This document shows positions 1-64,000 of a stretch of DNA of 64,000 nucleotides, piece after piece. Source of the stretch: Rhodospirillaceae bacterium (lineage in GTDB: Bacteria > Pseudomonadota > Alphaproteobacteria > UBA6615); assembly GCA_018667335.1 (NCBI GenBank), contig JABIVD010000032.1, positions 1 through 64,000 on the forward strand. Reading direction: 5' to 3'. The number at the start of each line of letters is the position of its first letter. The first letter of the stretch is position 1. The notes under the pieces are model-generated. The model had not been told where the DNA came from. It did no database searches and saw nothing but the letters and a program-made list of their open reading frames with translations. The position numbers and the translations under genes are program-made.

Positions 1-199
1 CAATCTGCTCAAGCGAGAACGGGTACGGCGCAGGACCTACAGTTCCCGGGCCGAGGCCCGGCAGGATGTGTTCGACTACATCGAGATGTTCTACAATCCT
101 CGGCGCAAGCACACGAAGAACGGGATGCTGTCGCCCGTCGAGTTCGAACGACAGCGCAAAACAGTCACCGAGGGTGTCTAGAAAACTCGGGGCTATTCA
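1..199 (+). mobile_element. Right end of an IS3-family insertion sequence
   Basis: The window begins inside an IS3-type element. It holds the last 59 codons of the transposase, then an 18-bp terminal sequence at 182-199 that, read inward on the minus strand, is TGAATAGCCCCGAGTTTT. This has the TGA start and GC-rich core expected of IS3-family terminal inverted repeats. The left end lies outside the window, so the target duplication cannot be checked. The element ends 16 bp before the dctP start codon and just before its ribosome binding site. Confidence 0.75.
2..181 (+). CDS. IS3-family transposase (OrfB), C-terminal fragment
   Basis: The frame is open from the window edge and ends at TAG 179-181. 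The C-terminal part of an rve/DDE integrase core is readable: an 'FDYIEMFYNPRRKHTKNGM' segment followed by LSPVEFERQR, which is the typical tail of IS3-family OrfB after the catalytic glutamate. OrfB catalyses strand transfer of the element. The protein is partial only because the window starts here, and nothing shows whether the complete copy is intact. The stop codon lies just before the terminal repeat, as usual in IS3 elements. Confidence 0.85.
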   Translation, partial: NLLKRERVRRRTYSSRAEARQDVFDYIEMFYNPRRKHTKNGMLSPVEFERQRKTVTEGV

Positions 200-215
200 G
201 CCCTGGGAGAACACG

Positions 216-1313
216 ATGATCAAATCAAAGACATTCCTCAAAAAGCTCGGTGCCGTCAGCGCCGGCGCCATCGTCGCGACGATGGCCCATGCGGGCGCGG
301 CAAATGCCGCCGAGACCATCAAGGTCGCCGCTATTGACGGTTATTCGCCCAAGTCACTTTGGGTGAAGGAATTCATCAACTACTACATCCCCGAGATCGA
401 CAAGCGGCTTGCCGCGACCGGCAACTACGAGATCGAGTGGAACCAGGCCTGGGGTCAGATCGTGAAGGTTCGCGGTGTGCTCGGCGGACTGGACAAGGGC
501 CTCGGCGACATTGGCGTCGTGACCACGGTGTTCCATGCCGACAAGGTGCCGTTGCAGCTCGTCGCCTATGCGACCCCGTTCGTGTCCAACGATCCGGGTC
601 TCGTTGCCAAGACGGTTGACGGTCTCGCCAACAAGCATCCGCAGTTCAAGGCGGCTTTCACCAAGTTCAACCAGGTCTATCTGACCAACCTGGCCGTTCT
701 GGACACCTATCAGATCTTCTCGAAGGATCCGATTACAAAGCTTTCGGACATGAAGGGCCTGAAGCTTGGTAGCGCCGGCCTGAACCTGCGCTGGCTCGAT
801 GGCTTCGGTGCCGCGGGTGTCGCGGGTAGCCTCGTGACCTATCACAACAAGGTCGGCACCGGTGTGCTCGACGGGTTCATGCTGTGGCCGGAAGCGGTTG
901 TCGGGCGCAAGATTTACGAAGTTGCGCCGTACATGCTGAAGGCCGACCTCGGAACGGCCAATTCCAAGGTGATCAGCGTCAATGCAGATTCCTGGAAGAG
1001 CTATCCGGAAGAAGTGCGCGTCGCCATGCAGGAAGCCGCATACGGCTATCGTGACAAGATGGGTGCAGATGCTCTGTCGGTGGCTGCCGCGAGCTACAAG
1101 GCGTTCGCAGAAAAGGGCGGCAAGATTACCGTCCTGGGCCAGGATCAGCGTCAGAAGTGGGCGGACGATATGCCCAACGTCGCCGCTGACTGGGTCGCCG
1201 CGCGCGAGAAGGAAGGCGCACCGGGTAGGGTCGTGATGGAGTCCTATATGAACACGATGCGGGCGGCCAAGCAGCCGATCCTGCGTCAGTGGGACAAAGA
1301 ACTCGGCTCCTAA
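216..1313 (+). CDS. TRAP transporter substrate-binding protein, DctP family
   Basis: Periplasmic binding protein of a tripartite ATP-independent transporter, 365 aa. The chosen ATG follows GGGAGA by 5 nt and opens a clear signal peptide (MIKSKTFLKKLG, hydrophobic core, ANA-AET cleavage). An earlier in-frame ATG at 66 lies inside the IS element and would not give a signal peptide. The DctP fold is recognisable by 'GDIGVVTTVFHADKVPL', 'KLSDMKGLKLGSAGLN' and the C-terminal 'GKITVL' strand. The position where carboxylate-binding DctP proteins usually have arginine (GLKiR) reads GLKLG here. The ligand is therefore uncertain. The two permease subunits follow directly. Confidence 0.9.
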   Translation: MIKSKTFLKKLGAVSAGAIVATMAHAGAANAAETIKVAAIDGYSPKSLWVKEFINYYIPEIDKRLAATGNYEIEWNQAWGQIVKVRGVLGGLDKGLGDIGVVTTVFHADKVPLQLVAYATPFVSNDPGLVAKTVDGLANKHPQFKAAFTKFNQVYLTNLAVLDTYQIFSKDPITKLSDMKGLKLGSAGLNLRWLDGFGAAGVAGSLVTYHNKVGTGVLDGFMLWPEAVVGRKIYEVAPYMLKADLGTANSKVISVNADSWKSYPEEVRVAMQEAAYGYRDKMGADALSVAAASYKAFAEKGGKITVLGQDQRQKWADDMPNVAADWVAAREKEGAPGRVVMESYMNTMRAAKQPILRQWDKELGS

Positions 1314-1337
1314 GCCGCAAACTCAAAGGGTTCGAAT

Positions 1338-1883
1338 ATGTCGGATCTAGCCGAAGGGGCGCCACCAGCGGGTGGCGCCCCCCAGGACTTGCTCGATCGC
1401 GTCCTGACCGTGATGAACACGGTCGGGTCGCTTTGGATTTTCGTCCTGATGGTGATGATCGACACCGACGCCTTCAGCCGGACTCTGTTCACCCATCCAA
1501 TCCATGGTGTGAACGAGTTGGTGGAGATGTCGATTGTCGGGATCGTCTTCATGCAGCTTGGCGATGCAACGCGACGCGGACGCCTGACCCGGTCTGACGG
1601 GTTCTATGGTCTGATGCAGCGCAAGGCGCCGAAGTTCGGACATGTGCTCGGGGCGACTTTTGATCTTCTGGGCGTCCTGTTTCTGGCCATCGTGCTCTAC
1701 GGCGCGGTCCCGGAGATGATCGATGCCTATGAGCGCAACTATTTCGTCGGTGAAGAGGGGCTGTTCACTGTTGTGGAATGGCCGATCAAGGCCGTCATCG
1801 TTCTCGGTTGCACCGTAACGTTGCTCCAGTTTCTGAAATTCGCCGTGCGGCACATCGTGCCGCTCGTGCGCGGCGCGCGTTAG
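1338..1883 (+). CDS. TRAP transporter small permease, DctQ family
   Basis: Small inner-membrane subunit of 181 aa. It shows four hydrophobic helices beginning at about residue 28, and the family's 'GVNELVEMSIVGIVFMQLGDATRRGRL' type region between helices 2 and 3. The start at 1338 has AAAGGG 8 nt upstream. Its first 25 residues are Ala/Gly/Pro-rich and are encoded by a strong hairpin (1356-1381), so an internal ATG at 1413 is a possible alternative start. It lies 24 nt after the binding-protein gene and 25 nt before the large permease gene, which indicates one operon. Confidence 0.88.
   Translation: MSDLAEGAPPAGGAPQDLLDRVLTVMNTVGSLWIFVLMVMIDTDAFSRTLFTHPIHGVNELVEMSIVGIVFMQLGDATRRGRLTRSDGFYGLMQRKAPKFGHVLGATFDLLGVLFLAIVLYGAVPEMIDAYERNYFVGEEGLFTVVEWPIKAVIVLGCTVTLLQFLKFAVRHIVPLVRGAR
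1356..1381 (+). promoter_or_regulatory. Perfect 11-bp hairpin at the start of dctQ
   Basis: GGGGCGCCACC at 1356-1366 and GGTGGCGCCCC at 1371-1381 are exact reverse complements with a 4-nt loop, lying 18 nt inside the dctQ reading frame. No T-tract follows, so it is not a standard terminator. It may protect the 3' end of the upstream binding-protein mRNA or reduce dctQ translation. That role is inference. Confidence 0.5.
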
Positions 1884-1908
1884 GCGCTCCGGAAGGGGAT
1901 TCCCGGTT

Positions 1909-3246
1909 ATGGGTGGTATTGAGGTCGGAATTATTTCGGTCGTCCTGATCGTTGCCCTGATTTATCTGGGGCTCTACATCCCCGTCGCGCTGGGCCTGGT
2001 GTCGTTTCTCGGCGTGTGGGTCATCCGCGACAACCCGAACATCGCTGTGGCGCTGCTGTCGGAATCGATAGGTGACACGATTTCCGAGCTGGTCTTTGCG
2101 TCGGTGCCTCTGTTTGCGCTCATGGGACTGATCGTGAGTAAGGCGGGGCTCGGCAAGGACGTCTATGAAGTCGCCAACTTCGCCTTTTACCGGGTCCGCG
2201 GAGGTCTCGGCATCGCGACCGTGGCTGCGAATGCGATCTTCGCCTCGATCACGGGCTCGTCGATTGCGTCGGCTTCGGTGTTCACCCGCGTTGCGGTGCC
2301 CGAAATGCGCCGCTTCGGCTACAAGACGCGCTTCACGGTTGGCGTGGTTGCGGGCTCGTCCGTGCTGGGCATGTTGATCCCGCCGTCAGCCATGCTGATT
2401 ATCTACGCGATCGTGACCGAGCAGTCGGTCGGACGCATGTTTATCGCCGGTATCATCCCGGGCATCCTGCTCGCGATCGCATTTGGCACCCTGATCCTGT
2501 TCATGGCCTATCTCGTGCCGCGCTTCGTCGGCGGCCAGGAGGCCGCGGGCGTCGCCGCAGAAGACTGGGCGAACCAGACCTGGTTGGATCTGGTCAAGAA
2601 AATCATCCCGGTCATCATTCTGGTTATGGTCGTGCTGGGTGGCATCTACGGTGGTGTATTCACGCCGACCGAAGCGGGTGCTGCCGGTTCACTTGCGGCG
2701 CTTGTGATCGCGGTGGCGAAGCGCGCCATGAGCTGGCGTGATCTATGGGAAGTGCTGGTCGAGACCGGCTACATCACCGCAACCATCCTGTTCCTGATCA
2801 TCTCGGCCTCCATGTACAGCCGGATGCTCGGCGTGGCCGCGCTGCCGACCGTGTTCGGCGAATGGCTCAATGGGTTTGATCTGTCACTCGGTCAGCTGAT
2901 GTTCATCTATGTGGTGCTGATGGTGCTGCTCGGGACGATCATCGAAACCGCCTCGATCATCCTGATCGTCGTCCCGTTATTCCTGGTTGTGCTCGAAAGT
3001 TTCAATGTCGACCTGGTCTGGTTCGGGATTGTGACGGTGGTTGGTGCCGAGATTGGCCTGCTGACCCCGCCGCTCGGGATTTCCTGTTTCGTGATCAAAA
3101 GCGCGATCAACGACCCGACGGTCTCGCTGTCGGATATCTTCGCCGGAGCGTTTCCGTTTGCGGTGACGATGTTCCTGGTCCTGCTGATTCTCATCACTTA
3201 TCCGCAACTCAGTCTGTTTCTTTTGGAAATCGGATACGCGAACTGA
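1909..3246 (+). CDS. TRAP transporter large permease, DctM family
   Basis: Large membrane subunit of 445 aa, the usual DctM length. It has about 12 hydrophobic segments. Family landmarks include 'VPLFALMGLIVSKAGLGKDVYEVANF', the loop 'ASITGSSIASASVFTRVAVPEM', 'GMLIPPSAMLIIYAIVTEQSVGRMF' and 'FTPTEAGAAGSLAALV'. It forms the cation-driven transport channel with the small permease. The start ATG has GGAAGGGGA upstream. It is the third gene of the binding-protein / small / large permease operon. Confidence 0.93.
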   Translation: MGGIEVGIISVVLIVALIYLGLYIPVALGLVSFLGVWVIRDNPNIAVALLSESIGDTISELVFASVPLFALMGLIVSKAGLGKDVYEVANFAFYRVRGGLGIATVAANAIFASITGSSIASASVFTRVAVPEMRRFGYKTRFTVGVVAGSSVLGMLIPPSAMLIIYAIVTEQSVGRMFIAGIIPGILLAIAFGTLILFMAYLVPRFVGGQEAAGVAAEDWANQTWLDLVKKIIPVIILVMVVLGGIYGGVFTPTEAGAAGSLAALVIAVAKRAMSWRDLWEVLVETGYITATILFLIISASMYSRMLGVAALPTVFGEWLNGFDLSLGQLMFIYVVLMVLLGTIIETASIILIVVPLFLVVLESFNVDLVWFGIVTVVGAEIGLLTPPLGISCFVIKSAINDPTVSLSDIFAGAFPFAVTMFLVLLILITYPQLSLFLLEIGYAN

Positions 3247-3282
3247 TCACGGGCGGATTTCTGCCTTTCGTGCGCTGGTTTT

Positions 3283-3323
3283 CCCCGGGTTGATTGCCCA
3301 TAATCACGGCAATCCAACCGGGG
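3283..3323 (+). promoter_or_regulatory. Long hairpin that covers the ribosome binding site of the deacetylase gene
   Basis: The left arm CCCCGGGTTGATTGCC (3283-3298) and right arm GGCAATCCAACCGGGG (3308-3323) pair at 14 of 16 positions around a 9-nt loop. The right arm contains most of GGGGGA (3320-3325), the only good ribosome binding site before the ATG at 3330. When folded the site would be masked. Confidence 0.5.
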
Positions 3324-3329
3324 GAAGTG

Positions 3330-4202
3330 ATGAAAATTTTCAAGGACCGTATTCCGTATTCAGCCATTGTCGATCGGCCCGCATGGAAGCTGCCCGATGG
3401 CAAACGCATGGCCGTGTGGATCATCGCCAATGTCGAAGACTGGGATATCGCCCGGCCCATGCCGCGCGTGGTTCTGCCGCCGCCCATGGGCGTGCCGCTG
3501 CTTCCCGATTTGCCCAACTGGGCATGGCATGAATACGGCATGCGTGTCGGCTTCTGGCGCATCCGCGATGCGCTGCGCGACCGCGGCATCATCCCGACGA
3601 TGGCGGTGAATGGCCGGGTCTGCGAGACCTACCCCCGTGTGGCCGAGGCCGCGCTCGAGCTCGGCTGGGAGTTCATGGGGCACGGCTACGTCCAGGGACC
3701 GATGCACAAGCATGATGACCAGCAGGAGCAGATCGATCGCGCCTGCGCCGCCATCGAGAAGTTCTCCGGCAAGAAGGTGCGGGGATGGGAAAGCCCCGGC
3801 ATGACCGAGACGTTCCAGACGATCGATTGCCTGAAGCGCGCCGGTATCGAGTATGTGGCCGACTGGGTGCTCGACGACCAGCCGGTTGAGATCGAAACCA
3901 CCGAAGGCCCCATGATGTCGGTGCCCTACACGGTCGAGACCAACGACATTTCCATGATGGCGCTGCAGCAGCATTCGTCCGACGAGATGTTCAAGCGTTC
4001 GAAGGACCAGTTCGACCGCCTCTACATGGAGAGTGAACATTCGACGCGGGTCATGTCGATCAGCCTGCACATGTATCTCACCGGCGCGCCGCATCGGATC
4101 AAATATTTCGAGGAGATCCTCGACTACATTCAGGGTCATTCGGACGTGGCGATCGTGCCGGGCGAGCAGATCATGGATTGGTACCGCGAAGCCCACGCTT
4201 AG
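3330..4202 (+). CDS. Polysaccharide deacetylase (NodB homology) family protein, cytoplasmic type
   Basis: A 290-aa protein of the carbohydrate esterase 4 / NodB superfamily, in the branch that includes PuuE-type allantoinases and related amide hydrolases. Visible landmarks are the N-terminal beta strand with acidic pair 'WIIANVEDWD', 'GWEFMGHGYVQGP' (metal His), 'RGWESPGMTET', and the late 'ISLHMYLTGAPHRI'. It has no signal peptide, so a small-molecule amide or N-acyl substrate in the cytoplasm fits better than cell-wall glycan. The start at 3330 was chosen over 3294 because GGGGGA lies 4 nt upstream; that site is folded into a hairpin. The gene follows the TRAP operon. Confidence 0.8.
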   Translation: MKIFKDRIPYSAIVDRPAWKLPDGKRMAVWIIANVEDWDIARPMPRVVLPPPMGVPLLPDLPNWAWHEYGMRVGFWRIRDALRDRGIIPTMAVNGRVCETYPRVAEAALELGWEFMGHGYVQGPMHKHDDQQEQIDRACAAIEKFSGKKVRGWESPGMTETFQTIDCLKRAGIEYVADWVLDDQPVEIETTEGPMMSVPYTVETNDISMMALQQHSSDEMFKRSKDQFDRLYMESEHSTRVMSISLHMYLTGAPHRIKYFEEILDYIQGHSDVAIVPGEQIMDWYREAHA

Positions 4203-4213
4203 GGATCGAGATC

Positions 4214-5143
4214 ATGGCCTTGCTGCTGACACCGCCCGTAAAGGGCACCCTCGAACATTGGCGTGACGGGATATTGCAGGAAATTCCCGATCTGGAGATC
4301 CGGCTTTGGCCGGATGTCGGCGATCCGGCTGACATTCGCTACGTGCTGATCGGCAAGTTTGACCTCGCGGACATGCCCGAGCTGCCCAATTTGCGGGTCA
4401 TGATGCCGATGTTCGCCGGGATCGAGTATCTGATCGCCCATCCCAACATGCCCGATGTGCCGTTGGTGCGGATCGGACCGCCGGGCGGTGATCCGGCGAT
4501 GACCGAATATGCCGTGCTCCATGTGCTGCGACACCATCGTCATATGCCCGACTATCTGGCCCAGCAGAGAGACAAGGTCTGGAATGCCATACCCCAGAAG
4601 CTGCCGCGCGATCAGCGGGTCGGGTTCATGGGCTTCGGCACGATGGCCGAGCCGCCCGCGCGGGCCTTGCACGGCATGGGCTTTGACGTCGCGGCCTGGG
4701 TGCGTAGCGATCGGCGCGACGCCGATATCGAGATGTTTTGTGGTCCCGACCGATTGCCCGATTTCCTCGCGCGGACCGACATCCTGGTGTGCCTGTTGCC
4801 GCTGACGGCGGAGACGAACGCGATGCTCAATGCGGAACGGTTCGCCCAGTTGCCCGAGGGCGCATCGGTCATAAATCTGGGGCGCGGGGCGCATCTGGTG
4901 GATGACGATCTGGTCGCCGCTCTCGATTCCGGCCATCTGGCGGGCGCGACCCTCGATGCGACCAACCCGGAGCCATTGCCGGCGGAGAGTCCGCTCTGGT
5001 TGCATGAGCAAGTCACAATCATGCCGCATACGGCGCGCAGGGTGCGCCCCGAAGATGTGGGCCCCCAGGTGGCGGAAGCCATTCGTCGGGATCGGGCAGG
5101 TGAGCCGCAACTTTGGGCCGTCGATCGGTCAGCAGGTTACTAG
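4214..5143 (+). CDS. D-isomer-specific 2-hydroxyacid dehydrogenase, GhrA-like (glyoxylate/hydroxypyruvate reductase)
   Basis: Predicted NAD(P)-dependent reductase of a 2-keto acid, 309 aa. The nucleotide-binding Rossmann motif GFGTMAEPPARAL lies near residue 140. The catalytic set is present: Arg in INLGRGAHLVDDDLV, Glu in the 'ATNPEPLPAESPLW' block, and His in MPHTARR. The closest match by pattern is the GhrA subgroup, with 'MMPMFAGIEYLI' in the substrate domain. The start ATG at 4214, 11 nt after the deacetylase stop, was preferred over an upstream in-frame ATG at 4178 inside that gene. Co-transcription with its neighbours is likely. Confidence 0.85.
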   Translation: MALLLTPPVKGTLEHWRDGILQEIPDLEIRLWPDVGDPADIRYVLIGKFDLADMPELPNLRVMMPMFAGIEYLIAHPNMPDVPLVRIGPPGGDPAMTEYAVLHVLRHHRHMPDYLAQQRDKVWNAIPQKLPRDQRVGFMGFGTMAEPPARALHGMGFDVAAWVRSDRRDADIEMFCGPDRLPDFLARTDILVCLLPLTAETNAMLNAERFAQLPEGASVINLGRGAHLVDDDLVAALDSGHLAGATLDATNPEPLPAESPLWLHEQVTIMPHTARRVRPEDVGPQVAEAIRRDRAGEPQLWAVDRSAGY

Positions 5144-5155
5144 GGAGATACGGAA

Positions 5156-5950
5156 ATGGCTTTATCAGACGCACAGGTGGCGCAGGCCGCCGATATTCTG
5201 GCGGGCGCCTTCAAGGCCCGCACCACCATTGATGGACTGCCAGCGGCGTGCGGCCCGGCGAATGCCGCCGAGGCGGTGCAGGTCCAGATTGCCATGCTCG
5301 AGCGGTTGGGGCTGAGCGCGGCGGGCTACAAGGCCGGTTTCACCAACCCGCCCATGCTGGAGAAGGCCGGTCCGGACGGCCCCATGGCCGGGGTCATGTT
5401 CGCGGATTTTACGGTTGCGAGCGGGGGCGTTCTGCAACGCGCGGATATGGGGCCGGGTTCGCTGATCGAGGCCGAGGTCTCGTTCCGCATGGGCGCCGAT
5501 CTGCCGGCCCGCGAAGGTGGCTACAGCGATGACGAAGTGATCGCGGCCGTCGACAGCGCGATCATCGGCATCGAGTTCGCCGTGCCGCGCATGAACGATC
5601 CACTCGGACAGCCGATGGTGCATCTGGCCGCCGACAATGGCGCGGCCATGGGGTTCGTCGCCGGGCCGGACATTCCCGACTGGCAGTCCCGCGACCTCAA
5701 GACGCTTGATATTGAACTCCTGTTTGATGGCGAAGTCGTTTCCGAAGGCCTGCCGCTGCCGGCGCGCTGCGACGAACGCTGGTCGCTCGCCTGGATCGTC
5801 AATCATTTCTGCGCGCGTGGCGTGGGGATCAAGGCCGGCGACTACATGACGACGGGTGCCGCTGCGACGCCGAAGCCGTTGGGCAACGCCAAGGACGTCG
5901 TGGCGCGGTTCGCCGGTGTCGGCGAAGTCCGCGTGACCGTTGAAGGCTGA
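5156..5950 (+). CDS. 2-keto-4-pentenoate hydratase / FAH-superfamily protein (MhpD-like)
   Basis: A 264-aa protein of the MhpD/hydratase branch of the fumarylacetoacetate hydrolase superfamily, which adds water to 2-hydroxypenta-2,4-dienoate-type acids or decarboxylates related keto acids. Visible marks are 'GYKAGFTNPPML', the metal-binding acidic triad region 'LIEAEVSFRMG' and 'VDSAIIGIEFAV', and the C-terminal 'GDYMTTGAAATPKPLGNAKD'. The ATG lies 12 nt after the dehydrogenase stop with GGGAGA upstream. Together with the preceding reductase it suggests processing of a short 2-keto acid. The exact substrate cannot be read from sequence. Confidence 0.82.
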   Translation: MALSDAQVAQAADILAGAFKARTTIDGLPAACGPANAAEAVQVQIAMLERLGLSAAGYKAGFTNPPMLEKAGPDGPMAGVMFADFTVASGGVLQRADMGPGSLIEAEVSFRMGADLPAREGGYSDDEVIAAVDSAIIGIEFAVPRMNDPLGQPMVHLAADNGAAMGFVAGPDIPDWQSRDLKTLDIELLFDGEVVSEGLPLPARCDERWSLAWIVNHFCARGVGIKAGDYMTTGAAATPKPLGNAKDVVARFAGVGEVRVTVEG

Positions 5951-6720
5951 CGCTGATCCGACTTTTTACATTCGCGCTCGCGGCGCTTCTGGTCATCGCC
6001 GTCGGCGTGCCCGCCCAGGGTGAGGACCTCGCTGCGCTGAAGAAGCGCCTGTTGCCGGGGATCAAGGGCGAGGACAATCGCCGGATCGTCGATTCCAGTG
6101 ATTATCCCTGGAGCGCGATCGGCCGGGTTAACACGCGGATCGGCGGCTTTTGCACCGGCACGGTGATCGGCCCGCGTGATGTCCTGACCGCAGCCCATTG
6201 CCTGTGGAACAAGCGTACCAGGAACTGGTTGCTCCCCGAGGCCATCAATTTTCTCGCCGGTTATCGTCGCGGCGATTTCATCGCCCACGGGAAGGTGGTG
6301 GACTACACGCTCGCCGATCCGTTGCTGACGCCCGATGACGGACCCCGGTTTCGTCCAAACGACTGGGCGATCCTGCGCCTCGCGGAGCCGATCGATGGGA
6401 TTACGGGGACGCTGACCCTGGGCCTTTCCGGGACCCCGGTGCAGCAATACCTCCAGGCCGGGTACAGCAAGGACAAGCCACACATCCTGACCCTCGACGA
6501 GGGGTGCCGGGTCGACGACAAGCCGGACAACGGCGGCCTGTTGTTTCATGGCTGCGACGCGGTGAGTGGTGATTCCGGCTCGCCGATCCTGGGGTTATCG
6601 GGCGATGCGCTGGTGGTGCTCGGCGTTCATGTTGCGACGGCGCCGCGAAAGAACGGGGAAAGTCTGGGCATCGCGATCCCGATCGATTCGGTCGCGGAGG
6701 GCGCGAATCCGACCCAGTAG
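5947..6720 (+). CDS. Secreted trypsin-like serine protease, apparent CTG start
   Basis: S1-family peptidase. The triad is clear: VLTAAHC (His), NDWAILRL (Asp) and GDSGSPILG (Ser), with cysteines that could pair. No ATG exists at the 5' end. The frame upstream of GTG 6007 encodes an obvious signal peptide (LTLIRLFTFALAALLVIAVG, then AQG), and an in-frame TGA at 5941-5943 bounds it. The only start-like codons are CTG 5947, ACG 5950 and CTG 5953. CTG 5947 overlaps the hydratase stop as CTGA, with GAAGG just before. GTG 6007 would give a protein with no export signal. A C-for-A base error turning ATG into CTG is equally possible. Confidence 0.8.
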   Translation: MTLIRLFTFALAALLVIAVGVPAQGEDLAALKKRLLPGIKGEDNRRIVDSSDYPWSAIGRVNTRIGGFCTGTVIGPRDVLTAAHCLWNKRTRNWLLPEAINFLAGYRRGDFIAHGKVVDYTLADPLLTPDDGPRFRPNDWAILRLAEPIDGITGTLTLGLSGTPVQQYLQAGYSKDKPHILTLDEGCRVDDKPDNGGLLFHGCDAVSGDSGSPILGLSGDALVVLGVHVATAPRKNGESLGIAIPIDSVAEGANPTQ

Positions 6721-6746
6721 GGCTTGTAAGGCGCAGGCGCGCGCCT

Positions 6747-7379
6747 ATGTCAGATGAACACGATTTTGGGGACACGCCGCCTATGGCTGAAGCTGACCGA
6801 CTGGAGACCAACGCCGTCCTCGACGGGTTGATCAACCGCAATTCGACACCGCCGCGCCTGTTCGACGGGGGCGAGCCGCCGCGCGCCGACATCGACCGGA
6901 TGCTGGATGCCGCGATGAGCGCGCCGGACCATGGTTTCGTACGACCCTGGCGCTTCCACATCATCGAGGGTGACGCGCGCGACAAGCTGGGCGGATTGTT
7001 CGCAGACGCGTTGCTGGAGCGTGATCCGTTTGCGCCGACGGCGGCCATCGAGAAAGAGAAGGGCCGCCCCTTGCGTGCGCCGACCATCATCGCGGTCTGC
7101 GCGAAGGTCGATCCGACGCGTGCGCCCAAGGTGCCGGTGATCGAACAGATCGTCGCCGCTGCGGCGGCGATGGAACATCTGGTGCTGGCGGCCCAGGCGA
7201 TGGGCTACGGCGCCATCGTGCTGACGGGCCGCAACGCCCACGACCCCATGGTCCGCAGGGCGTTTGATCTGGCTGGCGAGGATGAGCTTCTTGGCTTCGT
7301 CTATATCGGCTGCATCAGCGAACCGACACCGGCGAAGGAACGCCCGAACGCGGCAGATTTCACGAACGTCTGGTCGTAA
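6747..7379 (+). CDS. Nitroreductase family protein (YdjA-like)
   Basis: FMN-dependent oxidoreductase of the nitroreductase fold, 210 aa. Landmarks are 'AAMSAPDHGFVRPWRFHIIE' (FMN phosphate and substrate region), 'AAAAMEHLVLAAQAMGYGAI' (dimer helix) and the C-terminal 'GFVYIGCISEPTPAKERP'. This pattern is closest to the minimal YdjA/TdsD-like group. The start could be ATG 6747 or ATG 6783; neither has a strong ribosome binding site, and the first residues before 6783 are not conserved-looking. The gene follows the protease by 26 nt. No substrate is implied by context. Confidence 0.85.
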   Translation: MSDEHDFGDTPPMAEADRLETNAVLDGLINRNSTPPRLFDGGEPPRADIDRMLDAAMSAPDHGFVRPWRFHIIEGDARDKLGGLFADALLERDPFAPTAAIEKEKGRPLRAPTIIAVCAKVDPTRAPKVPVIEQIVAAAAAMEHLVLAAQAMGYGAIVLTGRNAHDPMVRRAFDLAGEDELLGFVYIGCISEPTPAKERPNAADFTNVWS

Positions 7380-7402
7380 TTTTTGATCTGGTATTCGTGC
7401 CG

Positions 7403-7555
7403 GAGATACGCGGGTCAAGCCCGCGTATGACGAACTGGTTGGCGCCGCAGGCCATTCCCTTATTCGTCATGCCCGGACTTGATCCGGGCATCTCACATAT
7501 GGATGTCGAGATGAGCCAGAAACAGAAATGGCCGGGTCGAAGCCCGGCCATGACG
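7403..7555. repeat. Cluster of three alphaproteobacterial short palindromic repeats (REP-like)
   Basis: Three hairpins lie between convergent genes. Unit 1: ATACGCGGG / CCCGCGTAT at 7406-7428 with loop TCAAG. Unit 2: ATGCCCGGA / TCCGGGCAT at 7469-7491 with loop CTTGA. Unit 3: ATGGCCGGG / CCCGGCCAT at 7528-7551 with loop TCGAAG. Each has a perfect 9-bp stem and a TGACG (or CGTCA) flank. Unit 2 is in the opposite orientation to 1 and 3. The family is the widespread 'CGTCATGCCCGG...CCGGGCAT' extragenic palindrome of alphaproteobacteria. Confidence 0.8.
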
Positions 7556-7580
7556 TTTTGATTTTGAGTCCGATGGGTTC

Positions 7581-8609
7581 CTAGAACGTCTCGTTCCAGT
7601 GGACCATCGGCAGGCCGGCCACCGGTGACGTGAAGTAGGGAAGGTTGGTCGACCGCAGGCTGCCCACATAGACCGTCTTCAGGTCCGGGCCGCCGAAGGT
7701 GACCGAGGCGCACCATTTGGCGATGTCGCCGCCGCATTCGAGCAGCAGATCGGCCGTCACTTCGCTCTTCTGGAATGCCGCGTCGAGCTTGGCGACCTCT
7801 TCAGGACTGGAATCGTCGAAGATGATGTGCAGATCGCCGTCGGGCTTGATGGCGAACAGGCCATCATTCATCACATGGGTGCCCCAGAGGTTGCCGAAGG
7901 CGTCGAATGCGATGCCGTCGATCAGGCGGCCATGGTCGGTGGGGCCATAGATTTCCTTGGGCCCGAGGCTGCCGTCATCGGCGATCTTGTAGCGCGCGAT
8001 ATTCCGACCACAGGTCTGGACCACGTAGAGCCATTCCTCGTTTGCATCGAGTTTGCACTCGTTGGAGAAGTGCACGTCGTCGGCAACGATCCGAACGCCG
8101 ACACCCTCTTCATAGAGCAGGATGCGCCCGTCGATGATGTCGGGGCTGATCGCCTTGGGCCAGTCATGGAGCATCGTCGAGACGGTGATCCAGATGCGAT
8201 TCTTGCTGTCGCGGGCGACGAAATTGACCTTGCCGATTTCCTCCCCGTCGACGGTGTCGAACATGACCTCCGTCTCGCCGGTGCGGGTCATCCGCTCCAG
8301 GCAGTCGGTGCCGAAGTTGGAAATCAGGATGTCTCCGTTGTCGGCAAAGGCGAGGCCGTTCGGCAACGTGCCGTCGATGAATTTCGTGGATTCGTCGCTG
8401 GTCTCCTCAAACGCCCCGGCGTCGTGGGACTGGGTGATGATCTCCTGACTGCCGTCCGGCATGATCCGGACGACGCCGCCGCGGGCATCGGCCGACCAGA
8501 GCGTGCCGTTTTTCTCGGCCAGGATGCATTCGGGCCGCTGCAGACCTTCACCGATGAACTTGAAGTCATCCTTGGTGAGGGTGAAACCGTCGATAGGATT
8601 GTTCGCCAT
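7581..8609 (-). CDS. SMP-30/gluconolactonase/LRE family protein
   Basis: A six-bladed beta-propeller lactonase-type protein of 342 aa. Typical features are 'EGLQRPECILAEKNGTLWSADARGG' (first blade with metal-binding Glu), 'LPNGLAFADNGDILISNFG', 'DDVHFSNECKLDANEEWLYVVQT' (metal-binding Asn/Asp) and 'LIDGIAFDAFGNLWGT'. The family hydrolyses sugar or organic-acid lactones. The gene lies downstream of the BKACE gene on the same strand, separated by a 112-bp spacer with a strong hairpin. A role in opening a lactone intermediate of the local catabolic route is inference. Confidence 0.85.
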   Translation of the reverse strand: MANNPIDGFTLTKDDFKFIGEGLQRPECILAEKNGTLWSADARGGVVRIMPDGSQEIITQSHDAGAFEETSDESTKFIDGTLPNGLAFADNGDILISNFGTDCLERMTRTGETEVMFDTVDGEEIGKVNFVARDSKNRIWITVSTMLHDWPKAISPDIIDGRILLYEEGVGVRIVADDVHFSNECKLDANEEWLYVVQTCGRNIARYKIADDGSLGPKEIYGPTDHGRLIDGIAFDAFGNLWGTHVMNDGLFAIKPDGDLHIIFDDSSPEEVAKLDAAFQKSEVTADLLLECGGDIAKWCASVTFGGPDLKTVYVGSLRSTNLPYFTSPVAGLPMVHWNETF

Positions 8610-8649
8610 TTTTCTCTCCTCCCGGAACCTCCGGGGTATGTGATCGGGT

Positions 8650-8689
8650 GTGCCACGCGGACCCAGGTCCGCGTGGCACTTTGTTTTTT
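8650..8689 (+). terminator. Strong intrinsic terminator pointing rightward between two leftward genes
   Basis: GTGCCACGCGGACC (8650-8663) and GGTCCGCGTGGCAC (8666-8679) are a perfect 14-bp inverted repeat, followed on the plus strand by TTTGTTTTTT (8680-8689). On the minus strand, where the flanking genes lie, no T-tract follows the hairpin. It would therefore stop rightward (antisense) transcription. Confidence 0.8.
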
Positions 8690-8721
8690 ATGATCCGATC
8701 TCGGTGTGTTCCGGGTTGAAC

Positions 8722-9657
8722 CTAGAACTTCACCATGTCGCCGCCCTTGAGATCGAGGATCTCACGGGCTTCGTCCGGCGTCGCAACTTCCAACGACAGG
8801 TCTTCGACGATCCGGCGGATCTTCGCGACCTGCTGGGCGTTGGAATCAGCCAGCTTGCCCTTGCCGATGTAGAGCGAATCTTCCAGGCCGACGCGCACGC
8901 TGCCGCCCAACAAGGCCGACTGGGTGACGAAGTTCATCTGGTGACGGCCCGCGCCCAGCACGGAGAAGACATAGTCGTCGCCGAACAGCTTGTCGGCGGT
9001 CTCCTTCATGTGCATCAGATGCGCAAGGTCGGCGCCGATGCCGCCCATGATGCCGAAGATGAACTGCAGGAAGATCGGTCCCTTCAGGCGGCCCTGATTG
9101 TACCAGTAGGCCGTGTTGTAGAGATGGCTGACGTCGTAGCACTCATGCTCGAACTTCACCCCGCGCTTATCGTGCAGCTCGGTGATGATGTATTCCATCT
9201 GCTTGAACGTGTTGGTGAAGATGAAGTCGTCGGTCATCTCCAGGTACGGCTTCTCCCAGTCGTACTTCCATTTGTCGTAGCGTCCGGCCAGGCCGAAGAT
9301 GCCGAAGTTCATCGAGCCCATGTTGAACGAGGTGACTTCCGGCTCGGCAACGACGGCTGCCGCGATGCGCTCGTCGACGGTCATGCCGAGGCCACCGCCG
9401 GTGGTGATGTTCACGACCGCGTCGGTGTTCTGCTTGATACGGGGCAGGAACTCCATGAACACGTCCGGGTCCGGCGTCGGCTTGCCGTTCTCCGGGTCGC
9501 GGGCATGAAGATGGATGATCGAAGCGCCGGCTTCGGCGGCCTCGATCGAGGCCTGTGCGATCTCGTCCGGCGTGATCGGCAGATTGTCCGACATGGTCGG
9601 TGTGTGGATCGCGCCCGTGATTGCGCACGAAATGATGACTTTGGTTTGTTTCGCCAT
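8722..9657 (-). CDS. BKACE family beta-keto acid cleavage enzyme (3-keto-5-aminohexanoate cleavage-like, DUF849)
   Basis: A 311-aa TIM-barrel enzyme that condenses a beta-keto acid with acetyl-CoA to give acetoacetate and a new acyl-CoA. The N-terminal 'VIISCAITGAIHTP' and the zinc-binding 'SIIHLHARDPENGKPTPD' motif (HLH) are diagnostic, as are 'VNITTGGG' and the C-terminal 'VRVGLEDSLYIGKGKLA'. The specificity of BKACE members varies widely and cannot be set here. It is probably the first gene of a leftward unit with the SMP-30 gene. Candidate operator palindromes lie about 90 bp upstream. Confidence 0.9.
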   Translation of the reverse strand: MAKQTKVIISCAITGAIHTPTMSDNLPITPDEIAQASIEAAEAGASIIHLHARDPENGKPTPDPDVFMEFLPRIKQNTDAVVNITTGGGLGMTVDERIAAAVVAEPEVTSFNMGSMNFGIFGLAGRYDKWKYDWEKPYLEMTDDFIFTNTFKQMEYIITELHDKRGVKFEHECYDVSHLYNTAYWYNQGRLKGPIFLQFIFGIMGGIGADLAHLMHMKETADKLFGDDYVFSVLGAGRHQMNFVTQSALLGGSVRVGLEDSLYIGKGKLADSNAQQVAKIRRIVEDLSLEVATPDEAREILDLKGGDMVKF

Positions 9658-9742
9658 GGATTTCCCCCTGAGGTCGAAGTTCGTATTTTTTTCGTTGGTC
9701 CAATATTGGGTCGCAGGGTCGCCGGCTGTCCAGTCGGAAGCG

Positions 9743-9767
9743 ATGCAATTTGCATGAATTCACATGC
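9743..9767. promoter_or_regulatory. Overlapping palindromes upstream of the BKACE gene, possible operator
   Basis: ATGCAA-T-TTGCAT (9743-9755) is a perfect odd palindrome. It overlaps a second inverted repeat, GCATG-N6-CATGC (9752-9767). The pair lies 86-110 bp upstream of the BKACE start (9657, minus strand) in AT-richer DNA. The rest of the 9658-9860 spacer shows no gene. Confidence 0.35.
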
Positions 9768-9860
9768 TTGAAGCGCTCGCCGAGAGAGGTCGCCAGGACC
9801 AAGCTTTATGGTGGCGCGAGCCTACAAGCGCGTTTCGGCCAAGTCCAGATTGGACGGCAA

Positions 9861-10715
9861 TTATCCCAGTTCGAAGGTCGTAATTCCGAACATGCCGGGA
9901 AAGCGGAGCTGCGGGACAAGGCCGCGATACATGCGTGCGGTCTCGAACACCGGCGCGAGGCCCAGGCGTTCACACATCTCTCTCGATGCGTCATTGGCGA
10001 ATGGCGGGTCAATGAACACGGGCCCGGCACCGGCGTCTGCGTCCGTCACGAGGGCGCCGACCAGGCGTTCGGCTGTCGCCACATCATCGGCGAAGAGGGG
10101 CCCGATCTTGTGCCCCTCCCGGCAAACCCGGATGACGCCGTAGCCGCTGATGGCGTCGTCGGTCATGGCCGCGATTGCGACATGTCCGGGCGTTGTCAGC
10201 CATGCGTTCAGGAAATTCTCGCGCGCGGCGGGGAAAAATTCGCGGTCATAGGCATGGACAGCCGCGAGGTGGTCGGCATCGATGGGCGCGAGGTCGTCGC
10301 GGTCCAGGTTCGTGAGGACGGGAATGCCGCCATAGCGAATATTTCTGTGCGCCCGGGTGAAGCCTGACTTGCGATAGTTCAGCTGCTGATCGATCACGCC
10401 GTCGAGCCCGATCGTCATCCTGGCGGTGCGGTCCGCCATGACGTGCTGCCACAGCGCGTGACCGATGCCCTGACCACGCAGGTCGGGGCGGGTGATGTAG
10501 AAGCCGAGGAAGCTGTAATCCCTTGCATAGCGGACGACCGAGATGCAGGCGGCCATCGCACCGTCCTTACGCACGACCCAGAACCCTTCGGGATCGGCCT
10601 CCCAGAAACAGGCCGCATCGCTCAAGCCGGGGTTCCAGCCTTCGGCGGCCGCCCAGTCAATCATCACATCGAGGTCCGCGCGCTCAGCTTGGCCGAATTC
10701 AATATCGTCCTGCAT
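9861..10715 (-). CDS. GNAT family N-acetyltransferase, two-domain
   Basis: Predicted acetyl-CoA-dependent acyltransferase, 284 aa. The N-terminal GNAT domain (about residues 1-130) has the beta-4 strand 'SFLGFYITRPDLRGQGIG', whose RGQGIG loop binds the CoA pyrophosphate. The C-terminal half matches the YitH/Acetyltransf_18-type second domain ('GYGVIRVCREGHKIGPLFADD', then 'ERLGLAPVFETARMYRG'). The acceptor is unknown. It is on the same strand as the aldolase gene upstream (42-nt gap) and the BKACE gene 203 bp downstream. Confidence 0.8.
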   Translation of the reverse strand: MQDDIEFGQAERADLDVMIDWAAAEGWNPGLSDAACFWEADPEGFWVVRKDGAMAACISVVRYARDYSFLGFYITRPDLRGQGIGHALWQHVMADRTARMTIGLDGVIDQQLNYRKSGFTRAHRNIRYGGIPVLTNLDRDDLAPIDADHLAAVHAYDREFFPAARENFLNAWLTTPGHVAIAAMTDDAISGYGVIRVCREGHKIGPLFADDVATAERLVGALVTDADAGAGPVFIDPPFANDASREMCERLGLAPVFETARMYRGLVPQLRFPGMFGITTFELG

Positions 10716-10757
10716 GATTTTCCTGTGGCTTATTGGGGTTGGTTGGCGGGCGGATCG

Positions 10758-11678
10758 TTATTTGCCCCAACCCAGGGCAATCGGATCGAGTTCGACCGCG
10801 AGGTCAAGCAATGTTGCGCGCACTTCCGGCGCGAGCGGCGCGATCGGGTGACGGCAGAAATCGGACTTGATCACGCCGCCGGCCATCATCACCGCCTTGG
10901 CCGCGCGAAACCCGCACAGCCGGTTCTCGTGGTTGATCAGGGGCAGGACCCGTTCATAGACTTCCTTGGCGGTATCTCTGTCGCCTGAGAGATGTGCGGC
11001 GATCGCCGGGCGGACGAGATCGGGGATCATCGCCGACGTCATGCAGCCCGTCGCGCCTGCGTCGAGATCGGCGAGCAGCGTAATGCCTTCTTCGCCGTCG
11101 AACGGTCCCTCGATCGCGTCACCGCCTGCGGCGATCAGCGCGCGCAGCTTGTTGGCGGCCTGGGCGCACTCGATCTTGAAGCATTTTACGGCCTCGATTT
11201 CACGCGCCACCCGGACGAGAAGGTCGACCGGCAGATCGGTGCCGGACAAGGGGGCGTCCTGGATCATGATGGGCAGCCCGGCCTCGCCGGCGGCGGCGAA
11301 CTGCTCGATGATCTGGTCCGGCGTGCCGCGCAGAAGCGCGCCGTGATAGGGCGGCATCAGCATGATCATCGCCGCACCGAGGTCAGCGGCCTGTTTGGCC
11401 CGGGCGACCACGATTTCCGTGGCGAAGTGGCTTGCGGTGACGATAACAGGGACCCGGCCGTCGACATGTTCGAGGGATAGCCGGGTCAGCTGGTCGCGCT
11501 CATCATCTGACAGCAGAAACTGTTCGGAGAAGTTGGCGAGGATGCAGATGCCGTCGACGCCCTGGTCGATCATGCAATCGAGGACCCGTTTCATGCCTTC
11601 CGGATCAAGCGCACCGGTGTCGGTGAAGGGCGTCGGCGCGACAGGCCAGACGCCGCTGTAGGTGTGAGTGATGCTCAT
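10758..11678 (-). CDS. Dihydrodipicolinate synthase (DapA) family aldolase/lyase
   Basis: A TIM-barrel class I aldolase-family protein of 306 aa from the ATG at 11678; a longer start at 11714 has no family support. It opens with the family signature 'GVWPVAPTPFTDTGALD'. It also shows 'ICILANFSEQFLLSDDER' (in place of the usual G-T-G-E loop), 'MLMPPYH' with the catalytic-relay Tyr, and 'AVKCFKIEC' with the Schiff-base Lys. The altered G-T-G-E loop argues against lysine biosynthesis and for catabolic keto-acid chemistry. It diverges from the amidohydrolase gene across 98 bp. Confidence 0.82.
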   Translation of the reverse strand: MSITHTYSGVWPVAPTPFTDTGALDPEGMKRVLDCMIDQGVDGICILANFSEQFLLSDDERDQLTRLSLEHVDGRVPVIVTASHFATEIVVARAKQAADLGAAMIMLMPPYHGALLRGTPDQIIEQFAAAGEAGLPIMIQDAPLSGTDLPVDLLVRVAREIEAVKCFKIECAQAANKLRALIAAGGDAIEGPFDGEEGITLLADLDAGATGCMTSAMIPDLVRPAIAAHLSGDRDTAKEVYERVLPLINHENRLCGFRAAKAVMMAGGVIKSDFCRHPIAPLAPEVRATLLDLAVELDPIALGWGK

Positions 11679-11776
11679 GGGTGCTTGATAGCAAGCCCGC
11701 GCGGCTATGCCCATGGTTGACAGTGTCTCCGGCAGGGACGTTCAATGTCATCGACGGCAGAACAGGGAACCAGGCC

Positions 11777-13039
11777 ATGGGCGAGACGCTATTTACCAAT
11801 GTTTCCGTGATCGACGGGACGGGGGCAAAACCGTTTGACGGCACCGTCTTGGTCAACGGGAACCAGATCGCGGCTGTTTCGCGCGGCGACGCAATAGATG
11901 CCGGTGATGCACACGTTGTTGATGGCGGTGGCGCGACCCTGATGCCGGGCCTGACGGATGCGCACGCCCATCTGAGCTTCCTTGATTCCGCCACGCTGGG
12001 GGACATCAATTCGCAGTCGGCCGAGCGCCACATCCTCGAAACGGCAAAAAACGCCCGCAAGATGCTGGATCACGGTTTCACCAGCATGTTCAGCGGCAGC
12101 TCCGCGCGCGACAACCTCGAGGTCGCGCTGCGCGACGCCATCAACGCCGGCGACATCCCCGGGCCGCGTCTGAAGGCCGCCACCCGCCAGATGACAGTCA
12201 CCGGCGGGTTCGGCGACATCGGCCAAGACGATGCCTATTCGCTCGTCCTCGACGGGCCGGATGCGTTTCGCGATGCTTGTCGGGCGGCGGCGCGCGCCGG
12301 GGTCGACACCTTCAAGATCGTCCCGTCGGCGCCGGGCTCGGGTCCGGATCCCCTGGCGGAGGATACTGCGATGACTGATGACGAGGTCGCAGCCGTGTGC
12401 GCTGTCGCCCGGCAACGCAACCGCATGGTCGCGGCCCACGCCCGCTCTGCCGAGGCGGTGAAGATGTGCGTACGCAACGGCGTCCAGGTCATTTACCACG
12501 CGACCCTGTCGGACGACGAAGCCAAGGATATGCTCGAAGCCGAGCGGGACCGTGTTTTCGTGGCGCCGGCGATGGGACTGCCCTATGGCCGCCTGACCGA
12601 AGGCGAGAAATACGGCGTCAGTACCGATGATTTCACCCGGGCGCGGGCCGAGAAGGAAATCGAGACCGTCAGCGCGACGATGGCCGACCTGCGCAAGCGG
12701 GGCATCCGGGTGTTGCCGGGCGGGGACTACGGATTCAAGTGGAATCCCCATGGCCGAAACGCCCGCGATCTTCAGATGTTCGTCGAACTGTTCGGGTTTT
12801 CGCCGCTGGAGGCGATCCAGGCGGCGACGCAGGCCGGCGGTGAGTTGATGGGCGAGCCTGGTCGCTTGGGCGTCATTACGCAGGGTGCTTTCGCCGATCT
12901 GCTGCTGGTCGATGGCGATCCTTCGAAGGACATCGCAATCCTGCAGGACCCGGACCGGTTCCTGGCGATCATGAAGGACGGCGCATTTCACAAGGAACCG
13001 GCGGACAATCTGGCGGGACAGCGGGTCGCGGCCGAATAA
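11777..13039 (+). CDS. Amidohydrolase family protein (imidazolonepropionase-like)
   Basis: A metal-dependent hydrolase of 420 aa from the ATG at 11777. Metal ligands are visible as the DAHAHLSF motif (HxH), His in 'RMVAAHARSAEAV' and 'VIYHATLSDDEA', and Asp in LPGGDYGFKWNPHG. The C-terminal 'GAFADLLLVDGDPSKDIAIL' strand returns to the small beta domain, as is usual in this superfamily. The substrate is unknown; the family includes prolidases, imidazolonepropionases and lactonases. It is the first gene of a rightward unit, with the FAH-family gene 43 nt downstream. Confidence 0.85.
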   Translation: MGETLFTNVSVIDGTGAKPFDGTVLVNGNQIAAVSRGDAIDAGDAHVVDGGGATLMPGLTDAHAHLSFLDSATLGDINSQSAERHILETAKNARKMLDHGFTSMFSGSSARDNLEVALRDAINAGDIPGPRLKAATRQMTVTGGFGDIGQDDAYSLVLDGPDAFRDACRAAARAGVDTFKIVPSAPGSGPDPLAEDTAMTDDEVAAVCAVARQRNRMVAAHARSAEAVKMCVRNGVQVIYHATLSDDEAKDMLEAERDRVFVAPAMGLPYGRLTEGEKYGVSTDDFTRARAEKEIETVSATMADLRKRGIRVLPGGDYGFKWNPHGRNARDLQMFVELFGFSPLEAIQAATQAGGELMGEPGRLGVITQGAFADLLLVDGDPSKDIAILQDPDRFLAIMKDGAFHKEPADNLAGQRVAAE

Positions 13040-13082
13040 CAAACGTAGAGGCCGGGAACCACCGGCCGAGGGGGAAGAAACG

Positions 13083-14060
13083 ATGAAACTGGTAACATTC
13101 ACCGCTGGTGGAAGTGCGGCGCGCGTTGGCGCGTTGAGCGAAGACGAAACGCGTGTATTCGATCTCGCGGCGGCTGACAATCAGCCCTATTTCCAGACCA
13201 TGCTGGACCTGATCGAGGCCGGTGATCCGGCTGTGGCCCGGGCGCGTGAAATCGTCGCTGCAGCAGGCGACAACACAGGTGGTGGCGCCGTGTTTGCGTT
13301 CGCGGATGTGGAGCTTCTAACGCCGGTCCCACAGCCACCTCAAATACGTGATTTTTTGTGCTTTGAGAGGCACTTGCTGAATTCTTTTGAGATGTTAAGA
13401 AAGAAGAAGGCGCAGGCTGAGCCCGACCCCGAAGAGGCGCTAAAGCGCTTCGAGGCAGAGGGCGCGTTTGCGGTCCCGCAGATCTGGTACGACCAGCCGC
13501 TTTTCTACAAGCCGAGCCGCCTCGGCGTGATCGGCACCGGCACCGATGTCATCTGGCCGTTCTTCTCGGAAATGCTGGATTACGAGATGGAGTTCGGCTG
13601 CTGGCTGGGCAAGGGCGGCAAGGATGTCGACCCCAAGGATGCGACGGACATGATCTTCGGCTATTCGATCTTCAACGATATCTCGGCGCGCGACACCCAG
13701 GCCCATGAGATGCCGGCCGGCTTCGGGCCCGGCAAGGGCAAGGATTTCGACACCGGCAACATTATCGGCCCCTGCATTGTCACCGCCGACGCGTTCGACC
13801 CCTACGACGCCGAGTTGATCGTGCGGATCAACGGTGAGGAGCGCTCGCGCGGCAATTCGGGCGAGATGTATCACAAGTTCGAGGACTGCATCGCCCACAC
13901 GTCGCGCGCCGAGACCGTGTTCCCGGGTGAGTTCTTCGCCTCGGGGACCGTTGGCTGGGGCTGTGGTCTCGAGCATGACAAATACCTCGAAGACGGCGAT
14001 GTCATCGAACTCGAGGTGACGGGGATCGGCATCCTCAAGAACAAGGTGGTCAAGCAGTAG
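13083..14060 (+). CDS. Fumarylacetoacetate hydrolase family protein
   Basis: A 325-aa FAH-fold hydrolase or decarboxylase. The N-terminal domain (residues 1-75) has the common 'MKLVTFTAGGSAARVGAL' start. The catalytic C-terminal domain has 'LDYEMEFGCWLGK' (metal-binding Glu pair), 'GYSIFNDISARDTQAHE' and 'KDFDTGNIIGPCIVT'. GGGGGA precedes the ATG, after a 6-bp hairpin (GGCCGG / CCGGCC). A stretch at about 13339-13408 encodes conserved residues with AT-rich and rare codons (TTA, AGA, AGG, TCT), unlike the rest of the gene. It probably cleaves a C-C bond of a ring-opened or keto-acid product. Confidence 0.88.
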   Translation: MKLVTFTAGGSAARVGALSEDETRVFDLAAADNQPYFQTMLDLIEAGDPAVARAREIVAAAGDNTGGGAVFAFADVELLTPVPQPPQIRDFLCFERHLLNSFEMLRKKKAQAEPDPEEALKRFEAEGAFAVPQIWYDQPLFYKPSRLGVIGTGTDVIWPFFSEMLDYEMEFGCWLGKGGKDVDPKDATDMIFGYSIFNDISARDTQAHEMPAGFGPGKGKDFDTGNIIGPCIVTADAFDPYDAELIVRINGEERSRGNSGEMYHKFEDCIAHTSRAETVFPGEFFASGTVGWGCGLEHDKYLEDGDVIELEVTGIGILKNKVVKQ

Positions 14061-14100
14061 CGCGAAAGCCCCTGTTGGCGTTTGTGTGCACAGCCATCGA

Positions 14101-14114
14101 TTGACCTACATCAA
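14101..14114. promoter_or_regulatory. FNR/FixK-type box upstream of the acyl-CoA dehydrogenase pair
   Basis: TTGACCTACATCAA fits the TTGA-N6-TCAA core of FNR/FnrL/FixK sites exactly. It lies 88-101 bp upstream of the first acyl-CoA dehydrogenase start (14202), in the only non-coding spacer before that gene. I saw no second such box in the spacers of this window. Confidence 0.55.
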
Positions 14115-14201
14115 CGTTGGCGGTTCCCCACGCCCGGATAGTGCGATGAAGTGGTGTGGTCTGCCCGCCGGGTCGACACAATAAAAAAAACGGGGGACAC
14201 G

Positions 14202-15383
14202 ATGGACGAAATTTTCATTCAGAACGACGACCAACGCGCAATTCTGGATTCGGTGCGGCGCTTTGTGGAAGAAGAAGTCACGCCGCGCGCCGCCGAACTC
14301 GATGCGCAGAAGGATCCTGAGGATGCATTTTCCTGGGAAATCGTCGAGGCAGCGGACGCATTCGGGTTGCGGACCATGACCCTGTCCGAGGAGATGGGCG
14401 GCATGGGTGTCGATTCCACAACCACCGCCATGGTGGTCGAGGAACTCGCCCGTGGCGATCTGGGGATTTCGGTGGTTTTCGCCCAGACTCTGAAGATTGC
14501 GGCGATCATGGAGAAGGCGCTCAACGACGATCAGAAGGCCCGTGCGCTCGTCCCGTTCGTCGAGGATCCGCGCGCCGTCCTGTCCATCTGCATCACCGAG
14601 CCGGACAGCGGTTCGAACGGCGTATTGCCATACTCGGCCCCACTCAAGACAAATGCGAAAAAGGTCGAGGGCGGCTGGGTCGCGAACGGAATGAAGCAAT
14701 TCATTTCGAACTCGAACCGCTCACGCTTTTTCCTCGTTTTCATGCAGACGGATCCATCGAAGCCGATGACAGACGGGGTGTCGTGTTTCCTTTTGGAGCG
14801 CGGCCATCCGGGTTTCACCGTCGGGCGGGTGCACGACAAGATGGGCGAGCGGCTGGCCAACAATTCCGAGCTCATTTTCACCGACTGCTTCATTCCCGAC
14901 GAGAATCTGGTCGGTGAAGTTGATATGGGCTTCAAGACGCTGGGTACCTTCATGCCGTCGAGCAACGCCTATGCCGCGGCCAGCATTCTGGGCGTCGCGG
15001 TGTCCCTGTACGAGAAGTCGCTCGATTGGGCTCAGACCCGCGTGCAGGGCGGCAAGCGCCTGATCGAGCATGACGGGATTAGGGCACAGATCGCAGAAAT
15101 GAAAATGCTCATTGATGCTTCGCGGGCCTATACCCATCTGGCGACGGATTGCGCCGACAATCAGGAGGATGGATGGGATCCGACGCTCGGCGCGCTGCCC
15201 AAGGCGATGGCCTCCTAGGCGGCCTGGAAGATTGCGACCTGGACCCTCGAGATCCACGGCGGCCACGGCTACATGAAGGAAGCCGGCGTTGAGAAGCTCG
15301 TTCGCGACGCGGCCGCATTCCTGCATTCCGACGGCGTTAACCGTACGCTGTTCCTGCGCTCGGCCAACTTCCTGGGCTGGTAG
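14202..15383 (+). pseudogene. Acyl-CoA dehydrogenase, interrupted by an in-frame TAG
   Basis: FAD-dependent acyl-CoA dehydrogenase gene, 393 sense codons if the stop is ignored, exactly the length of its tandem paralogue. Codon 339 (15216-15218) is TAG where the paralogue has CAG (Gln). The same frame then continues for 55 codons with full similarity ('GGHGYMKEAGVEKLVRDAAA') to a TAG at 15383. The truncated 338-aa product lacks the Glu at codon 364 that corresponds to the catalytic base of this family. A single C-to-T change explains it. The rest of the gene shows no other damage, so the loss is recent, or the base is a sequence error. Confidence 0.85.
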
Positions 15384-15398
15384 CCTGTAGATAGCGTT

Positions 15399-15434
15399 CC
15401 ACCGGTCCAATCGAACGGGCCGGTGGAGTTTTTT
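15399..15434 (+). terminator. Intrinsic terminator between the two acyl-CoA dehydrogenase genes
   Basis: CCACCGGTCC (15399-15408) pairs with GGGCCGGTGG (15417-15426), ten pairs with one G-U, loop of 8 nt, then AG and six T (15429-15434). It lies 15 nt after the full-length end of the first gene and 52 nt before the second. Confidence 0.7.
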
Positions 15435-15485
15435 GAACAAGAACGAGGAGAAGGGCCGGTCGGCACCGACTCCCGGGGGGACATG

Positions 15486-16667
15486 ATGGACGAAATTTTC
15501 ATTCAGACAGAAGATCAGCGCGCAATCCTTGAATCGGTACGCCGCTTCGTCGAAGAGGAAGTCACGCCGCGCGCGGCTGAACTCGATGCGCAGGTTGATC
15601 CCGAGGACAGCTTCTCCTGGGAGATCGTCGAGGCGGCCGACCGGATGGGCCTGCGGACCATGAGCCTGTCTGAAGAATATGGCGGCATGGACACCGACAT
15701 GCTGACCACCGCGATGGTTATCGAGGAACTTGCGCGTGGCGACCTTGGTATCTCGGTCGTCTTCGCCCAGACCCTCAAAATTGGCAAGCATATGGAACGG
15801 GTGCTCAACGAGGAGCAGCGTGCGCGCACCCTGATCCCGTTCCGCGATGACCCACGCGCGATCCTCAGTATTTGCGGGACCGAGCCAGAAAACGGCTCCA
15901 ACGGTATCGTCGGCTACCCCGCGCCCTATACGACGCGTGCGGTGAAGACCGAGGGGGGCTGGATCGCGAACGGGATGAAGCATTTCATCTCGAACTCAAA
16001 CCGGTCGCGCTTCTTCCTGGTGCATATGCAGACCGATCATGAAAAATCGATGCTCGACGGGGCGACCTGCTTCCTGCTCGAACGCGGGCATCCGGGGTTC
16101 ACGGTGGGGCGTGTCCACGACAAGATGGGCGAGCGGCTGGCCAACAATTCGGAGCTGCTGTTTACCGATTGCTTCATCCCCGACGAAAACGTGGTCGGCG
16201 AGGTCAACGAGGGACACGTCGTCCGGCGTACGTTCGGCCCGTCGAGCAACATCTTCGCGGCCTGCAGCATTCTTGGCGTCGCCGTCGCCTGTTACGAGAA
16301 GTCGCTCGACTGGGCGCAGACGCGCATCCAAGGCGGCAAGCGGTTGATCGATCATGACGGTATCCGGGCCCAGATCGCCGAGATGAAGATGCTGATCGAC
16401 GCTTCGCGGTCATATACCCATCGTGCGGCATGGCTCGCGGACAACCGGGAGCAGGGCTGGGACATGTCTCTGGGTTCGTTGCCCAAGGTCATGGCCTCGC
16501 AGGCGGCGTGGCAGGTCGCGACCTGGACCCTCGAGATTCACGGCGGCCACGGTTACATGAAGGAAGCGGGCGTGGAGAAGCTGGTGCGCGACGCCGCCGC
16601 ATTCCTGCACTCCGACGGGGTCAACCGCGCCTTGCTGCTGCGCGCTGCGAATTTCATCGACACATAA
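15486..16667 (+). CDS. Acyl-CoA dehydrogenase
   Basis: Intact 393-aa member of the acyl-CoA dehydrogenase family, which oxidises an acyl-CoA to the 2-enoyl-CoA and passes electrons to ETF. Visible are the all-alpha N-terminal domain, the FAD/substrate strand 'ILSICGTEPENGSNGIVGYP', the beta domain 'NRSRFFLVHMQTD', and the C-terminal helices with 'GGHGYMKEAGVEKLVRDA', where Glu364 is the expected catalytic base. It is roughly 70 % identical by eye to the broken copy upstream and has the same start context, so ATG 15486 was chosen over ATG 15483. The pair is a tandem duplication. Confidence 0.92.
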   Translation: MDEIFIQTEDQRAILESVRRFVEEEVTPRAAELDAQVDPEDSFSWEIVEAADRMGLRTMSLSEEYGGMDTDMLTTAMVIEELARGDLGISVVFAQTLKIGKHMERVLNEEQRARTLIPFRDDPRAILSICGTEPENGSNGIVGYPAPYTTRAVKTEGGWIANGMKHFISNSNRSRFFLVHMQTDHEKSMLDGATCFLLERGHPGFTVGRVHDKMGERLANNSELLFTDCFIPDENVVGEVNEGHVVRRTFGPSSNIFAACSILGVAVACYEKSLDWAQTRIQGGKRLIDHDGIRAQIAEMKMLIDASRSYTHRAAWLADNREQGWDMSLGSLPKVMASQAAWQVATWTLEIHGGHGYMKEAGVEKLVRDAAAFLHSDGVNRALLLRAANFIDT

Positions 16668-16764
16668 CCGACAACGGGCGCCGGAGTGGTGTCGGGCGGC
16701 TTTTGGGCGCTCGGGCCTTGGGCTATGCTTTGTCTGAATCAACTGACGGCGGGAGTGATGGACG

Positions 16765-17739
16765 ATGGCGAAGTGGCAATACACCAAGGGTCTGCATGAG
16801 GTCGGCAACGGGCTTTACGCCTATCTGCTGCCCGATGGCGGCTGGGGGTGGTCGAATGCGGGCCTGATCGTCGACGGCGAGGAGACGGTGCTGATCGACA
16901 CGCTGTTCGATCTGCCGCTGACCCGGGACATGCTCGCAACCATGCGCGACGCGGTGCCGGCAGCCAAGGATATCGGCCGGCTGATCAACACCCACGCCAA
17001 CGCCGACCATGTCTGGGGCAACCAGCTGGTGAAGGATGCGGAAATCATCGCCTCGACGGGCTGTGCGGAGGAATTCGACCATTTCCCGCCGAGCCGGCTC
17101 GAGGAGATGATGGCGAACGCCAAGAATCTGGGTGTTCTGGGCGAATTTCTTGATCATTGTTTTGCGCCGTTCGACTTCTCCGGCATTGAGCTGACCCCGC
17201 CGACGACGACCTTCGATGACCGGATGAGCCTGACCTGCGGTGACCGGGAGATCGAGCTCTACAATGTCGGCCCGGCGCACACCCGCGGCGATATCCTGAC
17301 CCACCTGCCGGGCGACCGGCTGATCTTCACCGGCGACATCATCTTCAATGGCGGCCATCCGGTGATCTGGGACGGCCCGATCTCGAACTGGCAGAAGGCC
17401 TGCGACATCATCCTGTCCCTCGACGCCGACGTGATCGTGCCGGGGCACGGACCGGTCACGGACAAGGCCCATGTGCGCGTCTTCAAGGGCTATCTCGACT
17501 ATATCGAGGCCGAGACACGCAAATGCTTCGATGCAGGGCTGTCGGAGTGGGACGCGGCGTGTGAGATATCGCTCGCAGACTACGACACGTGGGGTGACGC
17601 AGAGCGGTTCATCGGCAATGTCTACGCACTCTACCGGGAGTTCCGAGATGACGGCAGCGAGCCGGAAGTGATGCCGGTGTTCGAGGAAATGGCGCGGTTC
17701 CACAAGGACGTGATTCTGCCGCGCCTTGCAGCTGGTTAA
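16765..17739 (+). CDS. MBL-fold metallo-hydrolase
   Basis: A 324-aa metallo-beta-lactamase-fold protein. The metal site reads NTHANADHVWGNQLV, with Asn-Ala replacing part of the usual HxHxDH. Further ligands are visible as 'VGPAHTRGDILTHLPGDRL' (His), 'FTGDIIFNGGHP' (Asp) and 'VIVPGHGPVTDKAH' (His). Members of this variant group include hydrolases with quinoprotein-type or thioester-related contexts; no function is assigned. The gene follows the second acyl-CoA dehydrogenase by 97 nt on the same strand. About 208 bp of non-coding DNA separates it from the giant adhesin gene. Confidence 0.82.
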   Translation: MAKWQYTKGLHEVGNGLYAYLLPDGGWGWSNAGLIVDGEETVLIDTLFDLPLTRDMLATMRDAVPAAKDIGRLINTHANADHVWGNQLVKDAEIIASTGCAEEFDHFPPSRLEEMMANAKNLGVLGEFLDHCFAPFDFSGIELTPPTTTFDDRMSLTCGDREIELYNVGPAHTRGDILTHLPGDRLIFTGDIIFNGGHPVIWDGPISNWQKACDIILSLDADVIVPGHGPVTDKAHVRVFKGYLDYIEAETRKCFDAGLSEWDAACEISLADYDTWGDAERFIGNVYALYREFRDDGSEPEVMPVFEEMARFHKDVILPRLAAG

Positions 17740-17947
17740 TCACACGCATAAGTGAGATCGTATTCCCGCTGTAAGGTCCGGGAAACCAGGCTTTTTGCGT
17801 TAACGAATTCACATCTTCTTCATTGTACCGTCTGTCGATGCACCACTACTGTCGCGTGGTGTTTCAACCGGGGCGTTCGTTGGCGATTACGACGGCGCTG
17901 GGGGCGTTTTTTTTGCGTTCTGACCCGAATGAGTAGATGGGGATGAA
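17740..17947. other. Spacer before the giant gene
   Basis: No gene was seen. It holds a weak 6-bp hairpin (CACCAC 17841-17846 / GTGGTG 17856-17861) and a run of eight T at about 17905-17912 that has no good stem before it. GGGGAT immediately precedes the giant gene's ATG. No convincing promoter was recognised. Confidence 0.5.
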
Positions 17948-20900
17948 ATGGCACGACGGCGCGGCAAACGCGGGGACGACCATCTTGTCGGCACGAGTGG
18001 GCGCGACGATATCGACGGTCGCGACGGCGATGACACGATCATCGGTGGTGCGGGCAGCGACAGGCTGAAGGGTGGTCGCGGCGACGACACGATCAAAGGC
18101 GGATCGGGCAATGACCGGATCGATGGTGGGTCAGGCGACGATGCGATCCGCGGCGGCTCCGGCAACGACTACATCAAGGCAGGTTCGGGCGACGACACGG
18201 TCAACGGCGGTTCTGGCAACGACCGAATTTCCGGCGGCTCGGGCGACGACAAAATCCGTGGCGGCTCCGGAGATGACCGTATCGACGGTGGTTCTGGCGA
18301 TGATGATATCCGGGGTGGTTCCGGCAACGACCACATCAAGGCAGGCACGGGCGACGATGTTGTCCGCGGTGGATCGGGCGACGACCACATCGACGGTGGC
18401 GCGGGGGATGATGCCCTGAAGGGCGGATCTGGCGACGACGTTCTGAATGGTGGTTCCGGCGACGATATCCTGAAGGGCGGTTCGGGCGAAGATATCCTGA
18501 TTGGTGGTGCTGGCGACGATGTCCTGAAGGGCGGGTCGGGCAACGACATTCTTATTGGCGGGTCGGGCGACGACAAACTCCGGGGTGGCGACGGCGACGA
18601 TATCCTGATCGGCGATGAGCTCGGCTATGGCGGTGGTTCCGGCTCGGGTTCCGGGCGCGGAAGCGGCCATCACGGCAAAAAGGGCAAGGGCTCCGGTTCC
18701 GGTTCCGGTAGCGGGCACGGCAGCGGCCATCATGGCAAGAAGGGCCGGGGTTCCGGCTCGGGCCGTGGGTCGCATCACGGGCGCGGCTCGGGTAGCGGGT
18801 CTGGGTCGCATTGGGGGTCGGGCTCGGGCGGCGCCGACGTCACCTTCAATGACTATCTCGATGGCGGCACCGGGTCGGATTACGTCTATGGCGGCCAGGG
18901 CGACGACAGAGGCGTCTGGAGCTTCACGGAGAACATCGGTGAGACCGACGCCTATGACGGCGGCCGGGGTTTCGACACGCTTGTTCTTAAACTGACGGCG
19001 GCTGAATTCACGGATGCGGATGTGCAGGCCGAACTGGCGGCGCTGGACGCGTTCATTGCGGCGAATGCGAACCCGTGGAGCGACCACGGCCCGGTGTTCA
19101 CCTTCGACGCGCTGGGCGCGACGCTGCATGTCCAGGATTGGGAAGATTACCGGGTGAAAATTGTCGGGGGACCGGCGAACAACGCTCCCGTCGCGATCGA
19201 TGATTTCGGCACGACCGACGAGGACAGCGTCCTCCTGATCACCGATCCGCTGGCGGGTCTGCTGGCGAACGACAGCGACACCGACAATCTGGATGTGATT
19301 TCGGTCACCGGCTTCGATGCGCTGAGCATCCTGGGCGCGACGGTCGTCATGAATACCGACGGCACCTACAGCTACGACGCCACGGGTCTGCTGGACAGCC
19401 TCGCGGTTGGTGAGAGCGCCGTAGATACATTCACCTACACGATCGCCGATCTGGTGGGTGCGACGGACACGGCCACGGTGACTATCACCGTGACGGGTGT
19501 GAACGACGCCCCGATACTCACGCCCGGCGGCGACACAACTGGCACAGTCGATGAAGACGGCGTCGATGCGCCGACGACGGTCTCCGGAGACCTGGACTCA
19601 ACCGATGTAGACAACGGCGCGACGGCGGCTTGGTCCGTTCAGGGCGGCGGCGCCGGTGTCTATGGAGACTTGTCTGTCGATGCCAGCGGCACATGGACCT
19701 ACACTCTGAACAACGGCGCGGCCAATGTTCAGGCGCTGGCGGCCAACGAATCCCATAACGATGTGTTCATGGTTGTGGTGACCGACGATCAGGGCGCGAC
19801 GGACACCGAGACGGTCACGGTGACGGTCACCGGTACGAACGATGATCCGTTTATCACGGCCGGCGGAGAGGTCACGGGCGCGGTCGATGAAGACGGCATT
19901 GATGCGCCGACGACGGTCTCCGGCGATTTGGACTCCACCGATCTCGACAACGGTGCGACGGCGGCCTGGTCTGTCCAGGGTGGCGGTGCGGGCACCTTTG
20001 GAGACCTGTCTGTCGATGCCAACGGCACCTGGACCTACAACCTACGGAACGGTGACGCCAACGTTCAGGCCCTGTCTGCGACCGAGAGCCACAACGAAGT
20101 GTTCACCGTCGTCGTGACCGACGATCAGGGCGCGACGGACATGCAGCAGGTGACCGTCACGGTGATGGGGACCAACGATGCGCCGGAGATCGGCTTCGAT
20201 GCCGGCAACGATGCCGGCACGGTGGTCGAGGATGACGCGACCAACGCTGTCTCGGGTCAGCTCACTGGTAATGATGTCGACAACAATGCGGCCCTGACCT
20301 GGTCCGTCGATGGTGGTGGTTCTGGTGCTTACGGCGCGCTCACTGTCGATGCCGCGGGCGCGTGGACCTACACGCTCGACAACGGGACGCCCGCGCTCGA
20401 GGACCTCGACAGCGGCGAGACCGCGACCGAGACGTTCAATGTGACGGTCACAGACGATTTCGGAGCGACCGACACCCAGGCGATCAACGTCACCATCGAC
20501 GGCAACACCGACAACGTCGCGCCGGTTGCTGCGGATGATGCCATCACCGGCGACGAAGACACGGTTATCTCCGGCGACGTGCTGGCCGACAATGGTGCCG
20601 GCGTGGACAGCGATGCGGACGGAGACGCGCTGACAGTATCGCTGGTCTCGGATGTTGCGAACGGCACCTTGCTGCTGAACGGCGACGGGACGTTCGATTA
20701 CACGCCGGATGCGGACTTCAGCGGGACGGACAGTTTCACCTACGCGGTCTCCGACGGTAACGGCGGGACGGACACGGCCACGGCAACCATTACCGTCGAC
20801 CCGGTGAACGATGCGCCAGATGCTGTGGATGACGCGTTCACGACGGACGAGGATGTGCTCGTCTCCGGCAATGTGCTGGCGGACAACGGTTCGGGTGTGG

Positions 20901-23900
20901 ACAGCGATGTCGACGGCGATGATCTGACAGTCACGCTGCTGTCCCCCCCTGCGAACGGCATGGTGGTGCTGAACACTGACGGCAGCTTTGATTACACGCC
21001 ATACCCGGACTTCAACGGGACGGACGAGTTCACCTACGAGGTCTCCGACGGCAACGGCGGAACCGACGTGGGTACGGCGACAGTAACGATCGATCCGGTC
21101 AACGACGCGCCTGAGGCAGCCAGCGATTCAACGGCGACGATTGAAGACACCGGTGTCTCGGGTGTGCTGGTCGCAGCCGACATCGACAGTCCGTCGCTGA
21201 CCTACACGATCACGACCCCGCCGACCCACGGCGCCATCACGTCGTTCGATCCTGCGACGGGTGCTTATACCTACGAGCCGGACCCCGATTACAACGGTCC
21301 GGATTCACTGCAGTTCACCGCGACCGACGGTCAACTCATCTCGAATGTCGCGACGGTCGACCTCACGATTGTTCCTGTGAACGATGCGCCCGTTGCGCAG
21401 GGCGATACCGCCTCGGGCGACGAAGATACGGTGATCTCCGGCGACGTGCTGGCAGACAACGGCAACGGCATTGATGACGATGTCGATGGCGACGCTCTGA
21501 CGGTGTCGCTGGTTGGGGATGTGTCGAACGGCGCGCTGGTGCTGAACTCCGATGGCAGTTTCGACTACACGCCGGACCTCAACTTCCAGGGCACGGATAC
21601 GTTCACCTACGAGGTCTCGGACGGTAACGGCGGAACCGATACAGCGACGGCGACGATTACGGTCGATCCCGTCAATGACGCGCCTTTGGCGACCAGCGAT
21701 TCGGCAGCGACGAATGAAGACACCGGCTTGTCTGGTGTGCTGGTCGCCGCCGACATCGACAGCCCGTTGCTGACCTACACGATCACGACGCCGCCGACCC
21801 ACGGCATCATTACGTCGTTCGACGCGGCGACGGGCGCCTACACCTACCAGCCGGACGCCGATTACAACGGCCCTGACTCCCTGCAGTTCACGGCGACCGA
21901 CGGGCAGCTCACCTCGAACATCGCAACGGTCGCCCTGACGATTGTCCCGGTGAACGACGCGCCGGTTGCGGTCGGTGATACGGCGGCGACGAATGAAGAC
22001 AGCAGCGTGTCTGGCATCCTGGTCGCGAGCGACATCGACAGCCCCTCGCTGACCTACACGATCACCGCCCCGCCAACCCACGGTGCCATCACGTCGTTCG
22101 ATCCTGCGACGGGTGCTTACACCTACGAGCCGGACCCCGACTACAACGGTCCGGATTCACTGCAGTTCACCGCGACCGACGGTCAACTCACCTCGAATGT
22201 CGCGACGGTCGACCTCACGATTGTTCCGTTGAATGACGCGCCGATTGCGCAGGACGACGCCATCACCGGCGACGAAGATACGGTTATTTCCGGTGACGTT
22301 CTGGCAGACAACAGCAACGGCATAGATGGCGATACCGAAGGCGACAGTCTGACGGTCTCGCTGGTAAGTGACGTGTCGAACGGCGCGCTGGTGCTGGGTT
22401 CAGACGGAACGTTCGACTACACCCCGGATGCTGACTTCCAAGGCACGGATACGTTCACTTACGAAGTCTCCGACGGCAACGGCGGAACGGACACCGCGAC
22501 GGCGACGATCACAGTCGATCCCGTCAACGATGCTCCCGTTGCGCAGGACGATAGTGTCTCGGGTGACGAAGATACGGTGATCTCCGGTGACGTTCTGGCA
22601 GACAACGGCAACGGCATAGATGACGATGTCGATGGCGACAGTCTGACGGTGTCGCTGGTTGGGGATGTGTCGAACGGCGCGCTGGTGCTGAACTCCGATG
22701 GCAGCTTCGACTACACGCCGGATGCGAACTTCAACGGCACAGACAGCTTCACCTATCAGATTGATGACGGGAACGGCGGGACGGACATTGCGACGGCGAC
22801 GATTACGGCCGATCCCATCAATGACGCGCCTTTGGCGACCAGCGATTCGGCAGCGACGAATGAAGACAGCAGCGTGTCGGGCGTCCTGGTCGCGGCCGAC
22901 ATCGACAGCCCGTTGCTGACCTACACGATCACGACGCCGCCGACCCACGGCACCATCACGTCGTTCGATCCGGCGACGGGCGCCTACATCTACCAGCCTG
23001 ATTCCGATTACAACGGCCCGGACACCCTGCAGTTCACGGCGACCGACGGGCAGCTCACCTCGAACATCGCCACAATCGACCTGACGGTTGTCCCGGTGAA
23101 TGACGCGCCGATTGCAGCCAGCGATTCAGTGTCGACGAACGAAGACAACGGCGTATCGGGTGTGCTGGTCGCGGCCGACATCGACAGCCCCTCGCTGACC
23201 TACACGATCACGACGCCGCCGATCCACGGCAGCATCACGGCCTTCGACCCGGCGACCGGCGCCTACACCTACGAGCCGGATCCCGACTACAACGGTCCGG
23301 ACTCCCTGCAGTTCACCGCGACCGACGGTCAGCTCACTTCGAATGTCTCCACGATCGACCTGACGATTGTCCCGGTGAACGACGCCCCGGTGGCGGCCGA
23401 CGATGCTCTCTCTACGGATGAGGACACGCTCGTCTCCGGGAACGTGCTGGCCGATAACGGGTCGGGTGTGGACGGCGATGCCGAAGGCGACGCGTTGACG
23501 GTGTCGCTGGTCTCCGATGTTGTGAACGGCACGCTGGTGCTGAACGGCGACGGCACGTTCGACTACACACCGGATGCGGACTTCAACGGCACGGACGCGT
23601 TTACCTACCAGGTCGACGACGGCAACGGCGGGGCCGAGACGGCGACGGCGACGATCACCGTCGATCCGGTCAACGACGCGCCGGTGGCCGTCGACGACAG
23701 CTTCGTCGTCGACGAGGATACGGCGATCACGGGCAACCTGTTCGTTGACAACGGCAACGGTGTGGACAGCGACGTCGACAATGTGAACGTGCGGACGGCG
23801 GCGGGGACATTCGCGACCGCCTCGGGCGGTTCGGTGGAAATTACGGTGAATGGGGACTTCACCTATACGCCGCCGGCGAATTTCGGCGGCTCGGATTCTT

Positions 23901-26900
23901 TCGAGTACACGCTGACCGATATCGGCGGCGCGACCGATACGGCGACGGCCACGATCACCGTCAACCCGATAAATGATGCGCCGGTGGGGCTGGATGACGC
24001 GGTCTCCGGCGATGAAGACACGGTGATCTCGGGCGATGTGCTGGCCGATAACGACAATGGCGCCGATAGCGATATCGAAGGGGATTCCCTGACCGTCTCG
24101 CTGGTGGGCGATGTCTCGAACGGGACGCTGGAACTGAACGGTGACGGGACCTTCGACTACACGCCGGACGCGAACTTCTTCGGGACCGACAGCTTCACCT
24201 ATGAAGTCTCGGACGGGAACGGCGGCACGGACACGGCGACGGCCACGATCACGGTAAACAACGTCAATGACGCGCCGGTTGCCGCGGATGACGTCTTCGA
24301 AGTATCCAGCTTGATCGATGTGTTTTCCGCCTTGTGGCAAAGCGACACGTCGGTTCTGTCATTCCAGGATGAAACCGGTGAATTCACGTCGTTCGACCAG
24401 AATACCGGCGGCTTCCGCTCGCGCGATATCTCCATCACGGATTTCGACGGAGACGGCGACAATGACGCATTCGTTGCCGCGGAAAACGATGATTCGCGCC
24501 TGCTCCTGAACGACGGTGACGGTAATTTTTCTCTTCAAGCGACATTCACTGGCGATGTTCTCGCCAGTGCCGTCGGCGACTTCGATGGTGACGGCGACAT
24601 CGATCTGGCGCTCGGCCGTGATGCTGGCGAGCAGAACACGGTTTTACTCAACGATGGCAATGGCGCGTTTTCGGTGGGCCAGAGTCTTGGCTCGGGCGTG
24701 CGGCGTGACATGGAGGTCGGAGACATCAACGGCGACGGGATCGACGATCTTGTCACGCTCGGCGACAGCATTGTCGCTTTCATCGGAAACGGCGACGGGA
24801 CCTTCGATTCACCCTGGAGCTGGAACACCGAGGGTCGGGATATCCGCGATATCGCGCTCGGGGATGTCGATGGGGATGGCGATCTCGATCTCGTCTCGAC
24901 CAACTTTAGTGTTAACGAGTCTGCGTTCTATTTCCGGAACACGGGTGACGGATCTTTCGCCGCCCCCCAAACCATTTTCGGTGGCCAAACTGTCAGTATT
25001 TCCGTCGATCTCGGAGATATGGACGGGGATGGCGATGCCGATCTCGCTTTTGGTACCGGCACTTCGGGGGCGGTGCGCCTTTTTCGTTTGAAGAACGACG
25101 GGAGCTTCGCTCAGTTCGATAGCGTGAGCGTGGGTTCCGATGTTTCGATAACCGAACTCGTCGACATCAACGGGGACGGGCTGCTGGACATCGTGCAGGC
25201 CGGCGAATCAGGCTCGTTCATCATTGAACGGAATGAGTCCGGAGATTTCAACAGTGCCGAGATGGTCAGCGCCGGTCCCGTCAGGGCACTTGGCCTCGGC
25301 GATCTTAACGGGGACGGATTGCTCGGCGCGCGGGAAGATGAGGTCTTCAATCTCACCGCCGAAGAACTTGTGGCGAACGACACCGATCCTGATGGCGACA
25401 CACTCGAGGTCACGGCCGTCGACGGCGTAAGTGCCCTGGGCGCCATCGTGACCTTCGACGCGGTCACCGGCGAGATTTCCTACGATTCCACTTCGACGGC
25501 TGCCGTTCAGGCATTGCTTGAAGGCGAGACGATCAACGACAGCTTCACCTACACCGTCTCGGACGGCAATGGCGGCACCGATACGGCGGTCGTCACGATT
25601 GTTGTGCAGGGCGCGAATGAAGCCCCGGTCGTTTCGTTCTCAACTGAAACCTCGAATGTGGTCGAGGAGGAATCGGGTGCGTTGGCGGACATCGCGATCT
25701 CGGATGGCGACAGCACGAAATCGACGGTCACCCTCAGGGTCAACGCCGGTGAACTCACACTTGGGGCCACGACCGGGCTCACCGTTGTGGACGGTGATGG
25801 CAGTGATGGCACGCTGACCGTTTTTGGTGAGATCGCGGACATCAACGCGGCTCTGACTGACATCGACTACCAGGGCAACCTGGATTTCTTCGGTACCGAC
25901 GGCCTCACCGTCACCGCGACGGACTCCGACGGGACGACGGGCGTGGGGCGCCATGATATCGAGGTCGAGGGGGTCAATGATGCGCCGTCGGCCATCGATG
26001 ACGCGATCCTGCGCATCGAATCGACCCTCGATGTCTTTACCCCCCAGTGGGACAGCGCGAACACGAAGGTTTCGCTCCAGAACCTGGACGGAACATTCAC
26101 GACGGACACCCAGAACACACGCGGGAACGAATCCTGGGATGTCACCATCGCGGATTTTGACGGCGATGGTGACCAGGATGCCTTCATCGCTGCCGAAGAT
26201 GGTTCGTCGCAGGTTCTGCTCAACGACGGCGATGGCAGTTTTGTATTGGGGCAGGAGATCGACGGCGCCCTGTTTGCCAGCGCCACGGGAGACTTCGATG
26301 GTGATGGGGACATCGATCTCGTCGTGGGAAGCGAAATAGGGGAATCGAACGAAGTCCTGCTGAACGACGGCAGTGGTGTGTTTACGGCGCATCAAAGCCT
26401 GGGCTCGCTGAGGAGCCGAGATATCGAAGTCGCGGACGTCAACGGCGACGGCATCGACGATATTCTTGTGTCGACCCTTACGAGAGGCCAGGTCTTCGCG
26501 GGGGACGGCGATGGAAACTTTGCCCAGATTTCGGACTGGAGTCTCGGGTCCGTTCCTCAGGCCTGGGACATATCGCTGGGCGATGTCGACGGCGATGGCG
26601 ATCTGGATCTTATCGCCGGGAATGTCGTTACAGATGTATCCGGGCAAGCGACAGCGCGCCTGTTTCTCAATTCCGGTGACGGTACGTTCACGGGGCCTTC
26701 GTCGGCGTTCACATACGGCGGCGGCATCCTGTCCCTGGATCTCGGGGATATCGACGGCGATGGCGATGCCGACGTGGTGATTGGCCGGACCTTTGGGGAA
26801 GGTGACTCCATTGTTCTCCGTTCCAACGGGAACGGGAGTTTCACCGAGATTCAAGAATTGGATTCGAGCGGGGTTGGTGTTCACGAAACCCAGCTCGTCG

Positions 26901-29900
26901 ATATGAACGATGATGGCGTTCTCGACGTTGTCCAGGCTGGCATTTCGGGAACCTTCCTCTGGGATGGCAACGGCGACGGCACCTTCGGCGCGCGCCAGGC
27001 CGTGAACATCGGCGAGGCCAGATCTGCCGGCATCGGCGATTTCGACCTGCATGGCGAACCGCTAGTTGCGCGCGAGGACGCGCCTTTCGTGATCGCCGGG
27101 GATGACCTCCTGGCAAACGATCTGGACGTCGATGGGGATGCCCTAACTGTTTCCGGACTCGATTCCGACGGAATCCTGACGGCCACGTCCGCGAACGGCG
27201 CGACGGTGACGCTCGATGCGCTCAGCGGGGACATCACCTACGACCCGACCGCCGCGACGGCCGTTCAGGCGTTGGCCGACGGGGAAACGCTCTTCGATAC
27301 CTTCACCTACACGATATCCGACGGCAATGGCGGCACCGACAGCGCGACCGTGACGGTCGAAGTGGCCGGGGCCAACGATGCGCCGGTGGCGTTCGACGAT
27401 TCCGCTGAGACGGACGTGGACACGATCGTGTTCGGCAATGTCTTGGCGGACAACGGCCACGGCGCGGACAGCGACGTGGATGTGAGCGACATCCTGACGG
27501 TTTCTTTGGTCAGCGATGTGGTCAACGGCACGCTGGTCCTGAAGGCGGACGGCGGCTTCAACTACACGCCGGACACGGATTTCTTCGGGACGGACACGTT
27601 CACCTATCAAATCTCCGACGGCAATGGCGGCACGGACACAGCGACGGCGACGATCACGGTCAACGAGCCGAATAACGTACCAGAGGCGATGGACGATTCC
27701 GTCTCGGGCGACGAAGATACGGTGATCTCCGGCGATGTTCTGTCCAACGACAACGATCGGGACGGCGACGAATTGACGGTGACGCTGACCACGGATGTCC
27801 GAAATGGCGCGTTGGTCCTGAACGCCGACGGAACTTTCGATTACACGCCAGATGCGGACTTCTTCGGCACGGACTCATTCACCTACGAGGTCTCGGACGG
27901 GAACGGCGGAACAGATACCGCGACGGCGACCATCACTGTGAACGCGGTGAACGATGCGCCGGTCGCGGCAAGTGATTCTGCCGCGACGAACGAAGACGTT
28001 GGCGTCTCGGGCGTCCTGGTTGCGGCCGACATCGACAGCCCCTCGCTGACCTACACGGTCATCACGCCGCCGACACACGGCACCATCACGTCGTTCGACG
28101 CGGCGACAGGGGCTTACACCTACCAGCCGGACCCGGACTACAACGGGCCGGACTCCCTCCAGTTCACCGCGACTGACGGGCAACTCACCTCGAACGTCGC
28201 GACGGTCGACCTGACAATTGTTCCCGTTAACGACGCGCCGGATATCTCGTTCGTAAGTGGCGAAGACGCTGGCACGGTGACCGAGGACGACGCGACGAAC
28301 ACGGTGTCGGGGCAGCTCGACGGCAATGATGTGGACACTGGAGCCGTCCTGACATGGTCGGTCGACGGCGGCGGCGTTGGAACCCACGGCACGCTGATGA
28401 TCGATGCGTCGGGCGAATGGACCTACACCCTCGATAATGCGACGCCTGCGCTCGATGACCTCGACACGGGCGAGATCGCCATCGAGACCTTCGATGTGAC
28501 GGTCACCGACGAGCACGGTGCGTCCGACACCCAGACCGTCACGGTCACCATCGACGGCAACACCGACAATATCGCGCCGGTCGTGGTGGACGACAGCTTT
28601 GGTGGTGGCGAGGGCATCGGCGGGACGGGCGTATTCGACCTGTCGTCGCTCGACGGGACCGATGGCTTCCGCCTCGACGGCGTCACGGCGGGCGACCGAA
28701 CTGGCTACTCGGTCGCGGGCGCCGGCGATGTGAACGGCGATGGCATCGACGATGTGATCGTGGGGGCCTATTGCGCTGGGAACAATGGAAGCTTTTCAGG
28801 CTCCAGCTATGTGGTGTTCGGGACGTCGTCGGATGCGACGGGTGGGACGGGCGCGCTCGACCTGTCGTCGCTGAACGGGACGAACGGTTTCCGCCTTGAT
28901 GGCGCCGCAGTGAGCGACTTCTCTGGCCGCGCGGTGTCTGGCGCGGGCGATGTGAATGGCGACGGGATCGACGACCTGATTGTCGGCGCGCCGTTTGCCG
29001 ACCCGAACGGTCAAAGTTCCGGTTCCAGTTATGTGGTGTTCGGGACATCGTCGGATGCGACGGGCGGGACGGGCGCACTGGACCTGTCATCGCTGGACGG
29101 GACGAACGGCTTCCGCCTCGACGGCGTTGCGGGAAACGAACGATCGGGCGCAAGGGTATCAGACGCAGGCGATGTGAATGGCGACGGGATCGACGATCTG
29201 ATCGTCGCCGCGTACTTCGCCGATCCCAATGGAGGCGATTCGGGTTCCAGCTATGTGGTGTTCGGGACGTCGTCGGATGCGACGGGTGGGACAGGTGCAC
29301 TGGCTCTGTCGTCGCTGGATGGGACGAACGGTTTCCGTCTCGACGGCGTCGCGGCGGCTGATCGGTCGGGTGTCTCGGTTTCGGGCGCCGGTGATGTAAA
29401 CGGCGACGGCATCGACGATTTGATCGTCGGCGCGTTCTTGACCGACCAGAACGGTTCCGGTTCCGGTTCCAGCTATGTGGTGTTCGGGACGTCGTCGGAT
29501 GCGACGGGCGGGACGGGCGCATTGGAGCTGTCGTCACTGGACGGGACGAACGGCTTCCGCCTGGACGGTGTCGCGTCGGGTGACTTCTCTGGCCGATCGG
29601 TGTCGGGCGCGGGGGATGTGAACGGCGACGGTATCGACGATCTGATCGTCGGTGCGTACAGCGCTGACCCGAGCGGCGCCGATTCGGGTTCGAGTTATGT
29701 GGTGTTCGGAACATCGTCGGATGCGACGGGTGGCACGGGTGTGCTTGATCTGTCTTCGCTGGACGGGAGCAACGGCTTCCGCCTCGACGGCGCCGCAGCA
29801 ACTGATCGGTCCGGGCTTTCGGTCTCGGGCGTGGGGGATTTGAACGGCGACGGTTTCGACGATCTCATCATCGGGGCCTGGGGTACTGACGTGAACGGTA

Positions 29901-31672
29901 CCGATACGGGTTCCAGCTACGTGGTGTTCGGGGCATCTGCCGATACGACGGGTGGAACCGGCATTCTGGCTCTTGCATCACTGGACGGAGACAATGGTTT
30001 CCGTCTCGACGGTGCTGCAGCTGGTGACTTCTCCGGTCGATCGGTATCCGGCGCCGGCGACGTGAACGGCGACGGCCTGGACGATCTCATCGTCGGGTCA
30101 TTTGGTGCCGACCCGAATGGGTCAGTGTCGGGGTCCGCCTATGTGGTGTTCGGTGCCGAGATGGTCCTGGACGAGGACTCAGCAGTGGATCTCGATCTTC
30201 TGGCAAACGACAGCGACCCGGATGGCGATGCCATCGAGATCGACGCATCTGCGCTTCCGGCGACGAGTGTCCTGGGTGCGACACTGAGTTTGAATCTGGA
30301 CGGGTCGGTGAACTACGACCCAACCGGTTCCGCGACGCTCCAGGCGCTCCTGGACGGCCAGACCGCGAACGACACGTTCACCTATACCGCGTCGGACGGC
30401 AATGGCGGCTTCGACACAGCCACCGTGACGGTCACGGTGGCGGGTGTGACCGATCTGCCCGACGCCGAAGACGATTCAATCGTCATCGATGAGGAAGAGA
30501 CGATTGTCATTGATGTGCTTGCCAATGACAGCCATCCGGAAGGACGCGTTCTTACGCCAATCGCTTCCACGAATCCTTTGAACGGATTCCTGACCTTCGA
30601 TGCGTTTACCAACATGTACACCTACACGGCGAACCTGGATTTCGTTGGCACAGACAGCTTCGACTACACCATTGCCGATGATGCGGGTGGTCTGGATACG
30701 GCCACGGTGAACATCACCGTCAACCCGGTCAATGACGCTCCCGTGTTCGGTGGAGACCATCAGGTGAGCGTGAACCAGAGCGGGCTGGTGGCTCTCTCGA
30801 CGACAGACCTGACGGCTTTGGACCCCGACGATGTGGACGCGGACGTGACGTTTGTCCTGAATGGTTCCCCCACGGACGGCAGCCTGACGAAGGGTGGCGT
30901 GGCGCTGTCGGACGGTCAGAGCTTCACGCTGGCGGACATCGTCAACGGCGACATCGCCTACGATCACAGTGGTGCGGCCGGTAGCTCGGATTCCTTCGTC
31001 GTGGAACTGTTCGATGACGAACTTGCGACCGGCGGGACCGCGACGATCGATATCGATGTCGTGTCTCCGCCCACGCCGCCGGTTGCGGTGACGGACAATT
31101 ACGTCATCTCGAACACCGTTAACGTGTTCATGGATCTGATCGCCAATGACACTGACGCCAACAATGACCCGCTGTCGCCGATCGCGTCGACCAACCCGGT
31201 GAATGGTTTCCTCGGGTTCGATGTTCTGTCGGAGACCTATTTCTATATTCCGACCGTCGGCTTCACCGGAACCGACAGCTTCACCTACACGATCACCGAC
31301 GGGAATGGCGGGTTCGATACCGCGACCGTGAATGTCTCGATCCTCGCAGATGGCGACCCGCTGCTTGGCACAGCATCCGACGAGGTGCTGCAGGGCAGCA
31401 GCCTCGATGATGATATGACCGGCGGCGGCGGCGACGACCTGTTCCAGTTCGACAACGGGGACGGTGCCGACACGATCACCGACTTCAGCGCCGGAGCGGG
31501 CACCGATGATCGGCTGGACGTGTCCGGGTTCGGCTTCACCGACCTCGCGGACCTTCTGGCGTCAACGAGTGATGCTGGCGCCGATACGGTGATCAGCCTG
31601 GACGCAGATGACAGCGTCACCCTGATCGGCATTCAGAAAGCCGACCTGCACGACGACGACTTCCTCTTCTAG
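17948..31672 (+). CDS. Giant RTX / VCBS / cadherin-like / FG-GAP adhesin, type I secreted
   Basis: A 4,574-aa, very Asp-rich protein. Order by residue: RTX nonapeptides 8-226; Gly/Ser/His/Lys linker 226-296; residual RTX-like region 297-409; four VCBS-type repeats 410-855; thirteen cadherin-like/tandem-95 repeats 856-2111; propeller 1, 2112-2460, inside a split repeat; another cadherin-like domain 2562-2680; propeller 2, 2680-3038, inside a split repeat; three repeats and a VCBS repeat 3147-3541; propeller 3, 3542-4071, inside a split repeat; three repeats to 4469; RTX-like type I secretion region 4469-4574 ending DDDFLF. It has no signal peptide. Expected role: calcium-dependent surface adhesion or biofilm matrix. 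No type I secretion genes are adjacent, and no LapA-type retention module is seen. Start GGGGAT-N3-ATG. Confidence 0.92.
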   Translation: MARRRGKRGDDHLVGTSGRDDIDGRDGDDTIIGGAGSDRLKGGRGDDTIKGGSGNDRIDGGSGDDAIRGGSGNDYIKAGSGDDTVNGGSGNDRISGGSGDDKIRGGSGDDRIDGGSGDDDIRGGSGNDHIKAGTGDDVVRGGSGDDHIDGGAGDDALKGGSGDDVLNGGSGDDILKGGSGEDILIGGAGDDVLKGGSGNDILIGGSGDDKLRGGDGDDILIGDELGYGGGSGSGSGRGSGHHGKKGKGSGSGSGSGHGSGHHGKKGRGSGSGRGSHHGRGSGSGSGSHWGSGSGGADVTFNDYLDGGTGSDYVYGGQGDDRGVWSFTENIGETDAYDGGRGFDTLVLKLTAAEFTDADVQAELAALDAFIAANANPWSDHGPVFTFDALGATLHVQDWEDYRVKIVGGPANNAPVAIDDFGTTDEDSVLLITDPLAGLLANDSDTDNLDVISVTGFDALSILGATVVMNTDGTYSYDATGLLDSLAVGESAVDTFTYTIADLVGATDTATVTITVTGVNDAPILTPGGDTTGTVDEDGVDAPTTVSGDLDSTDVDNGATAAWSVQGGGAGVYGDLSVDASGTWTYTLNNGAANVQALAANESHNDVFMVVVTDDQGATDTETVTVTVTGTNDDPFITAGGEVTGAVDEDGIDAPTTVSGDLDSTDLDNGATAAWSVQGGGAGTFGDLSVDANGTWTYNLRNGDANVQALSATESHNEVFTVVVTDDQGATDMQQVTVTVMGTNDAPEIGFDAGNDAGTVVEDDATNAVSGQLTGNDVDNNAALTWSVDGGGSGAYGALTVDAAGAWTYTLDNGTPALEDLDSGETATETFNVTVTDDFGATDTQAINVTIDGNTDNVAPVAADDAITGDEDTVISGDVLADNGAGVDSDADGDALTVSLVSDVANGTLLLNGDGTFDYTPDADFSGTDSFTYAVSDGNGGTDTATATITVDPVNDAPDAVDDAFTTDEDVLVSGNVLADNGSGVDSDVDGDDLTVTLLSPPANGMVVLNTDGSFDYTPYPDFNGTDEFTYEVSDGNGGTDVGTATVTIDPVNDAPEAASDSTATIEDTGVSGVLVAADIDSPSLTYTITTPPTHGAITSFDPATGAYTYEPDPDYNGPDSLQFTATDGQLISNVATVDLTIVPVNDAPVAQGDTASGDEDTVISGDVLADNGNGIDDDVDGDALTVSLVGDVSNGALVLNSDGSFDYTPDLNFQGTDTFTYEVSDGNGGTDTATATITVDPVNDAPLATSDSAATNEDTGLSGVLVAADIDSPLLTYTITTPPTHGIITSFDAATGAYTYQPDADYNGPDSLQFTATDGQLTSNIATVALTIVPVNDAPVAVGDTAATNEDSSVSGILVASDIDSPSLTYTITAPPTHGAITSFDPATGAYTYEPDPDYNGPDSLQFTATDGQLTSNVATVDLTIVPLNDAPIAQDDAITGDEDTVISGDVLADNSNGIDGDTEGDSLTVSLVSDVSNGALVLGSDGTFDYTPDADFQGTDTFTYEVSDGNGGTDTATATITVDPVNDAPVAQDDSVSGDEDTVISGDVLADNGNGIDDDVDGDSLTVSLVGDVSNGALVLNSDGSFDYTPDANFNGTDSFTYQIDDGNGGTDIATATITADPINDAPLATSDSAATNEDSSVSGVLVAADIDSPLLTYTITTPPTHGTITSFDPATGAYIYQPDSDYNGPDTLQFTATDGQLTSNIATIDLTVVPVNDAPIAASDSVSTNEDNGVSGVLVAADIDSPSLTYTITTPPIHGSITAFDPATGAYTYEPDPDYNGPDSLQFTATDGQLTSNVSTIDLTIVPVNDAPVAADDALSTDEDTLVSGNVLADNGSGVDGDAEGDALTVSLVSDVVNGTLVLNGDGTFDYTPDADFNGTDAFTYQVDDGNGGAETATATITVDPVNDAPVAVDDSFVVDEDTAITGNLFVDNGNGVDSDVDNVNVRTAAGTFATASGGSVEITVNGDFTYTPPANFGGSDSFEYTLTDIGGATDTATATITVNPINDAPVGLDDAVSGDEDTVISGDVLADNDNGADSDIEGDSLTVSLVGDVSNGTLELNGDGTFDYTPDANFFGTDSFTYEVSDGNGGTDTATATITVNNVNDAPVAADDVFEVSSLIDVFSALWQSDTSVLSFQDETGEFTSFDQNTGGFRSRDISITDFDGDGDNDAFVAAENDDSRLLLNDGDGNFSLQATFTGDVLASAVGDFDGDGDIDLALGRDAGEQNTVLLNDGNGAFSVGQSLGSGVRRDMEVGDINGDGIDDLVTLGDSIVAFIGNGDGTFDSPWSWNTEGRDIRDIALGDVDGDGDLDLVSTNFSVNESAFYFRNTGDGSFAAPQTIFGGQTVSISVDLGDMDGDGDADLAFGTGTSGAVRLFRLKNDGSFAQFDSVSVGSDVSITELVDINGDGLLDIVQAGESGSFIIERNESGDFNSAEMVSAGPVRALGLGDLNGDGLLGAREDEVFNLTAEELVANDTDPDGDTLEVTAVDGVSALGAIVTFDAVTGEISYDSTSTAAVQALLEGETINDSFTYTVSDGNGGTDTAVVTIVVQGANEAPVVSFSTETSNVVEEESGALADIAISDGDSTKSTVTLRVNAGELTLGATTGLTVVDGDGSDGTLTVFGEIADINAALTDIDYQGNLDFFGTDGLTVTATDSDGTTGVGRHDIEVEGVNDAPSAIDDAILRIESTLDVFTPQWDSANTKVSLQNLDGTFTTDTQNTRGNESWDVTIADFDGDGDQDAFIAAEDGSSQVLLNDGDGSFVLGQEIDGALFASATGDFDGDGDIDLVVGSEIGESNEVLLNDGSGVFTAHQSLGSLRSRDIEVADVNGDGIDDILVSTLTRGQVFAGDGDGNFAQISDWSLGSVPQAWDISLGDVDGDGDLDLIAGNVVTDVSGQATARLFLNSGDGTFTGPSSAFTYGGGILSLDLGDIDGDGDADVVIGRTFGEGDSIVLRSNGNGSFTEIQELDSSGVGVHETQLVDMNDDGVLDVVQAGISGTFLWDGNGDGTFGARQAVNIGEARSAGIGDFDLHGEPLVAREDAPFVIAGDDLLANDLDVDGDALTVSGLDSDGILTATSANGATVTLDALSGDITYDPTAATAVQALADGETLFDTFTYTISDGNGGTDSATVTVEVAGANDAPVAFDDSAETDVDTIVFGNVLADNGHGADSDVDVSDILTVSLVSDVVNGTLVLKADGGFNYTPDTDFFGTDTFTYQISDGNGGTDTATATITVNEPNNVPEAMDDSVSGDEDTVISGDVLSNDNDRDGDELTVTLTTDVRNGALVLNADGTFDYTPDADFFGTDSFTYEVSDGNGGTDTATATITVNAVNDAPVAASDSAATNEDVGVSGVLVAADIDSPSLTYTVITPPTHGTITSFDAATGAYTYQPDPDYNGPDSLQFTATDGQLTSNVATVDLTIVPVNDAPDISFVSGEDAGTVTEDDATNTVSGQLDGNDVDTGAVLTWSVDGGGVGTHGTLMIDASGEWTYTLDNATPALDDLDTGEIAIETFDVTVTDEHGASDTQTVTVTIDGNTDNIAPVVVDDSFGGGEGIGGTGVFDLSSLDGTDGFRLDGVTAGDRTGYSVAGAGDVNGDGIDDVIVGAYCAGNNGSFSGSSYVVFGTSSDATGGTGALDLSSLNGTNGFRLDGAAVSDFSGRAVSGAGDVNGDGIDDLIVGAPFADPNGQSSGSSYVVFGTSSDATGGTGALDLSSLDGTNGFRLDGVAGNERSGARVSDAGDVNGDGIDDLIVAAYFADPNGGDSGSSYVVFGTSSDATGGTGALALSSLDGTNGFRLDGVAAADRSGVSVSGAGDVNGDGIDDLIVGAFLTDQNGSGSGSSYVVFGTSSDATGGTGALELSSLDGTNGFRLDGVASGDFSGRSVSGAGDVNGDGIDDLIVGAYSADPSGADSGSSYVVFGTSSDATGGTGVLDLSSLDGSNGFRLDGAAATDRSGLSVSGVGDLNGDGFDDLIIGAWGTDVNGTDTGSSYVVFGASADTTGGTGILALASLDGDNGFRLDGAAAGDFSGRSVSGAGDVNGDGLDDLIVGSFGADPNGSVSGSAYVVFGAEMVLDEDSAVDLDLLANDSDPDGDAIEIDASALPATSVLGATLSLNLDGSVNYDPTGSATLQALLDGQTANDTFTYTASDGNGGFDTATVTVTVAGVTDLPDAEDDSIVIDEEETIVIDVLANDSHPEGRVLTPIASTNPLNGFLTFDAFTNMYTYTANLDFVGTDSFDYTIADDAGGLDTATVNITVNPVNDAPVFGGDHQVSVNQSGLVALSTTDLTALDPDDVDADVTFVLNGSPTDGSLTKGGVALSDGQSFTLADIVNGDIAYDHSGAAGSSDSFVVELFDDELATGGTATIDIDVVSPPTPPVAVTDNYVISNTVNVFMDLIANDTDANNDPLSPIASTNPVNGFLGFDVLSETYFYIPTVGFTGTDSFTYTITDGNGGFDTATVNVSILADGDPLLGTASDEVLQGSSLDDDMTGGGGDDLFQFDNGDGADTITDFSAGAGTDDRLDVSGFGFTDLADLLASTSDAGADTVISLDADDSVTLIGIQKADLHDDDFLF
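17969..18625 (+). repeat. N-terminal RTX (GGxGxDxU) calcium-binding repeat block
   Basis: About 22 nonapeptide-type units such as GGSGDDRIDGGSGDDDIRGG run without interruption over residues 8-226, in 27-nt steps. RTX repeats bind calcium in a parallel beta-roll. They are usually near the C-terminus of type I substrates. Here a long block lies at the extreme N-terminus and a short one at the C-terminus. Confidence 0.9.
18626..18833 (+). repeat. Low-complexity Gly/Ser/His/Lys linker
   Basis: Residues 226-296 are almost only Gly and Ser, with two copies of SGHHGKKG(K/R)GSGSG and further His pairs. About eight His and several Lys/Arg give a basic, metal-binding-looking segment inside an otherwise acidic protein. 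Confidence 0.85.
20515..24282 (+). repeat. Thirteen tandem cadherin-like/tandem-95 repeats of two subtypes
   Basis: Each unit ends in a (V/I)xPVNDAP-like motif. Subtype A (about 99 aa) carries DEDTVISGDVLADN and GTDTFTYEVSDGNGGTDT. Subtype B (about 93 aa) carries NEDxGVSGVLVAADIDSP, TYTITTPPTHG and ATDGQLTSNVAT. The order is A A B A B B A A B B A A A; the twelfth unit is a divergent A. Several copies are nearly identical at DNA level. Confidence 0.85.
24283..25330 (+). repeat. Beta-propeller 1 (seven VCBS-type FG-GAP blades)
   Basis: Seven calcium-loop motifs occur in order: DFDGDGDND, DFDGDGDID, DINGDGIDD, DVDGDGDLD, DMDGDGDAD, DINGDGLLD, DLNGDGLLG. The unit starts right after 'NDAPVAADD' and is followed by 'AREDEVFNLTAEELVANDTD', so it splits a cadherin-like repeat. 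Confidence 0.8.
25986..27060 (+). repeat. Beta-propeller 2 (seven VCBS-type FG-GAP blades)
   Basis: A paralogue of propeller 1 with loops DFDGDGDQD, DFDGDGDID, DVNGDGIDD, DVDGDGDLD, DIDGDGDAD, DMNDDGVLD and a degenerate DFDLHGEPL. It begins after 'NDAPSAIDD' and ends before 'AREDAPFVIAGDDLLANDLD', the same insertion point as propeller 1. Confidence 0.8.
28571..30160 (+). repeat. Beta-propeller 3 (seven integrin-alpha-type FG-GAP blades, exact 222-bp period)
   Basis: Seven copies of a 74-aa blade: SSLDGTNGFRLDG, SGRSVSGAGD, VNGDGIDDLIVGA, SGSSYVVFGTSSDATGGTG. The Gly codon of GFRLDG recurs at 28664, 28886, 29108, 29330, 29552, 29774 and 29996, exactly 222 bp apart. It is placed between 'APVVVDDSF' and 'DEDSAVDLDLLANDSD'. 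Confidence 0.85.
31354..31672 (+). other. Region encoding the C-terminal type I secretion domain
   Basis: Residues 4469-4574 carry 'GTASDEVLQGSSLDDDMTGG', GGDDLFQF, 'GADTITDFSAGAGTDDRLDV' and a hydrophobic-acidic end DDDFLF. This is the usual C-terminal target layout of RTX adhesins exported by type I systems. Confidence 0.75.
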
Positions 31673-31678
31673 CGAGGG

Positions 31679-32407
31679 TTACCCGTCCAACTCTGGATAG
31701 TGTCGGAAGATGCCGTGTTCGTTGAACGGAATGCGCGCGCCCGATGCCACGTAGGCCGCGATTCCAGGACGTGCCGCCACCTTCGCATGTAACGCGACGA
31801 CACCGGGATAGTCCGGCTCCAGCCGCGCCGAGGCCTTGGGGAACGCGTAGCGCATGCCCTCGATGATCTGGAACAGGGAAAGATCGGCGGTCGTCACGCC
31901 GTCGCCGACCAGATGGCCGCTCGCGGCCGGGTTCCGCTCAATGACCCGCTCGAGATAGCCGTAGAACTTGGGAATGCGCGCATCGCGGAAGCTGGGTGCG
32001 CGGCGCAGCGCCGCGTCGCGCTGATCCTCGTAATAGAATTCCTTGGCCAGCGGGTGATGCACGTCGTGGGCCTCGATCAGGAAGTCGGCCAGCAGCATGG
32101 TCAGCTGCAGGGTCCAGCGACGCTGGACCTCGTCCGACGGCGTCAGGCCGTGCTTCGCGCCCAGATAGTCGAGGATCAGCGGCGTCTGGCAGACCAGCAC
32201 ATCGCCATCTTTGAGGATCGGCGGGGCGAAGGGGGCGGTCGGGTCGTCTTCCGCGCCCATCAGCGCCAGCATCGCGGGCACACCGCCGCCGTCTTCCTCG
32301 GGCTGGCGCACCACATCGATATAGTCGGCACCGGCCTCGGCCAGCGCCAGGCGGACGAATTCGCCGCGCCCCTGGATCGTCGGCCAGTAATAGAGTTCGT
32401 AGGCCAT
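31679..32407 (-). CDS. Glutathione S-transferase family protein
   Basis: A 242-aa protein with the thioredoxin-like N-terminal domain ('YELYYWPTIQGRGEFVRLAL', a sigma-type GST start with Tyr and RGE) and an all-helical C-terminal domain. 'DVLVCQTPLILDYLGAKHGL' contains the cis-Pro/glutathione region in slightly altered form. The ATG at 32407 was chosen because AAGAGAG lies 5 nt upstream and the family starts here; an upstream in-frame ATG at 32497 adds 30 unrelated residues. It converges on the giant gene (6 nt between stops) and diverges from the acyl-CoA ligase gene across 75 bp. Confidence 0.85.
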   Translation of the reverse strand: MAYELYYWPTIQGRGEFVRLALAEAGADYIDVVRQPEEDGGGVPAMLALMGAEDDPTAPFAPPILKDGDVLVCQTPLILDYLGAKHGLTPSDEVQRRWTLQLTMLLADFLIEAHDVHHPLAKEFYYEDQRDAALRRAPSFRDARIPKFYGYLERVIERNPAASGHLVGDGVTTADLSLFQIIEGMRYAFPKASARLEPDYPGVVALHAKVAARPGIAAYVASGARIPFNEHGIFRHYPELDG

Positions 32408-32482
32408 GTTCGCTCTCTTCCCTGATGTCTTGTCCGGTTCTGCCGGCTGCGCCATTCTAGGGCGCAGGAGGGCCCAAATTCC

Positions 32483-34021
32483 ATGAATCTCAACCAATTG
32501 CTGGTGCGCGCGGCGCGATCATTTCCGGACCGGGTGGCGATTTCCCACGGAACGGCGGATTACTGCGACTACGGAACCCTGGCGCGGCGGGCCGCGGGGC
32601 TGGCGGGCGCGATGCGCGGGCCGCTCGGCCTCAAGGTCGATGATCGGGTCGGCCTGTTCATGACCAACACGCCGGAATATCTCGAGGCGTTCCACGGTGC
32701 GCTGCATGCCGGGCTGACGGCGCTGCCGATCAACAACAAGCTGCACGAGAAGGAACTGGCCTACATCCTCGACGATGCCGGGGCGGGTGTTTTGATCGTG
32801 ACGCCGGATCTGGCGGAGAAGGCGGCGAAAGGCCTGGAGATCGCCGGCAGCAAGGCCCGGATCGTGGTCGTCGGCGACAAGGAATATGCGGGCTTTCTGG
32901 CCGGCGATCCCATGGAGATGGCCGATCGCGGCGACGACGACCTCGCCTGGCTGTTCTACACTTCGGGCACGACCGGCAATCCCAAGGGCGCGATGCTGTC
33001 CCATCGCAATTTGTGGGAGATGACGCTGACGTATTTCATCGATGTGGACCGGGTGCCGACCAATGGTGCGGCGCTGCATCCGGCTCCCATGTCCCACGGG
33101 TCGGGCTTCTACGGCATTCCCCATCTGGCGGTCGGCGCGCGCCAGGTGGTGCCGGAATCCGGCGGCTTCGAGCCGGACGAAATTTTCGAGTTGTTTCAAC
33201 ACCATGAAGAGGTTTCCTTGTTCGCAGCACCAACCATGGTGAAGCGCCTGGTGGGGCATTCGGGTGGAGGCGACGCGGGCAATCTGCGCACCGTGACGTA
33301 TGGCGGCGGGCCAATGTATGTCGCCGACCTGAAACAGGCGCTGGACCGGTTCGGGCCCAAGTTTGTGCAGGTCTATGGCCAGGGCGAGAGCCCGATGTGC
33401 ATTACCGTGCTGCCGCGCGAGGATCACGTGGACACGGACCATCCGCGCCACGAAGAGCGTCTGGCCTCGGTCGGCTACGCCCAGTCGGTGGTCGATGTGA
33501 AGGTTGCCGACCCGGACGATAACGCGGTGCCGGTGGGTGAAGTGGGCGAAATCCTGGTCCGCGGTGCCGTCGTCATGCGCGGCTACTGGAACCGACCCGA
33601 TGCCAGCGCGGAATCCCTGCGCGGCGGATGGCTGCACACCGGCGACATGGGCGCCTTCGATGATGACGGCTACCTGACCCTGAAGGACCGCTCCAAGGAC
33701 ATGATCATCTCCGGTGGCAGCAACATCTATCCGCGCGAAATCGAGGAGGTGCTGCTGCGCCACCCGGACGTGCTGGAATGCGCGGTGGTCGGGCGCCCCC
33801 ACGCGGAATGGGGCGAGGAGGTCATCGCCTTCATCGCGCCCAGCGAGGGCACGGAGGTGGACACCTCCGCGCTTGATCAGCTTTGTCTCGACAACATCGC
33901 ACGGTTCAAGCGGCCCAAGGGCTACCGGGTCGCCGCCGCTCTGCCGAAGAACAACTACGGCAAGATCGTCAAACGCGAGTTGCGCAACATGCTCGAAGCA
34001 GAAGAGGAAGGCGATGCCTGA
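32483..34021 (+). CDS. AMP-dependent acyl-CoA synthetase/ligase
   Basis: ANL-superfamily enzyme of 512 aa that adenylates a carboxylic acid and makes its CoA thioester. The core motifs are intact: YTSGTTGNPKGAMLSH (P-loop), YGQGESPM, 'GWLHTGDMGAFDDDGYLTLKDRSKDMIISGG' in the hinge region (quoted in part: HTGDMG, DRSKDMIISGG), and the catalytic Lys in NNYGKIVKREL. The acid is unknown. It is the first gene of a rightward unit with an SDR gene (8-nt overlap) and an esterase, which suggests activation and oxidation of a hydroxylated or esterified acid. Confidence 0.9.
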   Translation: MNLNQLLVRAARSFPDRVAISHGTADYCDYGTLARRAAGLAGAMRGPLGLKVDDRVGLFMTNTPEYLEAFHGALHAGLTALPINNKLHEKELAYILDDAGAGVLIVTPDLAEKAAKGLEIAGSKARIVVVGDKEYAGFLAGDPMEMADRGDDDLAWLFYTSGTTGNPKGAMLSHRNLWEMTLTYFIDVDRVPTNGAALHPAPMSHGSGFYGIPHLAVGARQVVPESGGFEPDEIFELFQHHEEVSLFAAPTMVKRLVGHSGGGDAGNLRTVTYGGGPMYVADLKQALDRFGPKFVQVYGQGESPMCITVLPREDHVDTDHPRHEERLASVGYAQSVVDVKVADPDDNAVPVGEVGEILVRGAVVMRGYWNRPDASAESLRGGWLHTGDMGAFDDDGYLTLKDRSKDMIISGGSNIYPREIEEVLLRHPDVLECAVVGRPHAEWGEEVIAFIAPSEGTEVDTSALDQLCLDNIARFKRPKGYRVAAALPKNNYGKIVKRELRNMLEAEEEGDA

Positions 34022-34814
34022 CCGGCTGAAGGACAAGGTCGCGATCGTCACCGGCGCCGGGTCGATCGGCGAGGGCTGGGGTAACGGCAAGGCCACGGCG
34101 GTGCTCTATGCCCGCGAGGGCGCGAAAGTACTCTGTGCCGACATCAACCCGGACGCCGCACAGGAAACCGCCGATATCATCGCGGGCGAGGGTGGTGCCG
34201 CGAGTATTTTCGCCGTCGACGTCACCGACAGCGCCCAGGTAAAGGCCATGGTGGATGCGGCCTGCGCAGAGTTCGGCCGGCTCGACATCCTGCACAACAA
34301 TGTGGGCATCGCCGAGGTCGGCGGGCCCGTTGATGCCAGCGAGGAAAGCTGGGATCGGGTGCATGACGTCAATCTGAAGAGCGCCTTCCTGACCAGCAAG
34401 CACGCGATCCCGAAGATGCAGGAACAGGGCGAGGGCGCCATCGTCAACGTCTCGTCGATCGCCGGCGAGCGCTGGCTGAATGTGCCCTACATCTCCTACG
34501 CCACGACCAAGGCGGCGATGACCCAGATGACCCGCGTCATCGCGGGGCAATACGCGCCGGAAAACATCCGCTGTAACGCGATCCTGCCGGGCCTGATGCA
34601 GACGCCGATGGTGTCCCATTCCTTGCAGGGGGCGTATGGCGACGACGACGTCGATGCACTCTGGGCCGCGCGCGAGGAGCAGGTGCCGCTCAACCGGGTC
34701 GGCGACGCCTGGGACGTCGCCTATGCAGCCGTTTATCTCGCTTCGGACGAGGCCCGCTACGTGACCGGTGCGACCCTTGTGGTCGATGGCGGCATCACAC
34801 TTGGAATTGGATAG
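34014..34814 (+). CDS. SDR family oxidoreductase
   Basis: A 266-aa short-chain dehydrogenase. The start ATG lies inside the end of the ligase gene (ATGCCTGA overlap of 8 nt). The cofactor motif reads TGAGSIGEGWGNGKA, a longer Gly loop than the classical TGxxxGxG. Other marks are DINPDAAQE (acidic residue favouring NAD), HNNVGIAEVG, the catalytic Ser in NVSSIAG, and YISYATTKAAM (YxxxK). It probably oxidises an alcohol or 3-hydroxyacyl group. Translational coupling with the ligase is likely. Confidence 0.9.
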   Translation: MPDRLKDKVAIVTGAGSIGEGWGNGKATAVLYAREGAKVLCADINPDAAQETADIIAGEGGAASIFAVDVTDSAQVKAMVDAACAEFGRLDILHNNVGIAEVGGPVDASEESWDRVHDVNLKSAFLTSKHAIPKMQEQGEGAIVNVSSIAGERWLNVPYISYATTKAAMTQMTRVIAGQYAPENIRCNAILPGLMQTPMVSHSLQGAYGDDDVDALWAAREEQVPLNRVGDAWDVAYAAVYLASDEARYVTGATLVVDGGITLGIG

Positions 34815-34824
34815 GGGAACCAGC

Positions 34825-35778
34825 ATGCCATCACCCGTCGATCTGGGCCTGCAGGCCGTCTTTGAGGAGCTGAAAGAGGCTGGTGCGAACCTGCCCGATC
34901 CGGCGGAGGTTGGTGTTGAAGAGGGCCGTGCCGCGCGCGCGCGTTACTACGCCTATCTGAACCAGCCCGACGGGGAGTTGCCCGTCGACGAGGTCCGTGA
35001 CGTGACGATCGAAGGTCCCCATGGGCCGTTCAGGCTGCGGCTCTATTTCCCGACCGGAGAACGCCCGGCACCGGTGACGGTGTTCATCCATGGCGGCGGA
35101 TGGTGGACGGGTGATGTGCCCGCCTATGACCAGATTTGTCGGCGTCTGGCGGCGGAAAGTGGCTGCGCCGTGGCCAGCGTGGAGTACCGGTTGTGGCCCG
35201 AGCATCGGTTTCCGGTGCCCGTTGACGAAACGATGGCCGTTGCCGAATGGGTATTGAATCAGGGGGCCGAACACGGGCTCGACCCGTCACGGATCGGATT
35301 TTGCGGGGATTCGGCAGGTGCGACCCTGGCGCTCCATGCGGGGGTGCAGCTGAAACACACCGGTGCGGTTCGCGCGCTGGCCCTGGTCTACGGCGTCTAT
35401 CTGCTGGATGTGGACACGCCGTCCTGGCGCGAAATCGGCGACGGGACCTACGGCCTGACCGTCGCCCAGATGCAGTGGATCTGGGATGGCTACCTGGAAG
35501 GCCAGAACGCCGACCCGACCGACCCGCGTATCGCGCCCGCCCACGCCGATCTCGCCGGGCTTCCCTATACCTGGGTGATGGTCGGCGATCTCGACCCGCT
35601 GATCGACGACAGCCGGGCGTTGGCGGCCAACCTCGCAGCGGCCGGCGTGCCCCATCACTTCAAGGTGGAGGAGGGCATGACCCACTTCATCTGGATGTGG
35701 CAGCGGCTATACCAGCGTTCCCGCGCCTCGATTGCCGAGGCCGGTGCAATCCTCAAACGTGAACTGAGGCGCGACTAG
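34825..35778 (+). CDS. Alpha/beta hydrolase, hormone-sensitive-lipase type esterase
   Basis: A 317-aa esterase of the HSL family. It has FIHGGGWWTGD (oxyanion hole HGGG), GDSAGATLALH (nucleophile Ser), DLDPLIDDSRAL (acid residue) and GMTHFIWMW (His). GGGGAA precedes the ATG at 34825. It has no signal peptide, so the substrate is intracellular. It is the third gene after the ligase and SDR genes, with a 10-nt gap. It converges with the next SDR gene with only 3 bp between stop codons. Confidence 0.9.
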   Translation: MPSPVDLGLQAVFEELKEAGANLPDPAEVGVEEGRAARARYYAYLNQPDGELPVDEVRDVTIEGPHGPFRLRLYFPTGERPAPVTVFIHGGGWWTGDVPAYDQICRRLAAESGCAVASVEYRLWPEHRFPVPVDETMAVAEWVLNQGAEHGLDPSRIGFCGDSAGATLALHAGVQLKHTGAVRALALVYGVYLLDVDTPSWREIGDGTYGLTVAQMQWIWDGYLEGQNADPTDPRIAPAHADLAGLPYTWVMVGDLDPLIDDSRALAANLAAAGVPHHFKVEEGMTHFIWMWQRLYQRSRASIAEAGAILKRELRRD

Positions 35779-35781
35779 CGG

Positions 35782-36690
35782 CTAGTCTTCCTTGGCCATA
35801 ACCGCCGTCAGGTTGGACAACGCATCCTCATAGGGCTGCGGGTTGCGCATCTCGTGGATCTGCGGCCACAGCTCGGCGATCCGGTCCGGCGTCATCTCGG
35901 CGCGCGGATCGACGCGGACACCCTCGCTCTCGACGATCTGAATGCGTGAGTAATACCCCGCGGTCGCCGCGACGATGTTGCCGGAATCCGTGCATTCCTC
36001 GCTGACAAGATAGGTGACCATCGCCGCCACCGCGTCGGTCGTGACCAGCTCGGGGTCATAGGTGTTGAAGATGCCCGACGGCTCGGCAATCCGGGTTGCG
36101 GCGAGCGGTGCCAGGGCGTTGACCACGATGTTGTTGCGCGCACCCTCGATCTTCAGCGTGTTCATGAAGCCGACCACCGCCATCTTCGCTGCGGAATAGT
36201 TGGTCTGCCCGAAGTTGCCGTAGATGCCGGAGTTCGAGGAGACCATGAGGATCCGCCCGTAATTCGCCTCGCGCATGTGGGGGTAGGCGGCGTGGGTCAC
36301 ATAGACCGACCCCAGATAATGCACCCGGGCGACGAACTCGTAGTCCTCGAGGGTCATCTTGTGGAAGGACTTGTCGCGCACGATCCCGGCATTGTTGATG
36401 ACGATGTCGACCTGACCGAACGCATCGATGCCCGTCTGCACGATGTTTGCCGCGCTTTCGGGGTCGGCGACGCTGTCATAGTTGGCGACCGCCTCGCCAC
36501 CGGCCGCGCGGATTTCCTCGACCACGGCGTCGGCCGGCGTACCGGAGTGGCCGCTGCCGTCGATTGCGCCGCCGATGTCGTTGACCACGACCCGTGCCCC
36601 GCGTGCGCCGAGCGCCAGAGCATAGCTTTTCCCAAGCCCGTGCCCGGCGCCTGTTACCACGGCCACCCGGCCGTTAAATGAGATTGTCAT
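35782..36690 (-). CDS. SDR family oxidoreductase, peroxisomal MFE-2-like 3-hydroxyacyl-CoA dehydrogenase type
   Basis: A 302-aa short-chain dehydrogenase. The N-terminal 'VAVVTGAGHGLGKSYALALG', 'VVVNDIGG' and 'AGGEAVANYDSV' resemble the dehydrogenase unit of multifunctional enzyme type 2 (17-beta-HSD4). The catalytic set is NNAGIVRDKSF, SSNSGIYGNFG and NYSAAKMAV (YxxxK). A role in beta-oxidation of branched or steroid-type acyl-CoA is plausible. It is transcribed leftward from a spacer shared with the TauE gene. Confidence 0.88.
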   Translation of the reverse strand: MTISFNGRVAVVTGAGHGLGKSYALALGARGARVVVNDIGGAIDGSGHSGTPADAVVEEIRAAGGEAVANYDSVADPESAANIVQTGIDAFGQVDIVINNAGIVRDKSFHKMTLEDYEFVARVHYLGSVYVTHAAYPHMREANYGRILMVSSNSGIYGNFGQTNYSAAKMAVVGFMNTLKIEGARNNIVVNALAPLAATRIAEPSGIFNTYDPELVTTDAVAAMVTYLVSEECTDSGNIVAATAGYYSRIQIVESEGVRVDPRAEMTPDRIAELWPQIHEMRNPQPYEDALSNLTAVMAKED

Positions 36691-36911
36691 CGGTTTCCCC
36701 CCTGCATCCTGATCATTGGCGTCGCGCCCGTTTTTGCGTTTCGCGACGCAGGGGTGATTGGTTTCGATTCAGGGTGTTGAGTCAAGTCGTTCGCTCTGTT
36801 TTCGAGGCTCCCGATCACCGAATTGCGCGTGGATTTTCAGATGCGGGCGCGTTAGCTTGCGCGCCCGAAGTGAGGGCTGCTCACAAGTATTTCCAAACAA
36901 GGGATATCCCG
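36691..36911. promoter_or_regulatory. Divergent spacer with two perfect inverted repeats
   Basis: The spacer drives an SDR gene leftward and the TauE gene rightward. It contains GCGTCGCG (36719-36726) / CGCGACGC (36742-36749), 15 nt apart and near the SDR start, and CGGGCGCG (36844-36851) / CGCGCCCG (36860-36867), a hairpin 44 nt before the TauE start. The first may be an operator and the second a leader hairpin; both roles are inference. Confidence 0.4.
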
Positions 36912-37835
36912 ATGGAATTTCTCGCGGATCTCGACTGGACGCGATACTGGTTCATGTTCCCCATATCGATGGCGGTCGCGACGACGGCGATGCTCAGCGG
37001 TATTGGTGGTGCGGCCCTGTTCGCCCCGATTTTCCTGATTATTTTCCCGCTTCTCGGGTCTGAGTACGTCCTGGCCGGAACCGCCGCGGCGATCGGCACC
37101 GCCCTGATGACCGAGGTGTTCGGGTTTTCCTCCGGCTTCGTCGGGTACTACCGCAAAAAACTGATCCATTTTCGAAGCGCATTTCCGTTTCTCATGGTCG
37201 CCGTGCCGGTCTCCGTCGTCGGGGCCCTTATGCTGGCGACGTTGAAGGACCAGGAAGGCCTTCTTAAGGCCGCCTATGCGCTGTTGATGCTCGCACTGGC
37301 GCCGATCATCTTCCGCCATCATCCGCCGCAGGAAATGGTCACCGAAGACGATGACCGTTTCGAGGGCTCAGGCCGCGAGCCGGTCAGCGTTACCGCTGCT
37401 GACGGTCAGGTCTACAACTTCAAGAAACCCAGGCAGGGTGTCGATGGCGCGGCGACCACGGGTGTGGGCGCATTCCTGACCGGTCTGCTGGGGGTCGGGA
37501 TCGGCGAAGTCATCATGCCGCAACTGGTGAAGCGCAATCATGTGCCGGTGCCGGTCGCTGCGGCCACCTCCGTATTCACGGTCATTGTCGTCATTGCCGC
37601 TGCGTCATTCACGCAGGTTGCCGCACTGGTTGCAGCGGGCGGCGCGAACGTCGTTCCCTGGAACCTCGTCGCCTACACGATTCCCGGTGTGATCATCGGC
37701 GGCCAGATCGGTCCCCGTCTGCAGGGCAAGATCGCCCAGCGCACGATGGAGAAGACCATCGCGACGTTGTTCGCGATCATCGGGTTGGCCATGGGCTTCA
37801 TCGCTTTGCGTGAGCTCGGATTGTTCGGCGCTTAA
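36912..37835 (+). CDS. Sulfite exporter TauE/SafE family permease
   Basis: A 307-aa integral membrane protein with about eight hydrophobic segments. It has the two internal family repeats: 'SGIGGAALFAPIFLIIFPLL' at the N-terminal half and 'TGLLGVGIGEVIMPQL' in the second half, each with the glycine-rich loop. A hydrophilic loop (about residues 135-180) is inserted between the halves. The family exports sulfite, sulfonates or related anions. The ATG at 36912 follows GGGAT, and the longer in-frame upstream region has no membrane or family character. No sulfur-metabolism gene is adjacent. Confidence 0.85.
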   Translation: MEFLADLDWTRYWFMFPISMAVATTAMLSGIGGAALFAPIFLIIFPLLGSEYVLAGTAAAIGTALMTEVFGFSSGFVGYYRKKLIHFRSAFPFLMVAVPVSVVGALMLATLKDQEGLLKAAYALLMLALAPIIFRHHPPQEMVTEDDDRFEGSGREPVSVTAADGQVYNFKKPRQGVDGAATTGVGAFLTGLLGVGIGEVIMPQLVKRNHVPVPVAAATSVFTVIVVIAAASFTQVAALVAAGGANVVPWNLVAYTIPGVIIGGQIGPRLQGKIAQRTMEKTIATLFAIIGLAMGFIALRELGLFGA

Positions 37836-37852
37836 GCGAAAGACCGGTACGC

Positions 37853-38587
37853 ATGTCGCTCGGCTTTTCAGACAACAGAAACCGCCTGCGTCGCCGCAGG
37901 CAGGTGTTTGGATTCGTCTTCCGTTGGGGTTTGGTGCTGGCCGTAGGGCTGGGTGTCGGCCTGTGGGCGAAGAATATCGGCACCGAGGTGGCCAATCAGG
38001 AAGTGCGGGTGCTGGAAGGCAGGCTGTCGGACATCACGACCGAGAGCGCTACGCTGCGTTCCGAAATTGCCGGACTCACGGCCGCCCTTCGCACGGAACG
38101 CGACCGGGTGAGCGACTGGCAAGACCGTTATGAAGCTGACGTGCCGAACGTTGATGAGGCTGAAATTCTTGCCGCTGCACGGCTGCGTATCGACAGCGGC
38201 ATCAGCACCGATCGACTGACTGCTGTGGTCGGTCTGGCGCGTGACGATATTGCGTGTGAGCCCCTGGGCAGCACGAAGCGGTTTATTGTGAACAACGAAA
38301 TTCAAAGCGGCGCGAACGGTTCCGTGTCCTTCGTCAACGGTGCGGTCACCATCACCGCCAGCGGCGAGGCCGCGCGCAATGCCGGGGGGCAGCCGGTCGG
38401 CTGGTTTGACCCGGGCAAGCCGGTGACGGCGATCTTCAGCCATTTGGGCGGCGAGACCTCTCAAACGGAGGGACTGTTGCCGCTGCATCATTCCGTCGCG
38501 GTGGGCGATACGGAATTCCGTTTCAGCCTGATTGCCGGCGCACGTGCCTTCATTCAGGTCACCGGCGAAGCGTGCCCGTTCCCCTAG
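37853..38587 (+). CDS. Hypothetical membrane-anchored coiled-coil protein
   Basis: No family was recognised. The 244-aa product has a basic N-terminus (NRNRLRRRRQ), one transmembrane helix at about residues 23-40, and a coiled coil at about 48-90 (LEGRLSDITTESATLRSEI). A C-terminal beta-rich periplasmic domain of about 130 aa includes 'ARDDIACEPLGSTKRFIVNNE'. The layout is that of a single-pass sensor or envelope-assembly accessory protein. It is 17 nt after the TauE gene on the same strand, and is the last gene before the Gld-type ABC cassette. Confidence 0.7.
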   Translation: MSLGFSDNRNRLRRRRQVFGFVFRWGLVLAVGLGVGLWAKNIGTEVANQEVRVLEGRLSDITTESATLRSEIAGLTAALRTERDRVSDWQDRYEADVPNVDEAEILAAARLRIDSGISTDRLTAVVGLARDDIACEPLGSTKRFIVNNEIQSGANGSVSFVNGAVTITASGEAARNAGGQPVGWFDPGKPVTAIFSHLGGETSQTEGLLPLHHSVAVGDTEFRFSLIAGARAFIQVTGEACPFP

Positions 38588-38923
38588 AACGAAACGTTCA
38601 AAATCATGTGTTTGGCGGCGGTATTTTGCAGCTAGTTCGCGTAAGGTCCGCCCGTTTGTGAAGAAGAGATGCGTACCGGCCCGATTTTATGTCGATGGGA
38701 CAATGGGTTTCCCGCTTGAAACAGCTGGGCCAATTGCCTAAATCGGACGTCAATCGGGATGCAGGGGACCTGGAACGCCCCTGCTGATCACAAGAATGCC
38801 GGACATGGAACGGCAACGGCGAGTTCATTGGCCTCTGGTCCAAAGTCACCGCCGTCGCCTGCATGTCGAACCGGATGACTGGCGACAGCCATATTGCTGT
38901 CAGCCGTGGAGGGAAGAAGCGAC
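38588..38923. other. Non-coding spacer before the ABC cassette
   Basis: 336 bp without a credible gene. It contains a hairpin GCAGGGG (38761-38767) / CCCCTGC (38778-38784) without T-tract, and another, GACAGC (38884-38889) / GCTGTC (38896-38901), just before the ABC gene's ribosome binding site. No clear promoter or terminator was recognised. Confidence 0.45.
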
Positions 38924-39916
38924 GTGACGACATTGCTCGATATTCGGGGCCTGACGAAAAACTATGGTCCCATCACCGCGGTCGACAACGTTTCGTTTTC
39001 GGTCGACCAGGGCGAAGTGCTCGGATTCATCGGACCGAACGGCTCGGGAAAATCCACCACGATGAAGATCGTGACCGGGTTTCTGACGCCGACGTCCGGC
39101 ACCGTGGAAGTGGCGGGCCAGGACGTGACGCGCTATCCGCTGGAGATCAAGCGGCGGATCGGTTATCTGCCCGAGGGCGCGCCGCTGTACGGCGATATGA
39201 CGCCGATTTCGCTTCTGAATTTCGTGTGCAAAGTGCGCCGTCTGTCGAAGGAAGAGACGAAGCGCGGCATCGACTATGCGGTCGAGAAACTGCACATCGC
39301 GAACGTGCTGTATCAGCCAATCGAAACTCTGTCCAAAGGGTACAAGCGCCGCGTCGGTCTGGCGCAGGCGATTGTCCACGAGCCCGAGCTGCTGATCCTC
39401 GACGAGCCGACGGATGGGCTCGATCCCAATCAGAAACACGAGGTGCGCGAGCTTCTCAAGGAAATGTCCGGCAAGAAAGCCGTGATCATCTCGACCCACA
39501 TCCTGGAAGAGGTCGAGGCCGTTTGTTCGCGAGCGATCGTGATCGCCAAGGGCAAGATGGTGGCCGACGACAACCCGCTCGCCCTGCAAACGCGCTCGCG
39601 CCTGCACAATGCGGTCGGAATACGGCTGCCTGTTGCACAGGCCCAGGCGTGTATCGAGTTGCTCAACGGCCTCGGCGGTGTGCACCAGGTGCGCACCACG
39701 CTTGAGACGGCCACGATGGTTGAACTGCTTGCGCTGTCAAAGGACAGTTCTGAAATCCTCGGGTCGGTGCATTCAGCGATCGACGAGAAGGGCATCCAGG
39801 TGAATGAAATCTATGTCGAGCGCGGGCGTCTCGAAGACGTGTTCCGTGATCTGACCTTTGCCGTCGAGGGCCTGCAGCAAGACCCCGATGCGAACACGGA
39901 GACGTCCAATGCTTAA
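38924..39916 (+). CDS. ABC transporter ATP-binding protein (GldA-like)
   Basis: A 330-aa ABC ATPase. Walker A is GPNGSGKST, the signature is LSKGYKRRVGLAQ, and Walker B is LLILDEPTDGLDPNQ; the switch His is in STHILEEVE. The C-terminal 100 residues form the extra domain seen in drug-, copper- or gliding-type exporters. GTG 38924 was chosen because it begins the conserved 'TLLDIRGLTKNYG' and follows GGAGGG; a TTG at 38894 is an alternative. It heads a four-gene cassette with overlapping or nearly touching genes. Confidence 0.9.
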   Translation: MTTLLDIRGLTKNYGPITAVDNVSFSVDQGEVLGFIGPNGSGKSTTMKIVTGFLTPTSGTVEVAGQDVTRYPLEIKRRIGYLPEGAPLYGDMTPISLLNFVCKVRRLSKEETKRGIDYAVEKLHIANVLYQPIETLSKGYKRRVGLAQAIVHEPELLILDEPTDGLDPNQKHEVRELLKEMSGKKAVIISTHILEEVEAVCSRAIVIAKGKMVADDNPLALQTRSRLHNAVGIRLPVAQAQACIELLNGLGGVHQVRTTLETATMVELLALSKDSSEILGSVHSAIDEKGIQVNEIYVERGRLEDVFRDLTFAVEGLQQDPDANTETSNA

Positions 39917-40643
39917 TGTCTGGATCGTCGCACGCCGCGAATTTTCGGCCTATTTCACGTCGCCGCTGGCCTATGTGTTCATCGTGATTTTCCTGGCTCT
40001 TGCCGGAGGCCTCACATTCTTCTTCGGCCAATGGCTGGAGCGGGGGCAGGCGGACCTGCAGGTCTTCTTTATCTATCACCCCTATTTGTATCTGTTCCTT
40101 ATTCCGGCGGTCGGCATGCGGCTGTGGGCCGAGGAACGGAAATCCGGCACCATCGAGTTCCTGTTGACCCTGCCGGTCACCACGGGACAGATCGTGATCG
40201 GAAAATTTCTCGCTGCCTGGGTTTTCGCCGGCATCGCATTGGCGCTGACGTTCCCGATGTGGATCACGGTCAATATGCTCGGTGAGCCCGACAATGGCGT
40301 GATTTTGGCAGCCTATATTGGCAGCTGGATGATGGCGGGTGGGTTCCTGGCCTTGAGTGCCTGCGTGTCAGCGCTGACCAAAAATCAGGTCATCGCGTTC
40401 GTGCTGGCCTCGGCTCTTTGTTTCATCTTCATGATGAGTGGTGTCGAAATCATCCAGTCGTTCTTCCGGGCCTGGACACCGCAGACCTTTGTGGAATCGG
40501 TGGCGGAACTCAGTTTTCTGACCAATTTCAATGAGGTGTCCCAGGGCGTGATCGATATTCGCGATCTTGTCTTCTTCCTGTCCGTCATCGGTGTTGCCTT
40601 GTTTGTTAACGCGGCGATTGTCGAAGCGAAGAAGGGAGTCTGA
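39909..40643 (+). CDS. ABC-2 type permease (GldF-like)
   Basis: A 244-aa membrane protein with six hydrophobic segments and the typical first-domain stretch 'ARREFSAYFTSPLAYVFIVIF', 'MRLWAEERKSGTIEFLLTLP' and 'KNQVIAFVLASALCFIFM'. It is the transmembrane partner of the upstream ATPase. Its ATG lies within the last codons of that gene (8-nt overlap), and its stop is 3 nt before the GldG-like gene. The cargo is unknown. Confidence 0.9.
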   Translation: MLNVWIVARREFSAYFTSPLAYVFIVIFLALAGGLTFFFGQWLERGQADLQVFFIYHPYLYLFLIPAVGMRLWAEERKSGTIEFLLTLPVTTGQIVIGKFLAAWVFAGIALALTFPMWITVNMLGEPDNGVILAAYIGSWMMAGGFLALSACVSALTKNQVIAFVLASALCFIFMMSGVEIIQSFFRAWTPQTFVESVAELSFLTNFNEVSQGVIDIRDLVFFLSVIGVALFVNAAIVEAKKGV

Positions 40644-40646
40644 GCT

Positions 40647-42581
40647 ATGTGGGATCGCATTCGAAACGCTGACCGGCAAGCTTTGGCATGGGCCACGATT
40701 GCGCTTGCCATCATCTTCTTTGTGACGCTGAACGCGCTGTCCAACACGGTGCTCACAAGTACGCGTCTGGATTTGACCGAGGATCGCCTGTTCACCCTGT
40801 CGGACGGCACGCGTGACGTGCTCTCTTCGCTGGAAGAGCCGATCGACCTTCGATTCTATTATTCAGAACGGTTCGATGAAATCGGCCCGAATATCGCGCG
40901 TCATTCGGATCGGGTCCGCGAACTTCTCGACGAGTACGAGCGGCTGTCAGACGGCAAGGTCCGCATCGAAATATTTGATCCACTGCCGTTCTCGACCGAA
41001 GAAGACCTGGCGGTCAGCGATGGCCTGCAGGGTCTGCCGTTCGACCAGTCCGGTGCGCGGGCCTATTTCGGCGTGTCAGGGACGAACTCTACGGACGATC
41101 TGGATGCGATCGGCTACCTGGCGCCGGAACGCGCCCCGTTTCTCGAATATGATCTGACCCGGTTGATATCCAATCTGGCCGAGCCCGAAAAGCCGGTGGT
41201 CGCGTTGATGACGGATCTGCCGTTCCAGGGGACCCAGTTCGACAATTTCACGCCCTGGCTCGTCGTCGACAATTTGCGCCAGTTCTTTGACGTCAAGTTC
41301 CTCGATAAGGACGCCACCGCGTTGCCGGAGGATACTGAGGTTCTGGTGATTGCGGGCGCGCACACGATCAAGGACGAGATGCTGTACGCCATGGACCAGT
41401 TCGCCGTGAACGGCGGCCAGGTGCTGGCATTTGCCGATCCGTTTGCGGAATCGATGGCGCTGCTCGGCCCGACGGCTGGGCAATTGCCGCCTCCGGGTGT
41501 GGCGCAGGCTGCGATCGAACCCCTGCTCAATGCCTGGGGCGTGACGGTCGCGCGCGGCGAGTTTGTTGCAAATCTCGATGATTCGGTTCGGGTGGGTTTC
41601 CCCAATCCCGAGACGGGTCAGCAAGTGGCCGTCGACTACGTCGCCTGGCTCACCCTGCAGGGCGACAGGTTTGCGAAAACGGATGCTGTGACCGCGCAGT
41701 TGCAGCGCATCGTCGTGAGCACCTCCGGCGCATTCATGTCCGCCGAGGACGCGGAGACCAAGCTGGAGCCCCTGATCTTCACCACCCCGACGTCGGACCT
41801 GATGAGTGCGTTCGAAGTTTCGCAGCAACCCAATCCGATCGCGTTGCTGGATCGCTTCGAGCCGCAGGATACGGTCTACAATCTCGCCGCCCGGCTCGTT
41901 GGCAAGATCAAGTCGGCATTCCCGGACGGGCCGCCTGAGAAGGTCCTCGAGGCAATGGAGGATGAAGCGGCCGCCGAGGCTCTGCGTGCGGCACACAAGA
42001 ATACTGCGGAGACGGATGCCAGCATCATTCTCGTCGGCGACGTGGATATGCTGGCGAACCAGAACTGGGCGCAGGTCCAGGATGTGGCGGGCGAGCAGGT
42101 TGCGGTCCCGACGGCCAACAACGCGGATTTCTTTATCAACGCCATCGACAATCTTCGCGGCAATCAGGGGCTGCTTGGACTTCGTGGCCGCGGCTTCTCG
42201 ATCCGGCCGTTCGAGGTCATCGAGGAAATGCGCAGTGAGGCAAACAATAAGTTCCGCGACAAGGAACAGGAACTGCTCGCGAGTATTGCGGAGATGGATC
42301 AGACGATCGAACGCTTGCAGCGCGAGGAACAGACCACCGGGGTCATTCTCACGTCTGAGCAACAGGTCGAGATCGATAATTTCCGCCTCGAGATGCTCGA
42401 TTCTCGCCGGGAGCTGCGCGATGTGCAGCGGTCGCTGCGCGAGGATGTCGAATCGCTCGAGAGACGGGTCCGGGTGTTTAATATCTGGGCGGTACCGCTG
42501 CTGATTGCCGTGTTGGCGATTTTCCTGGCGATTGTCCGCAGAATTCGCCGGTCGCGGTATCACCGCACCGTGCTGCACTAG
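40647..42581 (+). CDS. GldG-family ABC auxiliary protein
   Basis: A 644-aa protein of the Gldg/ABC-type uncharacterised family. It has one N-terminal membrane helix (about 15-35, WATIALAIIFFVTLNAL), a large extracytoplasmic region with 'RLDLTEDRLFTLSDGTRDVL', 'GGQVLAFADPF' and a coiled-coil segment (about 530-605), and a C-terminal helix (about 612-632) followed by a basic tail RRIRRSRYHRT. In Bacteroidetes the related GldG works with GldA and GldF in gliding. In proteobacteria the same trio is widespread without gliding and its role is not settled. Confidence 0.88.
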   Translation: MWDRIRNADRQALAWATIALAIIFFVTLNALSNTVLTSTRLDLTEDRLFTLSDGTRDVLSSLEEPIDLRFYYSERFDEIGPNIARHSDRVRELLDEYERLSDGKVRIEIFDPLPFSTEEDLAVSDGLQGLPFDQSGARAYFGVSGTNSTDDLDAIGYLAPERAPFLEYDLTRLISNLAEPEKPVVALMTDLPFQGTQFDNFTPWLVVDNLRQFFDVKFLDKDATALPEDTEVLVIAGAHTIKDEMLYAMDQFAVNGGQVLAFADPFAESMALLGPTAGQLPPPGVAQAAIEPLLNAWGVTVARGEFVANLDDSVRVGFPNPETGQQVAVDYVAWLTLQGDRFAKTDAVTAQLQRIVVSTSGAFMSAEDAETKLEPLIFTTPTSDLMSAFEVSQQPNPIALLDRFEPQDTVYNLAARLVGKIKSAFPDGPPEKVLEAMEDEAAAEALRAAHKNTAETDASIILVGDVDMLANQNWAQVQDVAGEQVAVPTANNADFFINAIDNLRGNQGLLGLRGRGFSIRPFEVIEEMRSEANNKFRDKEQELLASIAEMDQTIERLQREEQTTGVILTSEQQVEIDNFRLEMLDSRRELRDVQRSLREDVESLERRVRVFNIWAVPLLIAVLAIFLAIVRRIRRSRYHRTVLH

Positions 42582-42592
42582 GGGGGCGAGAC

Positions 42593-43651
42593 ATGAGTCC
42601 ACGCGTATTTTTGGGCTGGCTGGTTCTCACGGCCGTAACAGTTGTTCTGACGATCGTCGTCGGCATTGGTCGTGAGACATCGTCGTTCGATCTGATCAAG
42701 CGAGAGCCTGTGTTTGCCGAGCTTCGTGAGGCACCAGACTCTGCCGCGCGGATTGAAGTCAAAAGTCGCTTTGGCGCATTCACCATGATTCGGGACGGAG
42801 ATGGCTGGGTGACGCCCGATCGTGACGACTTTCCGATCGATGAAGGTGATATCCGGCGGTTGATTATTGGCCTGTCCGATATGCGCTTTGTCGAGCGCAA
42901 GACCGAGAAGCCCGAGCGGTTTTACAGGCTTGAGGTGCAGGACGTTGATGTCGAGTTGTCGGACTCGGTCTATGTCAAAGTCATGAACACGCAGGGTGCC
43001 GTACTGGCCGAGACAATCGTTGGTCGACCGAGTGCGCGATTCTTCGATGGCCGTGCATCGGGCACCTATATTCGTGAGGCCGACAGCAACAACGTCTGGC
43101 TGGTCACTGGCGTTACCAACGTCCAGACCCGCCTGATCCCCTGGTTGCAGCGCGAGATCGTGGGGATTCCGGCCAATCTGGTCGCGAGCATTTCGGTCGG
43201 TGCGGGCGAGGGTGCCTACACCCTGTCACGTGCTGCGCCATCCGATGAGGTTTTTGCGATCAGCGGAGCGCCGGAGGGTCGAAAACTGGACGCCGACAAG
43301 GCGACACCGGTGAGCCGCGCTCTGGCGAAAGTCGAACTGGAAGATGTCCGTCCGCGCAGTGAGCTGGAGCTTCCGGCAGACGCGGCGACGGCGAGCGTCA
43401 CCACGTTTGATGGTCTGACTGTCAACGTGCGACTGGCGGATCTGGACCGCAAGAAGTGGGCGACCTTCGAAGCCGCCTACACTGGCGATCCGGCCGATCA
43501 GTCTGAAGCCGCAGTGGCGGCACGCGCGGCCGTCGAAGAGATCAATGCCCGTGTCGGCAAATGGATCTACTGGGTGCCGAGCGCTACCTATACAAACTTA
43601 ACCCGACCGCTTGATGACGTCCTGGTTGCGAAGGACAGCGACAGTTCGTGA
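42593..43651 (+). CDS. DUF4340 domain-containing protein
   Basis: A 352-aa protein with one N-terminal membrane helix (VFLGWLVLTAVTVVLTIVVG) and a repeated beta-rich extracytoplasmic domain ('RFGAFTMIRDGDGWVTPDRDDFPID', here split over 42770-42840, and 'AYTLSRAAPSDEVFAISGAPEG'). DUF4340 genes regularly follow GldG-like genes, so it is the fourth component of the same cassette. It is followed by a terminator at 43675-43709. Function is not known for the family. Confidence 0.85.
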   Translation: MSPRVFLGWLVLTAVTVVLTIVVGIGRETSSFDLIKREPVFAELREAPDSAARIEVKSRFGAFTMIRDGDGWVTPDRDDFPIDEGDIRRLIIGLSDMRFVERKTEKPERFYRLEVQDVDVELSDSVYVKVMNTQGAVLAETIVGRPSARFFDGRASGTYIREADSNNVWLVTGVTNVQTRLIPWLQREIVGIPANLVASISVGAGEGAYTLSRAAPSDEVFAISGAPEGRKLDADKATPVSRALAKVELEDVRPRSELELPADAATASVTTFDGLTVNVRLADLDRKKWATFEAAYTGDPADQSEAAVAARAAVEEINARVGKWIYWVPSATYTNLTRPLDDVLVAKDSDSS

Positions 43652-43674
43652 CGTGATTGGGAAATGTGTATCGT

Positions 43675-43709
43675 GAAACGGCCCGCGGTGTTCTGTGGGC
43701 CGTTTCTTT
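43675..43709 (+). terminator. Intrinsic terminator after the Gld-type ABC cassette
   Basis: GAAACGGCCC (43675-43684) and GGGCCGTTTC (43697-43706) form a perfect 10-bp stem with a 12-nt loop, followed by TTTA. It lies 23 nt after the DUF4340 stop and 15 nt before the SDR start. Confidence 0.7.
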
Positions 43710-43724
43710 ATGGGAGAAGACGAA

Positions 43725-44516
43725 ATGGACTTGGGATTGACCGGCAAGCGTGCGCTGGTGCTCGGAGCCAGCCGCGGGATCGGGCGCGGCATCGCCGACA
43801 CGCTGGCCGCAGAGGGAGCGCGGGTCATTGTCGCGAGCCGCGACGGGGATGCTTGTGACGCTGCGGCTGCGGCGATGCGGGAGGCCCATGGCGCCGAAGT
43901 TCTCGGAACATCCTGTGACATGTCGGATATCGACGCGGTCGATCGGGTCGCATCCTTCGCGGAAGATGCCTTTGGAGGCATCGATGTGCTGGTGAACAAC
44001 ACCGGCGGGCCACCGTTCGGACCGGTCAGCAAGGTTGAGTCCGATACCTGGCGTGAATCCTTTGAGGCAATGTTCGTCAGCGTGACGCGTTTGACGGGGC
44101 ATCTTCTGCCCGGCATGCGCGCGCGTGGTTGGGGGCGAATACTGCTGGTGACGTCCACAGGGGTCGTGGAACCGATCCCGAGCCTCGGCATTTCCAATTC
44201 GATCCGCATCGCGTTGACCAACTGGGCCAAGACGCTGTCATTCGAGATCGCACCGGATGGCGTGACCATCAATGCGCTGATGCCGGGGCGAATCGCTACA
44301 GACCGAATTGATCAGCTCTATACGCTGACCGCAAAGGCGCAAGACAAGGATATTGATACCGTGAAGGCCGAGGTCGCGGCGTCAATCCCCATGGGACGGG
44401 TCGGCACAGTCGAAGAATTTGGTGCAATGGCGGCGTTTCTGGCGAGTGAGCAGGCCGGCTACATCACGGGAACGGCCACAGCTATCGACGGCGGATTGAC
44501 TCAGCGCGCGGTATGA
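43725..44516 (+). CDS. SDR family oxidoreductase
   Basis: A 263-aa short-chain dehydrogenase with GASRGIGRGIADTLA (cofactor loop), CDMSDIDAVDRV, NNTGGPPFGPV and 'TSTGVVEPIPSLGISNSIR'. The usual YxxxK is replaced by I-S-N-S-I-R at the corresponding place, as in the FabG-like 'DUF' subgroup with a shifted active site. Oxidoreductase activity is therefore less certain. GGGAGA lies before the ATG at 43725, and GGGAGAAGACGAA overlaps the terminator's downstream edge. The C-terminal 'GTATAIDGGLTQRAV' is typical. Confidence 0.85.
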   Translation: MDLGLTGKRALVLGASRGIGRGIADTLAAEGARVIVASRDGDACDAAAAAMREAHGAEVLGTSCDMSDIDAVDRVASFAEDAFGGIDVLVNNTGGPPFGPVSKVESDTWRESFEAMFVSVTRLTGHLLPGMRARGWGRILLVTSTGVVEPIPSLGISNSIRIALTNWAKTLSFEIAPDGVTINALMPGRIATDRIDQLYTLTAKAQDKDIDTVKAEVAASIPMGRVGTVEEFGAMAAFLASEQAGYITGTATAIDGGLTQRAV

Positions 44517-44624
44517 TTGTCTGTGCGCACTGCGGTTTTCGTATAGATTTCTTGAGGTTGCATTGGGCTGTGCGTTCAGCCTACCGTGCCGCGCAGATTA
44601 AATTGATGGATTTGGAGATAGCCG

Positions 44625-45437
44625 ATGGCCCGTAAGCCAAAAGGTGACAAAAAGGCAAAACCGGCCGCGAAAGCCGAGGAAACTACAGCGCCTGACGCGC
44701 AGCAGGCACCTCGCTTTCCGCTGTTTTACAAGGCGCCGCGCCCGGTAGAAGCCACCCGACACGCCAAGTCCGGCCTGATCGAGAACATGGATGTTGGTTT
44801 CGCGTCGGACGCGAACGCAATTCCGGTCAACGTGGTCGAGTTTGCAGTCGCTGCGCGCCATTATCCGATCGTCTTTTCAACAGCTGAACCGTCCCTGCCT
44901 GTGGTTGTCACCGGTCTGCGGACCGGCACCAATGCGTTCGTGGGTACCGATAGCAGCTGGGCGCGTGGATTCTATGTTCCGGCCTATGTGCGTCGTTATC
45001 CGTTCATCCTCATGGAGAATACAGAGAAGGAGCAGTTCATTCTCTGTGTTGACGAGGAATCGGGCGCCATGACCGATGGGGGCGAACGCCAGCTCTTCAA
45101 CGAGGAGGGCAAGCCTTCGGAACTGACCGATCGTGCGCTCGAATTCTGTCGTGCCTATCACGGGCAGTATGAAGCCACCCGGCAGTTCGTCGCTGCCTTG
45201 AACGAGCATGAGTTGCTCACGGACAACTCGACGGAGATCCGCCTGGCCGACGATCGAAAGATCCAGATGCAAGGCTATAAAGTCATCGATCGAGAGAAGT
45301 TCGACAAGTTGCCTGACGACGTCTTCCTCGAGTGGCGCAAGAAGAACTGGCTGCCTGTCGTGTACAGCCACCTGGTCTCACTCTCGAACTGGCCGTCCGT
45401 TCTGCAGCGGGCTGCCGACCGGGCGATGGAGGACTAG
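44625..45437 (+). CDS. SapC family protein
   Basis: A 270-aa cytosolic-looking protein of the SapC family, named after a gene in the Campylobacter fetus S-layer region. The N-terminus is Lys/Ala-rich (about residues 1-30). The core 'RFPLFYKAPRPVEATRHA' then 'SWARGFYVPAYVRRYPFIL' and the C-terminal 'VYSHLVSLSNWPSVLQRA' are diagnostic. The biochemical role is not established. Its stop shares the CTAG at 45434-45437 with the convergent cyclase gene. It has 108 bp of upstream spacer with no recognised promoter. Confidence 0.88.
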   Translation: MARKPKGDKKAKPAAKAEETTAPDAQQAPRFPLFYKAPRPVEATRHAKSGLIENMDVGFASDANAIPVNVVEFAVAARHYPIVFSTAEPSLPVVVTGLRTGTNAFVGTDSSWARGFYVPAYVRRYPFILMENTEKEQFILCVDEESGAMTDGGERQLFNEEGKPSELTDRALEFCRAYHGQYEATRQFVAALNEHELLTDNSTEIRLADDRKIQMQGYKVIDREKFDKLPDDVFLEWRKKNWLPVVYSHLVSLSNWPSVLQRAADRAMED

Positions 45438-47209
45438 GCGGACGCGGGCTGCGCGTCGCGCAGTTTCCGGCTGTCGCCGAAGCGGCCATCGAGCTCTTTC
45501 GCATCGTCGAATACATAAATCGACATCGGCTCGCGTCGGCCGCGAACCTCGATCTCCTCGCGGCGCAGATCCCCGGTATCGAGCTTGCCGATTTCAGACA
45601 ATTGCTCTGACACGATTAGTTGCGCCCCGAAATCTTTCGTTTTGGCTTCGAGCCGGGCCGCCGTATTGACGGTGTCGCCGATCGCAGTCACGGAGATGGC
45701 CGGCCCGTAACCCATTTCGCCGACGATGGCAGGGCCGATATGGATTCCAATTCCGATCCGGAGCGGGGACGGTAGATCCGCCTCGAGCAGGCGGTTGAGT
45801 TCATCCAGTTGGGCCGACATGCCTTGCGCGGCGAGAAGGGCGGATGTCGCGCCGTCCGCTGCACTGCCGTCCACGCCGAACAGCGCCATGATGCCATCGC
45901 CGATGAACTTGTCCACGCGCCCGCCGGCCTGCTCGATGGCTTCGCCCATGGAGCGGAAGTACCGGTTGAGGACAAACACCACATCATAAGGCAGCTTCTG
46001 TTCCGAGAATGTCGTGAAACCGCGAATGTCGGCAAACAGGATGGCGATTTCCTGCTCCTGCCCCTGCATGGCCGCGGATTTGGCAAAGCCGTCACGCGGG
46101 CCCGCATTCGGTGGCAGCATTGGGGTGACGGAAATGTCTTTCGTCGGGCGGGTCTGGCAGGCGAGACGCACATCGGGTGCCGCGCCCACACGGCGCAGGA
46201 CCTTGAGTTCGGCCTCGTCTGGCGGCGGCAGATCGTCGAGCGGCCCGTTCACGCGGACGCGGCAAGTGGAACAACGGCCGCGTCCTCCACACACCGAAGC
46301 GTGGGGAATATCATTGAGCTGGCTCGCTTCGAGGATCGTCGTTCCCGGCGGCACGGAGACATTGCGGCCTTCGGGATAACGGATACGAACGATGTGGCGC
46401 TGGCTCTCCACATACAGGCGAATGCCGCGCGCGAGCAGCGTCAGCAACAGCAGTGCGCCGAGCCCCAGGAGGATTCGCTCCTCGAGGAGATAGAGAAATT
46501 CGATCTGGTCGGAGGTCGGCGAATTGGTGTCGATCTGGACATCGAGCCGGAAGCCCGGGTCATCCGCGATCATTCGCCCGACGGTCCGACCGGCCGCGAC
46601 AAAGCCGAGAAGACCGAGCACGGGGAACAAAAGCGCGAGGCCGTAGAGCCAGGCCAGGCTGCGCGCGAACCAGGGTTTGAGGCGCAGCCAGTAGTAGATG
46701 CCGATACAGGCATGCACCCAGACCACGAGCGTTGCCGCTGTTTGGCGAATTCCGTGGGTCAGGGCATCGACCCAGAGTGCCAGCAGGACATAGGTGTAGG
46801 TGTCAGTGGTGTCGAACGTCTGCATCGCCGCGCGGGTGCCCAGAATATGGCTGACCAGCAAGACCGGTGCAGCGAACCCGAGGATGAGCTGCAGCGCTTC
46901 ACCGATGCTCATTTTAAGGCGCCGGCGGCTGTAGAGTGCGTGCAGCGCAAACATCATGTGGATCACAAGCGATCCGAGGAAGAGCGTGGTGCCTACCGGA
47001 TTGCGCCATGCGAGCAGGAAATAGTGTCGGCCGGTCTCCATCGCTTCGAGAGAGATCAGGCCGAGCGCGTGGTTCGTGAGATGGGTGAGCACGAAAACGA
47101 ACAGGATCAGGCCGCTGCCAAGGCGTAGTCCACGTTTTGTGATTTTAAGCCGCGGAAATGGCGAGTTTTTGGCCGGTGAGGCGGTATTTGTGTTGTCGGC
47201 AGATGACAT
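45434..47209 (-). CDS. Membrane adenylate cyclase with haem-type anchor and [2Fe-2S] domain (CyaC-like)
   Basis: A 591-aa class III nucleotide cyclase. Residues 1-260 form about six membrane helices with His 43, 47, 84, 90, 121 and 166, resembling the SdhC/diheme anchor of Sinorhizobium CyaC. Residues 272-355 are a ferredoxin domain with Cys 307, 313, 316 and 351 (CGGRGRCSTC ... ACQ). Residues 385-570 are the cyclase domain: metal Asp394 in LFADIRGFTTFSE and Asp438 in KFIGDGIMALFG, with Lys434 and IGDTVNTAARLE for ATP use. The family links respiratory or quinone redox state to cAMP. The ATG at 47209 was chosen over a TTG at 47227. Confidence 0.88.
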   Translation of the reverse strand: MSSADNTNTASPAKNSPFPRLKITKRGLRLGSGLILFVFVLTHLTNHALGLISLEAMETGRHYFLLAWRNPVGTTLFLGSLVIHMMFALHALYSRRRLKMSIGEALQLILGFAAPVLLVSHILGTRAAMQTFDTTDTYTYVLLALWVDALTHGIRQTAATLVVWVHACIGIYYWLRLKPWFARSLAWLYGLALLFPVLGLLGFVAAGRTVGRMIADDPGFRLDVQIDTNSPTSDQIEFLYLLEERILLGLGALLLLTLLARGIRLYVESQRHIVRIRYPEGRNVSVPPGTTILEASQLNDIPHASVCGGRGRCSTCRVRVNGPLDDLPPPDEAELKVLRRVGAAPDVRLACQTRPTKDISVTPMLPPNAGPRDGFAKSAAMQGQEQEIAILFADIRGFTTFSEQKLPYDVVFVLNRYFRSMGEAIEQAGGRVDKFIGDGIMALFGVDGSAADGATSALLAAQGMSAQLDELNRLLEADLPSPLRIGIGIHIGPAIVGEMGYGPAISVTAIGDTVNTAARLEAKTKDFGAQLIVSEQLSEIGKLDTGDLRREEIEVRGRREPMSIYVFDDAKELDGRFGDSRKLRDAQPASA

Positions 47210-47353
47210 GATGTTGAACAGAGCCAATTTGTCACTATTTATGGGGAAAGGTTAGCATGACCGAGGGCGTCGAAGTATTTGAACGGGGGCGACGCCTGAT
47301 TTTTTGAACACGGGGTAACGAGGGGCCCCGTATTATCAGAGGAGACAAACGCG

Positions 47354-47830
47354 ATGCATGCACGTTTAGCGACGGCATTATTTGTGACTTTCATGGCTTT
47401 CGGCGCCGGCGGGGCGTATGCGGCCGGATCCGACACCACGACTCAACTCACTCCAGCCGAGGTGCGAACCCAGTTGGCGAGCGCGCAGGGGTTGATTCAG
47501 CAGGAAAACTACCGGGATGCCATTCAGATCTTGAATGGCGTCGTCGAATCCAGCCCACGCGAGGCGGATGCCTACAATCTTCTTGGTTACAGCTATCGCA
47601 AGTCCAAGGACTTCAACCGCGCGGAACGTAATTACAAGCGCGCCCTGCGGCTGAACCCGGAACATAAGGGTGCGATCGAGTACTACGGCGAACTGTTCCT
47701 TGAGACCGATCGTCGCGAGAAGGCCGAAGGTATGCTGGCGAAGCTCGAGGCCCTGTGTCCGAGCGGGTGCGGGGAGCTTGATGATCTGCGCAAGGCGCTC
47801 GCCGGGGGCCAGACCAGCAGTAACTGGTAA
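47354..47830 (+). CDS. Secreted TPR-repeat protein
   Basis: A 158-aa protein with a signal peptide (MHARLATALFVTFMAFGAGG, then AYA-AGS) and two or three tetratricopeptide repeats: 'AQGLIQQENYRDAIQILNGV', 'ADAYNLLGYSYRKSKDFNRA' and 'AIEYYGELFLETDRREKA'. A CPSGC pair near the end may form a disulfide. AGAGGAG lies 9 nt before the ATG. It probably acts as a periplasmic protein-interaction adaptor. It diverges from the cyclase gene across 144 bp and converges on a Sel1 gene. Confidence 0.85.
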   Translation: MHARLATALFVTFMAFGAGGAYAAGSDTTTQLTPAEVRTQLASAQGLIQQENYRDAIQILNGVVESSPREADAYNLLGYSYRKSKDFNRAERNYKRALRLNPEHKGAIEYYGELFLETDRREKAEGMLAKLEALCPSGCGELDDLRKALAGGQTSSNW

Positions 47831-47865
47831 TCAGAATCTGAGTTTGCCGGGCGGCTGGTTCGACT

Positions 47866-48297
47866 TCAGCTGCCTGGCCATTCCGCATACACCTCGAGTT
47901 CGCTCGCGCGTTCGTACGCGCGCGCGATTTCTGCTGGGCTCATATGGGGTTTGAGTTCGTCCAGCGCCGTGCGGCCCTCGATCCGGCCGTTGCGCGCGGA
48001 CAGAATGAACCACGCATACGCCTCGACGTAATTCTGCGCCACGCCCTCGCCATAACCATACATCCTGCCGACATTGTACTGGGCTTCAGCGACGCCGGTC
48101 TCTGCGAGCGGAATCCAGCAGCTGAGCGCCTCGGGATAGTCCCCCTCGTGGTGGCAGCGCATGCCTTCCTGGAACAGCTTGTACTCGTCTGGCGTGATGA
48201 CGTGGTCTGCGTGCGCGGCTTGCAGATTGAATGCCAGCCCGCCGGCCAGAACAAACAGTGTGACGATCAGGCTGCGTATGGTGATTCTCATATTCAT
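47866..48297 (-). CDS. Secreted Sel1-repeat protein
   Basis: A 143-aa protein with signal peptide (MNMRITIRSLIVTLFVLAGG, then AAHA-DHV). One clear Sel1-like repeat follows: 'AEAQYNVGRMYGYGEGVAQN' and 'YVEAYAWFILSARNG', with a Cys pair (MRC..SCW) before it. Starts at 48297 or 48291 are both possible. It closely resembles the 48827-49225 product in plan (GxxCHxxGxYxxAxxCW, then Sel1, then a helical tail MSPAEIARA / MTPDQIEDA). The two flank the FlgC-like gene and are probably paralogues. Confidence 0.8.
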   Translation of the reverse strand: MNMRITIRSLIVTLFVLAGGLAFNLQAAHADHVITPDEYKLFQEGMRCHHEGDYPEALSCWIPLAETGVAEAQYNVGRMYGYGEGVAQNYVEAYAWFILSARNGRIEGRTALDELKPHMSPAEIARAYERASELEVYAEWPGS

Positions 48298-48437
48298 GTG
48301 CCATCGATAGTGCCTGATCTGCTGGCGCGCATTGCGACAGGTCAACGCAATAGTACGCATTTGCGCTAAATCCTTGGTGATGTTCGTTGCCGATATGCGC
48401 TCTGATCCTCACTTTCGGGGGCAATAGGAGCGAAGCA

Positions 48438-48821
48438 ATGATTGAAGCCATGCAAACCGCCATCGCGGGCCTGCGCGTGAGTGTGCAGCGATTTGGCGTG
48501 GCAGCGGACAATATCGCCAACGTGGGCTCGACGGGCAGAGTGGAGCCATATGACGGATATGTGCCGCAGCGCCTGGTGCAATCAACCGGCGCGAGCGGGG
48601 CCCCCCAGGCCAGAGTAAGACCGTTCGACAACCCGGCGTTTCCGGCCTATGCACCTGCCGACCGGTCCGCGAATGCAGATGGTGTCGTGGGGATGCCCAA
48701 CGTCAACCTGCCGGCACAGTTTGTTGAGCTTTCGGTGGCGCAGCGCAGCTATGAGGCGAATGTCGCCGTCCTGGAGACCACGAACGATTTGATGAAGTTC
48801 CTCGTCGATCGCGAGATCTGA
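48438..48821 (+). CDS. FlgC-like flagellar basal-body rod protein, isolated
   Basis: A 127-aa protein, slightly shorter than FlgC (about 135-140). The N-terminal rod motif 'MQTAIAGLRVSVQRFGVAADNIANVGSTG' region is present (GLRVSVQRF, ADNIAN), and so is the C-terminal 'GMPNVNLPAQFVELSVAQRS' then YEANVAVLETTNDLM, which is the FlgC/FlgG-type C-terminal rod helix. AGGAG lies before the ATG at 48438. No other flagellar gene is in the window, and it sits alone between two divergent or convergent Sel1 genes. It may be an orphan paralogue rather than the working rod gene. Confidence 0.8.
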   Translation: MIEAMQTAIAGLRVSVQRFGVAADNIANVGSTGRVEPYDGYVPQRLVQSTGASGAPQARVRPFDNPAFPAYAPADRSANADGVVGMPNVNLPAQFVELSVAQRSYEANVAVLETTNDLMKFLVDREI

Positions 48822-48826
48822 GAGGT

Positions 48827-49225
48827 CTAGCGCGTGCTGGTGTAGAAGCGTTGCACGCGCTTGCGGGCGTCTTCGATCTGGTCTGGTGTCATGGTCTTGC
48901 GAAGGTTGTTCAGCGCCTTGCGCGCCTCCGGACGTCCGCTGCGGTCCGCGATCGTCAGCCATTTATGGGCTTCAACCTTGCTGCGTGGAACGCCTTCGCC
49001 AAGGATGTACATCCGCGCGATATTGAATTGCGCAGCCGAACTGCCCAGGCGCGCATGCTGATTCCAGCACTCGAAGGCCTTGCCGTAGTTTCTCTGACCG
49101 TGAAAATTAACGCCGTCGCGCACGGAACAGGTGGGTTTGGCCTGCGCGTGCACCGTCGGCACATTGCTCACAAATGTGACCGCCATGATCGTCAGTGAAA
49201 CAAACAGCGCTCTTGTAACCCTCAT
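48827..49225 (-). CDS. Secreted Sel1-repeat protein
   Basis: A 132-aa protein with a signal peptide (MRVTRALFVSLTIMAVTFVS, then VHA-QAK) and one Sel1 repeat ('SAAQFNIARMYILGEGVPRS', KVEAHKWLTIADRSG). Two Cys (TCSVRDG, ECWNQHARLG) match the pair in the 47866-48297 product. Its ATG overlaps the stop of the upstream molybdopterin gene (ATGA), so it is probably the last gene of the cox maturation operon or is read through from it. Function is unknown. Confidence 0.8.
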   Translation of the reverse strand: MRVTRALFVSLTIMAVTFVSNVPTVHAQAKPTCSVRDGVNFHGQRNYGKAFECWNQHARLGSSAAQFNIARMYILGEGVPRSKVEAHKWLTIADRSGRPEARKALNNLRKTMTPDQIEDARKRVQRFYTSTR

Positions 49226-50871
49226 GACTTTTCCTCGGCCCCTTCAGCGGTGAGACGCTCGAGAGCGGCTGGAGAATCAACATCTGTCAGCACGGCATCG
49301 TCCGACATCGGAACCTCGACCACGACATCGTCATAGTCACCGATAAGATGTTTGGCACCGACGTCGCCGCCCAATGCGGCCATATCCTCGAAAAAGCGCC
49401 GGTCCCAGAATACAGGATTACCGCGTTTTCCGTTCCGTGTCGGCACACAAATGAGATGTCCTTCATCGGGATCATGCGCCGCGACCAGTTGGCGCAGATG
49501 TTTGGCACCGACTCTCGGCATGTCACCCAATGCAATCAGGGCCCCGTCGCATGTCTCGGGTATGGCTAAAACACCGACCCGCAATGACGTACTCAGCCCG
49601 TCATCGAAGGCTGGGTTGTGCACGAATGTCGCCCGATCCCCTGCGGCGGCCTGCACCTCATCGGGCTGGTGGCCGGTCACGACGATAACGGGGTCGGCAC
49701 CGGCCTCGCGTGCCGCGTCGACCGCATGGCGCATCATCGGTTTGCCATCCACCTCGATCAGCAGCTTGTTGATGGCACCCATACGCCGCGATTGTCCGGC
49801 GGCGAGAATGATGGCCGCAAACTGCGGCGTCGAAGTTTCCTGCCGCCGTGCGCGTGGCGCAGCCTGGGTGCGGGGCAGGGGCCGGGAAGGTATCTCCTTG
49901 AGTAGCCCGCCGACACCGAGCCCCATGATGTCTGCCCCGTCGACGGGGATGTCGGCCATGATCCGTTCGAGCACGAGATCATTGCCACCAAGCCGCGGAG
50001 ATCGCGCAGACCCCGGCAAGGCAAGGACGGGAACCTCGTTGATCCGCGCGAGGACCATCAGGTTGCCAGGGTCAACGGGCATTCCGAAATGCTCGATGGT
50101 TCCCCCGGTCCGCGTGATCGCCTCGGGAATTACGTCGCGACGGTCCGTGGTCGCTGACGCACCGACGATCAGGACCAATTCGGCACCGCTCCCGACCAAT
50201 CCGTGAAGCGCGGCTTCGATGGCGATCACGTCATGATCGACGGTTACGGGAGCAGACAATGTGCTGCCGAGCGCCTCGATACGGTTGCGCACCACGCCCT
50301 CGGTCTTGACCAGCACCTTGTCGGGCAAGCCGGGCAGGTTGGTCTGGATCAGGCCGACGCGCCGCTCACGATAGGGACGCACGGCGATCAGGCCGGCATC
50401 TCCAACGGCGTGCGCAGCTTCCTCCGCCTGGGTCAGGTCTGCTTCGGCGACAGCGAACGGAATGATCTTTATCGTCGCGACGACCTGTTCCGCTTCGACC
50501 CGGTCGAAGGGGTGCAACGTCGAAATGGTGATGCCCTCATCGACCCTGTTGATGCGGTTAACAGCGTCTGGGGCCAGCATTGCGAGACCGGCAGTGCGGG
50601 CGAACAAATTGACCCGCCCCGTGCCCGCGATGCCGGCGCGTACCCCGGAACCCGTCGCGGCCGTCGCCAAACGGCTGGCGGCTGCGTTCTCGTCGATATC
50701 CCCGGCCTCGAAGATCGCCACCGTGACGTCATTGACGCCTGCGTCTGTTAGCCGGGAGATGTCGTCGGCGTCGAGGAGGTGTCCCTTGCGGTAGCGCTGC
50801 CCGCCCAGGGTCTGACCGTGTACGAGCATTGTGCCCTCGGCCTGGGTCAGCGGGACGGGGCCGAACTTCAT
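49222..50871 (-). CDS. Molybdopterin-binding (MoeA-like) / MobA-like nucleotidyltransferase fusion
   Basis: A 549-aa fusion. Residues 1-340 are a molybdopterin-binding domain ('MLVHGQTLGGQRYRKGHLLD' and the later 'LVLIVGASATTDRRDVIPEA', VLALPGSARSP). Residues 350-549 are a MobA/MocA-type transferase: 'AIILAAGQSRRMGAINKLL' (nucleotide loop), ALGDMPRVG and GKRGNPVFWDRRFF. Such fusions mature the cytosine-dinucleotide molybdenum cofactor of xanthine dehydrogenase-family enzymes. The gene overlaps XdhC by 4 nt, placing it in the cox maturation set. Confidence 0.88.
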   Translation of the reverse strand: MKFGPVPLTQAEGTMLVHGQTLGGQRYRKGHLLDADDISRLTDAGVNDVTVAIFEAGDIDENAAASRLATAATGSGVRAGIAGTGRVNLFARTAGLAMLAPDAVNRINRVDEGITISTLHPFDRVEAEQVVATIKIIPFAVAEADLTQAEEAAHAVGDAGLIAVRPYRERRVGLIQTNLPGLPDKVLVKTEGVVRNRIEALGSTLSAPVTVDHDVIAIEAALHGLVGSGAELVLIVGASATTDRRDVIPEAITRTGGTIEHFGMPVDPGNLMVLARINEVPVLALPGSARSPRLGGNDLVLERIMADIPVDGADIMGLGVGGLLKEIPSRPLPRTQAAPRARRQETSTPQFAAIILAAGQSRRMGAINKLLIEVDGKPMMRHAVDAAREAGADPVIVVTGHQPDEVQAAAGDRATFVHNPAFDDGLSTSLRVGVLAIPETCDGALIALGDMPRVGAKHLRQLVAAHDPDEGHLICVPTRNGKRGNPVFWDRRFFEDMAALGGDVGAKHLIGDYDDVVVEVPMSDDAVLTDVDSPAALERLTAEGAEEKS

Positions 50872-51560
50872 GCGCCGTGCAGGACCTGCGTGACCTGCGC
50901 CATGATCGAGATTGCGATTTCGGCCGGGCTCTTCGCGTTAATGGCCAGGCCGACCGGTGCGTGGATCTGTCCGATTTCATCTTCGGAGTAACCGGCCTCG
51001 GTCAAACGTTCGACCCGGCCCGCATGGGTTTTCCGGCTGCCGAGCGCGCCGATGTAAAACGCTTCCGAGCGCAATGCCACGTGCAGCGCGGGGTCGTCGA
51101 GCTTCGGATCATGGGTCAGGGTCACCACCGCCGTGCGGTTGTCGACGCCGAGCGTATTCAGCGCGTCGTCGGGCCAGTCCTCACTCAGGGTGACGCCGGG
51201 GAAGCGATCGCGGGTCGCGAAGGCACCGCGCGGGTCGACGATGACAACTTCATAGCCGGAGGTCTGGGCGAGGGTGACCAGCGGCTGGGCGATATGTACG
51301 GCGCCGACAATGATCATTCGTTTGGGCGGGTTGAAGACCTGTACGAACAGCGGGGCGTCATCGCGGCGTAAGCGTCCGCTCTTGTCGTCGCGCAGCGCAT
51401 CGCGCGTGGCATCGAGGGCCTCGTCGTCGAGTTTGAGGGCACCATCGGCCCGGTCGCGGAAGACCAGCGTCTGGTCGCCGGTCTCCAGGTTCGATACGAG
51501 CGCGACCTGCTGCTTTGCTGCGCGGGCGGCCAGGAGTGATGTCAGGGTTTCGGGTCGCAT
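50868..51560 (-). CDS. XdhC family protein (Rossmann part, CoxI-like)
   Basis: A 230-aa maturation factor for molybdenum hydroxylases. The C-terminal Rossmann domain is clear ('RMIIVGAVHIAQPLVTLAQT', 'YEVVIVDPRGAFATRDRFPG', 'YIGALGSRKTHAGRVERL', 'IHAPVGLAINAKSPAEIAIS'). The N-terminal 80 residues are reduced. XdhC proteins handle sulfuration and insertion of the cofactor. It lies between the MoeA/MobA fusion (4-nt overlap) and the small XdhC-N gene (6-nt gap). Confidence 0.88.
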   Translation of the reverse strand: MRPETLTSLLAARAAKQQVALVSNLETGDQTLVFRDRADGALKLDDEALDATRDALRDDKSGRLRRDDAPLFVQVFNPPKRMIIVGAVHIAQPLVTLAQTSGYEVVIVDPRGAFATRDRFPGVTLSEDWPDDALNTLGVDNRTAVVTLTHDPKLDDPALHVALRSEAFYIGALGSRKTHAGRVERLTEAGYSEDEIGQIHAPVGLAINAKSPAEIAISIMAQVTQVLHGA

Positions 51561-51566
51561 GGCGGG

Positions 51567-51914
51567 TCAGTCGAGCCGCTCGACCCAGACTTCGACCTTG
51601 CCGCCACAGGCGAGGCCGACTTCCCAGGCCATTTCGTTCGACACACCGAAGTCGAGCAGGCGGGGCTTGCCGTCCGCCATAACCTCACGTGCCTCGTGGA
51701 CAACCGCGCCTTCGATGCAGCCACCCGACACGGAGCCGATCATGTTTCCGTCCTCGTCAATCGCGAGTTGGCTGCCGACCGGGCGGGGCGAGGAACCCCA
51801 GGTGGTGACCACCGTAGCGATCGCGACATTCTTGCCGGATTGGCGCCAGTCGGCGGCCTTCTCGACGACGTCGTCGTGATCAAGGGCCTGCAAGTCGATA
51901 CCTGTTTCACTCAT
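51567..51914 (-). CDS. XdhC N-terminal domain protein (CoxF/XdhC half)
   Basis: A 115-aa protein that corresponds to the N-terminal XdhC_CoxI domain only: 'VAIATVVTTWGSSPRPVGSQ', 'GSVSGGCIEGAVVHEAREVM' and EVGLACGGKVEVWVERLD. The Cys residues lie in SGGCIE and LACGG, the usual molybdopterin-handling positions. The ATG (51914) overlaps the CoxE stop as ATGA, with AGGAGG 7 nt upstream. XdhC is therefore encoded here as two separate proteins, as is common in form II cox clusters. Confidence 0.85.
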   Translation of the reverse strand: MSETGIDLQALDHDDVVEKAADWRQSGKNVAIATVVTTWGSSPRPVGSQLAIDEDGNMIGSVSGGCIEGAVVHEAREVMADGKPRLLDFGVSNEMAWEVGLACGGKVEVWVERLD

Positions 51915-53221
51915 TGCGCTGCCTCCTGCCATGATTTGCTCTGAAACGTCCCATGACCATCGGCGCGGGACAAGGCTTCTGCAAGCTGTTCCAGACTTTC
52001 GAGATTGTGGATCGAGCGGAATTCGTCGGTGTGCGGGAGCATGGCCCGGGCGCCAAGCGATTTCGGTTCGTATCGGTCATAACGTAGGAGCGGATTAAGC
52101 CATATCAAGCGCCGGCTCGACATGTGAAGCCGTTCGATTTCCTTGTCCAGGCCATCTGCCGCATCGCGATCGAGCCCGTCCGTGATCAGCAGGACCACGG
52201 CACCCTGACCGAGCACGCGCCGCGACCACTCTGTGTTGAAGTCGTGCAGAGAGTGGCCGATACGTGTCCCGCCGGACCAGTCATCGACGGCCTCCGCGAC
52301 CTTGTCGAGCGCTTCGTCGACGTCCTTGTAGCGTAGCTGGCGGGTGACGTTGGTCAGCCGGGTGCCGAACAGGAACGTGTGGACACGGTCGCGGTCGTTT
52401 GTGACCGCGTGCATGAAGTGCAGGATCATGCGCGAGTAACGGCTCATTGACCCTGAGATGTCGCAGAGCACGACGAGCGGCGGATGGCGGCGTTGGCGCT
52501 TTCGGTATTGCAGCGGGATGGTCGCACCGCCGCCGCGCAGGGCGGCCCGCAGGGTCGCGCGCATGTCGATGCGCCGGCCGCGTGCGTCGCGCCGGAACCG
52601 GCGGATCGGGACTTCCATGATGGGCAGCCGCATCCGCGCAATCGCGCGCTTGGCGGCCTCGAGCTCCTCGCTCGACATCTTCTCGAAGTCTGTCTTCTGC
52701 AGGACCTCGTTGGCCGAGAAGGTCATCACGGCATCGACCGTGATTTCCGGCTCTTCCTCGTCCTGGCTGCCCTCACCCTCGCCGGGCATCTCCATCTGAT
52801 CCTGCTTCAGCGCCTCTGCGAGCCGTCGGTTCATTTCCTCGGCGTTCTGCTGTGCGTCGGGATCGACGAAGGAGGGCAGGACGAGGGACGCCATGCGTTC
52901 CAGAAGCTTGGGATTGCGCCAGAAAATGTGGAAGGCCTGATCGAAGATTTCGCGCTGGTCGCGCCGGTTCACGAAGACGGCGTGCAGCGCCCAATAGAAA
53001 TCGTCCCGATTGTCGAGCCCGACCGTCTCCACGGCCTTGATGCCTTCGATGACCTTGCCCGGGCCGACGGGCAGACCCGCAGCGCGCAGCACCCGGGCGA
53101 AATGCATGATGTTGTTGGCAATCTTGCCGCCGCCGACTTCGCCCACATCGGCGAGGTCGTCGAGCTTCGCCTTGGCCTGCAGAGCCGGGCGTGCCGCGTC
53201 CGGGATCGCTTTCTCGGACAC
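51911..53221 (-). CDS. CoxE-like VWA domain protein
   Basis: A 436-aa protein with the CoxE/VWA_CoxE layout. An N-terminal helical part (GGGKIANNIMHFARVLRAAG), an acidic linker 'MPGEGEGSQDEEEPEI', and a von Willebrand A domain with MIDAS VVLCDISGSMSRYSRM, then 'SHLHDFN..WSRRVLGQGAVVLLITDG' type strands. In carboxydotrophs CoxD (MoxR ATPase) and CoxE mature the molybdenum-copper site. GTG 53221 was chosen, 4 nt after the MoxR stop; a longer ATG start at 53290 lies inside moxR and encodes an Arg/Ser-rich string unlike the family. Confidence 0.82.
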   Translation of the reverse strand: MSEKAIPDAARPALQAKAKLDDLADVGEVGGGKIANNIMHFARVLRAAGLPVGPGKVIEGIKAVETVGLDNRDDFYWALHAVFVNRRDQREIFDQAFHIFWRNPKLLERMASLVLPSFVDPDAQQNAEEMNRRLAEALKQDQMEMPGEGEGSQDEEEPEITVDAVMTFSANEVLQKTDFEKMSSEELEAAKRAIARMRLPIMEVPIRRFRRDARGRRIDMRATLRAALRGGGATIPLQYRKRQRRHPPLVVLCDISGSMSRYSRMILHFMHAVTNDRDRVHTFLFGTRLTNVTRQLRYKDVDEALDKVAEAVDDWSGGTRIGHSLHDFNTEWSRRVLGQGAVVLLITDGLDRDAADGLDKEIERLHMSSRRLIWLNPLLRYDRYEPKSLGARAMLPHTDEFRSIHNLESLEQLAEALSRADGHGTFQSKSWQEAAQ

Positions 53222-53225
53222 GTGT

Positions 53226-54149
53226 CTAGTTCGCCGCCTGGGCGAGGGCGACCTCATTCTTGACCTCGTCGAGGATCTTCGCGGCTTCACTGCCGCGGAT
53301 CTTCGCGATGTCGTCCTGGTATTTCAGAAGGACACCAAGCGTGTCGTCGATGGCATCGGGGGTAAGCTCGATAATGTCGAGCTGATGCAAGGCAGACGCC
53401 CAGTCGATGGTTTCGGCGATACCGGGCACCTTGAACAGGTCCATCGCGCGCAGACGCTGTACGAACTCGACGACCTGACGTGACAGCCGCGCGTCGGCCT
53501 GGGGCGCCTTGAGGTTCAGGATTTCCAGTTCGCGTTCCGCATCGGGATAGTCGACCCAGTAGTAGAAGCAACGACGTTTGAGTGCGTCGTGAATTTCGCG
53601 GGTCCGGTTCGACGTGATGATGACGATCGGCGGCTCGTCGGCACGCACGGTGCCGATTTCCGGAATGGTGATCTGGAAGTCTGACAGCACCTCCAGCAGA
53701 TAGGCCTCGAAGGCCTCGTCGGTGCGGTCAAGTTCATCGATGAGAAGCACGGGCGGTCCGTCGGCGGACGGGTCGAGTGCCTGCAGGAGCGGCCGGTGGA
53801 TGAGGAACTTGTCCGAGAAGATGTCGTCACCGAGGCGGTCGCGGTCGCTGAGGCCTTCGGCTTCTGCCATCCGGATTTCGATCATCTGGGCGGAATAGTT
53901 CCACTCATAGACGGCCGATGCGACATCGAGCCCCTCGTAACACTGCAAGCGGACCAGGCGGCGACCAAGTGTCTCCGACAGGACTTTCGCGATCTCGGTC
54001 TTGCCGACGCCGGCCTCGCCCTCAAGGAAGAGGGGGCGTCCAAGTTTCAGGGACAGATACACTGCCGTAGACAGGCTCCGGTCCGAGACATAATTGCCCG
54101 ACGACAGGAGTTCGAGGGTGTCTTCGACGTTCTCAGGAATGTTGATCAA
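53226..54149 (-). CDS. MoxR-family AAA+ ATPase (CoxD-like)
   Basis: A 307-aa AAA+ ATPase. Walker A is GEAGVGKTEIAKVL, Walker B is LLIDELDRTDEAFEAYLLE, sensor 1 is VIITSNRTREIHDALKRRC and the arginine finger region is FYYWVDYPDAERE. It pairs with the VWA protein encoded next. In Afipia (Oligotropha) CoxD unfolds or remodels the dehydrogenase for cofactor assembly. It is on the same strand as coxSLM but separated from coxM by a 174-bp spacer with a hairpin. Confidence 0.92.
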   Translation of the reverse strand: MINIPENVEDTLELLSSGNYVSDRSLSTAVYLSLKLGRPLFLEGEAGVGKTEIAKVLSETLGRRLVRLQCYEGLDVASAVYEWNYSAQMIEIRMAEAEGLSDRDRLGDDIFSDKFLIHRPLLQALDPSADGPPVLLIDELDRTDEAFEAYLLEVLSDFQITIPEIGTVRADEPPIVIITSNRTREIHDALKRRCFYYWVDYPDAERELEILNLKAPQADARLSRQVVEFVQRLRAMDLFKVPGIAETIDWASALHQLDIIELTPDAIDDTLGVLLKYQDDIAKIRGSEAAKILDEVKNEVALAQAAN

Positions 54150-54268
54150 GGGACTTCATCCGATGTTCGACGCGAACTCCGTGGTGCGCGCATGTTCCAA
54201 GGTATTACGCTCGGCAGCTTCTGTGTTTGATATAGCGCAGGGCGCGCTTCCGGCCAAGCGGACCAAGA

Positions 54269-54299
54269 GATACGGCCGGAGCGAAGCCCCGGCCGTATC
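54269..54299 (-). terminator. Perfect 11-bp hairpin between coxM and moxR
   Basis: GATACGGCCGG (54269-54279) and CCGGCCGTATC (54289-54299) pair fully around a 9-nt loop, 25 nt after the coxM stop on the minus strand. The following minus-strand bases (TCTTGG) are not a strong T-tract, so termination may be partial or the hairpin may only stabilise the mRNA. The plus-strand flank is AAAATTCATTTTG. Confidence 0.5.
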
Positions 54300-54323
54300 A
54301 AAATTCATTTTGTCGGTCGAGAA

Positions 54324-55121
54324 TTAACCTGCGGCAGTGACCGCGCGGCTCGCCATGACCGAAATCAGATGGGCGCGATATTCGGCGGAGGCATGAATAT
54401 CAGTATTCAAACCGTCATCGGACATCTTCACACCCTTCGCGGCATCGGCGCTCCAGTTGCCCGACAATGCGCTCTCGATGTCGCTGGCCCGGAACACACC
54501 ATCCTGTCCGGCGCCGGTGACTGCGACGCGTGTTTCCCCACCCGTCTGCGCCACCATGACGCCGACCAGAGCGTAACGTGACGCAGGGTTCGGGAACTTT
54601 GTGTAGGCGGCCTTCTCGGGAACGGGGAAGCGCACGGCCGTGATCAGTTCGCCTTCTTCGAGCACCGTTGTGAACATGCCGTCGAAAAAACTCTCGGCCG
54701 CAATTTCACGCTGGTTCGTGATCACGGTTGCGTTCAGAGCGAGGACAGCAGCCGGGTAGTCTGCTGCCGGGTCGTTGTTCGCAACCGATCCGCCAATGGT
54801 GCCGCGGTTGCGGACCTGCGGGTCGCCGATATTGTCGGCGAGGCCTGCGAGAGCAGGGATCTTGGACTGCACGACGTCGGAGTTCGCGACATCGACATGA
54901 CGCGTCATGGCCTTGATCGTGACGGAGTCTCCGCCATCTTCGATACCGACGAGATCGCCGATGTCTGCCAGATCGACCAGATCCGATGGTTGCGCCAGGC
55001 GCTGTTTGAGCGTCGGAATGAGGGTCATGCCCCCGGCCAGGAAACGCCCGTCATCTGCGGCTGCTACGGCGCTTGTGGCTTCGTCGGCGGAACCCGCCTT
55101 TTGGTAATTGAACTGGTACAT
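54324..55121 (-). CDS. CoxM-type FAD-binding subunit of a molybdenum hydroxylase
   Basis: A 265-aa medium subunit. FAD contacts are visible as AGGMTLIPTLKQRLAQP and 'IGDPQVRNRGTIGGSVANND', and the C-terminal domain starts at 'ELITAVRFPVPEKAAYTKFP'. Electrons pass from the molybdenum centre via the iron-sulfur subunit to this FAD. It is last in the S-L-M order. A 22-nt gap separates it from coxL. Confidence 0.92.
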   Translation of the reverse strand: MYQFNYQKAGSADEATSAVAAADDGRFLAGGMTLIPTLKQRLAQPSDLVDLADIGDLVGIEDGGDSVTIKAMTRHVDVANSDVVQSKIPALAGLADNIGDPQVRNRGTIGGSVANNDPAADYPAAVLALNATVITNQREIAAESFFDGMFTTVLEEGELITAVRFPVPEKAAYTKFPNPASRYALVGVMVAQTGGETRVAVTGAGQDGVFRASDIESALSGNWSADAAKGVKMSDDGLNTDIHASAEYRAHLISVMASRAVTAAG

Positions 55122-55143
55122 GGTCTATCTCCCTAACCAGACG

Positions 55144-57522
55144 TTATTCCGCCGCCTGGCGGACATTGGATTCCTGAATGGCCTGCCACACCTTTTGTGA
55201 TGTCGCGGGCATTGAAATGTCATCGACGCCGAGCGGCGCCAATGCATCGAGAATGGCATTGATCACCGCGGGCGGTGAGCCAATCGCGCCGACTTCGCCG
55301 ACGCCTTTCACTTCCAGTGGGTTCGAAGCCCCCATCACGCCCTGGGTTGCGACCGAGAAGTTCGGCAGATCGTCTGCCCGGGGCATGGTGTAGTCCATGT
55401 AAGACCCGGTCAGGAGCTGGCCGTCATCGTCGTAGACACAACCTTCGAGCATCGCCTGTCCTAGCCCCTGGGCGAGGCCGCCATGGACCTGGCCTTCAAC
55501 GATCATCGGATTGACCACACGCCCGACATCGTCGACGGCGGTGAAGCTGATGACCTCGACGTCACCGGTCTCGGGATCAATCTCGACCTCGCAGATATGC
55601 GCGCCGCCCGGGAAGCTGAAGTTGAGCGGGTCGTAGAACGCATTTTCGTCCAGGCCGGGCTCGATCTCCTCGATGGGATAATTGTGCGGCACATAGGCGG
55701 CGAGTGAAATTTCAGCGAACGCCATTTCCTTGTCAGTGCCGGCGACGGTGAACTTCCCGTCGGCGAACTCGATGTCGGATACGTCGGCTTCCATGATGTG
55801 GGCCGCGATCTTTTTGGCCTTGTCGATCACCTTGTTGCAGGCATTCAGGATCGCAGGGCCGCCGACGGCCAGCGAGCGTGAACCGTAGGTGCCCATGCCG
55901 AACTGTACCTGGTCGGTATCGCCGTGGCTGATTTCGATCTGGTCAATCGGAATGCCGAAGGATTCAGATACGAGCTGGGCGAAGGTCGTCTCATGGCCCT
56001 GACCATGGCTGTGGGTGCCGGTATAGACCGTCACCGAACCGGTCGGGTGGACCCGGACCTGGGCTGATTCATAGAGCCCCGCACGCGCGCCGAGCGCACC
56101 GGCAACCGCTGAAGGTGCGATCCCGCAGGCCTCGATATAGGTCGAGATGCCGATCCCGCGCAGCTTGCCGGACTTTTCGGCATCCGTGCGGCGTTTCTCA
56201 AATCCGGCATAGTCCGACGCCTTGAGTGCGCTTTCGAACGTCGCCGGGCTGTCACCGCAGTCATACTGCAGCGCGACCGGGGTCTGATACGGGTATTGAT
56301 CCGGCTGGATCATGTTCATCTTGCGCAGTTCGACGGGGTCGATCCCGATGTCGCGTGCGGCCTTGGTGACCAGCCGCTCGAGCAGATATGTGCATTCCGG
56401 TCGTCCGGCGCCGCGATAGGCGTCGACGGGGACGGTGTTGGTGAACACCGTCTGCACTTCGGCATAGATCGCGGGTGTCGTGTACACACCGGCCATAAGC
56501 GTCGCGTACAGATATGTCGGAACGCTGGAGCCGAAGGTCGACAGATAGGCGCCGATATTGGCTTTCGTCGCGACCCGTAGCCCGAGGAACTTGCCCGATT
56601 TGTCGAGCGCGAGTTCCGCATGGGATTCGTGGTCACGCCCATGGGCGTCGGTCGCGAAGGATTCAGATCGTTCGGCCGTCCACTTGATCGGCTGATGGAC
56701 CTTGGCCGCGGCCCAGGTAAGGATCGCTTCCTCGGCGTAATGGAAAATCTTGGAGCCGAACCCGCCACCCACATCCGGTGCGACAACCCGAAGCTTGTGC
56801 TCGGGAATCTGCAGCACGAAGGCGCCCATCAACAGGCGGATGACATGCGGGTTCTGGGATGTGGTGAAGAGCGTGTACTGGCTCGTCGAGCGGTCGAAAT
56901 CCGATATTGCCGCGCGGGGCTCCATCGCATTGGGGATCAATCGGTTGTTCACCAGATCGATGGACACGACATGGTCCGCCTTGGCGAAGGCCTCGTCGAC
57001 GGCATCCTTCTCGCCGATCTCCCAATCGAAGCAGCGATTGTTCGGCACGTCGTCATGCACGAGCGTGCCACCGGCGAGGGCCGAGTCCATATCGACGACA
57101 GCAGGCAACACGCCGTAGTCGACTTCAATGAGTTCAGCGGCATCGCGCGCGGCATCGCGTGTGGCGGCGATGACGATGGCCACCTGATCGCCGACATAGC
57201 GCACTTTCTCGTGCGCCAGGGGCGGGTGCCCCGGCTCCATCATCGGCGAGCCATCCTTGTTGTGGATTTGCCAGCCGCAGGGAATGCTCCCGACACCATC
57301 AGCCGCCATATCGGCACCCGTGAAGACAGCGATGACACCTTCGGCCTTTACGGCCTTCGAGATGTCGACCGAATTCAGGGTCGCATGGGCATGCGGCGAG
57401 CGTAGAATCCACGCATGGCTCTGCCCGGGACGATTAATGTCGTCCGTGTAGTTGCCATTGCCGGTGAGGAAACGCTGGTCCTCGACCCGCTTGACGGAAG
57501 CACCAATCCCCGTGCCGGTCAT
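55144..57522 (-). CDS. Form II CoxL-type large subunit, aerobic carbon monoxide dehydrogenase-like molybdenum hydroxylase
   Basis: A 792-aa molybdopterin subunit. The active-site loop reads AYRGAGR (about residues 367-373), the form II signature; proven CO dehydrogenases (form I) carry AYxCSFR. The catalytic Glu is in [13 protein letters not shown] (about 739). Other marks are '[20 protein letters not shown]', '[14 protein letters not shown]' and '[20 protein letters not shown]'. CO oxidation therefore cannot be assumed; other small heterocycles or aldehydes are possible substrates. The operon order S-L-M also fits form II. Confidence 0.92.
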
Positions 57523-57526
57523 CGCG

Positions 57527-57994
57527 CTATCCCCTCAGGGCTTCGGCGCCGGCGAGAATGGATTTAACAATGTTGTGGTAGCCGGTGCAGCGGCAGAGGT
57601 TTCCCTCGAGCCATTCGCGGACTTCCTGTTCGCTTGGATCCGGGTTCTTCTGAACCAGGTCGAGAGCACTCATCACCATGCCCGGCGTGCAGAAACCGCA
57701 CTGGAGGCCATGATTTTCACGGAATGCTTCCTGCATCGGATGCAGTTCGTCGCCATTCGCGAGCCCCTCGATCGTGGCCACGTCGGCGCCTTCGGCCTGG
57801 GCCGCCAGCATCGTGCAGGATTTCAGGGATTCGCCATTCACATGGACAACGCACGCGCCGCACTGGCTCGTGTCGCAACCGACATGCGTGCCGGTCATTC
57901 CCAGACTCTCGCGAAGATATTGAACGAGTAGAGTCCGTGGTTCGACTTCAGCCGATACGGACTTTCCGTTCACCGTCATTGATACGGTGGGCAT
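57527..57994 (-). CDS. CoxS-type [2Fe-2S] subunit of a molybdenum hydroxylase
   Basis: A 155-aa small subunit with two clusters. The plant-type N-terminal cluster motif is [21 protein letters not shown]; the C-terminal helical domain has CGFCTPGMV and CRCTGYHNI. It relays electrons between the molybdenum centre and FAD. It is the first gene of the S-L-M unit; coxL begins 4 nt after its stop. The spacer before it contains inverted repeats. Confidence 0.95.
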
Positions 57995-58032
57995 AACGCT
58001 CCTCCCAGTTTTGGGTTGCCCCCAATGGCCAC

Positions 58033-58147
58033 CACGCGGTGCCCCGCGTGCTGATCCGATTATTACTTCGTCAGAGTTTCTTCCGCAGGGCGCGTTGCGT
58101 CAAGCCGCAGCGCACCAAATTCCGCAGAAATTACCAAGATTGGTGCG
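58033..58147. promoter_or_regulatory. Inverted repeats in the coxG-coxS spacer
   Basis: Two repeats lie in the 160-bp spacer: CACGCGG (58033-58039) / CCGCGTG (58044-58050), 39 bp before coxS; and CGCACCAA (58111-58118) / TTGGTGCG (58140-58147), just after the coxG stop. The second may end the coxG message or serve as an operator. No T-tract follows on the minus strand. Confidence 0.4.
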
Positions 58148-58154
58148 TTGACGC

Positions 58155-58748
58155 CTAGCCGAACAGCGCGAACAGTACGATTGCGGCAACGACGAGCCCA
58201 CTGACCCACGTGCCGGCCCCGACCTGTGACATGGCCGTGACCTGTCCGGCCGCCGCTGATGCAGGCGCCGGCGCTGCTGCAGCGGGCGCATCCGTTGCGC
58301 CGTCTTCACCCTCCGTCACCGCTTCCGCGAAGTTCTCGAAAAACTGCGAGGCCATTTTCTTTGCCGTGCCGTCGATCAGGCGGGCCCCGAGCTGCGCCAG
58401 CTTGCCGCCGACCTGGGCGTCGACCTCGTATTTGAGGAGGGTGCCGTCGCCGTCATCCTCGAGTTGGACGTTGGCGCCGCCCTTGGCAAAGCCGGCAGCG
58501 CCGCCTTTGCCTTCGCCTGAAATGCGATAGCCGTTGGGTGCGTCGATATCGGTCAGCTGCACGGAGCCGGCGAACTTGGCCTTCACCGGCCCGACTTTCG
58601 CCGTGACTTTTGCTGTGAATGACGTGTCGGATGTCTGGTCGATTTCCTCACAGCCGGGAATAGACTGTTTCAGAATTTCCGGATCGTTCAATCCGGCCCA
58701 GACCTTCTCGCGTGTTGCGTTGATTTTGTATTCGCCAGACATTTCCAT
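58155..58748 (-). CDS. CoxG family (SRPBCC) protein with C-terminal membrane anchor
   Basis: A 197-aa protein. Residues 1-140 are the SRPBCC/CoxG domain ('GEYKINATREKVWAGLNDPE', 'ILKQSIPGCEEIDQTSDTSF', 'GTLLKYEVDAQVGGKLAQLG'). An Ala/Pro-rich linker and one C-terminal hydrophobic helix ('WVSGLVVAAIVLFALFG') follow. CoxG recruits the molybdenum hydroxylase to the membrane quinone pool in carboxydotrophs. The ATG at 58748 is chosen because the domain starts there. A 160-bp gap separates it from coxS. Confidence 0.88.
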   Translation of the reverse strand: MEMSGEYKINATREKVWAGLNDPEILKQSIPGCEEIDQTSDTSFTAKVTAKVGPVKAKFAGSVQLTDIDAPNGYRISGEGKGGAAGFAKGGANVQLEDDGDGTLLKYEVDAQVGGKLAQLGARLIDGTAKKMASQFFENFAEAVTEGEDGATDAPAAAAPAPASAAAGQVTAMSQVGAGTWVSGLVVAAIVLFALFG

Positions 58749-58825
58749 GGCGGTGATCCTTATCGGCTGGGATGAATTTGACCAAAAAATAGTCCTCGGC
58801 CGTCCTTGGGACAAGCGGTGATCTG

Positions 58826-60052
58826 TTATTGTCCAAATTGCCCGCGCGCATCGCGCAACATGCGGCGCCCGATGAGGGTCATGGCCGCGGCACCGGCAAG
58901 GGAACCGACACCGATCGTTGCGAACCCCAAAAACCAGGCCGTCTGCGATGTTTGTCCGCCGGCAGCGTCCAGCGTCAATCCGACCGCGAGTGGACCCAGA
59001 AAGCCCGCGGTGAAGCCGAACAGGGAATGCACCGCCAGGGTCAACCCTCGATAGCCGGGCTCGGCGGCTTGTGTCGCACCGGCGGTGAGCGATCCGGAGT
59101 CGCCCATGATCAGGCCGCTATAGACAAAGAACAGGACAACCACGACCGGGAAGGGCAGGCCCGGGCTCAGGCCCATCAGGAGCGCGGCTAAAAATGACGA
59201 CAGCATGGCCAGTCGGACGACCCGGCGGCGTCCATACCGCTCGCACAGCTCATTCCCGCCCAGACTGGCGGCAACGGCGGCGAGATTGGCCAGCGCGGCA
59301 ATGACCGCCGCCTCTGCGTTCGCCGCGCCGCCGCTTTTCTCGCTGGCGAAGACGAGGAAGGCGACGATCCAGCCTCGCAGCGCAAACAGCTCCCAGGAGT
59401 GACCCGCGTAGCCGAGGACGTAGGCCATCGCCTCCCGGTTGCGCAGCACCGGGCGAAAATCGAACGTGCGGGTCGGCGGGCGTTCCTCGTCAAGCGGGGG
59501 GCGTGGACTCAATAATGTAAGGACGATGACCGCACCCAGGATCGGTCCGATCGCAGCGACCGAGAACGCCCATGGCCAGCCGAACACCGCCCCGATCACG
59601 CCGTTCATTGCAAAAGACAGGGCCGCGCCGACTGAAAACCCGGCGGTGTAGATCGCAATGCCGCGCGACGGCACGGGCGCGGGGAGGCGGTCGGTCAAAA
59701 CCTTGAGGCCGGTCATGTAGGTACCGCCGACACCTGCACCCTGAATGGCATTCCAGAACAGGGCCGACCAGAAACCGTCGGCAAGCAGCGCGAATCCGGC
59801 CAGGCCCGATGCAGATATCAGAAGGCAGGCCAGATAGATTCGTCGCGAATCGATCCTGTCGGTCCACGGCACAATGACGCCGACCGCGGCGACGTAGCCC
59901 GCGAAATAGATGCCGCCGATCCAGCCGGCCTGTGTGTTCGTCAATGCCCAGCTGTCCTGAAGCGGAATCAGAAGGGCTGGAAATGCCGCAAAACCGGTCA
60001 TGCTGACCACATGGGCAGCGAACATTGTGGTGATGATCAGGCGGGCGGACAT
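58826..60052 (-). CDS. MFS transporter
   Basis: A 408-aa major facilitator protein with 12 hydrophobic segments. It has the short loop 'WTDRIDSRRIYLACLL' after helix 2 (motif A region) and 'ELCERYGRRRVVRLAML' after helix 8. The N-terminal 'MSARLIITTMFAAHVVSMTG' begins in helix 1. No substrate is evident. It is on the same strand as coxG (77-nt gap), so it might be co-expressed with the cox genes, and it diverges from the Mrp operon. Confidence 0.85.
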   Translation of the reverse strand: MSARLIITTMFAAHVVSMTGFAAFPALLIPLQDSWALTNTQAGWIGGIYFAGYVAAVGVIVPWTDRIDSRRIYLACLLISASGLAGFALLADGFWSALFWNAIQGAGVGGTYMTGLKVLTDRLPAPVPSRGIAIYTAGFSVGAALSFAMNGVIGAVFGWPWAFSVAAIGPILGAVIVLTLLSPRPPLDEERPPTRTFDFRPVLRNREAMAYVLGYAGHSWELFALRGWIVAFLVFASEKSGGAANAEAAVIAALANLAAVAASLGGNELCERYGRRRVVRLAMLSSFLAALLMGLSPGLPFPVVVVLFFVYSGLIMGDSGSLTAGATQAAEPGYRGLTLAVHSLFGFTAGFLGPLAVGLTLDAAGGQTSQTAWFLGFATIGVGSLAGAAAMTLIGRRMLRDARGQFGQ

Positions 60053-60092
60053 AACCGTTCCTTACACTTAAGGCGGGGCGTCCCGAAAGGGT

Positions 60093-60178
60093 TTGGCCGT
60101 CTCACATTCGATTGTGACGGCGGGTGTCTTGCACGGCCAAGACGGGAATAGTATGACCGCTTACCATAAGGGAAGCGG
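60093..60178. promoter_or_regulatory. Nested inverted repeats in the MFS-Mrp spacer
   Basis: The outer repeat is TTGGCCGT (60093-60100) / ACGGCCAA (60133-60140). Inside it lies TCACA-N6-TGTGA (60102-60117). A third repeat, CCGCTT (60157-60162) / AAGCGG (60173-60178), follows. The cluster is in the 203-bp spacer 80-160 bp before the Mrp operon and just upstream of the MFS start. Operator or leader structure is inference. Confidence 0.4.
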
Positions 60179-60255
60179 ACGCAGGAATTGGGACCAACCC
60201 GATCCTGTCTGGTGTGAACCACCGGACGCTTTCGAGGAGGTTTGAGGGGCGTCAG

Positions 60256-60741
60256 GTGCTGTACTTCGCAAGCGCAGTCATCATTACCTATTTTTTTTGG
60301 CTGGTCCTGTCGGGCCACTACACGCTGTTGCTGATGGTCATTGGCGCGGTGAGCTCGCTGCTTGTCGTGATGCTGGCGTCGCGCATGGCCGTGGTCGATC
60401 GTGAGGGACATCCGATTGATCTCGTCGGGCGCGCGATCTGGTTTTGGCCCTGGCTGGTCTGGCAGATCGTGAAATCCGGCATCGATGTCTCGCGGATCAT
60501 TCTTTCCCCGTCCTTGCCGATCAGCCCGACGCTGATCAACGTCCGTGCAACCCAGAAATCCGCTGTCGGCCTGGTGACCTATGCCAACTCGATCACGCTG
60601 ACGCCGGGCACCGTTTCGGTTGAGGTTGAGGGCGACGAGATTACTGTTCACGCAATTACATATGCCGGCGCCCAGGATCTTGCCGAAGGCGATATGGACC
60701 GGACGGTCTCGCGGTTCGAAGGCGGGAGGCGCGCGCAATGA
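60256..60741 (+). CDS. mrpE: Na+/H+ antiporter subunit E (MrpE/MnhE)
   Basis: A 161-aa membrane protein with two N-terminal helices ('LYFASAVIITYFFWLVLSG' and LLLMVIGAVSSLLVVML). The hydrophilic C-terminal domain has 'SPTLINVRATQKSAVGLVTY', ANSITLTPGTVSVEVEG and 'ITVHAITYAGAQDL', all typical of MnhE. The start GTG 60256 follows GAGGGG by 6 nt; a GTG at 60214 is an alternative that adds 14 hydrophilic residues. It heads the operon and its stop overlaps mrpF (ATGA). Confidence 0.88.
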   Translation: MLYFASAVIITYFFWLVLSGHYTLLLMVIGAVSSLLVVMLASRMAVVDREGHPIDLVGRAIWFWPWLVWQIVKSGIDVSRIILSPSLPISPTLINVRATQKSAVGLVTYANSITLTPGTVSVEVEGDEITVHAITYAGAQDLAEGDMDRTVSRFEGGRRAQ

Positions 60742-61016
60742 TGTTCTTTGCCGCAACGATTGCCGTCCTGGTCAGCCTCGGGCTGGCGCTGGTGCGGGCC
60801 TTGCTTGGCCCGACGCTGTTCGACAGGGTTCTGGCGGGCAACACCATCGGCACGCTTGCAGTGCTGACCCTGGCCCTGATCGGTTTTGTGACCGGCCGTC
60901 CCGAATTTCTTGATATCGCGATTCTCTACACGCTCCTGAATCTGATCGGGACGATCGCTGTGTTGCGCTACTTCAAGCTGAGCGAGCCGGTCGTCCCGGC
61001 GGCGCCCGAGGAGTAG
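60738..61016 (+). CDS. mrpF: Na+/H+ antiporter subunit F (MrpF/MnhF)
   Basis: A 92-aa, three-helix protein. The family stretch 'GPTLFDRVLAGNTIGTLAV' and 'GRPEFLDIAILYTLLNLIGT' is present. It overlaps mrpE by 4 nt, and mrpG starts 3 nt after it. In Mrp complexes MrpF contributes to the cation path next to MrpG. Confidence 0.9.
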   Translation: MMFFAATIAVLVSLGLALVRALLGPTLFDRVLAGNTIGTLAVLTLALIGFVTGRPEFLDIAILYTLLNLIGTIAVLRYFKLSEPVVPAAPEE

Positions 61017-61019
61017 GCA

Positions 61020-61373
61020 ATGGAACAGATCATCGACATCGTGAGCTGGGTTTTTCTGATCGCGGGCGGATTGTTCTGCGTCATCGGGACCGTGGGCATG
61101 ATGCGCATGCCCGATATGTTTACCCGCCTGCATGCCGCGTCGATCGTCGACACGCTGGGCATGGGCTTTCTCATTGTCGGCATGGTGCTGCAAGCCGGGT
61201 TCACGCTGGTCGCCGCCAAGCTGATCATTATCGCGGCCCTGATTTTGCTGACGTCGCCGGTTGCGACCCACGCGTTGGCGCAGGCCGCTTTGCACGCCGG
61301 GCTACGCCCGAAGCTCGACCATGACGAGACGGGTGGTCATATCGCCGGGGAGGACGCGTCATCGAACTCGTGA
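61020..61373 (+). CDS. mrpG: Na+/H+ antiporter subunit G (MrpG/MnhG)
   Basis: A 117-aa, three-helix protein. Landmarks are 'LFCVIGTVGMMRMPDMFTRL' (the R-x-P-D signature), HAASIVDTLGMGFLIVG and 'TSPVATHALAQAALHAG'. GAGGAG precedes the ATG. The stop overlaps the next gene (GTGATG). Confidence 0.92.
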   Translation: MEQIIDIVSWVFLIAGGLFCVIGTVGMMRMPDMFTRLHAASIVDTLGMGFLIVGMVLQAGFTLVAAKLIIIAALILLTSPVATHALAQAALHAGLRPKLDHDETGGHIAGEDASSNS

Positions 61374-61930
61374 TGAACACGGTTCTGTTGCTGTTCATGG
61401 TCGTCGTCGTGATCGGGATCATCCGTGCGCACAATTTGTTTTCCGTGGTGATCCTGGGCGGTGCCTACAGCTTCCTGCTGGCCACCGTCATGGTGGTCCT
61501 CGATGCGGTCGACGTGGCGATGACCGAGGCCGCGGTTGGTGCCGGTATGTCGACGGTCCTGTTGCTGGCCGTTCTGCATCTGACCCGGACGCGCGAAGCG
61601 CCGCTGCGCCATGCGCCGGCGATCCCGTTGCTGGTTTGCCTGCTGACCGGCAGCGCCCTGGTTTACGCCACTGTCGACTTGCCGCCATTCGGTCTGGCCG
61701 ACAATCCGCAGAACCAGCATGTCGCGCCGTATTATTTGGACAACGCTGAGAAAGAGACCAAGTCTCCGAACGTCGTGACGGCGGTCCTGGCCAGCTATCG
61801 CGGCTTTGATACGCTGGGTGAGGTGACGGTTATTTTCACCGCCGGGATCGGCGTGCTGATCCTGCTCTCGCGCCGCCGACGGCGCGAAATGATCGTTGTG
61901 GACGAGGGGCGCTCAAAACATGATGCGTGA
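61370..61930 (+). CDS. DUF4040 / MbhD-MbhE-type subunit (MrpA C-terminal equivalent)
   Basis: A 186-aa membrane protein. Residues 1-75 match the MbhD/DUF4040 unit ('NLFSVVILGGAYSFLLATVM', DAVDVAMTEAAVGAGMSTVLLL). The C-terminal part matches the MbhE-like region ('SPNVVTAVLASYRGFDTLGE', VTVIFTAGIGVLILLSRRRR). In Bacillus-type Mrp these parts are the C-terminus of MrpA. Here they form a separate protein, as in archaeal Mbh-type and some alphaproteobacterial operons. The start GTG 61370 or ATG 61373 overlaps mrpG. Confidence 0.85.
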   Translation: MMNTVLLLFMVVVVIGIIRAHNLFSVVILGGAYSFLLATVMVVLDAVDVAMTEAAVGAGMSTVLLLAVLHLTRTREAPLRHAPAIPLLVCLLTGSALVYATVDLPPFGLADNPQNQHVAPYYLDNAEKETKSPNVVTAVLASYRGFDTLGEVTVIFTAGIGVLILLSRRRRREMIVVDEGRSKHDA

Positions 61931-62366
61931 CACCGTCATCCTGCGCGTCGTCGTGAAGCTGCTCCTGCCGGCGATCCTGATTTTTGCGCTCTATGTCCAG
62001 TTCCATGGGGACTACGGCCCCGGCGGCGGCTTCCAGGCCGGCGTGGCCGCAGCTGCGGCGATCATCCTGTACGGCATGGTGTTCGGCATCGACGAGGCCA
62101 AGAAGGTGGTGCCGCGGCGGATCGTCAACACGATGATTCCGCTCGGCGTATTGATCTTCGCGGGCACCGGTGTTGCGAGCCTTTTGCTCGGCGAGAATTA
62201 CCTCGACTATTCACCCCTCGGCAGCAAGCCGGTGAAGGGCCAGCATCTCGGAATTCTGATCGTTGAGGCGGGCGTTTTCATCACGGTTGCATCGACCATG
62301 CTGGCAATTTTCTATGTGTTCGGCGGCCGCGCAGATGAAGCCGACGAAAAGGGAGGCGAGGGATGA
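61920..62366 (+). CDS. mrpB: Na+/H+ antiporter subunit B (MrpB/MnhB)
   Basis: A 148-aa protein with four helices. The motif 'QFHGDYGPGGGFQAGVAAAA' is diagnostic for MnhB, and 'LGILIVEAGVFITVASTMLA' is the last helix. The ATG lies 11 nt inside the end of the preceding gene. The stop overlaps mrpC (ATGA). Confidence 0.92.
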   Translation: MMRDTVILRVVVKLLLPAILIFALYVQFHGDYGPGGGFQAGVAAAAAIILYGMVFGIDEAKKVVPRRIVNTMIPLGVLIFAGTGVASLLLGENYLDYSPLGSKPVKGQHLGILIVEAGVFITVASTMLAIFYVFGGRADEADEKGGEG

Positions 62367-62716
62367 CCGAAATCCTCGCGGACCTGAATTACTGGGTCAC
62401 GATCTTCCTGATGATCGGCGGCCTCTACATCATCACGGCCCACGGCAACATGATCAAAAAGCTGGTTGGCCTGGGGATTTTCCAGACGTCGGTCTATCTG
62501 CTGTTTCTCTCGCCAGGCAAGGTCCTCGGCGGCACGGCACCGATCATCGCGCCGGGATTTGAACTCTATTCGAACCCGCTGCCCCATGTTCTGATTCTCA
62601 CCGCGATCGTGGTCGGTGTCGCGACCATCGCGCTCGGGCTCGCGCTCGTTGTCCGGATCCACGAGGCCTATGGCACGATCGAGGATGACGAAGTCCAAGA
62701 GATGGAGGCCGACTGA
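62363..62716 (+). CDS. mrpC: Na+/H+ antiporter subunit C (MrpC/MnhC, NuoK-like)
   Basis: A 117-aa, three-helix NuoK homologue. 'LMIGGLYIITAHGNMIKKLV', GLGIFQTSVYLLFLSPGKV and 'LPHVLILTAIVVGVATIALG' are the family features. Its stop TGA shares its last base with the mrpD ATG. Confidence 0.92.
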   Translation: MTEILADLNYWVTIFLMIGGLYIITAHGNMIKKLVGLGIFQTSVYLLFLSPGKVLGGTAPIIAPGFELYSNPLPHVLILTAIVVGVATIALGLALVVRIHEAYGTIEDDEVQEMEAD

Positions 62717-64000
62717 TGCTCGCACAGCATTTGCCCGCCCTCCAGGTCGTTATCCCGCTGCTGGCCGCGCCGCTATGCGCGTTGTTCCGGCGCGGATTCA
62801 TTGGCTGGTTGATTGCGGTCGCCGCGACGTGGCTGGCCTTCGCGGCTGCTATCGGCCTCCTGTTCAGGGTTCTCAATGAGGGCGTGATCTCCTATGCCAT
62901 GGGCGGCTGGGCGCCGCCGATCGGCATCGAGTATCGGGTCGACCTGATCAACGTGTTCGTGTTGGTCGTGGTCTCGGGCGTGGGGTCCGTGATTATCCCC
63001 TTCGCGCGGACCGGCACGGCGGCGCGCTTCAACGATACGGATCAGGCCTGGTTCTACGCCATGTATCTCCTGGCGCTGACGGGGTTGCTCGGCGTCACGA
63101 TCACGGGCGATGCGTTCAACATCTTCGTGTTCCTCGAGATATCCTCGCTTGCCAGCTATGTGATGATCGCCATGGGCCGCGATCGCCGCGCCCTGACGGC
63201 GGCCTACCAGTATCTGATCATGGGCACGGTCGGCGCGACCTTCATCGTGATCGGGATCGGTTTGCTCTGGGCCATGACGGGCACGCTGAACCTGGCCGAC
63301 CTGGCCCAGCGGATTCCGGAAATCAACGACACGCGCCCGGTGCTTGCGGCGCTGGCCTTCCTGACGGTTGGAATTTCGCTGAAGCTGGCCCTGTTCCCGC
63401 TGCATCTCTGGCTGCCGAACGCGTATGCGTATGCGCCGGCTGTGACGAGCGCATTTCTCGCCGGGACGGCGACGAAGGTGGCGATCTATCTGTTCCTGCG
63501 GTTTTTCTACACGGTGTTCGGTGGCGGTGGATTCTTCGAATCGACGCCGTTGCCGGAGATGTTCCTGGTCTTGTCGGTCGTGGCGATGTTCGCAGCGTCG
63601 ACCGTTGCTGTATTCCAGGACGATGTGAAGCGCATGTTTGCCTATTCGAGCGTCGCCCAAATCGGCCTGATCACGCTCGGCATCAGCTATGTGTCCGAGA
63701 CCGGCCTGACCGGCGCGATGACCCATCTGTTCAACCACGCGATCATCAAGGCCGGTATCTTCATGTTGCTGGGTGGAGTCATGTTCCGCATGGCCTCGGT
63801 CAAGCTTGAAGACATGGCCGGCATCGGCCGGAAGATGCCGTTCACGATGGCCGGGATCGTGATCCTCGGGCTTGCGCTGATCGGCACGCCCGGCACGTCG
63901 GGATTCATCTCGAAATGGTGGATTGTACTGGCGGCGCTGGAGAAGGATCAGTGGTGGCTGGTTGCGCTCATCCTGCTCGCCTCGCTGATCACCATGCTTT
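62716..64000 (+). CDS. mrpD: Proton-conducting antiporter subunit D (MrpD/MnhD, NuoN/NuoM-like), cut by the window end
   Basis: The frame is open from ATG 62716 to the window edge, 428 codons. It is a polytopic NuoL/M/N homologue: 'EYRVDLINVFVLVVVSGVGS', FNIFVFLEISSLASYVMIA (the conserved TM5 Glu), LKLALFPLHLWLPNAYAYAP (TM7-8 Lys/His), FAYSSVAQIGLITLGI and HLFNHAIIKAGIFMLLGG. This subunit carries the proton channel. Further D-type subunits may follow outside the window. Confidence 0.92.
   Translation, partial: MLAQHLPALQVVIPLLAAPLCALFRRGFIGWLIAVAATWLAFAAAIGLLFRVLNEGVISYAMGGWAPPIGIEYRVDLINVFVLVVVSGVGSVIIPFARTGTAARFNDTDQAWFYAMYLLALTGLLGVTITGDAFNIFVFLEISSLASYVMIAMGRDRRALTAAYQYLIMGTVGATFIVIGIGLLWAMTGTLNLADLAQRIPEINDTRPVLAALAFLTVGISLKLALFPLHLWLPNAYAYAPAVTSAFLAGTATKVAIYLFLRFFYTVFGGGGFFESTPLPEMFLVLSVVAMFAASTVAVFQDDVKRMFAYSSVAQIGLITLGISYVSETGLTGAMTHLFNHAIIKAGIFMLLGGVMFRMASVKLEDMAGIGRKMPFTMAGIVILGLALIGTPGTSGFISKWWIVLAALEKDQWWLVALILLASLITML

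Follow-up and report, generated by a model that had tools for sequence, protein, structure and literature searches.

The acidic catalytic base of acyl-CoA dehydrogenases lies between helices J and K in the account of PMC5798300, and the position of the catalytic Glu in these enzymes is treated in passages of both PMC5798300 and PMC11659651. As regards premature stop codons, the relevant passages of PMC7918605 propose that many bacterial in-frame stops are read through, and they describe such stops as tending to last only about as long as polymorphisms within a population. The locus analyzed here carries a single in-frame TAG in the first of two tandem genes (copies A and B) that share domain order and length with the acyl-CoA dehydrogenase family (PF02771, PF02770 and PF00441; nearest solved structure by sequence, 1ukw).

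The two genes were located in a 64 kb stretch of DNA from a marine-type alphaproteobacterium (64,000 nucleotides, hereafter the window), which lies on contig 17 of a 62-contig draft assembly with a genome of 3.55 Mb. A 16S search of this draft gave no match, but it also failed in 5 of 14 control genomes and is therefore no guide to the quality of the draft. The open part of copy A (14202-15218, plus strand) comprises 338 codons and the premature TAG at 15216-15218, which is codon 339 counted from the ATG at 14202. When this stop is read through, the frame continues over 15219-15383 and ends at a TAG at 15381-15383, giving 393 residues. Copy B (15486-16667, plus strand) is also 393 residues long, is 79% identical to copy A, has no stop inside and carries CAG at the codon matching the TAG. 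The sequence-only reading had reported this TAG opposite CAG and a frame running on to the length of the paralogue with everything else intact, and all of this was borne out: both codons are read in the assembly, the 54 codons beyond the TAG (followed by the original stop) match the family all along and are not a chance open frame, and no other lesion was found in copy A.

The domain content of the two proteins was also compared. Copy B and the read-through copy A exceed the cut-off for all three Pfam models. With the stop in place, copy A retains the N-terminal and middle domains (Acyl-CoA_dh_N and Acyl-CoA_dh_M) and part of the C-terminal one (Acyl-CoA_dh_1), whose score is 41.4 bits with the stop and 81.1 bits when read through; this last domain is complete only in the second case. 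None of the NCBIfam equivalogs scored above cut-off for either copy. Upstream of copy A lies a gene for a FAA-hydrolase (FAH) family protein (13083-14060, plus strand), which adjoins the dehydrogenase gene in 10 of the 10 related loci compared, and downstream of copy B lies a metallo-beta-lactamase-fold hydrolase gene (16765-17739, plus strand). A BKACE-family gene at 8722-9657 (minus strand), with a score of 524.7 against the NCBIfam cut-off of 430 for 3,5-dioxohexanoate:acetyl-CoA acetone transferase, shares a conserved cluster with DHDPS-like, amidohydrolase, FAH, acyl-CoA dehydrogenase and metallo-hydrolase genes. Further downstream, an open frame of 4574 residues (17948-31672, plus strand) presumably encodes a giant surface protein. 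It starts with what we take to be RTX-like repeats rich in glycine and aspartate and contains numerous repeated segments that resemble cadherin. The tetranucleotide CTAG is rare in the window (19 occurrences, versus 70 of GTAC and 291 of CATG), and the nonsense change in copy A creates one CTAG.

Codon 339 was examined in 84 distinct homologous places of at least 55% identity, obtained from a genome-contig search (79 loci) together with the loci of a whole-genome search; both window copies are included, partial rows were kept in the column counts, while one match below 55% identity was dropped, as were identical copies of a locus that occurred in two collections. At this column, 80 places have Gln, three have Glu and one, the window copy A, has a stop, so that no homologue ends at codon 339 in any of the other 83 places. 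L107, a locus at 56% identity that has a stop at column 92, contributes to the column counts but is absent from the tree. Within the family (24 genomes, 21 matches at E<=1e-150), a stop inside the gene was found only in the window copy A. The nearest relative, G005, shares with the window a collinear stretch of 8.8 kb, in which 80.7% of the nucleotides are identical, and its contig matches the record JABJEK010000068.1 (MAG SI074_bin10) in sequence and position. In this genome both copies are present, and codon 339 of copy A is CAG, the codon that the sequence-only reading had proposed to look for in sister strains.

The residues lost beyond the stop were analyzed next to the solved structure. 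The sequence-only reading had taken Glu364 for the catalytic base, and the alignment does not agree with this assignment. Glu364 pairs with the Glu of the motif VEKL in 1ukw and is conserved in only 71 of the 84 places, the column otherwise holding A (6), S (5) and P (2). The motif YEGT is taken by us to be the site of the base Glu in 1ukw-like enzymes, and its Glu pairs with Asp377 (15330-15332), which is found in every one of the 84 places and in all six of the more distant homologues L023-L028 (38-40% identity). From this alignment, Asp377 probably occupies the catalytic base position in copies A and B, and this subfamily would thus have Asp (motif HSDG) where solved acyl-CoA dehydrogenases have Glu. 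A literature search on the catalytic residue returned no paper on this subfamily. Since Asp377 lies beyond the premature stop, it is absent from the truncated product, and the earlier claim that truncation removes the active-site carboxylate would still hold, through Asp377.

Selective constraint was quantified by Nei-Gojobori counts between the copies A of the window and of G005. For codons 1-338, dN was 0.069 and dS 1.303 (ratio 0.053), and for codons 340-393 they were 0.012 and 0.459 (ratio 0.027). The same two parts of copy B, compared with copy B of G005, gave ratios of 0.049 and 0.036. The 54 codons past the stop contain 13.5 synonymous and 1.5 nonsynonymous differences. Without constraint, 71-76% of the changes in these codons would be expected to be nonsynonymous, and a neutral frame would show two or fewer among 15 with a probability of about 1e-6 to 6e-6. 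So few nonsynonymous changes past the stop indicate that the frame of copy A was under selection until very recently. On the assumption that the tail evolved freely once the stop had appeared, the stop falls within the final 6-22% of the branch since G005 split off; the width of this range reflects which dS is taken and whether one or two changes are counted. Before the stop, 8 polarised amino-acid changes fall to copy A and 10 to the G005 copy, with 19 ambiguous, and therefore no sign of an earlier relaxation was seen in copy A; on the protein tree, its end branch is slightly longer than that of its sister (0.09 versus 0.063). A nonsense pseudogene should carry a disabling mutation absent from its homologues, as copy A does, and should also show relaxed constraint or further lesions, neither of which was detected on either side of the stop. 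Copy A would on these grounds be either "very young" or "not a pseudogene".

The fate of copy A was then compared across the genus in seven genomes, from G000 (the window genome) to G006. In G005 both copies are intact, and in G000 copy A carries the stop and copy B is intact. G002 has an intact copy B and, in the same place as the window copy A, a relic of copy A flanked by the FAH gene and copy B. This relic (L036:5001-5140; G002:C7, about 14589-14728) consists of codons 5-28 fused in a different frame to codons 370-393 and contains a TAA; the 96 bases after it align with the spacer between copies A and B of the window. Its large internal deletion, frameshift and TAA make it an event independent of the nonsense change in the window. 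In G001 and G004, copy B and the same neighbours were found and no copy A was detected at the locus, while in G003 (79% complete) and G006 (98%) neither copy was found, the best matches being about 60% identical. The decay or absence of copy A in sister species makes it look dispensable in the genus. No other genome of the family was found to have more than one copy. In the protein tree (76 of the 84 rows), copy A clusters with genes that other genera carry as single copies (support 92/92, unstarred), and copy B has a long branch. This arrangement points to copy A as the older type and to copy B as the diverged copy.

These results favor, with a probability of about 0.7, the reading of copy A as a very young nonsense allele of a dispensable tandem acyl-CoA dehydrogenase, possibly one still segregating in the population. 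It is supported by the constraint on both sides of the stop, the lack of a stop at this codon in any relative compared, and the independent decay or absence of copy A in sister species. A C-to-T change would have converted the Gln codon, conserved among homologues, to TAG. In consequence, translation would end at residue 338 with loss of the last 55 residues, Asp377 among them, the truncated product would be inactive or degraded, and the intact copy B may cover the need. Among the three options that the sequence-only reading had left side by side, recent loss is thus the favored one, sequence error in the wider form of error or polymorphism is its main rival, and readthrough gained no positive support.

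The main rival holds that the TAG is a wrong base, from sequencing or consensus, or an allele of a minority strain that the assembler chose, while most cells carry an intact gene. Because copy A shows no second lesion and no relaxation, a new stop and a wrong base look alike by sequence; the intact and constrained remainder of copy A fits an error or polymorphism, as does a draft in 62 contigs whose depth is unknown. Nevertheless, the genome does not look rich in errors: when 149 domain matches were inspected over their matched stretches, no stop was found in 61 ABC-transporter (PF00005), 63 short-chain dehydrogenase (PF00106) or 24 other acyl-CoA dehydrogenase C-terminal matches, copy A being the only one with a stop among the 149 (25 of them PF00441). 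Moreover, the change hits the very tandem copy that sister species also lost. This alternative is consequently regarded as unlikely, and the TAG is probably real in the cells. A misassembly between the tandem copies was discarded, since copy B has no TAG at this codon and the copies differ at many surrounding sites.

If the TAG were read through, whether by a near-cognate tRNA or by a suppressor tRNA that escaped detection, full-length protein would be made at a low level, and this would agree with the constraint that persists downstream of the stop. In-frame stops set out in PMC7918605 resemble that of copy A, both being a single TAG at a CAG codon with dN/dS well below 1 downstream, and the example given there is likewise a TAG/CAG polymorphism. 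However, the stops described in that source are common to two or more species, whereas the copy A stop was seen in one genome, and constraint predating the mutation accounts for the same pattern. A conserved programmed readthrough would keep its stop at the same position in relatives, and none of the other 83 places has one. Reassignment or suppression of TAG would be expected to come with a CUA tRNA and with either loss of RF1 or frequent TAG codons in frame. RF1 is present (513.2 bits, with the cut-off at 423.25), copy A holds the one stop among the 149 domain matches, and no CUA anticodon was found among the 41 tRNA matches of the draft genome, a set that is incomplete, with several expected anticodons missing; 39 of these anticodons were assigned by ARAGORN, and the other two were read by eye from alignments as CGT and CAC. 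With RF1 intact and no CUA tRNA found, recoding of the copy A TAG is unsupported, and readthrough appears very improbable. There seems a similarly slim chance that the TAG serves as a reversible or leaky low-expression switch, with readthrough keeping selection on the copy A C-terminus.

A pattern search for CUA anticodons gave 3 matches, against 9 for the reversed control pattern. One candidate suppressor tRNA, at C46:86682-86709, has a tRNA-like look, but neither ARAGORN nor Rfam finds a tRNA there. The sequence is presumably the 3' part of a tRNA-Arg(TCT), with a loop containing TCTAA, and the frame upstream of it is taken to be the end of a tyrosine integrase. Given this tRNA part and the integrase-like frame, the piece (L145, about 1480-1530; G000:C46, 86.7 kb) probably represents the remnant of an attachment site used by an integrated element. 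A group I intron in this tRNA was likewise rejected, the Rfam scan of L145 giving no match at E up to 0.1.

It is hardly credible that the 338-residue product does a job of its own, such as regulating copy B or serving as its inactive partner: two of the three Pfam domains remain whole and the third in part, but residues 339-393, the invariant Asp377 included, are gone, and none of the homologues ends where this product does.

A search of the literature on tandem duplicates, nonsense changes and gene loss found nothing on point, from which no claim of absence from print is made. The analysis corrects the assignment of the catalytic residue for the subfamily of copies A and B, from Glu364 to the probable base Asp377. 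The very young nonsense allele favored here would be an ordinary early step in losing a spare gene copy and changes no general picture. Taken across the genus, the locus offers a small, clear case of a tandem duplicate that appears to be lost by different routes, by a nonsense change in G000, by a deletion leaving a relic in G002 and by absence in G001 and G004, while remaining intact in G005.
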